Source of the DNA: Gemmatimonadota bacterium | GTDB lineage: Bacteria; Gemmatimonadota; Gemmatimonadetes; Longimicrobiales; Gaopeijiaceae | NCBI GenBank assembly: GCA_022560615.1 | Contig: JADFSR010000003.1 | Coordinates: forward strand, 1 to 64,000 | Direction of reading: 5' to 3' | DNA: 64,000 nucleotides | In this document: piece by piece, positions 1 to 64,000 of the stretch | Layout of the letters: every line of letters starts with the position of its first letter | Position numbering within the stretch: the first letter of the stretch is position 1 | The notes under the pieces: model-generated | Seen by the model: only the letters and a program-made list of their open reading frames with translations | What the model was told of the DNA's origin: nothing | Database searches by the model: none | Translations under genes and position numbers: made by a program

Positions 1-2
1 GC

Positions 3-269
3 CTGCTCGGGCTCCTGGAACGGGACCCGGTGGGCGAGGCGTGGCGCGCGGATCGGGTGGGCACTTTCCACGTGGAGATGATCCCGGTGGGCACCGCGGA
101 CACGGCCGACCGTCGGACTCGCCTCTACCAGTTTGTCTACCAACTGGCCAACAGGCCGACAGGAGGCGAGGATGCAACGCGCTGCACTGTACGCTCGCGT
201 CTCGACCGAGATGCAGGAGAAGGAGCAAACGATCGAGAGCCAGCTCGCCGCGGTTGTGCGGGACGCTGA
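3..269 (+). CDS. Partial hypothetical protein, C-terminal part, open at the left edge
   Basis: An open frame enters from the left edge and ends at 269. The first ~55 codons read like a real protein (charged, with VETFHV-like beta-strand spacing and a RTRLYQFVYQL helix). The last ~32 codons overlap the start of the recombinase gene, whose ribosome site lies inside this frame. A short frame overlapping a recombinase start would fit a site-specific recombinase cassette. I do not recognise the family and no start codon is inside the window. The overlapping tail may be non-native. Confidence 0.4.
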   Translation: MLGLLERDPVGEAWRADRVGTFHVEMIPVGTADTADRRTRLYQFVYQLANRPTGGEDATRCTVRSRLDRDAGEGANDREPARRGCAGR

Positions 270-1896
270 GCAGCAAGGCTTTCACACCACCGCGGCCCTC
301 ACCTATACGGACGAAGGCTACAGCGGTAGTTATCTCGATCGTCCGGCGCTCGATGAACTGAGGGACCATGCCCGGGAGGGGCGCTTCGATGTCGTGGTGG
401 TGCTCTGCCCCGACCGGCTCGCAAGGAAGTACGCGTACCAGGTCCTGCTCATCGAAGAGCTGAAGCGAGCAGGCGTCGAGGTCCACTTCTGTGAGCGCCC
501 CATCACCGACTCCCCTGACGACCAGCTTCTGCTCCAGATCCAGGGAGCTATCGCCGAGTATGAACGGGCCAAGATCGCGGAGCGTTCGCGGCGGGGGCGC
601 CTACACCGTGCCCGGATGGGTGAGTTGTCCCCGGGCCAGCTCCCCTACGGGTACCGGAGGAACGCGAAGAGATACGGAGGGGACGGCAAGATCCTGATCG
701 ATGAGGATGAGGCCGCCATGGTCCGCCAGGTCTGGGCGTGGTACGCCGAGGAGGGCTTGAGCCTGCACGGCGTCCTTCGCAAGCTCAATGGCTCGGAGTG
801 GAAGACGCGGAGGGGCAAGGATGCCTGGGCGCCCAGCACCGTGCTCCGCATGCTCCATTGTGAGTGGTATATCGGAACCGCCTACTACAACCGCACGAAG
901 AGCACGCGCAGCGAGGGACAGACTCCGAGAAATATCATCACCGAACGCCCGCGGGCTGAATGGATCGAGGTCCCGGTGCCTGCGCTCATTGACGAGCCAC
1001 TCTTCCAGTTCGTGCAACGGCGCATCCAGGAGAACCGCCACTTCGCGAAACGGCGCCTCAAGTACGAGGGCGTCTATCTGCTCCGAGGGCTGCTGAAGTG
1101 CGGGGTGTGCGGAGGTGCCTACGTGGGATCGGGGAAAGCCAGTCCGCGCAGCGGCGGCGGCGAGCGCATCTACCACTACTACAAGTGCGGCAAACAGCCC
1201 GATCCGTTCCCTGACGCCGTCCGGGGCCGCTGCCCTAACGATCCCCTGCGAGCCGCCGGCGTCAACGAGGCCGTCTGGACCTCCGTTCGCGATCTGCTTC
1301 TCGACTCCGACTCCTTCGCCCAAGAGCTGGCAGCGTGGGTCGAGCGGCAGACCACGACGCCCCTCGACCAGGACGCCCGCACCCAGAAGGCCGAAGCCAG
1401 ACTCGATGAACTGACCCGGCAACGGGACCGACTCACGGATGCCTACCAGATCGGGGCACTCGCCCTGGAGCCCTTCCGCACTCGGATCCAGGCTTTGGAA
1501 GCAACCCACGCCGCAGCCGAGCTCGCTCTCGCCGAGATCAAGACCAAGCACCTCGAGTTGGAGCTCGTCCGCAGTCGCGCCCTCGGTGCCCAGGAAGTGA
1601 TCTCCGCACTCAAGGCCAACCTCCTCGACGCCGACTTCGACACCCAACAGACGATCCTCCGCCTCCTCGTAGAACGCGTCGTGGTCCACGGGCAGAACCT
1701 CGAAATCCACCTCGCCGTTCCAGTGTCAAGTAATTCCGCTTTGACATCCAAAGACCTGAAGGAAGCTGAGCGCCCCGACTTGAGCGTCGCGTGGTGCACC
1801 CGGGCTGGTGCGGCACAGGGTCGTGCGGACGGCACGGATGAAGATCCGCAGGACGGCGCTGGCGATGTCAGGGCTGCCCTCCAGGAAGGGACGTAG
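172..1896 (+). CDS. Large serine recombinase with a foreign 3' tail
   Basis: Site-specific DNA recombinase of the large serine (resolvase/invertase) family. The ATG at 172 is chosen because AGGAGG lies 5 nt upstream (161-166); an in-frame start at 133 would add 13 residues without support. The resolvase domain spans about residues 1-150, with the catalytic Ser11 in ARVST. A recombinase domain follows at about 165-300. A zinc ribbon begins with KCGVCGG near residue 309, and a coiled coil lies at about 400-500. Family-like sequence ends at an ERVVVHGQNLEIHL stretch near residue 515. The remaining ~57 residues are antisense to an IS91-type transposase remnant, so the native stop has been lost. 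It may mark an old integrated element, but no attachment site could be defined. Confidence 0.85.
   Translation: MQRAALYARVSTEMQEKEQTIESQLAAVVRDAEQQGFHTTAALTYTDEGYSGSYLDRPALDELRDHAREGRFDVVVVLCPDRLARKYAYQVLLIEELKRAGVEVHFCERPITDSPDDQLLLQIQGAIAEYERAKIAERSRRGRLHRARMGELSPGQLPYGYRRNAKRYGGDGKILIDEDEAAMVRQVWAWYAEEGLSLHGVLRKLNGSEWKTRRGKDAWAPSTVLRMLHCEWYIGTAYYNRTKSTRSEGQTPRNIITERPRAEWIEVPVPALIDEPLFQFVQRRIQENRHFAKRRLKYEGVYLLRGLLKCGVCGGAYVGSGKASPRSGGGERIYHYYKCGKQPDPFPDAVRGRCPNDPLRAAGVNEAVWTSVRDLLLDSDSFAQELAAWVERQTTTPLDQDARTQKAEARLDELTRQRDRLTDAYQIGALALEPFRTRIQALEATHAAAELALAEIKTKHLELELVRSRALGAQEVISALKANLLDADFDTQQTILRLLVERVVVHGQNLEIHLAVPVSSNSALTSKDLKEAERPDLSVAWCTRAGAAQGRADGTDEDPQDGAGDVRAALQEGT
1724..1746. 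repeat. Short inverted repeat at the recombinase/IS91 junction
   Basis: TGTCAAG and TTTGACA face each other across 9 nt (one mismatch in seven). They sit where recombinase homology stops and the antisense transposase remnant begins. The pair may be a scar or an element end, but no partner copy was seen at the other side of the transposase. Confidence 0.35.
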
Positions 1897-2325
1897 CCGC
1901 TTCGGAAGGCTCAACACCCACTGTCGCACAGGAAGGTGAGGCAGCACGTGATCGGTGACGTGGGCGGCGACCTCGGCCATACGCCGCGTATTACATGACG
2001 GGCAGACGCCCCGCGTCGCGCATGAGAACGCGAGGAGCCGTTCGTGGCCACAGTCCTCACACCGTACCCTGGCGAAACCGTGGGCGAGGATACCACAGCG
2101 TAGGTACGCTCGCAGATCTTTCTCCACCCACGAGGGCACACCGTAGCCCATGGCATCGCTCTCGGTGGCTTGGGCGAGGAACGTCTCTAGATGGTGCTGC
2201 ACCACCGGATAGAGTGGTGTAGCGGTCGGCCGGCGTGATCGATAGACGTGCTGGGAGCCGACCCAGTCGCGTGCACAGCGGGCGTCGTGTCCGTATCGAG
2301 GGAGTCGCTGAGCCGGGGTCGCCAT
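1726..2325 (-). pseudogene. IS91-family transposase, N-terminal remnant
   Basis: This is the amino-terminal ~195 residues of an IS91-type rolling-circle transposase. It carries the zinc-binding module: a CEDCGHE pair of cysteines followed by CATRGVCPSCN and a helical segment near RQWVLSLPKRLR. Complete relatives are roughly 350-450 residues and go on to a catalytic tyrosine domain. Here the frame stops a few codons after FLQVFG, so the catalytic half is missing. It is convergent with the serine recombinase and has destroyed that gene's 3' end. A second, shorter relic of a related transposase lies at 50581-50772 in the same orientation. Confidence 0.85.
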
Positions 2326-2553
2326 CGCGGAGCTTGCCCCCGAACCCGGGGCGTTACCATGGGCGAGCGGGCAGCCGCACGTCCGTCTACCTGGACGATG
2401 TACGCTTCAAGCGCGACGTGAGGAGGACTGGGAGGACTTCGCCTACTTTGGTAGGTAGGAATAATCACAAGGAAGGGATAGCTGGCCATGAATGACCGAC
2501 CTGGATGGTGACGGTGTTCTAAGCCACGACGATCTCCTGGCCTACCCACACAC

Positions 2554-2679
2554 CCGAATAGAGACCGAAGACACTCTGAGGCGATCCTCGTGCGTGACAG
2601 GGCCGATTTGACTGTGCGGGGCCGCTGTGGACGGATCTTGCTCGCGCTCTGCTGACCTGCGCCGCATCTTGATCGCATG
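2554..2679 (+). repeat. Direct repeat, copy 1 (about 127 bp)
   Basis: About 90 percent identical, by eye, to 3437-3563, with three single-base gaps. It begins at CCGAATAGA and ends at an ATG. In copy 2 that ATG is the start of a kinase stub; here the sequence after it is unrelated. It looks like a duplicated upstream region. The rest of 2326-2813 shows no convincing gene. Confidence 0.8.
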
Positions 2680-2813
2680 GGCAACTCCCATCCGATCACC
2701 CTCGTGAGTGATAGCGTCGCGTCGATCCCATCACTCGGCAAGCTGAGTGACGAGGTGGCAGGCGTGCTGATCTACGCTTAGTGTTCGGTGACGGTCTGAG
2801 TCCGAGGTGAACT

Positions 2814-3355
2814 GTGTCTGCTCTTTGCTGCTTCCGAGTGCTTTCCGCCTTCCCCGCGATGCTGGTCCTGATCAGCTGCAGCACAGAACAACCGGTCCCT
2901 GACCAGGAAACAGAGGCGCGGCCCCGCCCGCCCCGGAGGAGGGAGCCCTACTACCCCTCGGATGCCTGCCCGTCCCGGAAGCCACGCTGGGATACCTAGC
3001 CGAAGCCCTAGCCGACGACGGAGTAACGCTCCGTCACGCGTGGGCATTCATGTCGCCGGGGGCGTATAGGGGCCAGTTGTTCTATTACATCGCTGCCGAA
3101 GTAGATGCCGAAGGCTACAGGGGAGACGACGACATAGGCTTGTGGACGGCCTTTGGCCTTCACGACGGCGCCGACAGCGGCCCCACCATGGCTGTGGGTC
3201 TGGTCGCCCGACGCGTGTCTTCGTTCGGGACAGCCTCACGGGCACCGATTGTCGCCACCAGTTGGCCGGGAGTGGCCGCCGCTACAGCGTGTGTCCGCTG
3301 GTCAGTGGCCAACGAACAGGAAAACCGACCACCAGCACCGATTCCAGATCGGTAG
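2814..3355 (+). pseudogene. Frameshifted small lipoprotein, unknown function
   Basis: A GTG at 2814 opens a signal peptide ending in a lipobox (LVLISC). After about 30 codons the frame turns implausible. The +2 frame from 2912 to 3355 then reads naturally: an Ala/Pro-rich linker, a LGYLAEALADDGVTLRHA stretch, then MSPGAYRGQLFYYIAAEVDA. A single-base change near 2905-2915 would join the two into one exported lipoprotein of roughly 180 residues. It is either a decayed gene or a sequencing error. It lies between the two copies of the ~127-bp repeat. The family is not recognised. Confidence 0.5.
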
Positions 3356-3436
3356 ACGCGATTCGATTCGAGTGGAAACGGTGTAGCGATCTACCGGCTG
3401 ATGTCAGTTGACGCCGAACGTGATGCTGGCCCGGAA

Positions 3437-3563
3437 CCGAATAGATACCGAAAACGCTCTGAGGCGATCCTCGTGCGTCACAGGGCCGATTTGGCGGTGC
3501 GGGGGCCGCTGTAGACGGGATCTCCTCGCGCTCTGCTGACCTGTGCCGCATCTTGAGCGCATG
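3437..3563 (+). repeat. Direct repeat, copy 2 (about 127 bp), leading into a kinase start
   Basis: Partner of 2554-2679. It ends exactly at the ATG (3561-3563) of the kinase stub, so it is the 5' region of a serine/threonine kinase gene. Several paralogous kinase genes per genome are common in this kind of bacterium, which would explain a repeated leader. Confidence 0.8.
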
Positions 3564-3644
3564 AGCGAAGCCATCACCCGCCTGAACGCAGCCCTAGAAG
3601 GCCGCTACCGCATCGAGTCTGAACTCGGCGAAGGCGGCATGGCG
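3561..3644 (+). pseudogene. Serine/threonine protein kinase, N-terminal stub
   Basis: From the ATG at 3561 about 28 codons match the start of a PknB-like kinase: LNAALEGRYRIESELGEGG, the beginning of the glycine-rich ATP loop. Homology stops right after GEGGMA, where a normal kinase continues with VYLA and the VAIK lysine. The frame runs on to 3923 but with sequence antisense to the neighbouring plug-like gene. The kinase has therefore been removed by a deletion or rearrangement, leaving only its leader and first codons. Confidence 0.65.
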
Positions 3645-3710
3645 GGAAGGCACCCTGGTAAAAGAAGGGTTTCGGCCGAGCCGGGGAGGGTACCCCGCAG
3701 AGAGGGCGGG

Positions 3711-4493
3711 TCAACAGATCGGGTTAGGTCTAATCTCGCCCTGCTTCGTTCGGGCGATCTGGTCTATGAACCATCTGCTGTACACGCGCACCCGGCTGCC
3801 GTTGTTAAAGACCTCGATCAGCCAGAGGTCAGACGGCTCATAAGCCTCGAGCTCCCGCGCGCCGGCGCTGGGGCTCACATCGTCGATGCAGATGCGCACC
3901 CTCGATCTGCCGAGCCGACATAGATCCCGCTGGTCGTCGCAGGGGTGAGCTGTGGCGATCCGTCGCACGAGGGCGTAGGCGGAGGACTCCGTGCTCAGAG
4001 CGAGCTCATCGTGCTCGATGAGTCGGATCCTGTTACCGCGCCGGCGCCGACGCTGTTCGAGGCGGTCGTGAAGGACCGCGAGGCCAGCCAGCGCCTCCGG
4101 GTCGCGGTGCAGCTGGATCGTCGTCGAGCCCTGCTCGGCCTCAGGCCCCAGAGTGATGCGCACCGGCTGATATCCCATGGCCCCGACGATGAGCTCGTAA
4201 CCCCAGTCCCGAATGAACGAAAGGCTGAAGTCCCCCAGCGAGTCGGTCAGAACGCTGAGGCCCGAGAGCGACGCCGTCATATGCACGCCCTGCAGTGGCT
4301 CTTGGGACACGGCGTCCACGACGTGGCCGCGGAGCACAGTGCGCTCCTGGCCACTTGTGGGGGCTGCGAGACCCAGCAGCGGCAGCATGACAGTCAAGAA
4401 CCGCACCGCTGCGGAAACGACGAGCGCAGATGGCCCAACTCCATCGACATGGTGATTGACGATTGCGCGCGCCCGGTTGAAGATGTTCGGCAA
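3711..4493 (-). CDS. Exported carboxypeptidase-regulatory / TonB-plug-like protein
   Basis: 260 residues. A hydrophobic signal segment lies around residues 25-48, ending in a SGQ cleavage region. A carboxypeptidase-regulatory-like beta-sandwich follows (about 52-115; RGHVVDAVSQEPLQGV, then a GYQPVRITL strand). The C-terminal region (about 180-255) has two cysteine pairs near CDDQRDLC and an RICIDDVSP strand, like the plug-type ends of envelope proteins in this lineage. The large protein at 61766-64000 has the same architecture. The role is probably outer-membrane or cell-surface, and the substrate is unknown. Its 3' end abuts the kinase remnant. The start may be further in, at the methionine before the signal core. 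Confidence 0.6.
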   Translation of the reverse strand: MPNIFNRARAIVNHHVDGVGPSALVVSAAVRFLTVMLPLLGLAAPTSGQERTVLRGHVVDAVSQEPLQGVHMTASLSGLSVLTDSLGDFSLSFIRDWGYELIVGAMGYQPVRITLGPEAEQGSTTIQLHRDPEALAGLAVLHDRLEQRRRRRGNRIRLIEHDELALSTESSAYALVRRIATAHPCDDQRDLCRLGRSRVRICIDDVSPSAGARELEAYEPSDLWLIEVFNNGSRVRVYSRWFIDQIARTKQGEIRPNPIC

Positions 4494-4732
4494 CCTAACC
4501 GGGGCGCCGTAGGTCGGGAAAGGTGCCCAGAGGCTGCCCCTCAGTCTCCGCCGGGCGGGTCGAGGTGGCCGAATGGCTCAGCTTGTCCGGGCAGACAGCG
4601 GGGGGGGCAGGAGTCGAACTCGTCGGGCGGCGACTGATCGAACACGAACTCTGGGATGGGCTCGGACTCGGTGGGATCGAAGGCCGGAGTCTGACCCAGG
4701 AAGGCACCTTACCGAGCGGGATCAACACTACC

Positions 4733-5255
4733 CTACTCATCGACGTCCATGATCACGATCGTGATCTTCGAGTCCCGCTCAGTGCGAGCCCCCCAATGCT
4801 CGGGGTCCTGGGCGCCTAGCATCGCTCGCAGGAAGCTCGGGTCCTGCTTGATCTTCCGGCCAGCCAGATTGCCATGCTTGTCGTAGATCCGCTCTTCAAA
4901 GCCGTGCAAGGCTCGGTATTCAGCGACCGCGTTCCAGCGCTCTACGATCTCCTCCCTGATGTCGGCCAGGATCGCTGCAAACTGCGCATCCCTCTTTTTC
5001 CATTTCCGCGGTGTCGACGGGTCGATCCCTATGGCTGAGCACGCGACAATACTGTTCCCGGTGGCCGATCAACGCTTTGAGGTAGACCGAGGCCGCGGGT
5101 GATACCGTGACCGAGTCGAGCAACTCCTCCTCCTCCTGCGTTATCACTCTCGGCGTCGGCTCCCAATCCGCCAGGGTTCGGGCTATCTCGGGTCGTTCGG
5201 TGGCCTCAGGTAGGGTCGAGTTGCCGTCGACCACCGCGAGCTCGTGCTCTTTCAT
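4733..5255 (-). pseudogene. Frameshifted gene resembling a phage terminase small subunit
   Basis: The ATG at 5255 has AGGAG 5 nt upstream. Codons run well to MEK, then a run of five A (T5 on the plus strand, 4995-4999) shifts the frame. Removing one A restores a 173-residue protein to the stop at 4733, and the span of 523 nt equals 3n+1, as a single insertion predicts. The restored part has an AILADIREEIVERW helix, a YDKHGNLAGRKIKQDPSFLRAML segment and an acidic DVDE end. That pattern, a Lys/Asp-rich turn followed by LRAMLGAQDPEHW, resembles the C-terminus of phage terminase small subunits. This is pattern similarity only. Further coding-like sequence continues downstream (4541-4709) in another frame. 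Confidence 0.45.
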
Positions 5256-5426
5256 ACCTGCTCCTCTAGATCGGAATCGAATCCCGTGCTCTGCTCGCAA
5301 TTGTGCTCGCAACAGGAGGGGGTTTGGTGGCTATTTCGGGTCGGAGGGGAGGTGCAGCCTGCCCTCGCCGTCCTTAGATTGTCCACGTTTCTACTGCAAG
5401 AACCACCTAGCGAGAGTGCCAACTCC

Positions 5427-6743
5427 ATGATGCGACGACATCTGCCCATTCTTCTGTTCACGCTAGGCGCGTGCGCCACCCCCGCTTCGGCGCCCGCGCG
5501 CACCAGCGCCGGAACGCCGGCCTACTCCGATGCCGCCACCATCAGCGCCGAGCTGATCGATGTCTACGACGACGTGCGGGTCGCGGGGCTGGAGGACCGC
5601 CGCTTCAACCACGGGACGTACTGGCGCGCGGTCGCGCCGTACTTGGGCGGAAACGTCAGCTCCACGCGCGCGGGTCAGAGTGTCGAGGGCCGTGAGATCA
5701 GGCATCTCACGTTCGGGTCGGGTCCGACGACCGTCCTGCTCTGGTCGCAGATGCACGGCGACGAGAGTACCGCGTCGATGGCGCTCGCGGACATCACCCG
5801 GTTCTTCCACGAACGCGGTGATCATCCGGTGGCTCGGCGCATCGCGCAGGGCGCCACGGTCCACATGATCCCGATGCTCAACCCGGACGGCGCGCAGCGC
5901 TTTCAGCGCCGGAACGCACAGGGCATCGACGTTAACCGCGACGCACGCCGGTTGCAGACACCCGAAGGGCGGGTCCTAAAGGCTGTAACGGACGCGCTAG
6001 GGCCGGACTTCGGCTTCAACCTGCACGATCAGGGTGCGGCGGTGCGCGTCGCGGGCACCGACAGGGGCGTCGCGATCGCGCTGCTGGCCCCGGCATTCAA
6101 CGCGGCTCGCGAAGTCGACGCGAAGCGGCGGCGCGCGATGCAGGTCGCCTCGCTGCTCATCGAAGCGATGGACCCGCTGGTGAGCGGCCACATCGCAAAG
6201 TACGACGACACCTTCAACCCCCGTGCGTTCGGTGATCTGATGGGGGTGTGGGGCGCGAGCACCGTGCTGATCGAGTCAGGCGCGTGGCCCGACGACCCGC
6301 AGAAGCAGCACCTGCGCGAGACGAACTTCGTCGGCATTCTGAACGCTCTGGACGCCATCGCCACTGGCCGCTACACGGAGTACGACCCGGACGACTACGA
6401 ACGGCTGGCATACAACGGCCGCCGGGTCGCGGACCTGCTCATCTCGGGCGGGACGATCGCGGTACCAGGTGCCCCCACACTCGAAGCCGACATCCTGCTC
6501 AACTACGACAGGCCGCTCTTGAAGGAGGGCGGCGTCATCGTAGACATCGGCGACATGGGCGAAGCCGAAGCCCAGGACACGCTGCTGGTGGATGGTCTCT
6601 ATCTGATACCGAGCAGCCGAGCGCTGGACGACGAAGGAGGCCTGAATACCGGGGCCCCCGCCCACTTCATCGTGGCCGAGGACTCGGAGGGCCGCCGCAT
6701 CCGCTTCCGCTTCGAGGGGGGGCCGCCGAAGCGGGAAGAGTAG
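5427..6743 (+). CDS. Lipoprotein M14-type zinc carboxypeptidase-like enzyme
   Basis: 438 residues from the ATG at 5427, which opens directly on a signal peptide with a lipobox (Cys16, LGAC). Upstream in-frame starts would add a sequence with no signal. M14 features are visible: the zinc motif HGDE (His110, Glu113), NPDG at 152-155, an RRN substrate-binding stretch near 162, a third zinc ligand in NLHDQ (His200), and the general-base glutamate in LIESG (Glu283). Such enzymes remove residues from peptides or peptidoglycan-derived substrates outside the cytoplasm. It is convergent with the cytochrome gene at 6788. The substrate cannot be told from sequence. Confidence 0.85.
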   Translation: MMRRHLPILLFTLGACATPASAPARTSAGTPAYSDAATISAELIDVYDDVRVAGLEDRRFNHGTYWRAVAPYLGGNVSSTRAGQSVEGREIRHLTFGSGPTTVLLWSQMHGDESTASMALADITRFFHERGDHPVARRIAQGATVHMIPMLNPDGAQRFQRRNAQGIDVNRDARRLQTPEGRVLKAVTDALGPDFGFNLHDQGAAVRVAGTDRGVAIALLAPAFNAAREVDAKRRRAMQVASLLIEAMDPLVSGHIAKYDDTFNPRAFGDLMGVWGASTVLIESGAWPDDPQKQHLRETNFVGILNALDAIATGRYTEYDPDDYERLAYNGRRVADLLISGGTIAVPGAPTLEADILLNYDRPLLKEGGVIVDIGDMGEAEAQDTLLVDGLYLIPSSRALDDEGGLNTGAPAHFIVAEDSEGRRIRFRFEGGPPKREE

Positions 6744-6787
6744 GCCGACGCGCGCGGTATCCGGGATCGCTACGGCCGGCCTCGCCG

Positions 6788-8464
6788 CTAAAGCACCTTC
6801 AGGTACTCGAGCAGCGCGCATTTCTGCTCTTCGGTCAGCATGCGGAATTCGTGTCCCGCGTTGGAGCGTCCCGGCTCACGCGTGTCGTAGAGGGCGCTTC
6901 GCGACCAAGGCTCGTATCCCTTTGGATAGCGATACACTCCGTCGTGGCCGAGCGCGCCCGCGATCCCCACGAGCTCGTAGTCGAGCATGTGCCCGCCCAC
7001 GTAGAAGCGCTCGGGTCGCTGCTCTGCATGCATCAGGTGCCACAGCGTTGGCACGGAGCCGTTGTGCAGATAGGGAGCGGTGGCCCAAAGGCCACCGAGG
7101 TCCGGCGCTATGTATCCTCCGCCGTTCAACGGCTCGATGTGCTCCAAGTAGCCCACTTCCCCCAGGAGTGCTGAGAGCTCCTCGTGCTGCGCGGTAGCCC
7201 AGCGCACGGAGTCGGTCAGCATTCGGTCCTGCGGGGTGAGACGATTAGGGTGGACCAGGAGCCGGACGTCGCTCAGGCCCTCCGAGTACTCTCCGTGGCA
7301 CGAAGCGCACGCGGTCTCAAAGACGTCCGCGCCCCTTAGCGCGAGCGCGCGATCGACGGTCCCTGGGAACGGAGGTGACTCGGTCGTGTGCAGGAAGTCG
7401 AGAACCTCCCGCATTTCGGGGATCCTTTCAAGGGCGTCCTGCGGAGGAACGCCCTGTGACGCTGTAATCTGGAGCGAAGTAACAGCCGCGAGGTCATCGA
7501 GGTGATCCGCGTCGACGTCAGATCGCTTCATGGCGCCGTAGCGCTCGCTCGCCGGTGCCGCCAAGACTCCATCGATCAACAGCGACCGCCGCATCGTGGT
7601 CCCAGCTAGGTCCGGGGCCGACGTCCACGCCACCTGATGCGCCCGAGAATCGCTGCGGAGCGCACCCATCGAGAAGCGGACTGAGCCAAGACTATTCGAG
7701 AGCCCCGGTCCTCCAGGCAACAGCCTTCCGAACTCTTCGGCCCGGAATGCCAGTTGCTCGCGAGCGGAGCTGGAGGCGAACTTCCGAAGCGTGGAGAGCT
7801 CGCGCTCCGAGACTTCGGGGAAGAGCACCGCGATCGTGGCGATCAAGGAATCCGGCGTCTCGAGCTCGCGCTGCAACGCGGCAAAGGCGCCGTCCGAATA
7901 GGCGCTCAGGTCGATCGACGCGTTCGGCAGCCCGAGCCACACCTCGCCAGTCGGCCGTCCGTCGGCGCCGAAGAGGGGTCCGGCGTGGCACGTCGCGCAC
8001 CCCAGGTTCGCGACCTCGATCTCGACGGCCGGGAAGCCTCGCCTCGCCATCCCGGCGAGCATGCCCATGGGGCGTTCGAATCGAGGCTGTGGTCCGGTCC
8101 AGTTGGCCACGGCCGTCGGTCGAATGAAGCCGTACTCCTCGAACACTCGGTCGAGCGTACGCCGATTGATCGGAGCCCCATCGCTCAGATGGCGATCCCT
8201 CACCAGCGCCGCACCGACCAACTTCCACGGCCATACGTTGCGACGGAGGTTGTCCGTGGTGAGGCTACCGAAGTCGTCGAACAGGAAGCGCACCTGACCG
8301 CGAACGTTCGACGGCGCGGTAGCGAAGGCTCCGTGCTCGCTCAGCAGCTCCATGCCTTGGGGCTCGGCCTCCGCGTAGCCACGCATGAAGCGGCCAGGCA
8401 GGTGGCATCCGGCCAGAGTAGTGACCAGCAGCGTGATGAGTAGCGGTGCTCGTATGCGGTCCAT
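6788..8464 (-). CDS. Dihaem cytochrome c lipoprotein (cytochrome c peroxidase-like)
   Basis: 558 residues from the ATG at 8464, with GGGAGG upstream. The next in-frame start (8536) would bury the signal peptide. Lipobox Cys20 (LAGC) indicates membrane anchoring. Two haem c sites are visible: CATCH at 156-160 and CASCH at 386-390. The C-terminal domain has PYLHNGSVPTLWHLM, typical of the peroxidase/MauG/YhjA group and of uncharacterised dihaem cytochromes. It probably transfers electrons in the periplasm. It is the last of four consecutive minus-strand lipoprotein genes and may take electrons from the PQQ-type dehydrogenase next to it. True peroxidase activity is unproven. Confidence 0.85.
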   Translation of the reverse strand: MDRIRAPLLITLLVTTLAGCHLPGRFMRGYAEAEPQGMELLSEHGAFATAPSNVRGQVRFLFDDFGSLTTDNLRRNVWPWKLVGAALVRDRHLSDGAPINRRTLDRVFEEYGFIRPTAVANWTGPQPRFERPMGMLAGMARRGFPAVEIEVANLGCATCHAGPLFGADGRPTGEVWLGLPNASIDLSAYSDGAFAALQRELETPDSLIATIAVLFPEVSERELSTLRKFASSSAREQLAFRAEEFGRLLPGGPGLSNSLGSVRFSMGALRSDSRAHQVAWTSAPDLAGTTMRRSLLIDGVLAAPASERYGAMKRSDVDADHLDDLAAVTSLQITASQGVPPQDALERIPEMREVLDFLHTTESPPFPGTVDRALALRGADVFETACASCHGEYSEGLSDVRLLVHPNRLTPQDRMLTDSVRWATAQHEELSALLGEVGYLEHIEPLNGGGYIAPDLGGLWATAPYLHNGSVPTLWHLMHAEQRPERFYVGGHMLDYELVGIAGALGHDGVYRYPKGYEPWSRSALYDTREPGRSNAGHEFRMLTEEQKCALLEYLKVL

Positions 8465-8537
8465 GTCATGCCTCCCTCGTCCATTGTGCTCACGGGGAGG
8501 ATACCGCGGAGCGCCAGGCGCCTCCGTACGACTCATG

Positions 8538-8562
8538 ACGTAGCGTCACGCCACCGCTACGT
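8538..8562. promoter_or_regulatory. Perfect 8-bp inverted repeat upstream of the cytochrome gene
   Basis: ACGTAGCG and CGCTACGT are separated by 9 nt and lie 74-98 nt upstream of the cytochrome start. There is no U-tract, so an operator is more likely than a terminator. The rest of the 400-nt gap (8465-8866) shows no convincing gene. Confidence 0.4.
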
Positions 8563-8866
8563 AGAGGCGAGAGGCGTTTCCGGCGCCGAGCAGCTCGTGA
8601 CGCGGTCGCGCTACTTCATCCAGAGCACGCCGCCCTCGGCGGCGCCGAACCGCGTAACGGCACAGCCAAAAGGGATCGCCCTATGTCACTACCACTCCAG
8701 AAGGCAAGCCGAGGCTGGCAAGCTCAGCCCAGAAGAACGCCATGACATTCCCGGTGGGTCGTAACCGTACGCATCGATACGCCGGTGGCCAGGTCGAACG
8801 CCTGCGGCATGCTCACCGCCGCCGGCGAGCACCATCGACGGAAGTCGACCTGCACCGAGAAGGTGC

Positions 8867-10153
8867 TCAGGAGCCCCTGTACATCACTCTCCAGATTCGG
8901 CCGGTCTTGTCGTTCGAGATGTAGACGCTGCCGTCCGGTCCCTCGGCGATGCCCGAGGGCCGGTACACCGCGTCGTCGCGGTTCATCAAGGGCGTCTGCC
9001 CGGCGAAGCCGTCCGCGAAGATCTCGTAGTCGCCCGTGGCCGGCGCGCCGCTGTCGAACGGCACGAACGCGACGTTATACCCGCCCTGGGGCAATGGCGC
9101 ACGGTTCCACGACCCGTGGAACACGATGAACGCACCTCCCCGGTACCTCTCCGGAAATTGCTCGCCCGTGTAGAACATCAATGCATTAGGCGCCCAGTGG
9201 CCCGGGAAGCCGATCAAAGGGAGATCGAAGTCGCCGCAGCGGCCGACCTCGATTCCGTCGCCACCGTACTCCGGCGACAGCACCCGCTTGCCTTGCCGCC
9301 AGTCGTGGTAGCAGTACGGCCAGCCGAAGTTCGAGCCCTCTTCCACCCTCAGGAACTCCTCCGACGGTAGCTCGGCGTTCTGCTCCTCCGTGAAGCCCTC
9401 CCACAGCGTGCTGAGCTGATCACGGCCGTGCTGGGCGAGGTAGAGCCCGGCCGCGAACGGATGCCAGGCCATGGCGAAGTTCTGCCGCATGCCGGTCGCG
9501 TAGCGAGTGCCCGACGCCTGGGTCTGACCCAGGCGATCCGCGTCGAACTTCCACACGCCCCCGTGATTCTCGAGTAACGGGCAGGGGTCCATGCCGGGGA
9601 CGCCGGGCTCGCGATCCTCCGACTGACATGCGTTGGCGGGCGCGCCGACGTTCACGTACATCCCGCCCTCACCGTCGAAGGCGAAGCCCTTGGACGCGTG
9701 GGACCGCTGATCCGGTAGCGTCACGATCACCTCGGCAGGCCCGTCCGGGACGAGCTCGCCGGGCGTCATCGGGTAGCGGACGATCGCGTTGTCGCGACCG
9801 AAGTACAGATAGTCGCCGCGCAGCTGTATGCTCGTTCCGCCGTTCTCGCCGAATCGCTCTTCAACGTCGGCCCGGCCGTCTCCGTCGGTGTCGCGCAGGG
9901 CGATGATCCCTCCGGAGGCGTTCGGCTGGTTACGGATTGCCACGAAGATGTCACCGTTCGGGGCTACGTCCAGGTGCCGCGCCGCGCCAAGGCCATCCGC
10001 GACGACGACCGCGCAGAACCCGTCTGGAAGCTGGATGCCACCGTTGTCGGCGTCACATTCAGGGAGGGCCGTCTGCTCCACGCAGCTCGCGGTCGTGAGC
10101 GCGACCGCCGCCGCCAGGGCGGATCGGAGCGAACCGAGGATCGAGTTTCGCAT
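8867..10153 (-). CDS. PQQ-dependent sugar dehydrogenase-like (sorbosone dehydrogenase type) lipoprotein
   Basis: 428 residues from the ATG at 10153, which has GAGGAGGAG 5 nt upstream. An upstream in-frame start would add an Arg-rich, signal-less leader. The lipobox cysteine is Cys24 (TASC). The body is a six-bladed beta-propeller of the soluble glucose/sorbosone dehydrogenase type, with HLDVAPNGDIFVA, a GMRQNFAMAWHP segment, NFGWPYCYHDW and FIVFHGSWNRAP. Members oxidise sugars or aldoses in the periplasm using PQQ; some relatives bind no PQQ. It lies between a YncE propeller and a dihaem cytochrome that could accept its electrons. No PQQ biosynthesis genes are in the window. Confidence 0.8.
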   Translation of the reverse strand: MRNSILGSLRSALAAAVALTTASCVEQTALPECDADNGGIQLPDGFCAVVVADGLGAARHLDVAPNGDIFVAIRNQPNASGGIIALRDTDGDGRADVEERFGENGGTSIQLRGDYLYFGRDNAIVRYPMTPGELVPDGPAEVIVTLPDQRSHASKGFAFDGEGGMYVNVGAPANACQSEDREPGVPGMDPCPLLENHGGVWKFDADRLGQTQASGTRYATGMRQNFAMAWHPFAAGLYLAQHGRDQLSTLWEGFTEEQNAELPSEEFLRVEEGSNFGWPYCYHDWRQGKRVLSPEYGGDGIEVGRCGDFDLPLIGFPGHWAPNALMFYTGEQFPERYRGGAFIVFHGSWNRAPLPQGGYNVAFVPFDSGAPATGDYEIFADGFAGQTPLMNRDDAVYRPSGIAEGPDGSVYISNDKTGRIWRVMYRGS

Positions 10154-10233
10154 GGCTCCTCCTCTCGAAGAGAGAAACTTCGGCTCCCGGCGATAGCGAC
10201 GCCCTCGATGCTCGCGTCGCCTTCCGGAGATTC

Positions 10234-11385
10234 TCAATGTACGCGGACGTCGGCTCCGCGCACCCGCAGCCGCTGGGGCCGCTGGGGTGTGACCCTTCTA
10301 GTTCTGCGGAAAGCCCCGCAACTCCAGTAGCCGGAGTGAATCATGCCCATGACGGCGACCTCCGTCACCTGTGAGCCGAGGACGGCGGTCGCGGGCAGGT
10401 CTCGCGGATCGTCCCTCCACACCTCGGGGATCGAGATCACGGTCAGCCGGTGCACCCCCTCGGAGGAAACCCAGAGCTCGCCCCCCGACGGGTGAACCGA
10501 CATCACGATGGGGATGTCCGGCACCGGAATCCGCCGGATTACCCGCCGATCGGCAAGGTCGATCACGGATATGTCGTGGCTGGCCGTGTTGCTCACGAAC
10601 GCCAGTCGCCCGTTGGGTGTAATGACAATCGAGAACGGCGATTCGCCGATCCCCTCGCTCAGTTGGCCGACTTCCACATGAGACGCCGTGCTGATGAACG
10701 CCACGCGGTTCTCGCCTCGGACCACGACGGCATACTCGATGTCGCCGGGAAGGACCGCACCCCCGCTGGGGCGGTCGCCTACCGACACGGTCTCGAGCAC
10801 GCGATCGTTGAATAGGTCGATGACGGTGACCGTGCCATCGGAGTAGCCGGGCACGAACGCCAGGCGACCATCCGAGGTGGCCGCGGCGGGGAATGGCCGG
10901 TCACCGGTCGGGTAGCTCGCCACGAATGTGAAGGCTCGCGCGTCGAAGACGTGGACCGAGTCCGCCGCTTCGACTGAGACCAGGTATCGATCGCCAGCAT
11001 ACGGACCGGTGATCAGCGAGGCGCCGGCGCTCGTGCCCCGGTCGCCACCGAGTGCGCCCCCATTCCGGGCATAGCGAGCGACCCCGCCGGCGTCGAACCG
11101 CGCTACGGCGAGATCCTTCCCGTTGGGTAGCGGTATGACGCCAAGGGGCGTTCCGGGCACAGGGATCGTACCGACGATCTCGTACCGAACGGCGTCGATA
11201 ACGGTAATCCGGTCCTCCCCCGCCGTCGCGACGTACGCCGTGCGTCCGTCCTCGGAAAAGGATATCTGGTGAGGGTTCCGCCCCACGTCCAGCTGGGCGA
11301 TCACTTCGAAGTCGCCATCCGACGTGCTCGTGCACACGGCTAGGGCCAGGCAGAGCAGTGTGAGACCGGAGGCTCGTCGTGACAT
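10234..11385 (-). CDS. YncE-like seven-bladed beta-propeller lipoprotein
   Basis: 383 residues from the ATG at 11385. The signal peptide ends at a probable lipobox (LALAVC, Cys18). The body holds repeated YVTN-type blades: GRTAYVATAGEDRITVIDA, GRLAFVPGYSDGTVTVIDL, GRLAFVSNTASHDISVIDL. Such proteins are extracytoplasmic binding scaffolds; a few bind metals or DNA, and no catalytic residues are evident. The gene starts 2 nt after the metallo-beta-lactamase-fold gene ends, so the two are co-transcribed. The last ~25 residues are Arg-rich and unlike a propeller blade, so the 3' end may be altered. Confidence 0.8.
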   Translation of the reverse strand: MSRRASGLTLLCLALAVCTSTSDGDFEVIAQLDVGRNPHQISFSEDGRTAYVATAGEDRITVIDAVRYEIVGTIPVPGTPLGVIPLPNGKDLAVARFDAGGVARYARNGGALGGDRGTSAGASLITGPYAGDRYLVSVEAADSVHVFDARAFTFVASYPTGDRPFPAAATSDGRLAFVPGYSDGTVTVIDLFNDRVLETVSVGDRPSGGAVLPGDIEYAVVVRGENRVAFISTASHVEVGQLSEGIGESPFSIVITPNGRLAFVSNTASHDISVIDLADRRVIRRIPVPDIPIVMSVHPSGGELWVSSEGVHRLTVISIPEVWRDDPRDLPATAVLGSQVTEVAVMGMIHSGYWSCGAFRRTRRVTPQRPQRLRVRGADVRVH

Positions 11386-11387
11386 CG

Positions 11388-12410
11388 CTACCGGACCGGA
11401 AACCGGAACTCCGTCCACAGGTCGGGGCGCCACCACCCACCGTCGTGCACCCGAGCGAGTCGCTTTTCGAAATAGCCGAGGTCGGTGAGCAATACCGACC
11501 TGGTGGGCGCATCGATCGGCACGAAGAAGTCCTCCCAGTGACCGAGCAGCACGCGCTCGGGATGCAGGTTCTCGACCAACGCCTCAGGGTGCCACTCGAC
11601 CTGATCGAACGTGGCCGGTACGAAGATGGCTACGTCGACCGGGTGCTCGTCGATGAGCGCTTCCGGCGCGAAGCCTGCCGGAGCCGGTGCGACCGCGTCT
11701 TGATAGTACACCCGGAAGGCGACGGAACCGTCCGGATCCATGAAGTCGACCAGATAGGCGTGGGTTCGCCCTTCCAGCCACTCCGTCACCCACCGGGGCG
11801 CGGTCGCCAGTGGGCGGTCGCGGGTGCCCGCGTACAGCGTATACCCATCATAGTGCGGGGCGTGCTTGGAGCGGAGCCCCATCACACGCACGCCGTCACC
11901 GTAGCGGAGCCACTCGCCGACCGTGTGTTGATCGCCGGCGATGTCGTTGACGACGTCCACGCGATCCGCCACTCCAGACCACGTCCCGAGCGTGTTCTTC
12001 ACGGTTGTCGTGCCGACGATGCGCGCGTCGGGCGCGTGCGCGAGTGCCACCCGCGGCACGTCCATCAGGTGGTCGTAGTGCGCGTGCCCGACCAGGATCA
12101 CCTTGGCCGCGGCGACGTCGTAGCGGGACATGTAGCGGTCCACGAGTGCGGTGTCCGACCGGATCGGTAGCAATCCGGTTCTCAGCAGGCTCGGGTTCGA
12201 GAAGAACGGCGCGGCCAGCACCTGATCTTCCCCTCGTTCGATGATCCAGCCGCCGCTGCCCAAGTAGATGAAACGCACAAAATCCGTGTCCCCCGGGCCA
12301 GTCAGATCGACGTTGGCCGTCGTGCCGGGTCCTACCGCGCCGGTGACGCAGCCCGCGAGCGAGATCGCCGTGACTCCGGCGAATATCAGCGTCCGCCGAG
12401 CCCCGACCAC
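11388..12410 (-). CDS. Metallo-beta-lactamase-fold hydrolase, lipoprotein
   Basis: 340 residues. The signal peptide ends in SLAGC (Cys21), so it is anchored in the envelope. The MBL metal motif is GHAHYDH (His109, His111, Asp113, His114), with later ligands plausibly SKHAPHY and GHWEDFF. It resembles the UlaG/NAPE-PLD-like branch more than beta-lactamases proper. The substrate is unknown. It starts 1 nt downstream of the aminotransferase gene and leads the lipoprotein run MBL, YncE, PQQ-type, cytochrome c. All four encode extracytoplasmic proteins, which suggests a shared exported pathway. Confidence 0.8.
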   Translation of the reverse strand: MVGARRTLIFAGVTAISLAGCVTGAVGPGTTANVDLTGPGDTDFVRFIYLGSGGWIIERGEDQVLAAPFFSNPSLLRTGLLPIRSDTALVDRYMSRYDVAAAKVILVGHAHYDHLMDVPRVALAHAPDARIVGTTTVKNTLGTWSGVADRVDVVNDIAGDQHTVGEWLRYGDGVRVMGLRSKHAPHYDGYTLYAGTRDRPLATAPRWVTEWLEGRTHAYLVDFMDPDGSVAFRVYYQDAVAPAPAGFAPEALIDEHPVDVAIFVPATFDQVEWHPEALVENLHPERVLLGHWEDFFVPIDAPTRSVLLTDLGYFEKRLARVHDGGWWRPDLWTEFRFPVR

Positions 12411-12411
12411 G

Positions 12412-13287
12412 TCAAGCGACCGGCGCCCCGGCCTCCTCCTTCACAGCGACGAGCTCCGCCCGGAAGAGGTCGGCGAGCCGCCTGGTGATCACGCCGACAC
12501 TTCCGTCACCCACGGGCGTGCCGTCCACCCGCACGCAAGGCCGCACCTCGCCGGTCGTACCCGTGAAGAAGAGCTCGTCGGCTTCGCCGAGCTCCTCGAC
12601 CTGGATGGGTCGCTCCTCGACGCGGATGCCGTCCGCGGCGGCCAAGTCCAGGACGATGCCTCGCGTGATGCCCGGCAGTATGTGGTTCGTCTTCGGATGC
12701 GTGACGACCGTGCCGTCGAAGACGCCCCAGAAGTTCATGTGTGCGCCCTCGATCGCGACGCCGTCGCGGATGAGCAGCGCGTCGTCGGCGCCGGCTTCGA
12801 TCGCGTCCTGGAACGCGAGTACGTTCGGCAGCAGGCAGATCGTTTTCACGTCGACCCTACTCCACCGCCGATCGGGCACCGTGGCCGCGGTGAAGCCCTG
12901 CGACCAGCGCTCGGGGGAAGGACGATCCCACACCTTTGCGTACGCGTACACGGTCGCCTCGACAGGGTCCGTCGGGAAGTAGTGCGTGCGGGGCGCGACG
13001 CCCCGCGTGATCTGAACGTATACGAGCGCCGTTTCAGCGCTCTCGAGGCCGTTTTGTGCGATGAGCCTGCGTTGCACGTCTTCGAGCCCATCGAGCGGCT
13101 GCCGAATGCGCATCCAGCGGAGGCCGTGCTCGAGACGGGCGAGGTGACGGTCCATGCAGAACGGAGCGCCCTCGTAGAAAGGCGTTACTTCGTAGATTCC
13201 ATCCGCGAGCAGGAAGCCGCGGTCGTCGGGAGAGATCTTCGCTTCGTCTTTGGGGAGAAACTCGCCATTCAGGTAGACGATGCTCAT
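12412..13287 (-). CDS. D-amino-acid transaminase (class IV PLP aminotransferase)
   Basis: 291 residues, the usual length. Class IV fold-type IV aminotransferase. The N-terminus MSIVYLNGEFLP and the DRGFLLADGIYEV motif are typical of D-alanine transaminase. The PLP lysine is Lys148 in VDVKTICLLPNV. A conserved IEGAHMNFWGVFDG stretch and GITRGIVLDLA follow. The expected reaction is D-alanine + 2-oxoglutarate to pyruvate + D-glutamate, supplying D-amino acids for peptidoglycan. A branched-chain or 4-amino-4-deoxychorismate role is less likely given the motif. It lies 33 nt after pspA and is tightly joined to the MBL-fold gene. Confidence 0.85.
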   Translation of the reverse strand: MSIVYLNGEFLPKDEAKISPDDRGFLLADGIYEVTPFYEGAPFCMDRHLARLEHGLRWMRIRQPLDGLEDVQRRLIAQNGLESAETALVYVQITRGVAPRTHYFPTDPVEATVYAYAKVWDRPSPERWSQGFTAATVPDRRWSRVDVKTICLLPNVLAFQDAIEAGADDALLIRDGVAIEGAHMNFWGVFDGTVVTHPKTNHILPGITRGIVLDLAAADGIRVEERPIQVEELGEADELFFTGTTGEVRPCVRVDGTPVGDGSVGVITRRLADLFRAELVAVKEEAGAPVA

Positions 13288-13320
13288 GTAGGCTCCAACG
13301 GCTTGCTCGCAAGGATCGAA

Positions 13321-14205
13321 TCAGGACTCTGCCTGCTTCTCCTCGAGCACTTCGAACTCGGAGATCAGCTGCGCCTCCGGAATCGAGTCAGCTTCAGCTT
13401 GGGAGACTTCCTCGACCTCGGCGTCCTGCACCGCGGGAGCGGACTCCTCAGCCGCCGGAGCCGGCGCCGGTTCGTTGCCGGCTTCGAGCTGCTTCGGCTC
13501 TTCGGTCGCGCCATCGCCGAGCAGACCCATCTGGCTCTTGAGCGCGAGAAGCTTGTCCTCCACGTCCGCGCCACCGCTCGCCCCCCCGGCTTCGAGACGC
13601 ACGAACTCGGTCTCGAGCGTGTCGCCCCCGAGCGCCTCGGTGACCTCGGCGTGCGCGATGCTCTGGCGTTCCTGCTCCTCGATCTTTTCGGCCATCCGGT
13701 TGAACGCCTCGAACGCTGAGGTATCGGATAGACCGGACATCGTCTCGTGGATGCGGCGCTGTGCCTGTGCCCGCTTCTGCTTGGCTATGAGCAGATTCCG
13801 TTTGCGCTTCGCCTCTTCGATCTTGTCGTTGAGCTGGCGCAGGGAGCCCTTGAGGCTCTCCGTCTCGGCGGCCTGCTCCTGCCAGGTCTGCTGGATCATC
13901 TGGGCGCGCTCGGCGTGCTCCTGCTGACGGATCAGCGCCTGCTTCGCGAGGTCGTCGCGACCTTCCTTCACCGCTAGCATCGCTCGATGCTCCCAGTCGC
14001 GCGCCTGCTTCGCCTCGTCATCGAGCTGCTTCTTTAGCTTGCGCTCGTCCGCGATCGCCGCGGCGACCTCGCGCTTGGCTTTGGCCAGCTGGTCGCGCAT
14101 GTCGATGATGATCTGGTTCAACATCTTCTCGGGGTCTTCGGCCCTCGAGATGAGATCGTTGATGTTGGATTTGATGACGGTCGACAGCTTCGTAAACATG
14201 CCCAT
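13321..14205 (-). CDS. pspA: PspA/IM30 family membrane-stress protein
   Basis: 294 residues. The N-terminus is amphipathic (MGMFTKLSTVIKSNINDLI), followed by the family signature EDPEKMLNQIIIDM. Long coiled coil runs to about residue 205, and an acidic Ala/Glu/Pro-rich tail ends the protein. PspA-family proteins bind and remodel the cytoplasmic membrane under stress. The length exceeds E. coli PspA (222) because of the tail, as often seen in non-enteric members. It starts 5 nt after a YbjN-domain gene, a pairing that suggests envelope-stress function. No pspF or pspBC genes are nearby. Confidence 0.9.
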   Translation of the reverse strand: MGMFTKLSTVIKSNINDLISRAEDPEKMLNQIIIDMRDQLAKAKREVAAAIADERKLKKQLDDEAKQARDWEHRAMLAVKEGRDDLAKQALIRQQEHAERAQMIQQTWQEQAAETESLKGSLRQLNDKIEEAKRKRNLLIAKQKRAQAQRRIHETMSGLSDTSAFEAFNRMAEKIEEQERQSIAHAEVTEALGGDTLETEFVRLEAGGASGGADVEDKLLALKSQMGLLGDGATEEPKQLEAGNEPAPAPAAEESAPAVQDAEVEEVSQAEADSIPEAQLISEFEVLEEKQAES

Positions 14206-14210
14206 TGTCG

Positions 14211-14648
14211 TCAGCCCTCCGCCTCTTCCGTGCCCGGGTCGTCGGCGTCGCCATCATCAGCGACGCCGGCCAGGGCGCGGATCCGCTCCATGTGACTGGT
14301 GGCGGCCAGTTCAATCGATTCCGTCGAGGCTCGGAGCTCGTGGAAGTCGAGCGTCTCCAGTTCGAGGGTGTCGCTGAGGATCAGCTCACCGTCCTCGAGA
14401 CCATAGGCCCCGTGGACGACGTCCGTGGCGTTCAACTCCAAGAGCGCACGGTAGAACCCAACCTCGTCGTCCATCGACTCGGGAAGGTCCATCACCTTCA
14501 TGCGAATCAGGAGAAGCGCGTCCGAATGATGCACCACGACCGGAAGACCGCTGTTGCGGCCCTGGACGAGGAACATGCCGTCATCGACCTCATCGTACTC
14601 GAGATCCATCCGAATGAAGAAGCTCTCGAGATCCTCTCGGGTTACCAT
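14211..14648 (-). CDS. YbjN-domain protein
   Basis: 145 residues from the ATG at 14648, with a GGAGA upstream. The track of codons further upstream lacks a good start. An alpha/beta fold of the YbjN/type III chaperone-like group is suggested by REDLESFFIRMDLEYDEVD at the N-terminus, a PVVVHHSDALLLIRMKVMDLP core and a FYRALLELNA helix, with an acidic tail. YbjN-type proteins are small and non-enzymatic, sometimes linked to stress or motility control. It is directly upstream of pspA and likely co-transcribed, so it may be a partner of PspA. Confidence 0.65.
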   Translation of the reverse strand: MVTREDLESFFIRMDLEYDEVDDGMFLVQGRNSGLPVVVHHSDALLLIRMKVMDLPESMDDEVGFYRALLELNATDVVHGAYGLEDGELILSDTLELETLDFHELRASTESIELAATSHMERIRALAGVADDGDADDPGTEEAEG

Positions 14649-14668
14649 GACCGTCTCCGTTATATGAG

Positions 14669-14685
14669 TCTCCGCCGGGCGGAGA
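14669..14685 (-). terminator. 7-bp hairpin between uvrA and the YbjN gene
   Basis: TCTCCGC and GCGGAGA flank a 3-nt loop, 83 nt after the uvrA stop and 21 nt before the YbjN start. There is no T-run, so it could be a weak terminator or a 5' leader hairpin of the YbjN-pspA unit. Confidence 0.4.
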
Positions 14686-14767
14686 ATAAGGTAAAGCTTG
14701 AGCGTCGCCGCTGCAGGGGCGTACACGCCGAAGCCCGATCAGTTGCGTCGAAGAGGACCGCCCTTCC

Positions 14768-17671
14768 TCAACTCCCAAGCATTGGCGCCAGGTGCTGGCC
14801 CGTGTAGGAGGCCTCGGTCGCCGCCACATCTTCGGGAGTGCCCTCCACGACGATACGACCGCCACCCGGTCCACCTTCCGGACCGAGGTCGATGATCCAG
14901 TCAGCGGTCTTCACGACGTGAAGATTGTGTTCGATCACGATGACCGTGTTCCCGAGCTCTACGAGCCGGTGCAGGACTTCCAGGAGAACGCGTACGTCCT
15001 CGAAGTGCAGGCCGGTCGTCGGCTCATCGAGGATGTACAGCGTCTGGCCGGTCGCGCGCTTGGAAAGCTCCGTCGCGAGCTTCACGCGCTGCGCCTCGCC
15101 GCCGGACAGCGTCGTCGCCGACTGTCCGAGGTGCACGTAGCCCAAGCCCACCTGCTGCAGGGCCTCCAGCTTCACCTTGATGCGAGGCACGGCGGCGAAG
15201 AACTCGAGCGCGTCGTCGACGGTCATCTCAAGGACGTCGGCGATATTGTTGCCTTTGTAGAAGACGTCGAGCGTCTCACGGTTGTAGCGCCGGCCGCGGC
15301 ACACGTCGCACTTGACGTAGACGTCGGGCAGAAAGTGCATCTCGATCTTGACGAGCCCATCGCCCTGGCAAGACTCGCAGCGTCCACCCTTAACGTTGAA
15401 CGAGAAGCGCCCGGGGCCGTACCCACGCATTTGCGACTCGGGCAGGTTCGCGAAGAGCTCCCGAATGGGGGTGAACAGACCCACGTAGGTCGCGGGGTTC
15501 GAGCGCGGCGTTCGTCCGATCGGCGATTGATCGACATCGATGACTTTGTCGATCAACTCGAGACCCTCGATGGTGTCGTGGCTCCCTGGCACGAGTTTGC
15601 TCCGGTAGAGGTGCCGCGCCAGCGCGTGGTACAGCGTCTCGTTCACGAGCGTCGATTTTCCGGACCCGCTCACGCCGGTCACGCATACGAACAGTCCGAG
15701 CGGAAAGCTCACGTCGAGCTTCTGCAAGTTGTGGCCGCAGGCGCCACGCACGGTGAGCGAGCGCCCAGCGTCGACCGGTCGGCGCCGCGCCGGAACCGCG
15801 ATCCGCCGGTCGCCGCGCAGATAAGCGCCGGTGAGCGACCTCTCTTCGGCCAGTAGCGCCTCAATCGGACCGCTCGCGACGACCTCCCCGCCGTGACGCC
15901 CCGCGCCGGGCCCGAGGTCGACGATGTAATCAGCGCGCCGGATGGTCTCCTCGTCGTGCTCGACGACGAGCACGGTATTTCCGAGATCGCGTAGACGTTC
16001 GAGCGTGCCGAGAAGTCGCGCGTTGTCCCGCTGGTGAAGACCGATCGACGGCTCGTCGAGGATGTAGAGGACTCCTACGAGCCGACTTCCGATCTGGGTG
16101 GCAAGTCGGATCCTCTGCGCCTCACCACTCGAGAGTGAGCCGGCCGCACGGCCTAGTGTGAGGTAGTCGAGCCCCACGTCGCTAAGGAAGCGTAGGCGTT
16201 CTCCCACTTCCTTCAGGATCGGTCCCGCGATTTCGGCGGAAAGCGGCGGGCCAAGAGCCCCGTCCTCCTTCCCCTTCTTGCCGTTCCGCTCCCCCTGCAC
16301 CGGCAACGAATCGATGAAGGCCCGGGCCTCCCCAATCGGAAGCTCCACGATGTCGCCCAACGAGCGCCCGCCGATCGTGACCGACCGCGACGCGGGCTTC
16401 AGGCGGCTACCCTCGCACGCCCCGCACGGGAGCGTCGACATGTAGTCGTCGAGCTGGTTCCGAACCGCCTCCGATGTGGTTTCCCGGTACCTGCGATCGA
16501 TGTTCGCGAGGATGCCTTCCCAGCGATCCTCGTAGTGGCCCTTGAACTTCCCGCTGCCCGACTTGTACGGGAAGCGGATCTTCATTGCGCCTGAACCGTG
16601 GATCACGGCATGGCGCACCGTCTCTTCGAGCTCTCCCCACGGCGTGTTCGGATCGAACTCGTACGCTTCGGCCAATCCGGGGATCACAGAGCGCCGCAGG
16701 TGCCCCGATGGATCACCCCACGGGAGGATGACCCCCTCGAGGATCGAGACGCTCGGGTCTGCGATGAGCAGGTCCGGGTTCACCTCTTTCCGAGTACCGA
16801 GGCCCCCGCATTCCTCGCACGCTCCGTAGGGCGAGTTGAAGGAGAACTGCCTGGGCTCGAGCTCCGCGAGGTTGGTGCCGCAATTCCCGCATGCGTAGTG
16901 CTCGCTGAACAGGTGCCCGACCGATTCGGTCCGTTTCCGGTGCTGGATCACCTCGAGGATGCCGTCACCCGTGCGAAGCGCGGTTTCCACCGAATCCGCC
17001 AGCCGGTCGCGGTCCTCCGCTCGGATCACGAGGCGATCGACCACCACCGCGATGTCGTGGTTTTCGTAGCGGTTGAGCGAGGGCGGTTCGCGTAGGTCGT
17101 GCGTTTCGCCGTCCACGCGAACCCGTACGAAACCATCCTTGCGCGCGCGCTCGAAGACAGCGGCGAACTCGCCCTTCCGGCCCCGCACCAGGGGGGCCAG
17201 CAGTTCGACACGCGTGCCGTCCTTCATCCTGAGCAGTGCGTCGACGATCTGACTGGCCGACTGTCGCACCACGGGTTCGCCGCAGGTCGGACAGTGCGGC
17301 GTGCCGACGCGGGCCCAGAGCAGGCGCAGGTAGTCATATATCTCAGTGACCGTGCCGACCGTGGAGCGCGGATTCCGGCTCACCGTCTTCTGCTCGATCG
17401 AAATCGCCGGTGAAAGACCCTCGATGGAATCGACGTCGGGCTTTTCCATCAAGCCGAGGAACTGGCGCGCGTACGCGGACAGCGACTCGACGTATCGGCG
17501 CTGCCCCTCGGCGTAGATCGTATCGAACGCGAGCGAGGACTTCCCCGAACCCGACAGTCCGGTGATCACGATGAGCCGCTCCCTCGGCAGCTCGACGTGG
17601 ATGTTCCTCAGGTTGTGCTCGCGGGCGCCGCGCACGATGAGCTTCTCGTTGCGGCGCGGCTCGGCGGACAT
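14768..17671 (-). CDS. uvrA: Excinuclease ABC subunit A
   Basis: 967 residues from the ATG at 17671, which has a GGGA ribosome site. Alternatives at 17683 and 17710 add only a short leader. UvrA is the damage-recognition ATPase of nucleotide excision repair. It has two ABC modules with Walker [10 protein letters not shown] near residue 40 and GVSGSGKST near residue 640, two signature motifs ([12 protein letters not shown] and [12 protein letters not shown]), and zinc modules with [15 protein letters not shown] and CESCQGDG / CDVCRGRR. Length and order are normal. It is transcribed in the same direction as pspA, downstream of tamB. Confidence 0.97.
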
Positions 17672-17783
17672 AGTTCGTCCCATAGCCTGAAAAACTAACC
17701 GCGCACGCAAGTCGTGCTCAATCCTGGGGATGCGCCCGAAAATGGCGGCCGCGAGACGACAGAGAGGGGCGGCTACGCCAGCG

Positions 17784-20700
17784 TCAGCGGCCCAACTCTC
17801 TGAAGATGAACACGCCCCAGACCTTCGGCGATTCGACTCCCAAACGTCCGAAGCTGCCGCTGCCGCTCCGCAGGAACCGGTCCTCGATGAATCCCTCGAC
17901 CGTGTAGTCGTCGGAGAGCGACCATTCGATCCGCGCTCCGCCCAAGAAGCTGCCGCCCGCAGCCTGCCCGGACAGGGGCCGGAAGACGATCACCATGAAC
18001 GTGTTCGGTCCCACGTACTGGCCGATCTCCACCTGCGTATTCGCGAGCGAGTTGGTGAGGCCCGAGGTAAGCGCGAAGTCGCCGGCCTGCGTGATCGACA
18101 AGTAGTCGACGCCGATCCCTTGAGCGAGCGCAGCCCCGATCTGGGACGCGACCGTTCCAGACAAGTATGTCACGACGGAGCCGGCGGCGCCCTCGAGGAA
18201 CGCGGTTTGGCCCGTGGCGAGCTCCGCGCTGGAGCGCCCGAAGACCAGGTAGCTCACGAGGTCGGACTGTACCAGCCCGGCCTCCTCCGTCGAAAGCGTG
18301 ACCCGGGGAAGCGTGAGCGTGCCCCCGACGTTGGCATTGACCTCCAGAGGCTCACCCTCGATGCGCCGGATCCGGCTCACCGCCTGGATGTCGAGCGTCG
18401 GGTTCATGCCCGGCGTCCCCGGGAAGCCGACGGTACCACCGGCGACTTCGAAGCGACGCCCCAACACCGCATACGAGCCACGTAGCGCTTGTAGCTCCCC
18501 GATCATGACGAGGTCCCTGTCGCGCCGCGAGTACCGAACCTGGAGCTCCCCGCCGATCTCCACGTCCATCTCGGAGGACCGAAGCCAGGTGGCCCTGGGA
18601 ACGGCGAGGGTCACTTCGGCTCGCAAATACTCGAGGAAGGGAAGGTCGCGCAGCAACGGCTGGGTCAAGAAGGCCGTCGTGTCGGCACCGAACAGTCTCG
18701 GGTTCGAGAGATCCACGATCCCCGCGTTCCTCGCGAACTCGTCTACGAAGATCGCGGCCTCGTCCACAGTGAGGTCTCCTTGCACGAATGGGCGGCCGTA
18801 TCGGCCGCTCAGAGTGAGCGCTCCACTCACGCGACTCTCTATGTCCCGCCGCTGCACGCTTTGGAAGCCCTCGAACGTGAACTGGAGGTCGAGGCCCGGG
18901 TCTGAGATCGGATCCAAGATCAGTGTGCCGGTGACCTCGGCACGGCCGGTCGCGTTCAACGACAGGTCGACCTCGGCTGTTCGGTCCGGCTTGAGCGTCA
19001 ACGTACCGTTGACCTCGGAGTGGCGAACGCCGAGCACCTCGATCGACCAGCCCCCCGTGGAAAGCGTGATGACCCCATCCGGCTCCGGCGCCTCGGAGGT
19101 ACCACCTAGGCGTATTTCCCCGGACACGGTACCGACGACGTCCTCGAGCGTCCCGAAGTACGCGAGCGCTACCGCGGCATCGAGGGAGTCGGCCACCACT
19201 CGCAGCTCCATCGGCAGCGTGACCTGCCGGCGCTCGACCTCGGTCAGAGACAGATCGATCGGTACCGCGCCGACGGCGCTCAACACCCGTCGCTCACCCT
19301 CCCAGACCTCGACGCGAACATCCGCTTCCTTGCCCCGATACTCCAGCTCGCCCGCGACGCGCGTGAACAGGACGTCCGCCAGGCTAGGCTCCTCGAGCTC
19401 GAAGCGCCCCTCGATGACTGGATCGTCGGCGGGCCCGCTCACCGACAGCGTGAGATCGAGGTGCCCGCTTACGGCGACGTCGTCGAACTCCACTACACGG
19501 GCCACGCGCTCAATGTGAAGGCCTTCGATCACCAATTCGAAGTCAGACACATGCGAGCGCGAAAGCGTGCCGTCGGCGGTGATCCTCATGTGGTCGTGGT
19601 CGTCCCGGCGCAGTTCGAGGCCCTCGATGGAGACCGATCGCTCGTCCCAAACCACGCGACTCGGATACGCGAGGTAGTATTCGAGCGAGTCCAGCGTCGC
19701 CGTCGCCTCCTCCAACCGGACCGACCCCCCCAGCGAGTCGAAGTCGAACCGGCCCCTCGCCTCGAGTCGCTCGCCGGGGCCCCTCTCGACTTCGAGCGCA
19801 GCCCGTCCCTGCCGCCGAGTCATGTCGGCGTCCAGATGGGCCCGCTCGAACGAGCGGCCCTGATACTCCACGCCGAACGCGTCCAGCAACACGTCCCAGT
19901 CCCCCGAGAAGTCGGGGAGCTCGTTCGCGGTCAGGTGCACGCTCGCGCTGTCGACCCGGTTGTGACCGTACACGGCCCCTCGTACCTCCATGTCGAGTTC
20001 GACATCGAGCGCGTCGACGGATCCCACGAGGCGTATCGTACCGTCGACCGACCCGTACATGCGCACGTCCGCGGTGTCGGGGAGAGCCTCGACGTCGATA
20101 CCCTCGAACGTCAGGCGCGCCGACTCCAGAGCACTGAGGGTGTCCTTGGCGATTACGGTGTCGCCGAGCAAGAGCGGACGGAGGCCCCCGAGCGAGTCCG
20201 TCGAGAAAGTGAGCCGGACCTCGCCGTCGAGCGGTGCGGCCATGCCGAGTCGTCCCTCGCCCGAGACCACAACGCCGCCGAGCACCGCATCGAGACTGTC
20301 GAGGGTCAGGATCCCCGCCGAGGCTCTCAGATGAGCCGTCACGGTGTCGATGTGCAGGCCCCCGATCCGGGACCGCGTTACGAACAGTGTCGCAGCCGCA
20401 TCCATGGAATCGACGCGGATACCCCGGCCTTCCACCGAGAGCGTGCCGCTCCACACGGAGGGAGTCGGAAACCGGGCGCTGAACCGATCGAGGGGAACGG
20501 ATTCGGCGGAAGCGTCGAATCGGTAGAACGATCCGAGCCGTCGCATGTCCGCCACGCCGTCGAAGCTGACCCTTCCACCCGCGGCGTCGAAGTCGCCTGA
20601 TAGCTGAAGGTCGCGCAAGCGGCCCACGCCTCGCACGCGGCCGCTGACCTCACCGCCCAGCTCGAGATCCGGCAGCAACTGCCCCAAGATTCGTAGCGAG

Positions 20701-22295
20701 AGCGGTACGACGTCTGCTTGCACATCCGCGAGCCACTCGCCTGTTTCCGTTCGCCTCAACGCCCCGCTCACCCGCACGCGCGAAGTCAGCAACGCGTCTC
20801 CCTGATGCGACGCGTCGGCAACGAATTGCAGCCCGTCATCCGCCCAGCCCGAAATCTCGAACGCGAGCGAACCTGATCCACCCAGGGAGGCATCCGGGGC
20901 GACGACGTTCAGCAGCTGATAGTTCAGAGGGTCCAAGCGCGCTTCGAAGGTCGTCGCCCCGGGGTTCGTCCCTCCATGCAGCGTGCCGCTGAAGTTCACG
21001 GTCGTCGGAGAACCTCCGTACCCGGTCGGGACGAGCGTCATCCGACCACTCGTCACCAGATCGGTCAGCGTCCCGGAGAGGCGCACCTGCCCGCTGAGCC
21101 AGCCGTCGAGCGGAAGATCCCGCCCGATCCAAGGCTCGAGCCTATCGAGGGCGAGCGGGTTCACCGTCACATCGAGAGCGTCGAGGGAGATCTGTTCGCC
21201 GAGGACGACCCGGCCCCCCACCGTGACACTGCTCGCCTCCAACTCGATCCGGACCTCCTCCAGAACGATTTCCGTCGACCCGGAGACCGAGATGCGAGCA
21301 CCGCCGCGGAACGAACCGGACGGGATGCGGTCGTCGAGCCACTTCAGGTCCTCGAGGTCGCCGTCCCCTTCGGTGCTCAGCGAGGCCGTGAGCGACCAGG
21401 GACCATCCGGCTCGCTTGGACCCGCCGAGATCTCACCTCGCAGCACTGAGCCCGGCAGACGAATCCGACCCTGGGAGAGGGTGATTCCCGCTGAGCCGTA
21501 GACGATCTCTCCGGATGCCTCTTCGAGGCTGACGGGCTCCGCGACGACCGCGGCTTTCATGGACAGGGCCGTGAGCTGGGCCGCAAAGAGCCGGGCCGGG
21601 TTGGAGAGGTCGAGTACAGCGTTTTCGAGGTCGAGGTCGAGCTCCTCGAAGGCGAGCCGCCTCAGAAGTCCTTCCCCGTCCGGCGACGGGACGGTTGGAG
21701 ACGCGGTGTCGTTCCCAACGGGAGTCAGCAGTCGTACCGTCCCACCCCGCACCTCAAGGCGGTCCACTGCGAGGAAAGCGAGCGGTTGCTCAGCCTCCGC
21801 TCCCTCCGCCACGACCGGATCGACGCGGGTCTTGATCACGCGCTGGATGTTGAAGAACCGCTCCGAAGGATAGCGGGAGATCTCGAGATCGAGGCCCCAG
21901 ACGGTGACCGAGGCGATGCGTCGCACATCCGGGTTGAAAATCTCTAAGGGGGAGAATCGCAGCCGGACCGAGTCTGCGCGCAGGAAGGGTCGACCCTCCT
22001 CCGCGTCGAGCTTGAGACCTCTGAGCGTGGCGCCGGTCAACAAGTTCCCGCTTCGAATTCCGTCCACTACCAGGTCGCCCGCAAGCGAAGCGCGCGCGCG
22101 CTCCAGCATCAGGTCCAGCGCGATGCGTTGGCCGCGACCCGTTTTCACGAGCAGGACGGATACGCCGATCAGCCCCAGAACCAGCACCACCGCCAATGCG
22201 AACAGACGCCCGGGCCACCTCCTCCTGCTGGGGGCCGCGTCCGGAGCCGATTCGGCGGACTCGGGCTGCGTCGCTGACCGGGTCGACTCGCTCAT
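17784..22295 (-). CDS. tamB: Translocation and assembly module protein TamB
   Basis: 1503 residues. A single N-terminal membrane helix ([21 protein letters not shown], about residues 30-50) anchors a very long periplasmic beta-rich (AsmA/TamB-like) body. The C-terminal ~350 residues form the TamB domain ([22 protein letters not shown], then [24 protein letters not shown]). TamB works with an outer-membrane Omp85 protein in outer-membrane protein insertion and phospholipid transport between membranes. The start codon overlaps the stop of the tamA-like gene by one base (TGATG), so the pair is translationally coupled. It is somewhat longer than E. coli TamB (1259). Confidence 0.9.
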
Positions 22296-24568
22296 CAGAA
22301 CGCCTGGCCGATCGAGATGTGGAGTTGTAAGCGTCGCAACGACAGCGAGGACGACTCCCCGAACAAGACCCTCGGGCCGAGCACCGCGAGTTCGTTCGAT
22401 TGGACGAACGGGATACTCTCCCCATCCACGAAGATCCGGTCGTCTGGCTCATCCTCACCGTCTGCAAACGGCCGCAACTGCGACGTCACGACGGAGAGGG
22501 CCTCCCCGCCCCTGAAGCGGTAGGCGACGTCGACTCGGATCGGGCCAATCGGGCTCAGGAAGCGAATGCCGGTGCCGGGGGTGACCTCGAGGTCGCCGAG
22601 GTCGACCGACTCGGTCGCACCCCAAAGCTGTCCGGCGTCGACAAAGGCGACGCCTTGCAGGCGGGAGCCAACCCTGAACCGGAGCTCGAGGTTGGCCTCG
22701 AGCACTCTGGTACCGCCGGTCGGGCGGGGCATGAAGCCCCCCTCTTCCAGCCCAGTCGCGTCGCAACTGAGATCGATCACCTGAGCGGTCGTGCATGCGC
22801 TTCCCGTGCTCCTCTCATCCAGGAGTTGGGCCGGATCGACCGTCAGAACTCTCGGCCCCAGGCGGCTCTGCGCAAAACCGCGTACCGAGTTCGCACCGCC
22901 CGCGTAAAACCGCTTTTGGGGGTGCACGACGTCGACGCCCACCCCCGCGCCAACGAGCTCGCTGAACGGCCCAGCTCCGACCCACCCACCCCGCACCCGG
23001 GCCGCCAGCACCCCCGACCCCTGGCTGGCGTACCAGGTTCCCTCGGCGACCACGCGATCGTAGCGGAAGTTGGAGCCCGTCCAAAACGCCGCATGCTCGA
23101 GGTCGACAACGAGGTTATAGCCGCGAGTAGGATTGAGTGGGTTGTTCGCGAGAACGCGAGTGAAGTTGATGCCTAGCGGAGCGAGCCAATTGGAACTCTC
23201 CAGGATCTCGATATCGTCCGGTGTACACACTAGGAGTCCCGTACAGAACAGGACGCCCGCCGCATCGAGACGCGACAACTCAGGTCGGTACGAGAGCGTC
23301 AGCGGGGTCAGCGGCCCGATTGCACGGGTCAGCGCGAGGTCGAGACCGACCGCACTCCGGACGAAGACATCAGGGAGGCTCTGCCGCTCACTGAACACCG
23401 AAGCCACGAACGAATTGCGCGTGGAGAAGATCCACGGCTGAGCGAAATCGAGGGCGGCGAGCCAGTTCAACTTCGCGAACGATCCGCTGCCACTCGCCGG
23501 ACAGAGGATGTCGTGGAAGTCCGCGGCGAGAAGGTTCGCGACCCGACCGCGGAGCTGCAGAATACGGCCGCCGCCCATGAAGTTGCGGGCCGTCCCGCGG
23601 GACACGACGTCGAAACACTCCGCCGTGCTCCAACCGGCTCCGTAGCGGAGCCGGTATTGATCCCCTTCCTGTACGCGCAGCGTCACTGGGATCACTGAAT
23701 CGGGAGCGGTCGAGAGGTCCCGGCGGCGGAGCTCCCATTCAGCGATCGGGATGCCGAACGGTTCCACCCGAGCACTGCTCACGATGTCGAGACCGAACAA
23801 GCGGGTCTGCGACTCCAAGAGTTGGTCCCTTCGGAAGAGGCGACCGGTCCGGATCTGTGCGGTCCGCAGTATCGTCGACTCGCTGAGGTTCTCATTGCCC
23901 GCGATCGTGATCACGCCGTACTCGGAGAGCGGCCCGGGGTCGACATCGAACGTCACCGCCGAGCTGTACGGAGCGTCCGCAGGCCGCATGGAGGTTATCA
24001 ACACCTCTGCGTAAGCGTATCCGCGATTCTGAAGTCGCCGCTCGAGAGCATCGCGTGTGGCATCGAGCGCGTAGCCGCTCATTCGGTCACCAAGCTCGAG
24101 CGGCAGATCCTCCAACAAACCTTCGTCGTCTAGTCCTTCGACGCCCAGCACTTCGATACTGTCGACCACGATCGGTAGGCCCTCGACAACCGTGAACGAC
24201 ACATGTGCCCGTCCGTCCAGCGTGTCGACGACCGGCGGCCCGATGTTCGCCTCTGGAAACCCACGAACCCGATACCAGGCGACCAGACGGATGCTGTCAA
24301 TCGGGATCTGAGAGTCGTTCAGGTAGAAGCGCTGCACCGCGAAGTCTGCGCCGAAGAGGCAAAAAGGGCTGAGTACCGCCGATCGGCATTCGCTCTCTCG
24401 GGTCACGATCGCGCGGGCCAGGGAGTCGTCCGGGAACAACTCGTTCCCGTGGAAGCGGACCGAGGCGACGTCGGTGCGCCCGACCTGAGCTGAGGCCGGA
24501 GGCGGCACGAGAGAAGTCGCACCGATCAGAGCCCAGGCGAAAATCCGTCCGAGGGGGCACCGGCGCAC
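22295..24568 (-). CDS. Omp85-family outer-membrane protein, TamA-like (BamA superfamily)
   Basis: 757 residues with a signal peptide (SLVPPPASAQ). Three POTRA-like domains lie between about residues 30 and 270 (TDVASVRFHGNEL, IVVDSIEVLGVEGLDDEG, GVITIAGNENLSESTIL). A 16-strand Omp85 barrel follows, with the GANSVRGFAQSRLGPR lid-lock motif near residue 570 and VDVAYRFRGGE near 710. Three POTRAs and the adjacent tamB favour TamA over BamA, which normally has five. It starts with GTG 2 nt after a 60-codon gene. It is likely co-transcribed with tamB. Confidence 0.85.
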   Translation of the reverse strand: MRRCPLGRIFAWALIGATSLVPPPASAQVGRTDVASVRFHGNELFPDDSLARAIVTRESECRSAVLSPFCLFGADFAVQRFYLNDSQIPIDSIRLVAWYRVRGFPEANIGPPVVDTLDGRAHVSFTVVEGLPIVVDSIEVLGVEGLDDEGLLEDLPLELGDRMSGYALDATRDALERRLQNRGYAYAEVLITSMRPADAPYSSAVTFDVDPGPLSEYGVITIAGNENLSESTILRTAQIRTGRLFRRDQLLESQTRLFGLDIVSSARVEPFGIPIAEWELRRRDLSTAPDSVIPVTLRVQEGDQYRLRYGAGWSTAECFDVVSRGTARNFMGGGRILQLRGRVANLLAADFHDILCPASGSGSFAKLNWLAALDFAQPWIFSTRNSFVASVFSERQSLPDVFVRSAVGLDLALTRAIGPLTPLTLSYRPELSRLDAAGVLFCTGLLVCTPDDIEILESSNWLAPLGINFTRVLANNPLNPTRGYNLVVDLEHAAFWTGSNFRYDRVVAEGTWYASQGSGVLAARVRGGWVGAGPFSELVGAGVGVDVVHPQKRFYAGGANSVRGFAQSRLGPRVLTVDPAQLLDERSTGSACTTAQVIDLSCDATGLEEGGFMPRPTGGTRVLEANLELRFRVGSRLQGVAFVDAGQLWGATESVDLGDLEVTPGTGIRFLSPIGPIRVDVAYRFRGGEALSVVTSQLRPFADGEDEPDDRIFVDGESIPFVQSNELAVLGPRVLFGESSSLSLRRLQLHISIGQAF

Positions 24569-24570
24569 GC

Positions 24571-24753
24571 CTACGCGTCCCCTCGCTGTGGCTCGCCCGA
24601 CCGCCCGTCGACCTCCATGCCCAGCAGCTCTCGCGCGAGCAGAAGCCGCGTGAAGTAGAACGTGACGATACCGACGCTCACCGCTACCGCGGAGGAGATG
24701 ACAATGGCGCGCAAGTCTTCACCACGATCGGGGCGATTCCGGAGATAGCGCAC
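24571..24753 (-). CDS. Small single-pass membrane protein, unknown
   Basis: 60 residues from a GTG at 24753. It has a basic/acidic N-terminus, one transmembrane helix (IVISSAVAVSVGIVTFYFT, about residues 18-38) and a short polar tail. It starts 2 nt after the metallophosphoesterase stop and ends 2 nt before the tamA-like gene, so it belongs to the same transcript. I do not recognise a family. The strict packing argues that it is real. A role linked to the Tam machinery is a guess from position only. Confidence 0.6.
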   Translation of the reverse strand: MRYLRNRPDRGEDLRAIVISSAVAVSVGIVTFYFTRLLLARELLGMEVDGRSGEPQRGDA

Positions 24754-24755
24754 TT

Positions 24756-25616
24756 CTACGTCCCGCCCCCGCCGACGCGAGCCGCCGGCTCGGGCATGCC
24801 GGGGCGCGCTACGGTAATCATCTCGCTTGGCTCGAAAGCTGTTCCCCGCGCTTCGAAGAAGTGCGGCGTCACGGTGATCCGGTCGTCGAGCACTTCCACC
24901 ACGTTGGTGCTATTCCGCCGCGTCTCCTCGCCCCTGCCCCGGCAGGACGTCGTGGTACCCGCCGTGATCAACGGCACACCGGAACCCTCTCCTGGGATCA
25001 GGTCTCGCGACGATGCGACGTGCGTCATGTGCAGATGGCCGCCTAGCACGAGGTCCACGTTCATCGCCTCGATCTGCTTCAAGATGCGCTTGGCACCCGG
25101 TATCGGTGCCCCGCCTTCCTCCCCCGGGGGGCTTATCAGATGGTGGTGGATGACCAACACGCGCACGCCGGCGGCGGCAGCGCTCTCAAAGTTCTTGCAA
25201 GCAAACGAGAGTTGCCTAGCTGAGATGCGGCCGTTCACGATCGCCCGAAGAGGAGACGCCGAGTTCAGTGCAATGATGATCGCACCTGCAACACGCGCAA
25301 CCGAGTCGCGATCGCGCGGGATCTCACGGCTCCAATGCCAATACGGCAAGAGTATCCGCTCCCAGACGCGGTACAACGGCACGTCGTGGTTGCCGAGCGT
25401 CACCACGAGTGGGACGGTGGGCAACCGCTGCAGGAATTCCCAGGCCGCGCGAAACTCACGTTGCTTGGCGCGTTGAGTCAGGTCCCCGGACACGACGATG
25501 AGGTGCGGCTCCACTTCGAAGGCGAGCCGCCGAAACGCCTCTGCCGCCCTGGGCTGGAACGGTTTCCCGACCTGCAAGTCCGAAGCGTGCAGAATCTTCA
25601 GTGTACTCGTCCTCAT
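24756..25616 (-). CDS. Calcineurin-like metallophosphoesterase (CpdA-type)
   Basis: 286 residues with all five metallophosphoesterase motifs: HASDLQVG near residue 10, VVSGDLTQRA near 43, LGNHDVP near 75, VIHHHL near 155 and GGHLHMTH near 195. The arrangement matches the cyclic-nucleotide phosphodiesterase/CpdA and YfcE-like group, which hydrolyse phosphodiesters with a dinuclear metal centre in the cytoplasm. The true substrate (cAMP, lipid precursor or other) is not evident. The start overlaps the lgt stop by ATGA, and it is followed by the tamA/tamB unit. A lipid-phosphate role in envelope assembly is possible from context. Confidence 0.85.
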   Translation of the reverse strand: MRTSTLKILHASDLQVGKPFQPRAAEAFRRLAFEVEPHLIVVSGDLTQRAKQREFRAAWEFLQRLPTVPLVVTLGNHDVPLYRVWERILLPYWHWSREIPRDRDSVARVAGAIIIALNSASPLRAIVNGRISARQLSFACKNFESAAAAGVRVLVIHHHLISPPGEEGGAPIPGAKRILKQIEAMNVDLVLGGHLHMTHVASSRDLIPGEGSGVPLITAGTTTSCRGRGEETRRNSTNVVEVLDDRITVTPHFFEARGTAFEPSEMITVARPGMPEPAARVGGGGT

Positions 25617-26461
25617 GACGCGGGAGCAGCCACGTGCTCACGGCGCACGCGAGTCATGCCTATGATTCCGACGGCCACAATCGCCAGGCTGATGAGTTGT
25701 GCGAGTGTGAGTACTCCGAAGAAGCGGTCGTCCTTGGCCCGCAAGAACTCGACCAGGAAGCGTTCGACTCCCGCGAGCGCCAACCAGAGCATGAAGAGCC
25801 ATCCGGCGGGACGACCGTCGCCGCGCATCTTCCAGAGGAAGAAGAAGATCAGCGTGCTGAGGCCGACCTCGTACAGTTGCGTCGGGTGCACCGGCACGAT
25901 CTGTCCGTACTTTTCGACCAACGCGGGGTCCACGGCGATGCCGAGGCGCTCGATGTTGTCCACGCTGGTCGGCGGAGCTCCCCGCGGGAACGCGATGCCG
26001 AGCCAGGAGTCGGTGGGACGGCCCCAGTCGTCTCCGACGAGGAAGCAGCCCACGCGGCCGACCGCATAGGCGAGCGCCAGCGCGGGCGCGATCACGTCCG
26101 CCATCTTCGGCAAGGGCAGTTTCTGGCGCTTGATTTCCCAAACGCCAAGAGCGGTCGCGAGCAGAAAGCCTCCGTACCAGACCAGGCCACCGCGCGACAG
26201 GAGCAACCCGGCCGGGTCGCTGGCAAGCCTCTCATAGTTGAGAAGCACGTAGTAGAGCTTGGCGCCCACGATGCCGCCGATGACGCCCATGAACACCAGG
26301 TCCCACGCCTTGTCCGGATCCTCACCCATTTCGCGCATGCCGGCGCGGATGACGTAGCCACCCGTGAGAAAGGCGAAAAGCATGAAGACCCCGAACGAGG
26401 TGATCGCCTCACCGCCAAGCAGCGGGAACCAGTCTGGAAGATCGAAAATGACGGGATACAT
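25613..26461 (-). CDS. lgt: Prolipoprotein diacylglyceryl transferase
   Basis: 282 residues. Integral membrane enzyme that moves diacylglycerol from phosphatidylglycerol to the lipobox cysteine of prolipoproteins, the first step of lipoprotein maturation. It shows the Lgt signature with GRVGCFLVGDDWG near residue 145, PVHPTQLYEVG near 195 and about seven hydrophobic helices. The many lipobox proteins in this window are its substrates. It overlaps the downstream phosphoesterase by ATGA and lies 57 nt downstream of tsaD. Confidence 0.93.
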   Translation of the reverse strand: MYPVIFDLPDWFPLLGGEAITSFGVFMLFAFLTGGYVIRAGMREMGEDPDKAWDLVFMGVIGGIVGAKLYYVLLNYERLASDPAGLLLSRGGLVWYGGFLLATALGVWEIKRQKLPLPKMADVIAPALALAYAVGRVGCFLVGDDWGRPTDSWLGIAFPRGAPPTSVDNIERLGIAVDPALVEKYGQIVPVHPTQLYEVGLSTLIFFFLWKMRGDGRPAGWLFMLWLALAGVERFLVEFLRAKDDRFFGVLTLAQLISLAIVAVGIIGMTRVRREHVAAPAS

Positions 26462-26518
26462 GTGCCTAACTTGGTGGGACGGAGTCTCGACCGGAACAGG
26501 CTAGCCGCCAGGAGCGAC

Positions 26519-27580
26519 TCACGCGACACCCCGCGCAAGGCCGGGGAAAACGAAGCGGGCCGAAGCCGACAGGTCGGGGGGCGCCGCACCACCCTCGTCA
26601 AAGCGAAAGCGGGCGGCGCGGGCTACCATGGCGCCGTTGTCCGCCGAGAGTCTCGGAGACGCGAAGAAGAGCCGTCCCACCCCCTCGAGCCTCAGTTCGA
26701 GTTCGTCGCGCAGCCGCTGATTGGCGCTCACACCTCCGCCGATCAGCACGCGACGGCAACCGGTCTCAGCCACCGCGCGCAAAGTCTTCGTGGCGAGCAC
26801 ATCGACCGCAGCCTCTTGGAAAGCCGCTGCGACGTGCCGTCTTTCAGGCTCGAGAACCCCATCAGCGTTCAGACCACGGACGAGCTCGACCGTCGCAGTT
26901 TTCAGACCACTGAACGAGAAATCGTAGTAACCGGGATCCTCAGGTCGCTGGTTCCGGCGCAGCATGGGCCGCGGCAGTTGGTGCCGCGTGGGCTCACCTG
27001 CCTCAGCCAAGCGCTGGATCTCCGGGCCGCCGGGATAGGGGAGGTCGAGCAGCTTCGCGACCTTGTCGAACGCCTCGCCAGCGGCGTCGTCGCGGGTCTC
27101 GCCCAGCAGAACGTACTCCCCCCAGGCCAGGACATGGAGCAGCATCGTATGTGCACCGGAGACCAGAAGCGCGATGAAGGGAGGCTCCGCGTGCGGGTCC
27201 TCGAGTGAGGGAGCGAACAGGTGCGCCTCCATGTGGTGGACTGCGACGAACGGGCGACCCAGCGCGAACGCAACGGCCTTCGCCCAACAGACCCCGACGA
27301 GCAGCGCGCCGATCAATCCCGGGCCAGCCGTCGCCCCGATGAGGTCGATACGGTCTAGGGTCAGCCCCGCCCGCGAGAGCGTCTCGTCCACGACGGAGTC
27401 GATCTTCTGCAGGTGGGCTCTGGCCGCGAGCTCCGGGACGACACCGCCATAGATTTCGTGATCATCCTGCGACAGAATGACGTGGCCGAGGATGCGGTTG
27501 TCGCCATCGAGCACCGCGGCGGCGGTCTCATCGCACGACGTCTCGAGCCCGAGCACATAAGGCGCTCGCGGCTCGCTCAC
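26519..27580 (-). CDS. tsaD: tRNA threonylcarbamoyl transferase subunit TsaD
   Basis: 353 residues. ASKHA-fold enzyme that transfers threonylcarbamoyl to A37 of ANN-decoding tRNAs, acting with TsaB/TsaE. The N-terminal LGLETSCDETAAAV, metal-binding HHMEAH, and GGVSANQRLRDEL motifs are all present, and YYDFSFSGLKTA is intact. It starts with a GTG overlapping the YbbR stop (GTGA). The other partners are not in the window. Length is normal (about 340). Confidence 0.95.
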   Translation of the reverse strand: MSEPRAPYVLGLETSCDETAAAVLDGDNRILGHVILSQDDHEIYGGVVPELAARAHLQKIDSVVDETLSRAGLTLDRIDLIGATAGPGLIGALLVGVCWAKAVAFALGRPFVAVHHMEAHLFAPSLEDPHAEPPFIALLVSGAHTMLLHVLAWGEYVLLGETRDDAAGEAFDKVAKLLDLPYPGGPEIQRLAEAGEPTRHQLPRPMLRRNQRPEDPGYYDFSFSGLKTATVELVRGLNADGVLEPERRHVAAAFQEAAVDVLATKTLRAVAETGCRRVLIGGGVSANQRLRDELELRLEGVGRLFFASPRLSADNGAMVARAARFRFDEGGAAPPDLSASARFVFPGLARGVA

Positions 27581-28557
27581 GTTCCGCCTCTCCGGCCACC
27601 CACGTCCTGGTCCGCCACTCTACGCACGGTGACGATGTCGGGCTCCGGCACGGCGGTGACGAGTTCCGGCACGCCTTCGAGGCGGACTCGCACCTGCCTC
27701 TCTTCGCCCTCCGCCATGCCCCGCAGTTGGTCGGGCCGCACCCAGATCCGAACAAGGTCGGGGTTCAGACCGGTGACCAGCGTTCGCGCTCCGGTGAGCT
27801 GGACCGCGATGGCCACCGGATCGACGACCACCTCGTTCCCGACACCTCCGACGTCCACGCGGACGGGCAGCCCCGAGAGAGTCCGCACGACCTGGTCTTC
27901 GACGCGAACGGCGAGCGTGGACGCCGCGGAGACCACGATCGCGCCAGCCAGTCCGGTGGTATCGATCTGCACGTTGAAGATCCCGGACCGCTCCACCGAC
28001 TGCAGGTCGAACGGCACGAGCGGTACCGAGTCCAGCCCAACCAGTCGGCTGGCCGGGCCTCGGATGCGTATGGAGCTCGGGCTCAACGTGAGCGGGGACG
28101 CCAGCGCGAGGTGACTCGGCACTTCGCCTCGCACGCGCAGGGCCAGGGGAAGCGTCACCGTGATGGCCGGCTCGAGCGTCACCCTGATGTTGGCAGGCGA
28201 GACCGACACGACCGTGAGCCCGGTTCCATCCCCGAGCCCGACCCATTCGCGGCGCAGCGAAATGAGCGTGTCGGAAGAGCCCACCGACTCGAGGGGGACG
28301 CGTAGGGTGGTACCGACTCGAGCGAGTCGGAAGATCTCACGAGCTGGGCCCCCGAGTCGCAGTTCCGCCACCGCGGGGGTCGGGGGACCGGCCAGGATCC
28401 ACGCGGTATCTGCGACCTCGACCAGAATCGGAATCGACGAGAACGTCTCACTGTTGCGGGGCTCGGTCTGCACCAGCCACCAGAGAAAGATCGCGAGCCC
28501 CAGAGCGGACAGCTTCAAGCGCCAGTTGTGGAGCGGGGCACTGGCTGCGCCAGGCAT
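27577..28557 (-). CDS. YbbR-like domain protein (CdaR-like)
   Basis: 326 residues with one N-terminal membrane helix (LKLSALGLAIFLWWLVQ, about residues 14-32), then four tandem YbbR-type beta repeats outside the membrane (each with a P-V-x-V-x-V strand and a P/G turn, e.g. SSIRIRGPASRLVGLDSV). In Firmicutes YbbR/CdaR regulates the c-di-AMP synthase CdaA. No diadenylate cyclase gene is visible here, so that link is only family knowledge. The stop overlaps the tsaD start. Confidence 0.8.
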   Translation of the reverse strand: MPGAASAPLHNWRLKLSALGLAIFLWWLVQTEPRNSETFSSIPILVEVADTAWILAGPPTPAVAELRLGGPAREIFRLARVGTTLRVPLESVGSSDTLISLRREWVGLGDGTGLTVVSVSPANIRVTLEPAITVTLPLALRVRGEVPSHLALASPLTLSPSSIRIRGPASRLVGLDSVPLVPFDLQSVERSGIFNVQIDTTGLAGAIVVSAASTLAVRVEDQVVRTLSGLPVRVDVGGVGNEVVVDPVAIAVQLTGARTLVTGLNPDLVRIWVRPDQLRGMAEGEERQVRVRLEGVPELVTAVPEPDIVTVRRVADQDVGGRRGGT

Positions 28558-28566
28558 CGGTGACGG

Positions 28567-29124
28567 CTAGTCGCCGAGGAGCCGGCGGATGAGCTCCTCG
28601 TTCACAGGGGCATCCCACTCGGTCGGCCCCGCGATCTTCTTCACGATCATGCCTTGCCTGTCGATCACGAAGCTCTCGGGTACACCCGTGGTCTGATAGA
28701 CTCGCTGGATGTCACCCGCAGGGTTGTGCAGGATCGTGAAGGTGAGCCCAAGGTTCACGGCGAAGGCCTCCAGATCCCCTCCGGGGCGGCCCGCCAGATC
28801 CGTCTCGCCAACGCGGGCATCGATACTGACCGCGAGAATCTCGAAGTCCGTGCCCTCCAGAGCCTCGTAGAGGCGCTGCATCGCCGGCATCTCTTCTAGG
28901 CAGGGACCGCACCAAGTCGCCCACACGTTCAACAGCACGACCTTGCCGCGGTACTGTTCAACCGTCACGGTCGAGCCATCCATCGCCGTCATCGCGAAGT
29001 CCGGCGCTAGCGAGCCCGTGATGACGGGCCGATAACTCTCCCGACCCACCCACGCCGCGGTCACCACGGCGGCAACCCCGAGCATGGCCCAGAGATACGG
29101 CGAGCGAATAAAACTGCGCTTCAT
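28567..29124 (-). CDS. TlpA-like thioredoxin-domain protein, membrane-anchored
   Basis: 185 residues. An N-terminal membrane anchor (LWAMLGVAAVVTAAWVG) holds a periplasmic thioredoxin fold with the active site WCGPC (Cys72, Cys75). The AlkyD/TlpA family uses this to reduce disulfides, often in cytochrome c maturation. GVPESFVIDRQGMIVKKIAGP is the cis-Pro region. A cytochrome-maturation role is plausible given the dihaem cytochrome in the window, but is not shown. It is 9 nt from the YbbR gene and 76 nt from the PASTA gene. Confidence 0.9.
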   Translation of the reverse strand: MKRSFIRSPYLWAMLGVAAVVTAAWVGRESYRPVITGSLAPDFAMTAMDGSTVTVEQYRGKVVLLNVWATWCGPCLEEMPAMQRLYEALEGTDFEILAVSIDARVGETDLAGRPGGDLEAFAVNLGLTFTILHNPAGDIQRVYQTTGVPESFVIDRQGMIVKKIAGPTEWDAPVNEELIRRLLGD

Positions 29125-29200
29125 CAGACGTCTCGGAAAGCCTTGTGGGACAACGGTTCACGGCCCCTCACGGCGCCTCGAATGCTACGGTCCAAGGGAG

Positions 29201-30034
29201 TCAATGTTCCGTCTGCCTCCCCCGCCTCCCAACGGACAGTTGAACTTCGGATCCACGCTCTAGTTCGATGTCCGCCGCAGGTTCCTGCTCGACCACAATG
29301 CCTTGGTCACGGCCGAACCGGAAGACCTCCTGCACATCGGACACCACGAGCCCGAGAGAATCGAGCAGTTGCACGGCTTCTTCCTCCGCGAGCCCGAGCA
29401 CGAGAGGCATCGGAACGAGCGGGGGACCCGTGCTGACGACCATGCGGATCCCGGCCGGAAGCGCCACGATGGTATCGGCGGGCGGGAAGATCTCCACGAC
29501 GCGTCCGCGTGGCACTTGCGACGACGCGGTATCGATCGAAACCACAAAACCGCTGCTCTCCAGAACGATGCGGGCACGGTCCTCGTCGAGCGTCGTTACG
29601 TCCGGCACCGACCGCATCTGCGGGCCGAGGCTGACGGTGACGCGCACGGGGCTGGCGGGTGTTGCGACCTGCCCTGGAAGCGGCGACTGGCCGATGATCA
29701 GTGCCTGCGGGACGGAGGGGTGCGACAGAGAGTCGATCACACCCAACCGGAGCCCCGCACCCGCGAGCCGCTCGCGGGCGCTCGGCAGCCCGAGGCCACG
29801 CATATCCGGGACCTCGAACAGGTCGCCCGGCGGGGGAGGCGCGGGAAAGAGCAGCTGGGTAGAGATCAGGTATCCGCCCGTCCAACCGAGAAGCGCCAGA
29901 CCCCCGAGCGCCGCTAACATACGCGAACCGACTTCAGGGAAACGCCAGCCGCGCTTCTTCGACTTCGCGGCAGCCCGCGAAGGACGTCTACGCCGCCCAC
30001 CGCGCCGCCGGGCGAGCGAGCCGCCGAGCCTCAT
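29201..30034 (-). CDS. Membrane-anchored PASTA-domain protein
   Basis: 277 residues. It has a basic N-terminus, one transmembrane helix (LAALGGLALLGWTGGYLI, about residues 40-60), then three PASTA domains (about 75-140, 141-205, 206-270; FEVPDMRGLGLPSARERL, RSVPDVTTLDEDRARIVLES, VPMPLVLGLAEEEAVQLL). PASTA domains bind peptidoglycan or muropeptides. There is no kinase or penicillin-binding domain, so it may be a free sensor or adaptor. The start overlaps the rsmB stop by ATGA. Confidence 0.9.
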   Translation of the reverse strand: MRLGGSLARRRGGRRRRPSRAAAKSKKRGWRFPEVGSRMLAALGGLALLGWTGGYLISTQLLFPAPPPPGDLFEVPDMRGLGLPSARERLAGAGLRLGVIDSLSHPSVPQALIIGQSPLPGQVATPASPVRVTVSLGPQMRSVPDVTTLDEDRARIVLESSGFVVSIDTASSQVPRGRVVEIFPPADTIVALPAGIRMVVSTGPPLVPMPLVLGLAEEEAVQLLDSLGLVVSDVQEVFRFGRDQGIVVEQEPAADIELERGSEVQLSVGRRGRQTEH

Positions 30035-31338
30035 GTGCTCCTCCTCAGGCGAGCGGCGAAGGCCCCGTCGAAACCCGTCTCGTGGGGGTTCACGACCAGC
30101 CTCCCCCGATCATCGAGGAAGCGGGCGTGCACGGCTTCTGTAGCCTCGACATGGAAGTCACCGTTTTCGACCAGGAAGGCATCGATCTGCTCTTCGTTCT
30201 CTTCCGGTTCGAGCGCACACGTCGAGTATACCAGGAGTCCGCCTGGAGAGACGATGCGCCCAGCCGCCCGCAGCAGCTCCTCCTGCAACCCGGCGAGCTC
30301 ATGCACGGATGATGGCGTTAGGCGCCAACGGGCGTCGGGGTGCCTGGCGAAGGTCCCTGTGCCCGTGCACGGCACGTCGAGAAGCACCACGTCGGCGCGC
30401 GTGATGGGCGGGTGCAGAGCATCCGCGACCACGCATCCCAGGCGCTGTCCCGTCCTGTCCATGTTCTCCCGAATCATACGCATGCGTGATTCCGAGCGGT
30501 CGGCGGCCAGTGTGAAAGAGGCTCGCCCCGCGACGGCGAGCGCCTTGCCGCCGGGGGCAGCACAAAGATCTGCAACCTTCGTGCCCGCCCCTACATCGGT
30601 GTACTGGCTCACCAGACGCGCCGCAGGGTCCTGCACAATCGACTGGGGCAGCGCCCGGAGCGCGGCGAGGGGACTCGATCCGGGCTCGAGCTCCACGCAG
30701 TCGGTCCCGAAACCCACCTCCGTACTCTCGATGCCCGCTGCGGCGAGTCGGGCGACGGCCTCCGGCGCGGGATGCTCCAGCGGCACCAGAAAGAGCGCTC
30801 GCCGGGCATTGTTGGCCGTGACGAGAGCCTCTACCACGTGACCCGGCCATCGGGCGAGCCAGCGGTCGACGAGCCAGCGAGGATGGGAGCCCCATGTGGC
30901 GAGGTAGTCGGCGCGCGCCAAGGCGGGGTCAGGAAAAAGCTCGGCCCCGTCTCCGGCGTCGGCCACGCAGCGCAGCACCGCGTTGACCAGGCCGCCCGCC
31001 CCCTTCCCCGCGACTGTGCCCGCGTGAGCCACCGACTCGGACACCGCGGCGTACGTCGGTACCGATCCCATGTAGAGGAGTTGATAGGCTCCTAGACGCA
31101 GCAGCTCGAGCACCTTCGGGTCGAGCGAGTCGAGGCCGCGATGCACGCAAGGAGACAGCAACCGATCGATCCGGCCGCGCAGCCGCGTGACCCCGTACGA
31201 GAGTTCGTGCGCGAAAGCGCGGTCCCTCGGCTCGAGGTCGGAGACCGTCTCCGCGAGCGCGACGTCGAGCCGGCGTCCGCGCTCGACCTGTTCTCTGATT
31301 CGGAACGCCGCGAGGCGTCCGGGACCAAGAGAGGTCAG
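30031..31338 (-). CDS. rsmB: 16S rRNA (cytosine-5) methyltransferase RsmB
   Basis: Makes m5C967 in 16S rRNA using S-adenosylmethionine. A frame from 31161 gives a truncated product. The frame continues upstream as a normal NusB-like RNA-binding domain (AAFRIREQVERGRRLDVALAET, then LEPRDRAFAHELSYGVTRLRGRID). The only start consistent with this is a CTG at 31338 that overlaps the thiG stop (CTGA), with AGGGGG 8 nt upstream. This gives 435 residues, near E. coli RsmB (429). SAM and catalytic motifs are VADLCAAPGGKALA, DVPCTGTG and YSTCALEPEENE. The CTG start is inferred. Confidence 0.85.
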   Translation of the reverse strand: MTSLGPGRLAAFRIREQVERGRRLDVALAETVSDLEPRDRAFAHELSYGVTRLRGRIDRLLSPCVHRGLDSLDPKVLELLRLGAYQLLYMGSVPTYAAVSESVAHAGTVAGKGAGGLVNAVLRCVADAGDGAELFPDPALARADYLATWGSHPRWLVDRWLARWPGHVVEALVTANNARRALFLVPLEHPAPEAVARLAAAGIESTEVGFGTDCVELEPGSSPLAALRALPQSIVQDPAARLVSQYTDVGAGTKVADLCAAPGGKALAVAGRASFTLAADRSESRMRMIRENMDRTGQRLGCVVADALHPPITRADVVLLDVPCTGTGTFARHPDARWRLTPSSVHELAGLQEELLRAAGRIVSPGGLLVYSTCALEPEENEEQIDAFLVENGDFHVEATEAVHARFLDDRGRLVVNPHETGFDGAFAARLRRST

Positions 31339-32123
31339 TCGAGCATCCCCCTCGTGGGCGACGACGGAACGGCGATCTCCCGGGATGGCATTCGCCCAGC
31401 CAGGAACGCCAGACGACCCGCGGCAACAGCGTGCCTCATCGCGTGAGACATGCGCACAGGATCGTCCGCCTCCGCCAGCGCGGTGTTCATGAGCACGCCG
31501 TCAACGCCCTGCTCCATCGTTACGCATGCGTCGGACGCGGTTCCGACGCCCGCGTCGACGATCACGGGTACCTCGAGCCGCCGCTTGATCTCGCGAATGA
31601 AGTACGGGTTCACAACGCCGAGCCCACTCCCGATTGGGCTGGCAAGCGGCATGACCGCGACGCAGCCGGCATCCTCGAGGCGGAGCGCAGTGATGAGGTC
31701 ATCGTTCGTATACGCCATCACCTTGAACCCCTCGTCCGAGAGGATTCTTGCGGCTTCGACGGTCGCCTGCACATCGGGCAGCAACGTCGTCTCGTCGCCG
31801 ATCACTTCGAGCTTTATGAACTCGTTGAAGCCCGCTGCTCGGGCCAGACGAGCGTACCGAATGGCGTCTTCGGCCGTATAACATCCAGCCGTGTTGGCGA
31901 GCAGGAAAAACTCTTCGGGGCTGAGGTGGTGGAGAATCGCCTCTTCCTTCGTGCGGTCGAGGTCGACCCGGCGTACGGCGACCGTCACCATCTCGGCACC
32001 GCTCGCCCTGATGGCCTCCACCATGACGTCGTTGCTCTCGTATTTCCCGGTCCCGACGATCAGGCGGGACGTGAACTCCAAGCCACCGATGTGGAGGGGA
32101 CCATCGAGGGCTCGCGTGGCCAT
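31335..32123 (-). CDS. thiG: Thiazole synthase
   Basis: 262 residues. ThiG forms the thiazole ring of thiamine from 1-deoxyxylulose-5-phosphate, dehydroglycine and ThiS-thiocarboxylate. It is a TIM barrel with SRLIVGTGKYESN at the start, the Schiff-base lysine in FIKLEVIGDE, and the GSGLGVVNP phosphate-binding end. It lies 2 nt after thiS. The stop codon overlaps the inferred rsmB start, so translation may be coupled to rsmB. No TPP riboswitch was seen upstream. Confidence 0.95.
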   Translation of the reverse strand: MATRALDGPLHIGGLEFTSRLIVGTGKYESNDVMVEAIRASGAEMVTVAVRRVDLDRTKEEAILHHLSPEEFFLLANTAGCYTAEDAIRYARLARAAGFNEFIKLEVIGDETTLLPDVQATVEAARILSDEGFKVMAYTNDDLITALRLEDAGCVAVMPLASPIGSGLGVVNPYFIREIKRRLEVPVIVDAGVGTASDACVTMEQGVDGVLMNTALAEADDPVRMSHAMRHAVAAGRLAFLAGRMPSREIAVPSSPTRGMLD

Positions 32124-32125
32124 GG

Positions 32126-32344
32126 CTAGCCTCCGCCCACGAAGTGGACGAGCTCTATCGTGTCACCTTCCCGGACCTGGTGTTCGTCGTACGCGTCGCG
32201 GCCCAGAATCTCGTTGTTGAGCTCCACGACAACCATTCCGGGGTGCAACTCGAGCGACTCGAGTAGGGTGTGGACCGTTTGCCCTGGCTCGATGTCGCGA
32301 TCTTTGCCGTTCACTCGCACCTGAATCGTGTCGGTCGCGCTCAC
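32126..32344 (-). CDS. thiS: Sulfur carrier protein ThiS
   Basis: 72 residues. Ubiquitin-fold sulfur carrier ending in the diglycine needed for thiocarboxylation (FVGGG at the C-terminus). The fold core is VRVNGKDRDIEPGQTVHTLLESL, then MVVVELNNEILGRDAYDEHQVREGDTIELV. It overlaps the thiE stop by 4 nt. The adenylyltransferase ThiF that charges it is not in the window. Normal length is 65-70. Confidence 0.95.
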   Translation of the reverse strand: MSATDTIQVRVNGKDRDIEPGQTVHTLLESLELHPGMVVVELNNEILGRDAYDEHQVREGDTIELVHFVGGG

Positions 32345-32973
32345 GTCAAATCTCCTAGAAGGGAAAGATACTCGCCCACCGCCCGGGCAGGATCGTCCGC
32401 GCCCCAGACACCGCGAATCACCGCCACCCCGTGCCCCCCCGCGTGCAGCACTGCCGAAACGCGCTCAGGAGTCACGCCTCCAATGCCCAAGAGCGACAGC
32501 CCGTCGGCGACCTCCGCTACCTCGGTCAGCAAGGCGGGGCCCCCGCCTGCGTCCCCCTGATGGGTCGGCGTCGGATAGAGTGTACCCACGAAGGCGTAAT
32601 CCGCACCGTCCTGTCTGGCCTCGGTAGCTTCTCGTGCGTCGTGCACAGAGACGCCGACGGGGGCGGCCGAACCGACGAGCGCCCGAGCTTGTGCCACGGA
32701 GAGGGACCGCCGGCCGAGATGCACACCAGCCGCCCCCGTTGTGAGCGCGACGTCGACACGGTCGTTGACGAAGACGCGGGCGCCCGACTCGTCGAGTGTG
32801 ACCAGCTCACGAACCAATTCGTAGAGCCTTCGCCCATCTGTCCTGGGACCACGCACGTGAAGAGCCAACGCATCGCCACCTGCCTCCAGCAGGGCCCGCG
32901 CGACATGCAGGAAGTCGGTTCGCGTCAGCACCAGGTCGTCCGTGACGACGTGGAGCCGTGGCACGCCGATCAC
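32341..32973 (-). CDS. Thiamine-phosphate synthase (ThiE/TenI family)
   Basis: 210 residues, TIM barrel. Family motifs visible are ALHVRGPRTDG, VNDRVDVALTTGAAGVHLG, VGVSVHDAREA, FVGTLYPTPTHQG and the phosphate site IGGVTPERV. ThiE joins the thiazole phosphate and pyrimidine pyrophosphate into thiamine phosphate; TenI relatives isomerise the thiazole. The motif set supports ThiE over TenI but does not prove it. It overlaps fmt (4 nt) upstream and thiS (4 nt) downstream, so the thiamine genes sit inside the fmt-rsmB transcript. Confidence 0.85.
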   Translation of the reverse strand: MIGVPRLHVVTDDLVLTRTDFLHVARALLEAGGDALALHVRGPRTDGRRLYELVRELVTLDESGARVFVNDRVDVALTTGAAGVHLGRRSLSVAQARALVGSAAPVGVSVHDAREATEARQDGADYAFVGTLYPTPTHQGDAGGGPALLTEVAEVADGLSLLGIGGVTPERVSAVLHAGGHGVAVIRGVWGADDPARAVGEYLSLLGDLT

Positions 32974-33911
32974 TCGAAGCGCTGTCCCTGTTCGACCCCA
33001 CGTCCGTTGATCCAGTCACGCGCCCGCATCCGCCGTTTCCCTGGAGGCTGAACCTCGGCTATCAGCACACCTCCGTCCGGCGTCGCGACCAGGACGCCTT
33101 GGGCCGGATCAATGGCGACCACCGTGCCCGGCTCGAGCGGCGGCTCTACGATGCGACGCGGAACTGTGCGTGGCCGGAAGAGCTTCACGTTTTGGCCGTC
33201 CAGCACTGACCACGCTCCGGGCACCGCGTCCATGGCACGGACGTGCCGCACAACCTCCGTGGCCGGCCGATTCCAATCGACGCGTGCGACGCTCCTGTCG
33301 ATCTTGGGCGCGAACGTGGCCGCCTCATGGTTCTGCTCGACCTCTTGTGCACCGCCCGCGCTCAGGAGCGTGAGCGCCTCGAGCAGAGCCTTCGCACCCG
33401 ACTCTGAGAGCCGCACCGAAAGCTCCGACGCGGTCTCGTCTTCAAGGATTGCTTCCCTCACCTGGTGGATGATCGCGCCCGCGTCCATCCGGGCGACCAT
33501 GCGCATGATCGTCACGCCGGTCTCTCGGTATCCTCTCGCGATCGCCCAACTGATGGGCGCCGCACCGCGCAGTGCCGGAAGCAGAGACGCGTGCACGTTG
33601 ATCGAGCCCAGTGGAGGGAGGTCGAGCACCTCGGGTCTGAGGATGTGGCCGTACGCCACCACCACCGACATGTCCGGCGCAAGCGCGCCGATGGACTGCA
33701 GGAACTCCTCGCCTCGCGGTCGTTCAGGGGTGAGGACTTGGAGACCGAGCTCGAACGCGACTTGTCTCAGCGCCGAAGGCTGAAGCCTGCGCCCCCGGCC
33801 CGCGGGGCGATCCGGCTGAGTCACGACCCCGACCACTTCGATCCCCTCGTCGCACAAAGCGCGCAGAGACGGCACCGCGAACGCCGGCGTGCCCCAGAAG
33901 AGAATGCGCAT
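32970..33911 (-). CDS. fmt: Methionyl-tRNA formyltransferase
   Basis: 313 residues. Formylates initiator Met-tRNA with 10-formyltetrahydrofolate. The N-terminal Rossmann domain has MRILFWGTPAFAVPSL, the catalytic SINVHASLLPALRGAAPI stretch (Asn, His) and TGVTIMRM. The C-terminal tRNA-binding beta-barrel ends with FRPRTVPRRIVEP and EVQPPGKRRM. It pairs with def 33 nt upstream, as in most bacteria: formylation then deformylation. Confidence 0.95.
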   Translation of the reverse strand: MRILFWGTPAFAVPSLRALCDEGIEVVGVVTQPDRPAGRGRRLQPSALRQVAFELGLQVLTPERPRGEEFLQSIGALAPDMSVVVAYGHILRPEVLDLPPLGSINVHASLLPALRGAAPISWAIARGYRETGVTIMRMVARMDAGAIIHQVREAILEDETASELSVRLSESGAKALLEALTLLSAGGAQEVEQNHEAATFAPKIDRSVARVDWNRPATEVVRHVRAMDAVPGAWSVLDGQNVKLFRPRTVPRRIVEPPLEPGTVVAIDPAQGVLVATPDGGVLIAEVQPPGKRRMRARDWINGRGVEQGQRFE

Positions 33912-33944
33912 GGACGGCTTCCTAGATAGGGCTCGGCCGGCATC

Positions 33945-34460
33945 TCACGACTCGTCCTCAGCCCGCAGCTTCTTCCACTTTTTCATGAGCATGCGGCGCT
34001 TGAGCCCGCTGACGCGGTCCACGAAGAGGACGCCGTCGAGATGATCGATTTCGTGCTGCAACGCGCGAGCGAACAGGTCCTCCGCCTCGACCCTGATGCT
34101 TCGACCATCCGGGTCCACTCCCTCGACGTGAACGTCGGAGGCGCGCTCCACGACTTCCTCGAGGCCCGGGATGCTCAGACACCCCTCCGCTGACTTGTGC
34201 CTCTCGTCGCTGTGCCAGACGACGCGCGGGTTGATCAGAGCGAGGCGCACGTCCGGCTCGTCGTCCTTTCGCAGGTCGATCACGATGACCCGCTTGGAGA
34301 TCCCGATCTGAGGCGCGGCGAGCCCGACGCCCTCGGCGTGGTACATGCTCTCGTACAGGTCCCGCACAAGGCTCCTGAGGTCGCGATTGAAGTTAGTGAC
34401 CTCCAGCGCCTCCTCCCGGAGTACGGGGTCGCCCATCAGCACGATCTCACGTACCGCCAT
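33945..34460 (-). CDS. def: Peptide deformylase
   Basis: 171 residues, iron/zinc peptidase that removes the N-formyl group from nascent chains. It has all three conserved motifs: GVGLAAPQIG near residue 45, EGCLSIPG near 92 (Cys metal ligand) and QHEIDHLDG near 134 (His metal ligands, catalytic Glu). It sits between yajC (21 nt upstream) and fmt (33 nt downstream). It appears intact and typical. Confidence 0.96.
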   Translation of the reverse strand: MAVREIVLMGDPVLREEALEVTNFNRDLRSLVRDLYESMYHAEGVGLAAPQIGISKRVIVIDLRKDDEPDVRLALINPRVVWHSDERHKSAEGCLSIPGLEEVVERASDVHVEGVDPDGRSIRVEAEDLFARALQHEIDHLDGVLFVDRVSGLKRRMLMKKWKKLRAEDES

Positions 34461-34481
34461 CGGTCCGCTCTGCCCTCCCTA

Positions 34482-37620
<3,139 letters not shown>

Positions 37621-37694
37621 GGCTGTCCTCTACTGCAAGTCGGGTGGCAGGAAGCAGGTTGATCCGGGAAATGTACGCCGAGAGCCGGATCGAG

Positions 37695-38759
37695 CTACGG
37701 CCGACGCACCACAGCCATCGCGTCGCCGTACGAGTAGAAGCGGTACGGGCCCTGGATCGCCTCCGCGTAGGCGGCCATCGTGCGCTCGTACCCGCCGAGC
37801 GCGGCGACCAGCATCAGCAACGTCGACCGCGGCAGATGAAAGTTCGTGAGCAGGCAGTCGACGACCTTGAACGCGTAGGGCGGGCGAATGAACAGCTCCG
37901 TCGACCCGCTGCCAGCCGAGACGACGCCGTCGGCCGAAGCGACCGACTCGAGGGTTCGAACCGTGGTCGTCCCAACCGCCCACACCCTCCCGCCCGCCAC
38001 CCGCGCACTGTTGATGCTCCGGGCGGCAGCGTCGGAGACCACGTAGCGCTCGTGGTGCATGTCGTGCAGCGCTGGATCGTCCGCCTCGACGGGCCGAAAC
38101 GTACCGACGCCGATGTGCAGCGTAATCGCCGCCCAGGAAATCCCCTTGGCATCGAGCGCGCTCAATAGCTCGTCGGTGAAGTGGAGACCCGCCGTGGGCG
38201 CGGCGACCGAGCCCGCTTCGCGCGCGTACACGGTCTGGTAACGTTCGCGATCGAGCGGCTCATCGTCTCGGTCGATGTAGGGAGGCAGCGGCACGTGTCC
38301 GTGACGCTCCAGCGCCTCCGTAACGGAGCCCGCGGTGATGAGGCGCACGAGACGCCCACCGCCCGGAGCCGAATCCACGATCTCCACCGCCAAGTCGTCC
38401 GCGATCACGACCGTACGCCCGGGCTTGAGCTTGCCGCCGGGCCGCACCAGCGCCTCCCACACGTAAGGATCGTTCATTTCGCGTCCAGGACGCACGAGGA
38501 GGATCTCCGCGGGCGCACCGGTGGGCTTCCGCCCCAAGAGGCGAACCGGTAGCACTTTGCTCTCGTTGACGACCAGCACGTCACCGGACTCGAAGAGGTC
38601 GACCACGTCGCGGAAGCGGTGGTGCTGTAGGCGGGCCGGACCCGGTGGAACGACGAGAAGCCGACTCTCGTCCCTTCGCACGGCGGGATACCTCGCGATC
38701 CGCTCAGCGGGAAGCTCGTACTCGTAATCAGAGACGAGTGAGCCGTCGCGGCGACGCAA
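37695..38759 (-). CDS. queA: S-adenosylmethionine:tRNA ribosyltransferase-isomerase
   Basis: QueA makes epoxyqueuosine in tRNA. A start further upstream would overlap ruvB by nearly 80 nt. Instead a TTG at 38759 sits 1 nt after the ruvB stop and gives 354 residues, close to E. coli QueA (356). The protein then opens MRRRDGSLVSDYEYELPAERIA. Core motifs are VLVVNESKVLPVRL, LHIGVGTFRPVE near 230 and VGTTTVRTLES. The TTG start is inferred from spacing. With tgt it completes two steps of queuosine synthesis. Confidence 0.92.
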   Translation of the reverse strand: MRRRDGSLVSDYEYELPAERIARYPAVRRDESRLLVVPPGPARLQHHRFRDVVDLFESGDVLVVNESKVLPVRLLGRKPTGAPAEILLVRPGREMNDPYVWEALVRPGGKLKPGRTVVIADDLAVEIVDSAPGGGRLVRLITAGSVTEALERHGHVPLPPYIDRDDEPLDRERYQTVYAREAGSVAAPTAGLHFTDELLSALDAKGISWAAITLHIGVGTFRPVEADDPALHDMHHERYVVSDAAARSINSARVAGGRVWAVGTTTVRTLESVASADGVVSAGSGSTELFIRPPYAFKVVDCLLTNFHLPRSTLLMLVAALGGYERTMAAYAEAIQGPYRFYSYGDAMAVVRRP

Positions 38760-38760
38760 G

Positions 38761-39804
38761 CTATTCTTCGACGAAGAGCGTGCCCTGCGGACTCTTTTGC
38801 CCGTCGGGAATCGTGTACCCGAACCGGCGGAACGCACGCGGCGTCGCGACCCTACCCTGAGGCGTGCGCATCAGGAAGCCCTCCATGATCAGGAACGGCT
38901 CGTACACCTCCTCGAGCGTCGTCGCATCTTCCCCCATCGCGACCGCGAGCGAGCTCAACCCGACCGGCCCCCCCTCGAATTTCTCGATGAGCGTCTTCAA
39001 CACACGCGCATCCATCTCGTCGAGACCATACTCGTCGACGTCGAGCATGCGCAGCGCGTCCTGCGCGACGCCCAGGTCGATGCGGCTATCCGCCCTGACC
39101 TGCGCGAAATCCCGGACGCGGCGGAGCAGGCGATTGGCGACTCGGGGGGTGCCGCGCGCGCGCTTCGCGAGCTCGGCGGCCCCGTCGTCGGACACGTCGA
39201 TGCCGAGGATTTTCGCGCTGCGCTGCACGATCGTGGTGAGCTCGTCGGGCGGGTAGTAGTTGAGGCGCTGCACGATGCCGAAGCGGGCCCGCATCGGTGC
39301 CGTGAGCCGGCCGAACCGGGTCGTCGCGCCCACCAGAGTGAACTTCTCGATCTTCATCGTCATCGTCTGGGCCTTGGGACCGTCGGACAGTCGGATGTCG
39401 ATGTGCCAATCCTCCATCGCCGGGTAGAGGAACTCCTCGATGATAGGACGAAGGCGGTGGATCTCGTCGATGAAGAGGATGTCCCCCGCACGCTGATTGG
39501 TGAGGATGCTTACCAGGTCGGCCGGCTTCTCGAGCACCGGGCCGGACGTCGTCTTGATGTTCACGCCCATCTCGCGGGCGATGAGCGCCGCGAGCGTGGT
39601 CTTGCCCAGTCCCGGTGGGCCGTGAAACAGAAGATGATCAAGCTCTTCGCGACGCTGCTTCGCGGCCTGGATCGCGATCGAAAGCGCCTCGCGCACCTTG
39701 GTCTGCCCGATGAACTCGTCGAGTCGGTGCGGACGAAGCGTCGGCTCCGCCTGCTTGTCGTCCGCGAGCGTCTCCGGGGTGGTGATGTGGGTGTGCTCGG
39801 TCAT
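38761..39804 (-). CDS. ruvB: Holliday junction branch-migration helicase RuvB
   Basis: 347 residues. AAA+ motor of the RuvAB complex. It has Walker [12 protein letters not shown] near 62, Walker [10 protein letters not shown] near 115, sensor 1 [19 protein letters not shown] and a C-terminal winged-helix ending [14 protein letters not shown]. It is 44 nt downstream of ruvA in the order ruvC-ruvA-ruvB, with queA following. It is intact and of typical length. Confidence 0.97.
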
Positions 39805-39848
39805 GGCAGGGAATGTAAGGTGTCGGTCGCGGGCGTGACGCGACCGCC

Positions 39849-40433
39849 TCAGCCCTTCGCCAGTGCCTGTCGGATCAGGTCCTCGGTCGAGTCGGGGGCG
39901 CCGCTCTCGAGCACGTTGCGCACCGCTTGATCCGCATCGGTGAAGGAGTAGCCGAGCGCCACGAGCGCCTGCACTGCCTCTCGCGCTCCACCCATCTGCC
40001 CGGGCGTACTCGGAGTCGCGATCGCGAGGTCGGTGACCCTGTCGGCGAGCTCCAGCGCGATCTTCTCGGCCCTCTTCTTGCCGATGCCGCTGATCTGCTG
40101 AAGCGCAGCCGTATCCTTCTCGACGAGCGCACGAACCAGCCGCTCCGCCGAGTACGTCGACATCATCGCGAGCGCGACCTTGGCCCCGACTCCGGACGCC
40201 GTGAGCAAGCGCTGGAACAGCGTGCGCTCGTGCGCCTCGATGAAGCCGTAGAGCGCGACCGAAGTGTCGGTCACGACCTGAAGCGTTCTCAGCTCCAGCG
40301 CGGCACCCGGTCCGGGGAGCCGCTGGAGCACGGTGAGCGGCACCTCGACCTCGTAAACCACGCCACCCCGGGTCTCGAGCTCGATCCGGCCGGTGTCACG
40401 GGCGAGCAAAGTCCCGTGCAGGCGCGAGATCAT
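39849..40433 (-). CDS. ruvA: Holliday junction-binding protein RuvA
   Basis: 194 residues from the ATG at 40433, which overlaps the ruvC stop (ATGA). The start at 40463 would give an unneeded leader. The OB-fold N-terminus is [13 protein letters not shown]. The two helix-hairpin-helix motifs lie near [14 protein letters not shown] and [19 protein letters not shown]. The C-terminal domain III contacts RuvB ([15 protein letters not shown]). Confidence 0.96.
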
Positions 40434-40939
40434 GTGGGGAAGCTCCCCATCAGAGCGTGGCACAGCGCGGCCGCGACCCCATCCGCCGCATCAGCCGGAG
40501 TCGGCGCATCTTTCAATCGGAGCTGCTGCTTCACCATGAATCCGACCTGCTCCTTGGAAGCGTTGCCGGAACCGACCACTGCCTTCTTGATCTGCCGAGG
40601 AGCGTACTCGGCGATCGGGATTTGACGCAGGGCCGCGGCCAGCAGGATCACCCCGCGCACGTGCCCGAGCTTGAGCGCGCTCTGCGCGTTCTTGCCGTGG
40701 AAGACGTTCTCGACCGATACCGCGAAAGGTTCGTGTCGCTCGATGAGGCCGGCGACGCCCTCGAAGATCTCACGAATCCGGTTCGCGAGGGTCTCCTTGG
40801 TGGACGTCCGGATGACCCCGCACTCCACCAGCGAGACGGCGCCGCCACTTCGGCGCGCGACGACGCCGTACCCTGTGGCCGCCGTACCTGGGTCGATGCC
40901 GAGGATGATGACTTCTTCCGAGCTGCGTCCGTCCGTCAC
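40430..40939 (-). CDS. ruvC: Holliday junction resolvase RuvC
   Basis: 169 residues. Endonuclease that cuts Holliday junctions symmetrically. Its acidic catalytic residues are visible: Asp in GIDPGTAATGYGVV, Glu in VSVENVFHGKNAQSALKLGH and Asp in PTPADAADGVAAALCHA. It lies 22 nt downstream of the YebC-type gene and overlaps ruvA by ATGA. The yebC-ruvC-ruvA-ruvB order is widely conserved. Confidence 0.97.
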   Translation of the reverse strand: MTDGRSSEEVIILGIDPGTAATGYGVVARRSGGAVSLVECGVIRTSTKETLANRIREIFEGVAGLIERHEPFAVSVENVFHGKNAQSALKLGHVRGVILLAAALRQIPIAEYAPRQIKKAVVGSGNASKEQVGFMVKQQLRLKDAPTPADAADGVAAALCHALMGSFPT

Positions 40940-40961
40940 GTGTACGTGGGCTCCGCCCGCG

Positions 40962-41708
40962 TCACATCGCCTCGGCGAGAACCGCCTCGTCGATATCGGC
41001 GTTGGAATGAACCTTTTGCACGTCGTCGAGATCGTCGAGCCAGTGGAGCAGCTTCAGCAGCCTAACGGCATCTTTGCCGGTCACCGCCATCTCGTTCTTC
41101 GCGATCCGTGTGAGCTCGGCCGAGGTGATTTCGATTCCGGCCTTCTCGAGGCCGGCCTGAACTCTCATGAAGTCGGCGGGCTCAGCCGTGACGACGAACT
41201 CGTCGCCATAGTCCGCTACATCCTCCGCGCCCGCATCGATCGCCGCCTCGAAAACCGAGTCCTCGCTGTAGCGAGAGGCGTCGATGGTAAACACGCCCTT
41301 CCGCTCGAACTGCCAGGCGACCGACCCGTCGGTCCCGAGGCTGCCGTCGAACTTCGCCAGCGCGTGGCGCACGTCCGCGACCGTCCGGTTGGTGTTGTCC
41401 GTGAGACACTCGATGAAGAGCGCCACACCGCCAGGGCCGTAACCCTCGTAAGTGATCTCCTCGTAGCTCACGCCCTCGAGCTCGCCCGTGCCTTTCTTGA
41501 TCGCCCGCTCGATGTTGTCGGCAGGCATGGAGTTGGACTTCGCGGTGTCGACTGCGAGCCGGAGGCGCGCGTTGTACTCGGGGTCACCGCCGCCCTCGCG
41601 CGCCGCGACGGTGATCTCTCGGATGAGCTTGGTGAAGAGGGCCCCGCGCTTTGCGTCGTTGGCGCCCTTCTTGCGCTTGATCTTGGACCACTTGTTATGG
41701 CCGGACAC
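40962..41708 (-). CDS. YebC/PmpR family protein
   Basis: 248 residues. It has the MSGHNKWSKIKRKKGANDAKRG start, ARLRLAVDTAKSNSMPADNIERAIKKG and a GVALFIECLTDNTNRTV region, all family signatures. Members act as transcription regulators or, as shown in several species, help ribosomes through proline stretches. It heads the ruvCAB unit. It is complete and of usual length (about 245). Confidence 0.95.
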   Translation of the reverse strand: MSGHNKWSKIKRKKGANDAKRGALFTKLIREITVAAREGGGDPEYNARLRLAVDTAKSNSMPADNIERAIKKGTGELEGVSYEEITYEGYGPGGVALFIECLTDNTNRTVADVRHALAKFDGSLGTDGSVAWQFERKGVFTIDASRYSEDSVFEAAIDAGAEDVADYGDEFVVTAEPADFMRVQAGLEKAGIEITSAELTRIAKNEMAVTGKDAVRLLKLLHWLDDLDDVQKVHSNADIDEAVLAEAM

Positions 41709-41817
41709 GAGTCCTCCCCTTGTCCTGCATTCGGTGCATCGGTTCGGGGCTCAAAAGTACGCCGTGGTGTGGTGGCGGATCAATCGTGCGGCCGTGGCGA
41801 CCCACACGCCGGCCCTT

Positions 41818-43140
41818 CTAGCGCCCCCTGCCGAAGCCTCCGCCACCAAAGCCCCCAAAACCGGCGCGGCGGAAGCGGTTGTTCACGACGTTGTTGAAGA
41901 TCGAGCCGAACTGAATGGAGAAGCCGACCTGGAGACCGTAGTTGAACGACGTAGCCCGCTGGCGAAGCCGGAGCAGAGCCTCCTCGTCCGTCGTGCCACC
42001 GGCCGACAGGTAGATCTGGTCGTCGACCCACGCTACGTCCCCACGCGCGTTCACGCTGAGGCCGCGCACGATGCGGAAGTCGATATCGCCGCGCAGGGAG
42101 AGGTTGTTGCGCTCGAAGTCGTGCAGGTAGTGCGAGCCCCTGATGCTGAAAGAGGCATCGCCCCAGGTCTGACGCTGGGAGAACTGAATCTGAAGCGACT
42201 GCTCGAATCGTGTCTCCGAGTCCTCGCCGAGCAAGGTCGTCTCGAAGTAGTTGCGGTACCCGGGCCCGATCTTGTAGTAGAACGTGAACGAGCGCCTCGT
42301 CGCCTCGTCGTACGGGAAAACGCTGTACTCTACGCCAGGCGTGAGCTCGGCCCTGAAGTCTTGATTGGTCCGGGTACTTCGCCCGGCAGTGCCCTCGAAG
42401 CCGACGGACCAGTGGTCGGCGATCGAATAGACGACGAGAGGGTTGAAGCCGTAGTCGGTTCGCACATCGAGGAAGTCGCCGTCGTCCAGTTCGATGTCTA
42501 CCCGGTTGTGGTTGACGTTTCCGCGTAGATTGATCTTCCAAGTCGGAGTCACGCGGCTCGCCGAGAGGCTCCCGGTGACACGTGTAGTGCTGCGTGTGGA
42601 CTCACCGTCCAGATTTGCGCTCCCGCTGATACGGAAGGCCCACAGGTTCCACGGATCGTCTACCTCGTCCCGGGACACGAGTCGCTGCCCCTGCCCCGCG
42701 CTTTCGGGATCGGGGCGCGTGAGCGTCACGAGCCCGCGATACCCCGCCGTGTTCGCGAAGAGTGCCAACCCGATGCCCAGCATGTGCGAGATCTGGTCGA
42801 GCTGCTCACGGTCCGTGTCCGTGGAGAGCGTCTGGAAGAGGTGCGTGTCTTCGTACCCATCCTGCGAGCCGTGGCCCAGGAAATCGAGACGGTACTCTCG
42901 TCCACCCGAGCCGGTGGTGAGGCTCGTCATGATGACGTGCACGTCCGCCACCTCCCGGTCCCGGACCCAGTTCACCCAGTCGATCTCAGTGCGGTAGTAC
43001 TGGTCGTTGCAGTTCCGTCCATCGCAGTCGAAAAAGACGTTCGGACGGCTGTAGCCGTTGCTTTCCTGGGCCACCGCCCCGACGATCGGTGCGAAGACGA
43101 GCGCGAACGGGAGCAACAGGAGTTTATGGGAAAGGCGCAT
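41818..43140 (-). CDS. Uncharacterised outer-membrane beta-barrel with a conserved N-terminal module
   Basis: 440 residues from the ATG at 43140 with a signal peptide (APIVGAVAQ). Residues about 30-130 form a distinct module: FFDCDGRNCNDQYY, then DWVNWVRDREVADVHVIMTSLTTGSGG and EYRLDFLG. From about 190 on, alternating aromatic beta-strands (SFNYGLQVGFSIQFGSIF near the end) fit a transmembrane barrel. A Gly/Arg-rich tail (GFGGFGGGGFGRGR) follows the last strands. I recall similar N-terminal modules in uncharacterised outer-membrane proteins, but no function is known to me. It stands alone between yebC and an amidase. Confidence 0.7.
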   Translation of the reverse strand: MRLSHKLLLLPFALVFAPIVGAVAQESNGYSRPNVFFDCDGRNCNDQYYRTEIDWVNWVRDREVADVHVIMTSLTTGSGGREYRLDFLGHGSQDGYEDTHLFQTLSTDTDREQLDQISHMLGIGLALFANTAGYRGLVTLTRPDPESAGQGQRLVSRDEVDDPWNLWAFRISGSANLDGESTRSTTRVTGSLSASRVTPTWKINLRGNVNHNRVDIELDDGDFLDVRTDYGFNPLVVYSIADHWSVGFEGTAGRSTRTNQDFRAELTPGVEYSVFPYDEATRRSFTFYYKIGPGYRNYFETTLLGEDSETRFEQSLQIQFSQRQTWGDASFSIRGSHYLHDFERNNLSLRGDIDFRIVRGLSVNARGDVAWVDDQIYLSAGGTTDEEALLRLRQRATSFNYGLQVGFSIQFGSIFNNVVNNRFRRAGFGGFGGGGFGRGR

Positions 43141-43216
43141 CTGTGCATTCGTGAATTGGGGGGGCACCCGACGACACCGGGACACGGCAAAGGGGTGGTT
43201 CTGTTGAAAACGAATG

Positions 43217-44821
43217 CTAACCCCGAGGTGTCACCGACAAGCGAGGAGGAACCCGCGCCTTCGTCGCTTGCTCCAGCACATACGCGTAGCCGAGCAACTC
43301 GGCCTCGGTCCACAGATCCCCGATGAACGCGAGCACGAACGGCGTACCGTCCTCGTAGTAGCTGTACGGCACCGTCACGACCGGTACGCCCAAGTGGTTG
43401 ATGATGTTGCTGGGCAGCTCCGGCCAGTTGTTCGGCTTGTAATCCGGACGCTCCGGATCTTCAATCAAATCACGGTTCGGCGCGCCCGCCTGGGGGAAGA
43501 AGAGCCCGTCCAGATCGTGCTCTTCGAGCACGCCGCGATACAGCTCACGCATCCGCATACGCCACGCCTGGAAGGCATCCCCGGCCTCGGTCGCACTCGG
43601 CCTCGCAGGCGGCGCGGGGCCGCGCCCGCCACGCCCGCCACGCCCACCGCGCCTACGTCCCCACCGGAACTCCCGGCCGCTCAGAGCCTCCCATTCCTCG
43701 ACGCTATCGAACGGAGCGTTCGGCCCCAGGCCCTGCATATAGACGAGCATGTCGTATGCGCGCTGCGAAGGGACCCGGCCGCGCTCGCCATACAGCTCGA
43801 TGAAGCCGCTGCCCTCGAACGGATCCTCCACGACCTCGGCACCAAGACTTTCCAGCGTGGCGATCGCGTCCCGGTACTCGGCCTCGGTCAGCGGATCGAG
43901 TGGGAGCCACTGGCTGCGCCAGCCAGGACCCACGAGCCCGAAGCGCTTGCCCTCGAGCGTCGCACTGTCGAGCGCAGCGAGATAGCCACCCTCGGGCATG
44001 TGACCCACCGCAGCGTACGTCGCGGGATCCTCGGGCGTCGGACCCGCGATCACATCGAGCGTCCGGGCTGCATCGCGCACCGTGCGAGCCAGCGGGCCTA
44101 CCACGTCTACGTATGTCCCGCTCACCGGCACGATGCCCTCGATAGGAGCGAGACCGTATGTGGCCTTCACCGCGACCAGCCCTTGAGCCGAAGCCGGGTT
44201 TTGCAGCGAACCACCCGTCTCGGTCCCGAGCCCGAGCACCGCGAAGCTGGCGTTGACCGCGGTCGCGGTCCCACCGCTCGACCCACCGGGCACCTTGTCC
44301 ACGTTGTACGGGTTGAGCGTCACCCCGGCGACGGTGCTCTCGGTGCGCGTCCCATGGCCCGCGAAATCGGGCAGGTTGGTCTTTCCGAGTATGATCGCGC
44401 CGGCGGCCCGGAGGCGGTCGACGACGGCGGCGTTGTCGTCCGGGATCATGTCGACGCCACCGGTCGCGCTGCTGAAGCCTTCGAAGCCCGCCGTCGTGAC
44501 TCGTCCGGCCTGGTCGATGTTGTCCTTGATGACGACGGGCACGCCGTGCAGCGGGCCCACGGGCCCAGTGGAAGCGTACAGCTCGTCCAGATCGGCAGCG
44601 ATGAGCAACGCGTCGGGGTTCATCGAGATGAACGCGTTGTAGTGGTCCTCGTACTGTTCGATGCGATCGAGGAATGCGCGCGTGAGCTCTACCGCAGTGT
44701 ATTCCCCGTCGGCGTATGCGGCCTGGATCTGGTCGACGGTGAGTTCCACGACGTCGATCGCTTGGGCGCTCGCAACAGAGGGGCACCAACACATCGCCCC
44801 AGCCCAAAGCCACCGACGCAT
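43217..44821 (-). CDS. Secreted amidase-signature hydrolase with an Arg/Gly insert
   Basis: 534 residues from the ATG at 44821. An earlier in-frame start would overlap the upstream gene and hide the signal peptide (WCPSVASAQ). The amidase-signature triad is visible: Lys in VVIKDNID near 100, Ser in GGSSGG near 175 and the nucleophile Ser in TETGGSL near 200. It hydrolyses amide bonds in an unknown extracytoplasmic substrate. Near residues 385-405 it has an Arg/Gly-rich insert (GRRRGGRGGRGGRG) absent from typical family members. It starts 11 nt after the M20 amidohydrolase gene, so they form an operon. Confidence 0.9.
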   Translation of the reverse strand: MRRWLWAGAMCWCPSVASAQAIDVVELTVDQIQAAYADGEYTAVELTRAFLDRIEQYEDHYNAFISMNPDALLIAADLDELYASTGPVGPLHGVPVVIKDNIDQAGRVTTAGFEGFSSATGGVDMIPDDNAAVVDRLRAAGAIILGKTNLPDFAGHGTRTESTVAGVTLNPYNVDKVPGGSSGGTATAVNASFAVLGLGTETGGSLQNPASAQGLVAVKATYGLAPIEGIVPVSGTYVDVVGPLARTVRDAARTLDVIAGPTPEDPATYAAVGHMPEGGYLAALDSATLEGKRFGLVGPGWRSQWLPLDPLTEAEYRDAIATLESLGAEVVEDPFEGSGFIELYGERGRVPSQRAYDMLVYMQGLGPNAPFDSVEEWEALSGREFRWGRRRGGRGGRGGRGPAPPARPSATEAGDAFQAWRMRMRELYRGVLEEHDLDGLFFPQAGAPNRDLIEDPERPDYKPNNWPELPSNIINHLGVPVVTVPYSYYEDGTPFVLAFIGDLWTEAELLGYAYVLEQATKARVPPRLSVTPRG

Positions 44822-44832
44822 GGTCCGCAAGC

Positions 44833-46467
44833 TCAGCCCCCGTCCTGCCCCTCGCCATCCTCGGAGATCGGCCGGGTGCGAATCGTCGGATACTCGATCC
44901 CGAGCTGCTCGAGATACGTGTCGAAGCGCGTCGCGTCGAAGTAGAAGGGACGCATCAGGGGGCGCCACCGCGCCATCTTGTCCTCGTTAAGCCAGATCGC
45001 AGGTTGGTCCGTCGGCGCGATGAACGGAATGTATTCCGTTTCAACGGTCTGTACGTCGTTGAAGTAGTCCCAGGCGGCTTCGACGGTCTCCCCATCGAGA
45101 AAGAGGTCGAGCAGTGTCAGAGCCTGGACCTTCGCGCCCGCGACTCCACCCTTGTGCGCGATCGGGGTCGCCATCGCGATTCCGTTCGCCCAGTTGTGTC
45201 CGGGACCGCCACTCATGTTCGACGGATAGCGGAGCGTCACGGTGGGCATGTTCCAGGAAACGTCGCCGATGTCGTCCGAGCCGCCGCCGAGGGATCGCGA
45301 CAGGTCGACCGGACCACGAAGAGAGCCGATCGTGTCCGGAAGGCCGGTGATGTCAACCCCCATCTCGGCCTGGAACGCCTCGGCGAAGCGCCGGTCGTCG
45401 TCGCTCCACTCCGGCATGCCTACGCGCTCGATATTGGCGTAGGTGACCTCCGCGACCGGCTTGCTGAAGTGCCGACCCCACGCCGATCCGACCGTCATGA
45501 TCGTGTCGACCTGGGTGCCCGTCATGAGGGCCGCGCCCTGGGCCATCAGGACCGCCGCGTCGTATTGCTCCTTGGTGAGCTCGTAGTCACGCTCCCGGAA
45601 GTAGAACCAGATCGTCGCGGTTTGAGGCACCACGTTGGGCTGGTCGCCACCCTCGACGATGATGTAGTGCGACCGCGCCGCCGGCCGCAGGTGCTCGCGC
45701 TTGAACTCCCACGCCTGCCCCATGAGCATAATGGCATCGAGCGCGGAGCGGCCCCGCCACGGTGACCCCGCCGAGTGAGCGCTTTCACCCGTGAAGCGGA
45801 ACTGAACCGACCAGAGCGCGTTTCCTCCGGCCTGCCCCCAGCTCATGCCGAAGCCGTTTGACACGTGCGTGAAGAGGTTCACATCGACGCCGTCGAAGAC
45901 GCCTTCGCGGACAAAAAACGCTTTCGACGCAACCAACTCCTCCGCGACGCCCGGCCAGAGCAGCAGCGTCCCGTCGATGTTCTCCCGCTCCATCAGCTCC
46001 TTCACGACTAGAGCGCTGACGATGTTTACCGCCTGACCCGAGTTGTGCCCCTCGCCGTGCCCCGGCGCCATGGGAATGATCGGGTCGCGGTACGCCACGC
46101 CCGGCTTCTGGTTCGACTGCGGGATGCCGTCGACGTCCGAGCCCATCGCGATCACCGGCGAGCCCGTGCCGTTCGACCATCGAGCTGTCCACGCGCTCGG
46201 TATGCCTGCGATGCCCAGCTCGATCTCGAAGCCCTCCGCCTCGAGTAGCTCGGTCAAGTAGCGCTGGCTCTCGAACTCCTGCATCCCGAGCTCACCGAAC
46301 GAGAAGAGATGATCGATGATCTGCTGGACGAGCTGGGCTCGGTCCTGGACCATCTGCTCTGCTTCGTCCTTGAGCGCCGAGAGGCGGGAGTCGGCCTGCG
46401 CCGTGACGTCAGCGGCGTTGGCAGTCGTCACGGCCCCGAAGAGCGCGAGAAGAATCAATCGGCGCAT
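44833..46467 (-). CDS. Secreted M20-type amidohydrolase (AbgB-like)
   Basis: 544 residues from the ATG at 46467 with a signal peptide (AVTTANA). It is an M20/AbgB-like amidohydrolase. Metal-site motifs are GSDVDGIP near 110, GHGEGHN near 140, EELVASKA near 175 and PGHNWANGIAMATPIAHKG near 450. HSAGSPW marks the dimerisation domain. Family members cleave N-acyl or peptide-like amides such as aminobenzoyl-glutamate. It is the upstream partner of the amidase and both are secreted, consistent with stepwise breakdown of an amide. The divergent gene apbE lies 201 nt away. Confidence 0.85.
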   Translation of the reverse strand: MRRLILLALFGAVTTANAADVTAQADSRLSALKDEAEQMVQDRAQLVQQIIDHLFSFGELGMQEFESQRYLTELLEAEGFEIELGIAGIPSAWTARWSNGTGSPVIAMGSDVDGIPQSNQKPGVAYRDPIIPMAPGHGEGHNSGQAVNIVSALVVKELMERENIDGTLLLWPGVAEELVASKAFFVREGVFDGVDVNLFTHVSNGFGMSWGQAGGNALWSVQFRFTGESAHSAGSPWRGRSALDAIMLMGQAWEFKREHLRPAARSHYIIVEGGDQPNVVPQTATIWFYFRERDYELTKEQYDAAVLMAQGAALMTGTQVDTIMTVGSAWGRHFSKPVAEVTYANIERVGMPEWSDDDRRFAEAFQAEMGVDITGLPDTIGSLRGPVDLSRSLGGGSDDIGDVSWNMPTVTLRYPSNMSGGPGHNWANGIAMATPIAHKGGVAGAKVQALTLLDLFLDGETVEAAWDYFNDVQTVETEYIPFIAPTDQPAIWLNEDKMARWRPLMRPFYFDATRFDTYLEQLGIEYPTIRTRPISEDGEGQDGG

Positions 46468-46601
46468 GGGAAGCTCCGTACGTGAGTTGAGGACCAGCGA
46501 AGGGCACCCGACCAACATCGGTGTCAGGGGCTGCAGGATGCCCCATCACCGGCCGGGGTGCAATCCCCGTCGCCCGATGGCCGCCAACCTCAGCTCCTCC
46601 C

Positions 46602-46630
46602 TTGAATGGTTATAAGGGATCGGGTAGTAT
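46602..46630 (+). promoter_or_regulatory. Sigma-70-type promoter of the apbE operon
   Basis: TTGAAT (46602-46607) and TAGTAT (46625-46630) are separated by 17 nt, the ideal spacing. A transcript starting near 46637 would have a leader of about 30 nt before the ATG at 46669. Nothing else in this 200-nt divergent gap looks like a promoter as clearly. Confidence 0.65.
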
Positions 46631-46644
46631 GAGGCGGCAGTAGT

Positions 46645-46659
46645 TGAGAACGACTCTCA
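46645..46659 (+). promoter_or_regulatory. Fur-like 15-bp palindrome in front of apbE
   Basis: TGAGAACGACTCTCA has arms TGAGA/TCTCA and resembles the 7-1-7 Fur/DtxR-type iron box (TGAnAAT-n-ATTnTCA) with five of seven arm positions paired. It lies just downstream of the predicted transcription start and 10 nt before the apbE ATG, where a bound repressor would block expression. No Shine-Dalgarno is visible there. The regulator is inferred. Confidence 0.5.
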
Positions 46660-46668
46660 CTCGCAACC

Positions 46669-47739
46669 ATGCGGGAATCTTCGGTGGCTCCCCCCCTTTT
46701 CTCGGCCTTGGCGCTCGTCGCCTCCATGCAGGCCGCCCCGAGCGACTCGTCACAGCTAGTCTCGCGAGAGGCATGGGTGATGGGCACGAGACTCGGAGTG
46801 GTCGTGGAAGCCGCCTCGGTGGCCGAGGCGAGCCAGGCCACCGAGAACGTCATCCGTGAGGTCGAACGGCTCGAGCGCATCTTGAGCACCTGGGATCCGC
46901 GGAGCGAAATGCACGCGGTCAACACCGCGGACGTCGGGAGACCGATCGCCCCAGGGGCGGAGCTCGTGTCCTTGCTCGCCGAGGCTGAGCGATACTCCCG
47001 CATCTCGGGGGCCGCCTTCGACGCTCGAATCGGAGCGCTCGTCGACGCGTGGGACCTCCGCGGCGCTGGAGTCGTGCCGGCGGCAGACGCGCTTCTGGCG
47101 GCACTGAAGGCCACGGGTGCGAGCGCCATCTCAGTCGACGAGCGCACCGGTATCGTCACCCGACACGCGGCCGCCGCCTGGATCGACACGGGAGGCTTCG
47201 GAAAGGGAGCCGCACTTCGTTCAGCGGCCCGTGGACTCGAGTCGGCAAATGTAGACCGGGCTCTCATCGATCTCGGCGGCCAACTGTGGGCGCAGGGGAG
47301 CGCACATAATCCCTGGTCCGTGTATGTCGCTCACCCTACGGAGCGACAACGTCCGGTCGCCCGACTCGAAGTGCACGGCGTTTCGGTCGCCACGAGCGGT
47401 ACATCCGAGCGCTTCATCGAGATCGACGGCGTGCGCTGGGGACACATCCTCGACCCTCGGACCGGGCACCCTTCGCCCGCGTGGGGAAGTGTGACCGTCG
47501 TGAGCGCCGACCCGCTCGAAGCCGATGCCCTGGCCACCGCCCTCTATGTAATGGGCCCACAGGCAGGCCTCGCGTGGGCTGAGCGTTACCCGGAGTTGGA
47601 CGCGCTCTTCCTGGAGGCGGAGGGCGGAGCGTTGACCGCTAGTTGGACTCGAGGCATGGAGCGGTGGTTGATCGAGCCTCCCGTCTCCTCGACCCCTCAC
47701 CCGCAGACGCGAACAGAGCAAGAAGAAAACCACCGATGA
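46669..47739 (+). CDS. apbE: FAD:protein FMN transferase ApbE
   Basis: 356 residues with a signal peptide (ALVASMQAAPS). ApbE covalently attaches FMN from FAD to a threonine in target proteins outside the cytoplasm. The core shows ERILSTWDPRSEMHAVN, the DTGGFGKGAALR motif near residue 170, ALIDLGG, GHILDPRTGHP near 260 and the metal-site SADPLEADALATALYVMG near 285. The stop overlaps the porin-like gene (ATGA). The likely target is the FMN-binding protein two genes downstream. Expression is probably set by the promoter/palindrome at 46602-46659. Confidence 0.93.
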   Translation: MRESSVAPPLFSALALVASMQAAPSDSSQLVSREAWVMGTRLGVVVEAASVAEASQATENVIREVERLERILSTWDPRSEMHAVNTADVGRPIAPGAELVSLLAEAERYSRISGAAFDARIGALVDAWDLRGAGVVPAADALLAALKATGASAISVDERTGIVTRHAAAAWIDTGGFGKGAALRSAARGLESANVDRALIDLGGQLWAQGSAHNPWSVYVAHPTERQRPVARLEVHGVSVATSGTSERFIEIDGVRWGHILDPRTGHPSPAWGSVTVVSADPLEADALATALYVMGPQAGLAWAERYPELDALFLEAEGGALTASWTRGMERWLIEPPVSSTPHPQTRTEQEENHR

Positions 47740-49019
47740 AACGCATGAAAACGTTGTCTTGGCGAGTGGAGATCGCACTCGCGGCCCTAGTCATATCAGT
47801 CGCGCCCGCTCCACGACTCGACGCACAAGACGCCGACTCGGTGCGCCTCGCAACGCTGGAGCGCAGGATCGAGGCCATCACGCGCGAGCTGGAGCGCATG
47901 CAGCTCGGCCGCGACGTCGTCGAGGCGGATTCTTCGATCCAGGGCCTCGGGCCCGCCGCCTCGAAGGTGTACCGTGTGAACCAGGGCGTCTCCCTCGGCG
48001 GCTACGGCGAATTCCTGTATGAGAACTTCTCGGCGAAGCGGGAAGACGGCTCCGCGTCTGGCGCCCTCGACAGGTTCGACGCGGTGCGAGTGATCCTGTA
48101 CGTCGGGTACAAGTTCAATGATCGCCTGCTCTTCAATTCGGAACTCGAGATCGAGCACGGAAAGGAGAGCTTCCTCGAGTTCGCGTACCTCGACTACCTG
48201 TTGACCGACCACATCGGGGTCCGCGGTGGAATGCTGCTCACGCCGCTAGGTCTCTTGAACGAGCTGCACGAGCCGCCCGTCTTCCTCGGCACGGAGCGTC
48301 CAGTCACGGAGAGCCGGATCATCCCGACCACTTGGCGGGAGAACGGCATCGGGATCTTCGGTGCCGGCGACGCTTTCTCCTGGCGCCTCTACCTGATGAA
48401 CTCCTTCAACGGCGCCGAGTTCAGCGCCATGGGCCTTAGGGGCGGCCGCCAGAAGGGCTCCAAGGCGCTCGCCGAGGACATGAGTGTCGCGGGCCGCTTG
48501 GACTATACCGGCATGCCCGGGTTGCTTCTCGGCCTCTCGGCGTACAGCGGAGACACGGCTCAAGGCCGGGAGATCAATGGACAGCCGGTGGGCGGTCGTG
48601 TCCGCATTTGGGACGCACACTTCGACTACAAGACACGCGGTTGGGACCTTCGGGCGCTCGTCGCCGGCGCGCAGGTGAGCGACGTAGCGGCCATGAACGC
48701 ACTCATCGGCCTGGAGGGAGCGGAAGGCATCGGAACGGACATGCTGGGCTGGTACGTTCAGGCGGGCTACGACGTGTTGCGCGCCTCCCGGTCCGCCCAT
48801 CAACTGATCCCCTACGTGCGCTACGAGAGGGTGAACACGCAGCGCGGGGTCGCGCCGGGATTCTCTCGGAACCCGGCGACCGACCTGACCGTGACCTCGA
48901 TTGGCGCGGCATGGAGGCCGATTCCGCAAGCGATCGCGAAGCTCGGGTATCAGATCCATTCCACCGCCGCGGACACGGGCGTAAACCAGCTGAACGCGTC
49001 GCTGGGCTGGCTTTTTTGA
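47736..49019 (+). CDS. Outer-membrane porin-like beta-barrel protein
   Basis: 427 residues from the ATG at 47736, overlapping apbE by ATGA; earlier in-frame ATGs lie inside apbE. A signal peptide (APAPRLDAQ) is followed by a short coiled coil (LATLERRIEAITRELERM, residues 28-48), as in trimeric porins. Then come amphipathic strands with Tyr/Gly patterns (VSLGGYGEFLYENFS, LLFNSELEIEHGKES, GYQIHSTAAD and a terminal LNASLGWLF with C-terminal Phe). It resembles phosphate-selective/porin O-P type proteins. Position between apbE and the FMN protein suggests it is part of a redox or iron uptake route. Confidence 0.8.
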   Translation: MKRMKTLSWRVEIALAALVISVAPAPRLDAQDADSVRLATLERRIEAITRELERMQLGRDVVEADSSIQGLGPAASKVYRVNQGVSLGGYGEFLYENFSAKREDGSASGALDRFDAVRVILYVGYKFNDRLLFNSELEIEHGKESFLEFAYLDYLLTDHIGVRGGMLLTPLGLLNELHEPPVFLGTERPVTESRIIPTTWRENGIGIFGAGDAFSWRLYLMNSFNGAEFSAMGLRGGRQKGSKALAEDMSVAGRLDYTGMPGLLLGLSAYSGDTAQGREINGQPVGGRVRIWDAHFDYKTRGWDLRALVAGAQVSDVAAMNALIGLEGAEGIGTDMLGWYVQAGYDVLRASRSAHQLIPYVRYERVNTQRGVAPGFSRNPATDLTVTSIGAAWRPIPQAIAKLGYQIHSTAADTGVNQLNASLGWLF

Positions 49020-49567
49020 CGCGCACGGGAGTGGCGGCAGGCGCACTCGCCGTAGTCGCGTGGGCCTCCTCGGTCTCCGCGCAGACGCTGACCCAGGACG
49101 AGGCGTTGGCTCTGGCGTTCCCGGGCGCAGAAGTGGAGCGGCGCACTGCGTTCCTGGACGAAGCCCAGCTCGCACGAGCGTCAGCGCTCGCAGGCCCCGA
49201 TGTCGACGTGGAATCGACGGTGGTGACGTACTACGTCGCGATTCGGCGGGGAGAGCCTGCCGGCGTAGCCTACTTCGACGCGGATCGAGTGCGCACGCTC
49301 CCGCAGGTGCTGATGATCGTGGTCGGCACCGATGGCCGGCTTGCTCGTGTCGAGACCGTCAGCTTCAGAGAGCCGCCGGAGTACCGCGCCCCGGGCGGGT
49401 GGCTGCAACAATTCGCCGGCCGCGCACTGGATGACGACCTCTCTCTCAAGGGGGGGATCGCCAACATCACCGGGGCCACGTTGACCTCCGGAGCGGTGAC
49501 GCGCGCAACGCGTCGTGTGATGGCGCTCCATGCGATCATCGACCCGTTCAGTGCAAACGCGCGATGA
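49016..49567 (+). CDS. Exported FMN-binding domain protein
   Basis: 183 residues. The frame has no ATG near its 5' end. A TTG at 49016 overlaps the porin stop (TTGA) and opens a signal peptide (VVAWASSVSAQ); a GTG at 49031 is the alternative. The FMN-binding domain ends in ITGATLTSGAV (residues 151-161), matching the flavinylation motif, with Thr155 the expected FMN acceptor. SLKGGIANITGA is typical of NqrC/RnfG relatives. It is likely modified by ApbE and passes single electrons in the periplasm. It overlaps the next gene by ATGA. Confidence 0.85.
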   Translation: MTRTGVAAGALAVVAWASSVSAQTLTQDEALALAFPGAEVERRTAFLDEAQLARASALAGPDVDVESTVVTYYVAIRRGEPAGVAYFDADRVRTLPQVLMIVVGTDGRLARVETVSFREPPEYRAPGGWLQQFAGRALDDDLSLKGGIANITGATLTSGAVTRATRRVMALHAIIDPFSANAR

Positions 49568-50178
49568 CGGGTTTCCAGCGCTGGTTCCTGTACGGCTCGA
49601 CGGTCGTGACAGCGGTGAGTGGCATCACCTACTTCGTCATGAAGCGCTTCCTCGAGCCCCTGGACCCGTGGGCAGTGATCAACCACCCGCTGGAGCCCTG
49701 GGCACTCAAGGCACACATCCTCAGCGCCCCGCTGATGCTCTTCGCCGTGGGCCTGATCACGACACAGCACATCTGGCGGAGCCTCAAGTCCAGCCTCCCG
49801 ACCGGGCGGCACAGCGGCCGGATCGTGTCGTATGTCTTCGGACCACTCGTGCTGAGCGGATACTTGATCCAGGTGACGACGTCGCCGCTGACGCTCGAGG
49901 TGCTGGCCTGGACGCACCTCGTGCTCGGGGTCGTCGGCGCGGCGGCGATCGGCGTTCACCGAGGGGCGCTTCACGGGCGTCGGAGACAGCGGAAGGGAGC
50001 GCTGCCCGTGCTGCAGCTTCCCACCCAGCCGGAATCGACGGAGACCGACCCAACAGCCGGCCGCGCTAGTACTCCATCGCGGGCCGGCGCAGATGCCAGT
50101 CGGTCTCGGACTGAAACGCCTGTGCGACGTTCAGGATCTTATCGTCAGCGAAGAGGTCTCCCACGATCGTCGTCGTGA
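49564..50178 (+). CDS. Four-helix membrane protein, possibly cytochrome b-like (DUF4405-like)
   Basis: 204 residues. Four hydrophobic helices: about 6-28, 42-70, 80-102 and 108-130. Histidines sit at helix 2 (KAHILSAP, TTQHIW) and helix 4 (WTHLVLGVV, GVHRGALHG), positions that could bind haem b. This resembles DUF4405-type proteins that occur with ApbE and FMN-binding proteins. Its last ~37 codons, and a polar tail before them, run antisense through the amidase remnant (50066-50178), so the native C-terminus may have been lost. It would carry electrons across the membrane to the FMN protein. Confidence 0.65.
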   Translation: MTGFQRWFLYGSTVVTAVSGITYFVMKRFLEPLDPWAVINHPLEPWALKAHILSAPLMLFAVGLITTQHIWRSLKSSLPTGRHSGRIVSYVFGPLVLSGYLIQVTTSPLTLEVLAWTHLVLGVVGAAAIGVHRGALHGRRRQRKGALPVLQLPTQPESTETDPTAGRASTPSRAGADASRSRTETPVRRSGSYRQRRGLPRSSS

Positions 50179-50578
50179 GCGGCATCGTCGTCGGGCTGTC
50201 GGCGTCGGGATTCCGAACACCGAAGTCATACGGCACGATCACGGCCGGGTGGCCGGTATCGTTCTTGAGACCGACCGCCCCGGAGCCGCTCACGAACATG
50301 TCGAAACCGTCCATCGCTTCGGCCATCTCCTTCATGAGGATGAGCCGGCGACGCTGGCCATTGATGTAGTCGAGAGCGCGCACGTCCCGTCCACGCCGGA
50401 ATCGACCGCGGCGTCTGCGCTCGGCAGCTTCGAGGTCTTCGGGCAGCGGCTCAGGCTCCACGCCATCGGGGGCGATGTGATAGTCGAACGCCGACGCTGA
50501 CTCGGCGCTGAGCTGGTCCATTCTGGCGCTCGGTAGCTCGCTCATCTCTCTGAGGTTGGCGCCGAGGTCGTTCCTCAC
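50066..50578 (-). pseudogene. Amidase, C-terminal remnant
   Basis: The 170-residue frame starts at a GTG just after an in-frame stop and encodes only the last third of an amidase-signature protein: ALDYINGQRRRLILMKEMAEAMDGFDMFVSG, VGLKNDTGHPAVIVPYDFG and TTIVGDLFADDKILNVAQAFQ. The catalytic Lys-Ser-Ser region is missing. It has an Arg-rich insert (ERRRRGRFRRGRDVR) at the place where the amidase at 43217 has its Arg/Gly insert, which makes it a paralogue. Homology ends at about 50580 where the IS91 relic begins. Confidence 0.8.
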
Positions 50579-50580
50579 GG

Positions 50581-50772
50581 TCGTCTACCAGATCGATCAG
50601 AGTCGTCGAAGTCCTGCGCGATGTACGCGTGATGATGCCGGACCACGGGGTAGAGGGGTGTGGTCGTGGACCTGCGTGGTCGGTAGATCGGCTGGGAGCT
50701 GGCCCTGTCGGGTACGGCGGCTGGGTGGCATCGGTGCCGGTTTCGTGGGCCGCGGTATGTCCTGGTCCCCAT
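50581..50772 (-). pseudogene. IS91-family transposase, short N-terminal relic
   Basis: The encoded IYRPRRSTTTPLYPVVRHH matches VYRSRRPTATPLYPVVQHH of the remnant at 1726-2325, and the surrounding DNA is visibly similar. Only about 30-50 codons remain, with no zinc module. It joins directly to the amidase remnant. It has the same orientation as the other IS91 copy, 48 kb away. The 378-nt stretch from 50773 to the transposase start at 51151 holds only weak antisense frames. Confidence 0.75.
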
Positions 50773-51150
50773 GGCGGAGCATGGGCGGGATCATTGGGCG
50801 TCGGCTGTTTCCTGGTTCGTGAAGGGGGAGACCCTGCTGAAAGACGAGGCTAATTGAACCGCCCCGAGAGGGACCATCCCCCATGCGAATGATCTTGTCG
50901 ATTCCCTTCCGACCCATCCAACGTGCTCCAAGGCTTTCAGCCGTGTGGCCGAACATCCGAAGTTCCCTGTCTGCTTCGCGCTCGACCGCCACCTCCAACC
51001 CTTCGAGGCCTAGCTAGTTCGCATCCGGAAATTCACAACCGCATAAGAGACAACGAGTAACGGCGCATCCGGGGGTTGCCTTATCCATGTGTAGCGCGTA
51101 GGTTGTTGATGCCTAATCACAGCCTACAAGCACACAGGGGAGACCACCGA

Positions 51151-51945
51151 ATGCGCCGTCACGAACAGCTGTCACTGGACCGCCCTTGGATCGAGCACAG
51201 ACACGCTAGCGAACTGGCGAAGATGAGCCAGATCCTGGATAGCCATCCTGACATGGCGGAGCTGATCGAGCAAGACCTGGTGCGTGGCGTGTGCCATCCG
51301 GAGCGGGGCGCGCGCGGTATGAGTGGGGACCAGGTGTTGCGCGCTCTCGTGCTCAAGCAGATGAACGAGTTCAGCTACGAGCTGCTGTCGTACCATTTGG
51401 CGGACTCGGCGAGTTACCGGACGTTCTGTCGCCTCGGCGCACTGGGTTCGACACCCTCACGTTCAGCGTTGGCGGAGAACCTGAAGAAGGTACGGCCCGA
51501 GACGCTGGAGCGGATCCAGAGGATCGTGCTGCGGCATGCAGCCGAGAGCGGCGTGGAACGGGGCCGCAAGGTACGCATCGACGCCACGGTGGTGGAGGCG
51601 AACATCCACGCGCCGACGGACTCGAACCTGCTGTGGGACGGGGTGCGTGTGCTGACGCGGCTGCTGAAGCGAGCGGGTAAGCGCTTCGGGTTCGGGCTTT
51701 GGGCAGACCACAGGCGGCGAGCGAAGCGGCGCATGCTGGCGATCGAGAACACGGGGAGCAAGCGCAAGCGGGGGGATGCGTACCGGGACCTGCTCAAGGT
51801 GAGTCACAAGGTGGTAGGCTATGCCCAGCGGGCAGCCAACTACCTGTGTGTTCAGCACTTGGGAGACTCTGAGGCGCAGGAGTTGGCGAGTGAGCTCACC
51901 CATTACGTGGAGCTGCTACTGCGCGTGATCGATCAGACCGAGCGA
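51151..51945 (+). pseudogene. ISNCY-type transposase, 5' part
   Basis: The ATG at 51151 follows a GGGGAG ribosome site. About 262 codons match an ISNCY-like transposase: HASELAKMSQILDSHPD, RGMSGDQVLRALVLKQMN, SYHLADSASYRTFCRLG and RKVRIDATVVEANIH, the first catalytic Asp region. Family homology stops at RVIDQTER. The frame continues to 52398, but through the antisense strand of a response-regulator gene. The catalytic C-terminal half is missing, so it is inactive. The intact left part suggests a deletion or recombination rather than slow decay. Confidence 0.8.
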
Positions 51946-52433
51946 ACGAGCTTGAACACTTCGATCATGGAGGGATCGCGTCCGATGAGCTGCGGCTCGG
52001 CGCCCGTTTCGGCGACTCCTGACGGGTCCGTGGTGTCCCGACCTCGCTTCCTCCCTCCTTCAGTGGATTCGAGGTCGGCGAGGACGCGCCGGAGCGTGCT
52101 CCGGAGCTGGGTGAGGTCGAGGGGTTTGATCAGGAATTCGACCGCTCCGTCACGCATGGCCGCGGCCACTGTAGGGAGATCCTCATACGCGGTCATCAGG
52201 ATCACGCTGGGCCTACGGTCGCGTTCCTTGAGAACCCGGAGAAACTCGAGCCCACTCATGCCGGGCATCCGGACATCTGAGAGCACGACGTCCGCCTCGC
52301 TCTCACTCAAGGCCTCAAGTGCCGCTTCTCCGGAAGCGGCGGTGCGGACACTCAGGGTTTCCGACTCCAGCGCTTCCGAAAGCACGGTCCGGATCTGATC
52401 GTCGTCGTCGACGATGAGGAGTTGATGAGACAC
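51933..52433 (-). pseudogene. NtrC-type response regulator, truncated at the AAA+ domain
   Basis: 166 residues remain. The receiver domain (LLIVDDDDQIRTVL, phosphoacceptor Asp in VVLSDVRMPGMSG near 55, ILMTAYEDL, FLIKPLDL) is intact. A linker leads to LIGRDPSMIEVFKLVRSV, the first residues of a sigma-54-interacting AAA+ domain, and then the frame ends in the transposase remnant. The ATPase and DNA-binding domains are absent, so it cannot activate sigma-54 promoters. It may survive as a lone receiver protein. No partner kinase is beside it. Confidence 0.85.
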
Positions 52434-52468
52434 GAGTACAGCGTAAGTGCTACCGACCCCACGTCAAG

Positions 52469-52506
52469 CAAGCGCTGGCGTAGCTCGCAAGCGCTGGCGT
52501 AGCTCG
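52469..52506 (+). repeat. Exact 19-bp tandem duplication
   Basis: CAAGCGCTGGCGTAGCTCG occurs twice in a row (52469-52487, 52488-52506), upstream of the DUF3311-symporter pair and just outside the response-regulator remnant. It may be a replication slippage scar or a doubled regulator site. Confidence 0.7.
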
Positions 52507-52625
52507 GCGGTCCAGTCGCGCAGCGCTTCGGGAGTGTGGAGCTATAAGGTCGGCGCGCTCTGCCATGGTCGAGCGGGCGAGCCGCCCTTGCTGCGCCAAG
52601 GCCGCAGCGCCCATCTTCGCCGGCC

Positions 52626-52859
52626 ATGAGCGATAACGCCCCGCCGAGATCTCACTTCCTCCCCCGCACTCGTGATGGTCGGACCGCCACCGTCGCGTTC
52701 TTGGTGCTCTTTCTGCTCGCGATGCCCCCCATGACCCACACCGTGCTGAACCGCGCGGACCCGTGGATCTTCGGGCTGCCCTTCTTCTACGTCGCGCTGT
52801 TGGCGGTGTACACGGCGTTGATCTTGGTGCTCATCTGGGCGTTCCGCCGTGGCGTCTAG
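52626..52859 (+). CDS. DUF3311-type small membrane protein, symporter partner
   Basis: 77 residues with two transmembrane helices (ATVAFLVLFLLAMPPMTHTV, then FGLPFFYVALLAVYTALILVLIWAF). DUF3311 proteins are almost always paired with a sodium/solute symporter, and one follows 15 nt downstream here. The role of the small partner is unknown; an assembly or regulatory subunit is assumed. Confidence 0.8.
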   Translation: MSDNAPPRSHFLPRTRDGRTATVAFLVLFLLAMPPMTHTVLNRADPWIFGLPFFYVALLAVYTALILVLIWAFRRGV

Positions 52860-52874
52860 CGTAGGGTCCAGCTG

Positions 52875-54371
52875 ATGGAAGCATGGGTCGTCGCAACGGG
52901 GATGATCGTTCTATACCTCGCGCTGACGATCGTGCTCGGTATCGTCGCGAACCGGCGCATGACCGGGGACATGGAGGACTTTCTGCTCTACGGGCGGAAG
53001 GCGGGCTTCGTCGTCCTCTATCTGACGGTCGTCGCGTCCTTCCACTCCTCGTTCGCGTTCCTCGGCTCCGGTGGCTTCTTCTACACGCACGGCGTCGGCT
53101 TTTGGGCGGCGGGAACCTGGACGCTGCTGGTAGGGGCGATCACGTACGTGATCGGCACGCGCATCTGGGCGTTGGGCAAGGCGTTCGGATATATGACGCC
53201 AGCCGACATGCTGGCCGACTTCTACGAGTCCGATGCCGTGCGCGTCACGGTTGCCGTCGTTTCGGTGGTCTTCACGATCCTTTACATCCAGGTCCAGGCG
53301 CAGGGGCTCGGCTACATCATAAACGTGGCGTCCGGAGACCGGATCAGCTTCGAAGCCGGCACACTCGTCCTGCTGATCGTTGCGGCGGTGTACCTGATGG
53401 CCGGTGGGCTCAGGGCGGTCTATTGGACCGACGTGCTGCAGGGGATCTGGATGTACGTCGCGATCTGGGTGGGGGCGCTCGTGCTCTCCTACGAGCTCTT
53501 CGGGGGTCCGCTGGAACTGTGGCGGGCCGTCTCGGAACAGCGGCCCGACCTGCTCTCGCTCCCGGGACCGAAGGGCTTCTTCACCCCGGGCATGTGGATC
53601 GGGATGACGATCACGCTTTCGTTCGGCATCGTCTTCCAGCCGCACATGATGATCCGGTACTACACGGCGATCGACGGGAAGACGATCAAGCTGCTCGGTG
53701 CCACGACGCCCATCTATCTGATGACGCTGTACATACCGGCTGCGATGGTCGGGTTGGGCGGCGCGCTCGTCATGCCCGGCCTCGAGGGTGCGGAGGCGGA
53801 CCGGATCTTTCCGGAGCTGCTCTTCGCCTACACGAATCCGTGGCTGACCGGCGCGATTCTCGCGGGAGCGACCGCGGCGGCGATGTCGACGCTCGACTCG
53901 ATTCTGCACGCGAACATGACGGTGCTCACGCGGGACGTGTACCAGCGCTTCATCCGGCCGAACGAGAGCCAGGGCCACTACATCAACGTGGGTCGCGCCA
54001 TCGTGGTCGGACTGCTGGTGATCGGCTACCTGCTTTCGGTGGGTACGTTCGACTATCTGGTCGTGCTCGTCACGCTTTCGGGAGCGGGGGCGCTGCAGCT
54101 GATGCCGGCGATTCTGGGCGTGTGTTTCCCTGGCGGGCGCACGCTGACCCGTGCGGGCGTCGTCGCGGGAATCGCGGCCGGGCTCGTCACGTTGTATGTC
54201 ACACTCGTGGTATCACCGCATCCGCTCGGCATGCACGGCGGGCTCTGGGGTCTGCTGGTGAACACCGCCGTCGCGTTGAACGTGTCGGCCTATACTACGC
54301 CGCCCTCGGCGGAAACCATAGAACGCGTCCACGGTGAAGTGGAGCGTTTTGTCTACGGAACGGAGGAATGA
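52875..54371 (+). CDS. Sodium/solute symporter (SSS family) no. 1
   Basis: 498 residues with about 13 transmembrane helices. SSS signatures are LYLALTIVLGIVANRRMTGDMEDFLLYGRK at the N-terminus, AIDGKTIKLLGATTPIYL and the sodium-binding ATAAAMSTLDSILHAN segment near residue 340. It imports a solute together with Na+; the substrate cannot be read from sequence. It is coupled to the DUF3311 gene and, by ATGA, to the secreted cyanophycinase-like peptidase downstream. This suggests uptake of a product that enzyme releases. Confidence 0.9.
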   Translation: MEAWVVATGMIVLYLALTIVLGIVANRRMTGDMEDFLLYGRKAGFVVLYLTVVASFHSSFAFLGSGGFFYTHGVGFWAAGTWTLLVGAITYVIGTRIWALGKAFGYMTPADMLADFYESDAVRVTVAVVSVVFTILYIQVQAQGLGYIINVASGDRISFEAGTLVLLIVAAVYLMAGGLRAVYWTDVLQGIWMYVAIWVGALVLSYELFGGPLELWRAVSEQRPDLLSLPGPKGFFTPGMWIGMTITLSFGIVFQPHMMIRYYTAIDGKTIKLLGATTPIYLMTLYIPAAMVGLGGALVMPGLEGAEADRIFPELLFAYTNPWLTGAILAGATAAAMSTLDSILHANMTVLTRDVYQRFIRPNESQGHYINVGRAIVVGLLVIGYLLSVGTFDYLVVLVTLSGAGALQLMPAILGVCFPGGRTLTRAGVVAGIAAGLVTLYVTLVVSPHPLGMHGGLWGLLVNTAVALNVSAYTTPPSAETIERVHGEVERFVYGTEE

Positions 54372-55282
54372 GAATGCTCGGGAAGACAGCTCGCGGCGGC
54401 CTGTTGGCATGGGTAGTCACACTCATGCTGGCGATGTCCATGCCGGCACTCGCGCAGCAACAGTCTGCGCCGCCAGAGGTGGGACCGGAGAACGGCTCGT
54501 TGGTGATCGTGGGCGGCGCGCTCCGCTCTCCAGAGATCTATCGGCGCTTCATCGAGCTCGCAGGTGGGCCCGATGCTCACATTGTCATGATCCCTACGGC
54601 CGGCGGCGCCGCGGAGTACGACCAGTACTACCAGGGTCTGAACCGTTGGCGCGAGAACGGCGCGCGCAACATGACCGTGCTGCATACCACGGATCGCTCG
54701 GTTGCCGACAGCGATGACTTCGTCGCGCCGCTCAAGACCGCCGACGCGGTCTACTTCTTCGGAGGTCGGCAGTGGCACCTGGTCGATGCCTACGCCGGCA
54801 CGAAGACCGAAGATGAGATCCGAAAGGTTCTCGATCGAGGGGGAGTGATTGGCGGGTCATCCGCCGGAGCGTCGATCCAGGGCTCCTTTCTGGTCCGGGG
54901 CGATACCCGCACCAATACCATAATGATGGGTGACCATCAGGTAGGCTTCGGCTATCTGCGCAACGTGGGAATCGACCAGCACGTGCTCAAGCGGAACCGT
55001 CAGTTCGACATGATCGAAGTCATCGAGGCGCACCCTGAGCTGCTCGGCATCGGGCTCGATGAGAACACGGCGATCGTCGTACAAGGCGACAATTTCCAGG
55101 TCATCGGCGAGTCGTACGCGATCATCTACGACAGCGGGGCGACCACGGGTACAGACGGGAAGTTCTACTTTCTGGCACCGGGTGATCGCTTCAACCTGGC
55201 GACGCGGCAAGCGACGCGGGCCGCGACGACGCAGCGTGCCATCGACAATGTCGAGAAGAAGCCGTGGGGAGGCGGCCGCTGA
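54368..55282 (+). CDS. Secreted cyanophycinase-like serine peptidase (S51 type)
   Basis: 304 residues with a signal peptide (LAMSMPALAQ). It is a class I glutamine-amidotransferase-like fold of the peptidase E/cyanophycinase group. The nucleophile elbow is GGSSAGAS, with Ser165, and YFFGGRQWHL precedes it. A GLDENTAIVV segment near residue 215 supports the assignment. Cyanophycinases cut beta-Asp-Arg polymers; relatives cut alpha-aspartyl or other peptides. An extracytoplasmic location fits degradation of external peptides. It is translationally coupled to the symporter upstream (ATGA). Confidence 0.85.
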   Translation: MRMLGKTARGGLLAWVVTLMLAMSMPALAQQQSAPPEVGPENGSLVIVGGALRSPEIYRRFIELAGGPDAHIVMIPTAGGAAEYDQYYQGLNRWRENGARNMTVLHTTDRSVADSDDFVAPLKTADAVYFFGGRQWHLVDAYAGTKTEDEIRKVLDRGGVIGGSSAGASIQGSFLVRGDTRTNTIMMGDHQVGFGYLRNVGIDQHVLKRNRQFDMIEVIEAHPELLGIGLDENTAIVVQGDNFQVIGESYAIIYDSGATTGTDGKFYFLAPGDRFNLATRQATRAATTQRAIDNVEKKPWGGGR

Positions 55283-55294
55283 CGGGGCCGTGAC

Positions 55295-56158
55295 GTGTCC
55301 CAGCCGGATTCGGATCGGATCGGGGCCTCAGTGCTCGACCTCAGACGCGCGCGCTCCCTGGCTACTCGTGGCCTCGGGCTCGCGGTGCTCGCGTATGGTG
55401 TGGCAACCCTAATGGCGGCGGGCTTCGTGGACCGTCTCATCTTCTTCCCTCCCGCGCCGTCCTATGATGAGGGCACGCAGGGGCTGGTTCGGCTCGAGAG
55501 CGCGACAGGAGACGAGATTGCGGCGTTCCACCTGAAGACCCCCGGAGCAGCCATCACCGTCTTGTTCGCGCATGGCAACGCGGAGGACCTTGGAGACGGC
55601 TTCAGCCACGCCGAGCGATACGCAGAGCTCGGGATCTCCGTCCTCTCCTTCGACTACCCGGGCTACGGCCTCAGCACGGGGAAGCCGACCGAAGAGGGCA
55701 CATACGCCGCCGCGGACGCCGCCTACCGCTACCTGCGCGAGCAGCTGCACCTCGACGCGGCGGCGATCGTCGCACATGGGCGCTCGCTGGGGGGCAGCGT
55801 GATGATCGACCTCGCAAGCCGAGTGCCGGTTGGCGGGCTGATCATCGAGAGCTCGTTCGTGTCAGTGTATCGGGTCGTCACTCGTGCCCGACTTCTGCCC
55901 GTCGATCAGTTCGAGAGCCTCGCCAAGCTGGATGACGTGACCGCGCCCGTGTTGGTCGTGCATGGGCAACGGGACGAAGTGATCGCGCCGTGGCACGGGC
56001 GGCGACTCTTCGAGGCCCTGCCAGCGCATCGGCGCTCGTCACTGTGGGTCGAGGACGCGGGACACAACGATCTAGCCGAGGTTGCCGGCCAGTCGTACTG
56101 GGACGCGCTCTCGACGTTTGCCGCCGGCGTCGAAGACGCCTTGCCAGCCGGCGCATGA
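55295..56158 (+). CDS. Alpha/beta hydrolase, membrane-anchored (ABHD17/BEM46-like)
   Basis: 287 residues from a GTG at 55295. An N-terminal hydrophobic anchor (LAVLAYGVATLMAAGFVDRLIFFP) is followed by an alpha/beta hydrolase core with the oxyanion HGNAED, DYPGYGLSTGKP, nucleophile GRSLGGS (Ser near residue 165), an acid in VVHGQRDEVI and the His in DAGHNDL. Such enzymes are lipases, esterases or depalmitoylases; the substrate is unknown. It follows the cyanophycinase gene by 12 nt and may share its transcript. Confidence 0.85.
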   Translation: MSQPDSDRIGASVLDLRRARSLATRGLGLAVLAYGVATLMAAGFVDRLIFFPPAPSYDEGTQGLVRLESATGDEIAAFHLKTPGAAITVLFAHGNAEDLGDGFSHAERYAELGISVLSFDYPGYGLSTGKPTEEGTYAAADAAYRYLREQLHLDAAAIVAHGRSLGGSVMIDLASRVPVGGLIIESSFVSVYRVVTRARLLPVDQFESLAKLDDVTAPVLVVHGQRDEVIAPWHGRRLFEALPAHRRSSLWVEDAGHNDLAEVAGQSYWDALSTFAAGVEDALPAGA

Positions 56159-56245
56159 GTCCCCAAGTCATCCGAGCGCTAGAGAAGTTCGGAGCTTCCC
56201 GAGAGAGGTCCTCATGCTGGTAGACCCCCTGTGCCGGAGCCTGGC

Positions 56246-57175
56246 ATGAATGTCTTCGTCGGCCTCATCGAGGTTCTGCTCACGATCAGCGTGCTGACTC
56301 ACCTTGTGGGCCAATACCTCGTCGTGAACAAGCTCTGGCCCAGGCGTGCGGTGAAGGAAGTGTCGGAGAGCATTTCGATTTCGGCGGCGTTCTTGGGTTT
56401 GGCCACGTCCTTGCCGTTCCTGATCCACTTCGTCGTGATCCAACGTGATCCGGCGTCCGCCATCCGCATTGTGATCAGCATCGGGACGGGCATCGTCTTC
56501 GTCCTGATCGGCTCCGGACTCTTCGTGCGCCAGTACAGGGGCCGAGGCTTCACGGGGCTCGTACTCGGTGCGCTCCGACTCGAGCGCAAAGAGTCGGCCG
56601 ATTTAGTGAAGGCGCTCGTGCAGCCCAAGGGAGCGAACGAACTCATCCGGATCTTCGAGACGATGGCCACGGTGGACAAGCATGTGGACACGCGCGAGAT
56701 CGAGATGATCGAGCAGTTCGCGCGCCGGTGGCGCGTCGATCCTCCGTCACTGCGGGAGGGGGACGTGGAGGAGCAGGGCGACATCGTCGCACTCCGGGAG
56801 CACGTGGTCGCATACCTCCAGGTGTCACCGCCGCCCGAGCAGGCGGAGGAACTGCTGGACGTTCTGCATCTGTTCGTGCAAGCCGACGCGCACGTCTCAA
56901 CGGAGGAGGAGCTCGTGCTCGAGGAGCTCACGGGACTGATCACGCAATACGTCTCGGGCTCGGCCGGTGAGCGCACGATGTACGAGGTCGTGATCGTGCC
57001 GCAGAGCGACGAGCAGATCGATGCCGTCCGGTCGTTGCTGCCGGGTGTCGAATCCAAGAGTGCTCGAGGCGGTACGGTTTTTTCTGCCGGCCGCTTTTTT
57101 TCCTCGAGGTACGCCGAAGCCGTGTGCGACAAGTACATCGCGCTGGGACTCTTTACCGCTACGGTGGACCCATGA
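56246..57175 (+). CDS. Membrane protein with a TerB-like cytoplasmic domain
   Basis: 309 residues from the ATG at 56246, which has GGAG 7 nt upstream; a GTG at 56231 is the alternative. Three N-terminal membrane helices (about 5-25, 42-65, 75-95) precede a helical region similar to TerB/DjlA-type domains, with two copies of the acidic metal-binding pattern (TMATVDKHVDTREIEMIEQFARR and LFVQADAHVSTEEELVLEELT). A C-terminal domain of about 65 residues has unknown function. It may sense metals or membrane state. It precedes the DUF4212/SSS pair by 136 nt. Confidence 0.65.
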   Translation: MNVFVGLIEVLLTISVLTHLVGQYLVVNKLWPRRAVKEVSESISISAAFLGLATSLPFLIHFVVIQRDPASAIRIVISIGTGIVFVLIGSGLFVRQYRGRGFTGLVLGALRLERKESADLVKALVQPKGANELIRIFETMATVDKHVDTREIEMIEQFARRWRVDPPSLREGDVEEQGDIVALREHVVAYLQVSPPPEQAEELLDVLHLFVQADAHVSTEEELVLEELTGLITQYVSGSAGERTMYEVVIVPQSDEQIDAVRSLLPGVESKSARGGTVFSAGRFFSSRYAEAVCDKYIALGLFTATVDP

Positions 57176-57311
57176 GTTGGATCTCCAGGCCGCGCCAGGC
57201 ACATGCCCTCTGCCAAGCGCCTGACCGTGCCCATTGAGGCAGGGGAGATGGACGGGGCCCACTGAGCCGGCTAGTCTGCCCCGCCGAGAAACTCCCGATA
57301 CCAGAGGACCC

Positions 57312-57593
57312 ATGGCCGACGAGAACAATGCCCGCCACGCGGAGTACTGGCGGCGCAACATCCGCTACGTCGGAATCCTGCTCGCCGTCTGGTTTCTGGT
57401 GTCTTTTGGCTTCGGCATCTTTCTCGTCGAGCCGCTGAACACGATCACCGTGCCCGGCACTGCGTTCCCGCTTGGCTTCTGGTTCGCGCAGCAGGGTGCG
57501 ATCTACGTCTTCGTGGTTCTGATCTTCGTCTATGTGAGGCTCATGAACCGGCTCGACACGGAGTTCGACGTGGGCGAGAGGGACGACACGTGA
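57312..57593 (+). CDS. DUF4212-type small subunit of a sodium/solute symporter
   Basis: 93 residues from the ATG at 57312. The N-terminus ARHAEYWRRNIRYVGILL and two transmembrane helices (VGILLAVWFLVSFGFGIFL and FWFAQQGAIYVFVVLIFVYVRLM) match the family of small subunits encoded next to VC_2705-like symporters. Its stop overlaps the large subunit start (GTGA), so the two are made in a fixed ratio. Confidence 0.88.
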   Translation: MADENNARHAEYWRRNIRYVGILLAVWFLVSFGFGIFLVEPLNTITVPGTAFPLGFWFAQQGAIYVFVVLIFVYVRLMNRLDTEFDVGERDDT

Positions 57594-59287
57594 CCGCTCA
57601 GCAATGGACCCTCGCGCTCGTCGCGGCCTCGTTCACGCTCTACATCGGCATCGCCGTCTGGTCCCGCGCCTCCTCCACCAAGGACTTCTACGTGGCGGGG
57701 ACGAGCGTGTCTCCGCTCGCGAACGGCATGGCGACCGCCGCCGATTGGATGAGCGCCGCATCCTTCATCTCGATGGCGGGTCTGATCTCTTTCATGGGGT
57801 ACGATGGCTCCGTCTATCTCATGGGATGGACGGGGGGATACGTACTGCTGGCGCTGCTGCTGGCGCCGTACCTGCGCAAGTTCGGGGCGTTCACCGTTCC
57901 GGACTTCGTGGGCGACCGCTACTACTCACAGACCGCGCGCATCGTCGCGGTCGTGTGCGCGATCTTCATCTCGTTCACTTACGTCTCCGGCCAGATGCGG
58001 GGCGTCGGCATCGTCTTCGGGCGATTCCTCGAAGTGGATGTGAACACCGGCGTGTACATCGGCATGGCGGTCGTCTTCTTCTACGCCGTGCTCGGAGGCA
58101 TGAAGGGGATCACCTACACGCAGGTCGCTCAGTACTGTGTGTTGATCTTCGCGTATATGGTGCCGGCGATTTTCCTGTCGATCATGGTTACCGGCAACCC
58201 GATTCCGCAGCTGGGGTTCGGGGGAGTCGATCAGGCGTCGGGAATTCCATTGCTGGAGCGCCTGAACGGCCTCCACCAGGAGTTGGGCTTCGCGGAGTAC
58301 ACGTCGGGAACGAAGTCCATGCTGGACGTTTTCTTCATTACGACGGCGCTCATGGTCGGCACGGCCGGCCTACCGCACGTCATCATTCGTTTCTACACGG
58401 TGCCCCGCGTGAGGGACGCTCGCCTCTCGGTTGGTTGGGCGCTCGTCTTCATTTCGCTGCTCTATACGACCGCCCCGGCGATCGCAGTGTTCGCGCGCAC
58501 CAACCTCATCAACAGCGTGTCTGAAACCCCGTATTCGGAGGTTCCGGAGTGGTTCACCAAGTGGGAGGAGACGGGCCTGCTCAGGTTCGAAGACGCCAAC
58601 GGGGACGGCCTGATCCAGTTCGTCGGGCCCGACTCCCCGTTGACGAACGAGCTCTTCGTAGACAATGACATCATGGTGCTCGCGAACCCCGAGATCGCGG
58701 AGTTGCCCAATTGGGTGATCGGACTCGTCGCGGCGGGTGGCCTGGCGGCTGCGCTCTCGACCGCGGCCGGTCTGTTGTTGGTCGTGTCGTCAGCGATCAG
58801 TCACGACCTGCTGAAGCGGTCTCTGATGCCGGATATCAGCGAGCGTGGAGAACTCCTCGCCGCGCGCATCGCGGCGGGAGCCGCCGTGCTCGTCGCGGGC
58901 TATCTGGGGGTGCATCCACCCGGCTACGTCGCGCAGGTGGTCGCGTTCGCGTTCGGCCTGGCGGCGTCGTCCTTCTTCCCGGTCATCATCCTGGGCATCT
59001 TCTCGAAGCGCACGACGCGGGAAGGCGCGATTCTCGGCATGGTTTCGGGCATCGCGCTCACGGGGACCTACATCGTCTGGTTCACGTTGATGCATCCCGA
59101 GCTCAGTAACGCCGACAACTGGTGGCTCGGGATCAGTCCGCAGGGTATCGGCACCGTGGGCATGTTGCTCAACTTCGCGGTGACGATGACCGTTTCGCGC
59201 TTCACGCCCGAGCCACCTGCGCACGTGCAGCGCCTCGTGGAGTCGATCCGAGTACCGAGGAGTGGGGCCGGCGAGGCCAGCGCCTAG
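57590..59287 (+). CDS. Sodium/solute symporter (SSS family, VC_2705/ActP-like) no. 2
   Basis: 565 residues with about 13 transmembrane helices. FYVAGTSVSPLANGMATAADWMSAASFISMAG at the N-terminus is characteristic of ActP/VC_2705-type transporters of acetate and related monocarboxylates. GLAAALSTAAGLLLVVSSAISHDL is the sodium-binding stretch. A long soluble loop carries FEDANGDGLIQFVGPDSPL (residues 330-350), which resembles a Ca-binding EF-hand-like loop and also occurs in other members. Transported substrates are likely small organic acids. It is coupled to the DUF4212 gene. Confidence 0.9.
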   Translation: MTAQQWTLALVAASFTLYIGIAVWSRASSTKDFYVAGTSVSPLANGMATAADWMSAASFISMAGLISFMGYDGSVYLMGWTGGYVLLALLLAPYLRKFGAFTVPDFVGDRYYSQTARIVAVVCAIFISFTYVSGQMRGVGIVFGRFLEVDVNTGVYIGMAVVFFYAVLGGMKGITYTQVAQYCVLIFAYMVPAIFLSIMVTGNPIPQLGFGGVDQASGIPLLERLNGLHQELGFAEYTSGTKSMLDVFFITTALMVGTAGLPHVIIRFYTVPRVRDARLSVGWALVFISLLYTTAPAIAVFARTNLINSVSETPYSEVPEWFTKWEETGLLRFEDANGDGLIQFVGPDSPLTNELFVDNDIMVLANPEIAELPNWVIGLVAAGGLAAALSTAAGLLLVVSSAISHDLLKRSLMPDISERGELLAARIAAGAAVLVAGYLGVHPPGYVAQVVAFAFGLAASSFFPVIILGIFSKRTTREGAILGMVSGIALTGTYIVWFTLMHPELSNADNWWLGISPQGIGTVGMLLNFAVTMTVSRFTPEPPAHVQRLVESIRVPRSGAGEASA

Positions 59288-59313
59288 CGCAGGTGGGAAG
59301 GCGCGCTTCAGCC

Positions 59314-59580
59314 TCACCTGCGCCCAGAATACGATCTCTCCGAGTGGCGTAGAACGACCCGCTCGGTCCATCCCTCCGGAAGTAGATTCTCGAAGAAGGC
59401 GGGCATAGCGGGTCCTTCGTAGGAAGCGATCCCCTCCGGGTGAATCGGCAACTGTCCGGAAAGAGGGATCGTCCAGTCTCGGTCGTAGACGAATCGAAAC
59501 TCCCCGTTCCCGCGTGTAGCGAGCATTCCCACGGGCCAGCCATAGAAGAAGAGCGCGAACTCGCGGTCGGGGGAGCGCCA
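59314..59580 (-). pseudogene. HipA N-terminal domain remnant
   Basis: The frame reads FALFFYGWPVGMLATRGNGEF, then FRFVYDRDW, PLSGQLPIHPE and MPAFFENLLPEGW, the N-terminal subdomain of HipA-type toxin kinases. It ends about 15 codons later at a stop, and the kinase core is missing. No hipB antitoxin is beside it. It lies between the end of the symporter and the aquaporin gene. It is probably a decayed toxin-antitoxin locus. The upstream end inside the aquaporin 3' region is uncertain. Confidence 0.65.
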
Positions 59581-59590
59581 GCTGTTGCGA

Positions 59591-60235
59591 TCAGCCTTCC
59601 GAGCCTTCGGGGTTCTGCATCCGGAAGACCGGGACCGCCAGCGAGGCGCCGGCCAGGGGGCCGACGATGTAGAACCACAGGTTACCCATCGAACCGTCCC
59701 CGGCGAGCAAGTCTACGATGATCGGTCCGATGCCGACCGCCGGGTTGAACGCGCCACCCGAGACCGGTCCGACCGCGTAGACGCCCGCGAGCACCGTGAA
59801 GCCGATGGCAAGACCGTAGTAAGAATTCCCCTCCGTCGCTTTGGCTGTCGCCACGTTCAAGATCACGAGCACCAGCGCGAACGTGACCAGGACTTCGGCC
59901 ATCAAGACGGAAAGCGTGCCGTAATCGGTGCCGGGTGCCGGCGCGAAGGTCGACCCCGTGATCACAAGAACGGCTCCCCCGGCAAGCCAGGAGCCGAGGA
60001 TCTGCGCGGCGATATAGGGCACGAGCTCGGACCCCTCGAGCTTTCCCCTCAGGAAGATCGCCACGCTCACCGCCGGGTTGTAATGCGCTCCGGAGACGTG
60101 ACCACCCATGTAGACCATCACCATGAGCGTGCAGCCGATCGCGATGGGAGCCGCCGCCAATCCCGCCACGGCGGTCATCCCGATCGTGAAGACGAGAAAG
60201 AACGTACCGATCAGTTCAGTCAGATAGCGGGCCAT
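59591..60235 (-). CDS. Aquaporin (MIP family)
   Basis: 214 residues from the ATG at 60235; an in-frame start 44 codons upstream would add sequence with no membrane character. Six transmembrane helices and two NPA loops: HYNPAVS near residue 50 and AFNPAVG near 165. The N-terminus MARYLTELIGTFFLVFTIG is typical of the family. It could pass water, glycerol or other small neutral solutes; the selectivity filter was not resolved. It is divergent from the beta-propeller gene, with 181 nt between them. Confidence 0.92.
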   Translation of the reverse strand: MARYLTELIGTFFLVFTIGMTAVAGLAAAPIAIGCTLMVMVYMGGHVSGAHYNPAVSVAIFLRGKLEGSELVPYIAAQILGSWLAGGAVLVITGSTFAPAPGTDYGTLSVLMAEVLVTFALVLVILNVATAKATEGNSYYGLAIGFTVLAGVYAVGPVSGGAFNPAVGIGPIIVDLLAGDGSMGNLWFYIVGPLAGASLAVPVFRMQNPEGSEG

Positions 60236-60416
60236 GGGTCCGTGGGGTCGGGGATACGTTACGCAGCATAGTATGCCGGCATCTGAGATTGCGGGAGCGT
60301 GGTCCTCGAAGTCGTGCGCGTCAGGCAACCTCCGCGCGGAGGCAACCGCTGGGGTCCCCTCCTGCATCTACACCCGTAGTTTCTGTCACCGCCCCTCGAT
60401 CGGAGCGATACACTCG

Positions 60417-61604
60417 ATGGTACAGTCTCAGTCAGCCCCACGCATGCTCTCAGTCCTCCTAACCGCCGTTGTCCTGCTCGCGCCTCTGCCCGTGCGGGCT
60501 CAGCTGTCTCTCGGCTCGCCCACCGCGGTGTTTCCCGAGGATTTCGGGTCGATCCAAACCATCAGGGAGCTTCCGGACGGGCGTGTGCTCGTAGCCGATC
60601 CTCTGAGCAACGCGCTGTATGCGGTCGACATGAACGCGGGCACACGGGTCGTGATCGGGCGGGAGGGGGAGGGCCCCGAAGAGTACCTACAGCCCGACGC
60701 GGTGTGGCCGCTGCCCGGCGGCTCGACTCTGCTGGTCGATCTGGGCAACGGGCGACTCACCACACTGGATGCGGATCTCGAGTTCGTCGACACGAGGCCG
60801 ATCGCGACGGGGGACCCCCGCCCCGGTAGTGACAGTCCGCTGGTGCTCGCGATGCCACGCGGCGTGGACGGGGAAGGGAATATCTATGCGGAGGCAGTTG
60901 GAATGGGTTTCAGTGGACCGACTCCCGACTCCGCGGCCATTCTTCGCATCTCCAGCACGGGGCAAGGCGTCGACACCGTCGCGATGGTGAAACGCCAGGA
61001 ACGGAGGCGGACCGAGTCCGGTGGCGCGAACAACCGCAGCGTCTCTATCAGCCCGATCCCGCTCTCGCCTCAGGACGCGTGGGGCGTCGCGGCCGACGGC
61101 TCGGTCGTGGTGGCGCGCACGCTCGACTACCACATCGATTGGGTGAGCGCGGATGGCACAGTGGTTCGTGGCGCCCCGCAGCCGTTCGATCCCGTGCGGA
61201 TCGGCACAGCCGAAAAGGAGGAGTACGTCGCGGCGCAGAGCCGGAGTGGTGGTGGCGTTGGAATGCAGGTCATGATCAATAACGGCGTCATGCAGATGAG
61301 CTTCCAGCGTGGGGTGGGTGGCCGGCGCGAGATCGACCAATACGAGTGGCCGGACCGGAAGCCGCCCGTGTACGGTGGTAGGGTGATCGTCGATCCGCTC
61401 AACCGAGCCTGGGTCCAGCGACACGTGGATGCGGGTGAGCCCACGACGTACGATCTCTTCGACCGGGCCGGCTCCCTGACCGGTACGGTCACGCTCGATC
61501 ACGGCAAGCGGGTCATCGGGTTTGGAAGCAACTCGGTGTACGTGGTCACCTACGACGAGTTCGACCTGAACTACCTGGAGAGGTACGCGTTGCCGTCGAC
61601 CTAG
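60417..61604 (+). CDS. Exported six-bladed beta-propeller protein
   Basis: 395 residues from the ATG at 60417, with a signal peptide (APLPVRAQ). It has NHL/6-bladed propeller repeats: IRELPDGRVLVADPLSNALYAVD, GREGEGPEEYLQPDAVWPLPGGSTLLVD and WGVAADGSVVVARTLDYHIDWVSADG. No enzyme motif is seen. The family is often found beside outer-membrane proteins in this type of organism and is probably a binding or scaffolding protein. It may be co-transcribed with the plug protein 161 nt downstream. Confidence 0.8.
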   Translation: MVQSQSAPRMLSVLLTAVVLLAPLPVRAQLSLGSPTAVFPEDFGSIQTIRELPDGRVLVADPLSNALYAVDMNAGTRVVIGREGEGPEEYLQPDAVWPLPGGSTLLVDLGNGRLTTLDADLEFVDTRPIATGDPRPGSDSPLVLAMPRGVDGEGNIYAEAVGMGFSGPTPDSAAILRISSTGQGVDTVAMVKRQERRRTESGGANNRSVSISPIPLSPQDAWGVAADGSVVVARTLDYHIDWVSADGTVVRGAPQPFDPVRIGTAEKEEYVAAQSRSGGGVGMQVMINNGVMQMSFQRGVGGRREIDQYEWPDRKPPVYGGRVIVDPLNRAWVQRHVDAGEPTTYDLFDRAGSLTGTVTLDHGKRVIGFGSNSVYVVTYDEFDLNYLERYALPST

Positions 61605-61765
61605 GCCCGGCGGCGATGTGGCCGAGTTGGGATTGGCACGGGGTATCGCTTGCGGGCGTGCGGTTCCGTCGACCTATTCCAGGTCCGGGCTTTGGTACTG
61701 TCGTGGAGGACGGAAGGGCGTGCGTGTTGGAGAATCCGCTTGACGGCCCCGCGGGCTGAGACCGC

Positions 61766-64000
61766 ATGGTACCGCTGAGGGCTCATAGGCGATGGATCCC
61801 TGGGCTGGCGCTGCTGGCTCTAGCGGCTGGGCATGGTCCGCTCGAGGCCCAGAGGATCGTCGGTCGAGTGCTGGAAGAGGGAGGGGCTGGACCGGTCGCC
61901 GGTGCCATGGTGCGTCTCGTGAACGACACGGGAGTGACCGGTAGCGGCTGGCTCACCGCCGCGGACGGACGGTTTCGTCTGGAGGCTCCGGCGGGCGGCA
62001 CCTACGAGATCCGTGTCGAGCGCATCGGTTTCGCGACCGTGGTCATCGGTGGCGTCAGCGTGGCCGACAACGGCATCGCATCGATCGACGTGACGGTCGA
62101 GACCGAGCCCATCACCCTCGAGGGCCTTCAGGTCGAAGCGGAGGCCGGACGGTGTCGAATAGACGAGTCCGGAGGAATGACCCAGGTCGTGTGGGACGAG
62201 GCCCGGAAGGCGCTCGCAGCCGCCACCTGGACTGAAGCCCAAGTGAACTTGCGTTTCGTAGTCTCGGTCTGGGACCGCCAGATCTCGCCCCGCACGAGCC
62301 AGATTCTGTTCGAGGAGCGGGAGCAGCGCGAGACCCTGGGAGCGAATTCCGTGCAGAGCCTGCCTCCTGAAGAGCTGGTGCGCGACGGCTACGTGCAGTC
62401 ACATCCTGGATTCTTGTTCTACTATGCGCCCGACGCGGCGGTGCTGCTCTCGGATGAGTTCCTGGAGACCCACTGCTTCCGTGTAGTCGAGGACCAGGCA
62501 GACGGGTCCGCATTCGTCGGTTTGCGGTTCGAACCCGATCGCGAGCGTGACCGGCCGGATGTCGAAGGGGTCATTTGGCTCGACGAAGCGAGCGGCCGTC
62601 TCGACCGCGTGGAGTTCCGCTATACGGGGCTGCGGATCGCCGGTGCGAACCGTGCCCGCGGTGAAGTGCGATTCGCGCAGGTCGCCGATGGGCGGTGGAT
62701 CGTTCGCGAGTGGTTCATCCAGGCGCCCATGGCGAGCGGACGCGTGGGTACGCCGGGCGCGATCCGCCGCGGCAACCGCTCGTTGATCCACGAAGTGGGG
62801 AATCGAGTCGAACTTGTCGAGGGGGCCGGTTTCTCCTGGACTCCGGATATCGTGCCGGCGACCGTCAGCGGGCTTGTCTTTGACAGTGTCTCCGGCGGCG
62901 TCTTACCCGGAGCCGAGGTGAGGATCGCGGGCAGGGCGGCACGGTCGAACTCGGATCTCTCGGGGCGCTTCGAGCTGCATGATGTGCACCCGGGTATGCA
63001 CCGCCTGACATTCAGCCACCCTCGACTCGACTCTTTGGGCGTGACCCCTGGTTGGACCACCATCGTAGCCGAGTCGGGGGAGGAGCTCGAGGTGGATCTC
63101 GCGGTGCCGCGGTGGGAGACGTTGTTAGCCCTCTCGTGTGGCGAGCAAGGCGCGGGTGCGCTCGTGGGTGTGGTCCGTTCACGGGAGGGACTCACCATAG
63201 GCGGAGCGACGGTGGAGGTGCTCGACGCCCTCGGGCCGGACAGCTTACCGATCACCGACATCTCTGACCAGTACGGGGCCTACGTTCTGTGCGATGCCCC
63301 GGAGGGTGTGACCCGCGTTCGTGCGTCTCGTGGCGGATCCCGGTCGGAGGTAGCGGAAGCGAGCGTTCTGCCCGAATCTTTCGTCCAGATCGACCTCACG
63401 CTTCCGCCCCCGCCTGTTCGCCCCCTGGCGGTGCCTGGCGTCCTGAGGCCAGCGATCGTGGGCACTGTGCTCGCTCGGGAAAGTCGGCAGCCACTCCAGG
63501 ATGTTGAAGTCCGGCTGCTCGACGAGGACGGCGAAGTCGTCGCCACCGACCTTTCAACCGCCGAAGGTGAGTTCAGGATGGTGCTCGACGATGGCCTGCC
63601 GGTCGCATACCTGAGCGTCGCGCGCCTCGGGTACACCGGCGCCGTGAGTGAGGCGCTGGATCTGAGTGAGGGCACGCGGCGGGTCGAGATTCTGCTCCCG
63701 TCCGAGGCGATCGAGATCGAACCGGTCATCGTGATCGTGGACGGCCGCGTCCCGCGACTCGAGCGAGAGGGCTTCTACGCCAGAGCGACCTCGATCCCGG
63801 GCCTCTTCCTCCGCCGGGACGACATCGACGCCGTCGCACCGGCGAGAACGAGCGACTTGCTCGAGCGGGCACCCGGAGTGCGCAGCTGGACCGACCCCCT
63901 CAGCGGCGACCTCAGGAGGCGCATCGTCTTCACGCGCCTCACGCTAGCGGGTGGCGACCGCTGCTACCCGTCGTTGTACGTGGACGGCGACATGGTGCGA
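61766..64000 (+). CDS. Large exported protein with carboxypeptidase-regulatory repeats and a plug-like end, cut by the window edge
   Basis: The frame is open from the ATG at 61766 to the last base (745 codons). A signal peptide (ALLALAAGHGPLEAQ) precedes a first carboxypeptidase-regulatory-like domain (about 25-115, ending IEGLQVEAEA-like). A middle domain of about 250 residues follows, with VWDEARKAL and GVIWLDEASGRLDRVEFRY. Three more regulatory-like domains lie at about 370-445, 455-540 and 560-650. The last visible part, DIDAVAPARTSDLLERAPGVR then GGDRCYPSLYVDGD, is like a TonB-dependent receptor plug. It resembles the shorter protein at 3711-4493. The complete length is unknown. Confidence 0.75.
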   Translation, partial: MVPLRAHRRWIPGLALLALAAGHGPLEAQRIVGRVLEEGGAGPVAGAMVRLVNDTGVTGSGWLTAADGRFRLEAPAGGTYEIRVERIGFATVVIGGVSVADNGIASIDVTVETEPITLEGLQVEAEAGRCRIDESGGMTQVVWDEARKALAAATWTEAQVNLRFVVSVWDRQISPRTSQILFEEREQRETLGANSVQSLPPEELVRDGYVQSHPGFLFYYAPDAAVLLSDEFLETHCFRVVEDQADGSAFVGLRFEPDRERDRPDVEGVIWLDEASGRLDRVEFRYTGLRIAGANRARGEVRFAQVADGRWIVREWFIQAPMASGRVGTPGAIRRGNRSLIHEVGNRVELVEGAGFSWTPDIVPATVSGLVFDSVSGGVLPGAEVRIAGRAARSNSDLSGRFELHDVHPGMHRLTFSHPRLDSLGVTPGWTTIVAESGEELEVDLAVPRWETLLALSCGEQGAGALVGVVRSREGLTIGGATVEVLDALGPDSLPITDISDQYGAYVLCDAPEGVTRVRASRGGSRSEVAEASVLPESFVQIDLTLPPPPVRPLAVPGVLRPAIVGTVLARESRQPLQDVEVRLLDEDGEVVATDLSTAEGEFRMVLDDGLPVAYLSVARLGYTGAVSEALDLSEGTRRVEILLPSEAIEIEPVIVIVDGRVPRLEREGFYARATSIPGLFLRRDDIDAVAPARTSDLLERAPGVRSWTDPLSGDLRRRIVFTRLTLAGGDRCYPSLYVDGDMVR

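Follow-up and report, generated by a model that had tools for sequence, protein, structure and literature searches.

Little is known of how diderm bacteria that use FeoB move inorganic iron through the outer membrane and how they reduce it, and in Bradyrhizobium the reductase for inorganic iron was stated to be unknown (2024, PMC10760861). Extracytosolic flavinylation systems combine ApbE and an FMN_bind substrate with a membrane electron carrier, and such clusters are described as linked to the iron transporters VIT1 and P19/FTR1 and to TonB receptors (Meheust et al. 2021, PMC8238504). The DUF4405/FezC cytochromes of flavinylation and ferrosome systems are small, histidine-rich membrane proteins encoded beside apbE and connected with iron (mSystems 2024, PMC11334425). 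FoxB and FsrB, which are PepSY proteins, and FrcB of Bradyrhizobium are described as four-TM diheme proteins that respond to iron starvation and act before FeoAB by reducing ferric iron in the periplasm (PMC8891985, PMC10760861, PMC9218516). In Francisella, the porin-type outer-membrane protein FupA stands ahead of FeoB in the uptake of ferrous iron (PMC4905997, PMC7432831), and OprP and OprO represent the 16-stranded porins of the Porin_O_P family (PF07396).

The locus described here lies in a 64,000-nucleotide stretch (the window) of contig JADFSR010000003.1 from a Gemmatimonadota genome, and its features are as follows.

46645..46659, plus strand: Fur-box-like operator TGAGAACGACTCTCA, ending 9 bases 5′ of the apbE ATG
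46669..47739, plus strand: apbE, FAD:protein FMN transferase with an N-terminal signal peptide-like segment (Pfam and motifs)
47736..49019, plus strand: predicted 16-stranded outer-membrane porin with an N-terminal coiled coil (AlphaFold2, PDB fold match)
49016..49567, plus strand: putative periplasmic FMN_bind protein with a TTG start and a predicted flavinylated Thr155 in TGATLT (PF04205)
49564..50178, plus strand: four-helix inner-membrane (4-TM) protein, a candidate diheme b-type cytochrome (AlphaFold2, invariant His)

The open reading frames (46669-50178) follow the order apbE, porin, FMN_bind, 4-TM on the plus strand and overlap at their stop/start junctions (ATGA at 47736-47739, TTGA at 49016-49019 and ATGA at 49564-49567), as the first-pass annotation had described, and its view that they form one transcription unit is supported. 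The 4-TM reading frame has a conserved core at about 49564-50010; conservation ends at about residue 150, and the tail beyond it overlaps a reading frame on the minus strand at 50066-50578. That frame encodes 170 amino acids that resemble an amidase remnant and have no match in Pfam; it is adjoined by a reading frame with the transposase domain DUF772 (51076-52398), and a full amidase is encoded at 43217-44968. The remnant and its DUF772 neighbour together suggest an insertion-damaged amidase just 3′ of the operon.

We consider it likely that this operon is repressed by Fur and encodes an assimilatory ferric reductase, equipped with an outer-membrane channel of its own, that supplies Fe(II) to FeoB-type transporters. 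The operon would work like the known iron and flavin systems, and by family cut-off it belongs with ApbE and FMN_bind, not with DUF4405 or Porin_O_P. It shares the general plan of the extracytosolic flavinylation systems; however, its membrane subunit falls by Pfam into none of the five classes given there (NapH, MsrQ, PepSY, DsbD and NQR/RNF-like), and the main text of that paper does not mention FeoB or a porin, whereas the operon has a porin and its relatives show linkage to FeoB (PMC8238504). DUF4405 has six helices with four central histidines (PMC11334425), whereas the protein of the operon has four helices with four histidines in helices 2 and 4 and, unlike the DUF4405/FezC systems, sits with a porin and an FMN_bind protein. 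FoxB and FsrB are PepSY proteins, whereas the 4-TM protein of the operon has no PepSY match; the operon also differs from the descriptions of these proteins and of FrcB in having a separate flavin protein and its ApbE. For the FupA system, the portions of the accounts used here name no flavin or heme reductase, both of which are proposed for the operon. OprP/OprO are the best structural match of the barrel, which in the window protein has no Pfam match and about 14% identity to them.

A Pfam search of the four proteins, which the first-pass annotation had proposed, placed ApbE and the FMN_bind protein above their family cut-offs and left the barrel and the 4-TM protein without a family, DUF4405 included. 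ApbE matches PF02424 along the entire profile (1-266 of 266) with 225 bits against a cut-off of 25.6, and the motifs MGT, DTGGFGKG, LIDLGG, ATSGTSERF and HILDPRTG can be read directly in its sequence. The FMN-binding protein matches PF04205 with 25.7 bits against a cut-off of 22 and contains the flavinylation motif ITGATLTS, which is kept in its homologues as [S/T/A]GA[T/S]L[T/S]. With both families above cut-off and the motif conserved, ApbE is predicted to flavinylate the downstream protein, as had been proposed on the understanding that the FMN-binding threonine would prove to be conserved. The whole genome contains ApbE at three places and FMN_bind at four; since FMN_bind places lie near both other ApbE genes, on another contig, the ApbE of the operon appears to be dedicated to it.

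The AlphaFold2 model of the first 165 residues of the 4-TM protein (pLDDT 92.8) has four helices, at 3-29, 44-75, 82-104 and 108-143. H51 and H69 lie in helix 2, H118 and H132 in helix 4, the two helices in which the first-pass annotation had placed histidines, and H41 is placed in the loop that joins helices 1 and 2; all five are invariant in 61 aligned homologues, and conservation of the membrane histidines had likewise been named as a point on which the proposal hung. A distant member from Bradyrhizobium keeps the equivalents of H51, H69, H118 and H132 and is without the H41 motif. The charges follow a positive-inside pattern, in which the N-terminus, loop 2 and the C-terminus face the cell interior and the acidic loop 1, which holds H41, faces outwards. 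From this topology, helices 2 and 4 would run in the same direction, so that H51/H118 on the periplasmic side and H69/H132 on the cytosolic side would form two bis-histidine heme sites. These two pairs of conserved transmembrane histidines are what is expected of a diheme b-type cytochrome, and invariant residues, helix placement and charges together make the protein a candidate for one; its suggested role as an electron feeder is supported.

The label "DUF4405-type" given to this protein did not hold. Membership of DUF4405 (PF14358) was rejected because the protein lies below the cut-off and has four helices, not six; the Ideonella member reaches 17.4 bits against a cut-off of 26.7. Among 62 homologues, weak profile matches were obtained to DUF4405 in 12 (E up to 0.1, best 2e-4) and to cytochrome b561 in eight (best E 2.4e-5). 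Neither the window 4-TM protein nor the barrel exceeded the cut-off of any Pfam family, NCBIfam being searched as well, and no PepSY domain was matched by Pfam in the former. Sequence searches of the PDB with the barrel and 4-TM families returned no match, and a PDB fold search with the 4-TM model returned nothing significant. The protein is best placed in a distinct short family, remotely like DUF4405 and cytochrome b561.

Whether the gene order recurs in relatives had been put forward as a decisive check, and it recurs widely. Orthologous barrels (53-87% identity) have the same partners before or after them, allowing in short loci for an ApbE cut at a contig end (L009) and a 4-TM gene lost in a run of N (L007). 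A barrel-profile scan of one genome per species returned 80 loci, and partner HMMs found FMN_bind in 77 loci and ApbE and the 4-TM protein in 67 each. Of the 83 loci with a porin homologue, 62 have all four genes, as do 52 of the 63 that leave enough space on either side; loci with a different 4-TM type are included in these counts. By record title the loci belong to about ten phyla (Gemmatimonadota, Acidobacteriota, Planctomycetota, Elusimicrobia, Verrucomicrobia, Bacteroidetes, Caldithrix, Delta- and Gammaproteobacteria, and others). The commonest order is apbE-barrel-fmn-4TM, and barrel-fmn-4TM-apbE, barrel-apbE-fmn-4TM and barrel-fmn-apbE-4TM also occur. The association of these genes is conserved far beyond chance. 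That the porin, under Fur control, and the flavin-based electron chain are independent units which merely happen to lie together is scarcely credible: the barrel family is also found without the other genes, but the complete loci extend across phyla and through at least four gene orders.

Within Gemmatimonadota the occurrence is patchy, with a strong 4-TM match in 13 of 200 genomes, and the module is also carried on Ideonella and Bradyrhizobium plasmids. A second 4-TM type replaces the usual one in six loci (L092 at 7125-7907, L051, L070, L081, L091 and L095), and HHalign of the two types, A against B, detected no homology. This replacement by an apparently unrelated protein points to a membrane electron donor that can be exchanged, whereas the porin and the flavin protein stay.

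Iron control, which had been raised as a possibility, is the part of the proposal that has gained the strongest evidence. A Fur-box consensus of the 7-1-7 type was built from general knowledge, and TGAGAACGACTCTCA agrees with it at 13 of 14 informative positions. Across the 4.5 Mb genome, TGAGAAYGAYTCTCA is matched in full at 46645-46659 alone, the reversed control giving 0, and this is also the sole site with at least 12/14 in the 64 kb window; such a predicted Fur box in the promoter region is expected of a Fur regulon gene. In 41 of 79 loci a site of at least 12/14 lies close to where the first gene of the module starts, compared with 3 of 417 for the remaining genes in these loci (Fisher p 3e-34, a value that is overstated because related loci are not independent, yet the sites span several phyla); at 13/14 or more, the numbers are 22 and 0. 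A simpler palindrome, TGAGAN5TCTCA, gives 31/79 against 7/417. About half of the loci are without a clear Fur box. Judged from this predicted site and its enrichment in related loci, the operon is apparently switched on by iron starvation. A sigma-70 promoter was not found at the threshold of the tool. Two other sites in the same genome, each with one mismatch, lie upstream of an ECF-sigma-like reading frame and between murA and an unknown reading frame, and were set aside as likely chance matches.

In some Acidobacteriota the site has the sequence TGAGAYTGARTCTCA, which may be that of a variant regulator. Upstream of eight loci (L053, L057, L060, L063, L073, L079, L083 and L098), a TGAGAYTGARTCTCA-like palindrome stands in place of TGAGAATGATTCTCA, possibly as the site of a different iron regulator.

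Iron genes also adjoin the module. Among 54 mostly upstream, co-directional neighbours, a set that includes two downstream genes of L092, the most frequent Pfam families are FeoB and Fur, with eight occurrences each; the iron-dependent repressor domain comes next with five and FeoA with three. Local HMMs found Fur in 16 loci, FeoB in 11 and DtxR in 5, in all 21 of 83 loci; in about three quarters, no iron gene was seen within about 6 kb. Two loci (L085:5148-13284 and L090:1117-8525) have the arrangement DtxR-porin-ApbE-FMN-4TM-FeoA-PepSY_TM-132 aa-FeoB, where 132 aa denotes an unassigned protein of that length, an apparent complete ferrous-iron operon. In L092, a stretch from which ApbE is absent, the alternative 4-TM protein ends in a FeoA domain (74 bits), and FeoB comes directly after it. 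The genome of the window has FeoB twice and Fur-family genes, and its module is not adjacent to feo. The Fur box and the Feo and DtxR neighbours argue for assimilation of iron and not for respiration.

The gene set, its conservation, the motifs, the operator and the neighbouring iron genes are observations, whereas electron transfer through two hemes, flavinylation, iron as the substrate, its consumption by FeoB and its entry by the porin are deduced. The assimilatory ferric reductase might operate as follows. Under iron starvation Fur would leave the operator, and the porin would let iron or small iron chelates into the periplasm. ApbE, by what is known of its family, would load the periplasmic FMN protein with FMN at Thr155. 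The 4-TM protein, holding two b hemes (at H51/H118 near the periplasm and at H69/H132 near the cytosol), would draw electrons either from quinol or from a donor in the cytosol and pass them to the FMN protein, which would reduce free or loosely chelated Fe(III) to Fe(II) in the periplasm for import by FeoB-type transporters.

The passage through the porin is the weakest step of this scheme. That an outer-membrane barrel is encoded inside the operon, between apbE and the FMN gene, agrees with the AlphaFold2 model, which has 16 strands and an N-terminal coiled coil (pLDDT 85.6) and matches solved porins, best OprP (2o4v, E 2.4e-12) and also general trimeric porins; Porin_O_P (PF07396) has no match in the window protein and is matched by eight of 47 homologues (best E 5e-8). 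Of the two cargoes suggested for the barrel, electrons or iron, the second fares better: iron or small iron chelates are most likely what the porin admits, and electrons inside it are less likely, since a 16-stranded barrel is by our own estimate too narrow for the FMN domain, in contrast to a porin-cytochrome conduit. This width also weighs against a flavin-based extracellular path, in which electrons would reach external Fe(III) minerals or electrodes through the barrel or by released flavins, for respiration or attack on minerals. An outer-membrane barrel, a flavoprotein and a membrane electron donor do share one operon, and Geothrix, a genus known for iron reduction, carries the module (L104); such a path is nonetheless improbable, as the porin is of ordinary size, no multiheme cytochrome is among the flanking Pfam families listed, and the linkage to Fur boxes and Feo/DtxR fits assimilation. 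Conserved Glu and His residues of the barrel were considered as a module-specific iron filter and dropped, the same residues being present in paralogues outside the module; the conserved acidic residues common to these paralogues therefore do not prove iron selectivity.

The redox chain might instead serve another periplasmic reaction that is induced when iron is low, for example as the electron source of a peroxidase or in the repair of oxidised proteins, with the porin as a general nutrient channel. The Ideonella module adjoins a cytochrome c peroxidase and a two-component system, and barrel paralogues adjoin di-heme oxidoreductases; enzymes of this kind do not recur in the set of scanned neighbours, however, and the FeoA/FeoB/DtxR operons and the FeoA fusion are specific to ferrous iron uptake, so that we regard this alternative as unlikely.

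Three further barrel loci may be recorded. The paralogue on contig C2 of the same genome (L118:7625-10511) adjoins genes for a Rieske-like protein and a di-heme oxidoreductase-like protein; in Parabacteroides (L121), porin, imelysin and di-heme oxidoreductase occur together. The barrel family seems to be tied to redox and iron genes more widely. A Candidatus Manganitrophus plasmid (L024, 7884-9047) carries a barrel homologue of 37% identity alone, the other three genes being absent, with a strong Fur-box-like site upstream.

Genome evidence ties porin, flavoprotein, candidate diheme protein and regulators of iron together in one unit that occurs in about ten phyla, many uncultured groups from soil and sea among them. 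The unit has an outer-membrane channel of its own, an unusual trait, and gives a probable function to two protein families without Pfam assignment, the 4-TM protein and the porin. In the open-licence literature, which misses many journals, no account of a module combining these components was found. With moderate confidence, we propose that the module is an undescribed cross-phylum machine for reductive iron uptake in diderms, in which a Fur/IdeR-controlled iron porin, a covalent-flavin ferric reductase and a new diheme cytochrome family supply FeoB. It could be the kind of inorganic-iron ferric reductase noted as missing for Bradyrhizobium japonicum (PMC10760861), and the plasmid of another strain of the genus carries the module. 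On that plasmid, of Bradyrhizobium sp. ISRA443 (L119, 4548-8009), the four genes are annotated as hypothetical, FMN-binding, FMN transferase and hypothetical.
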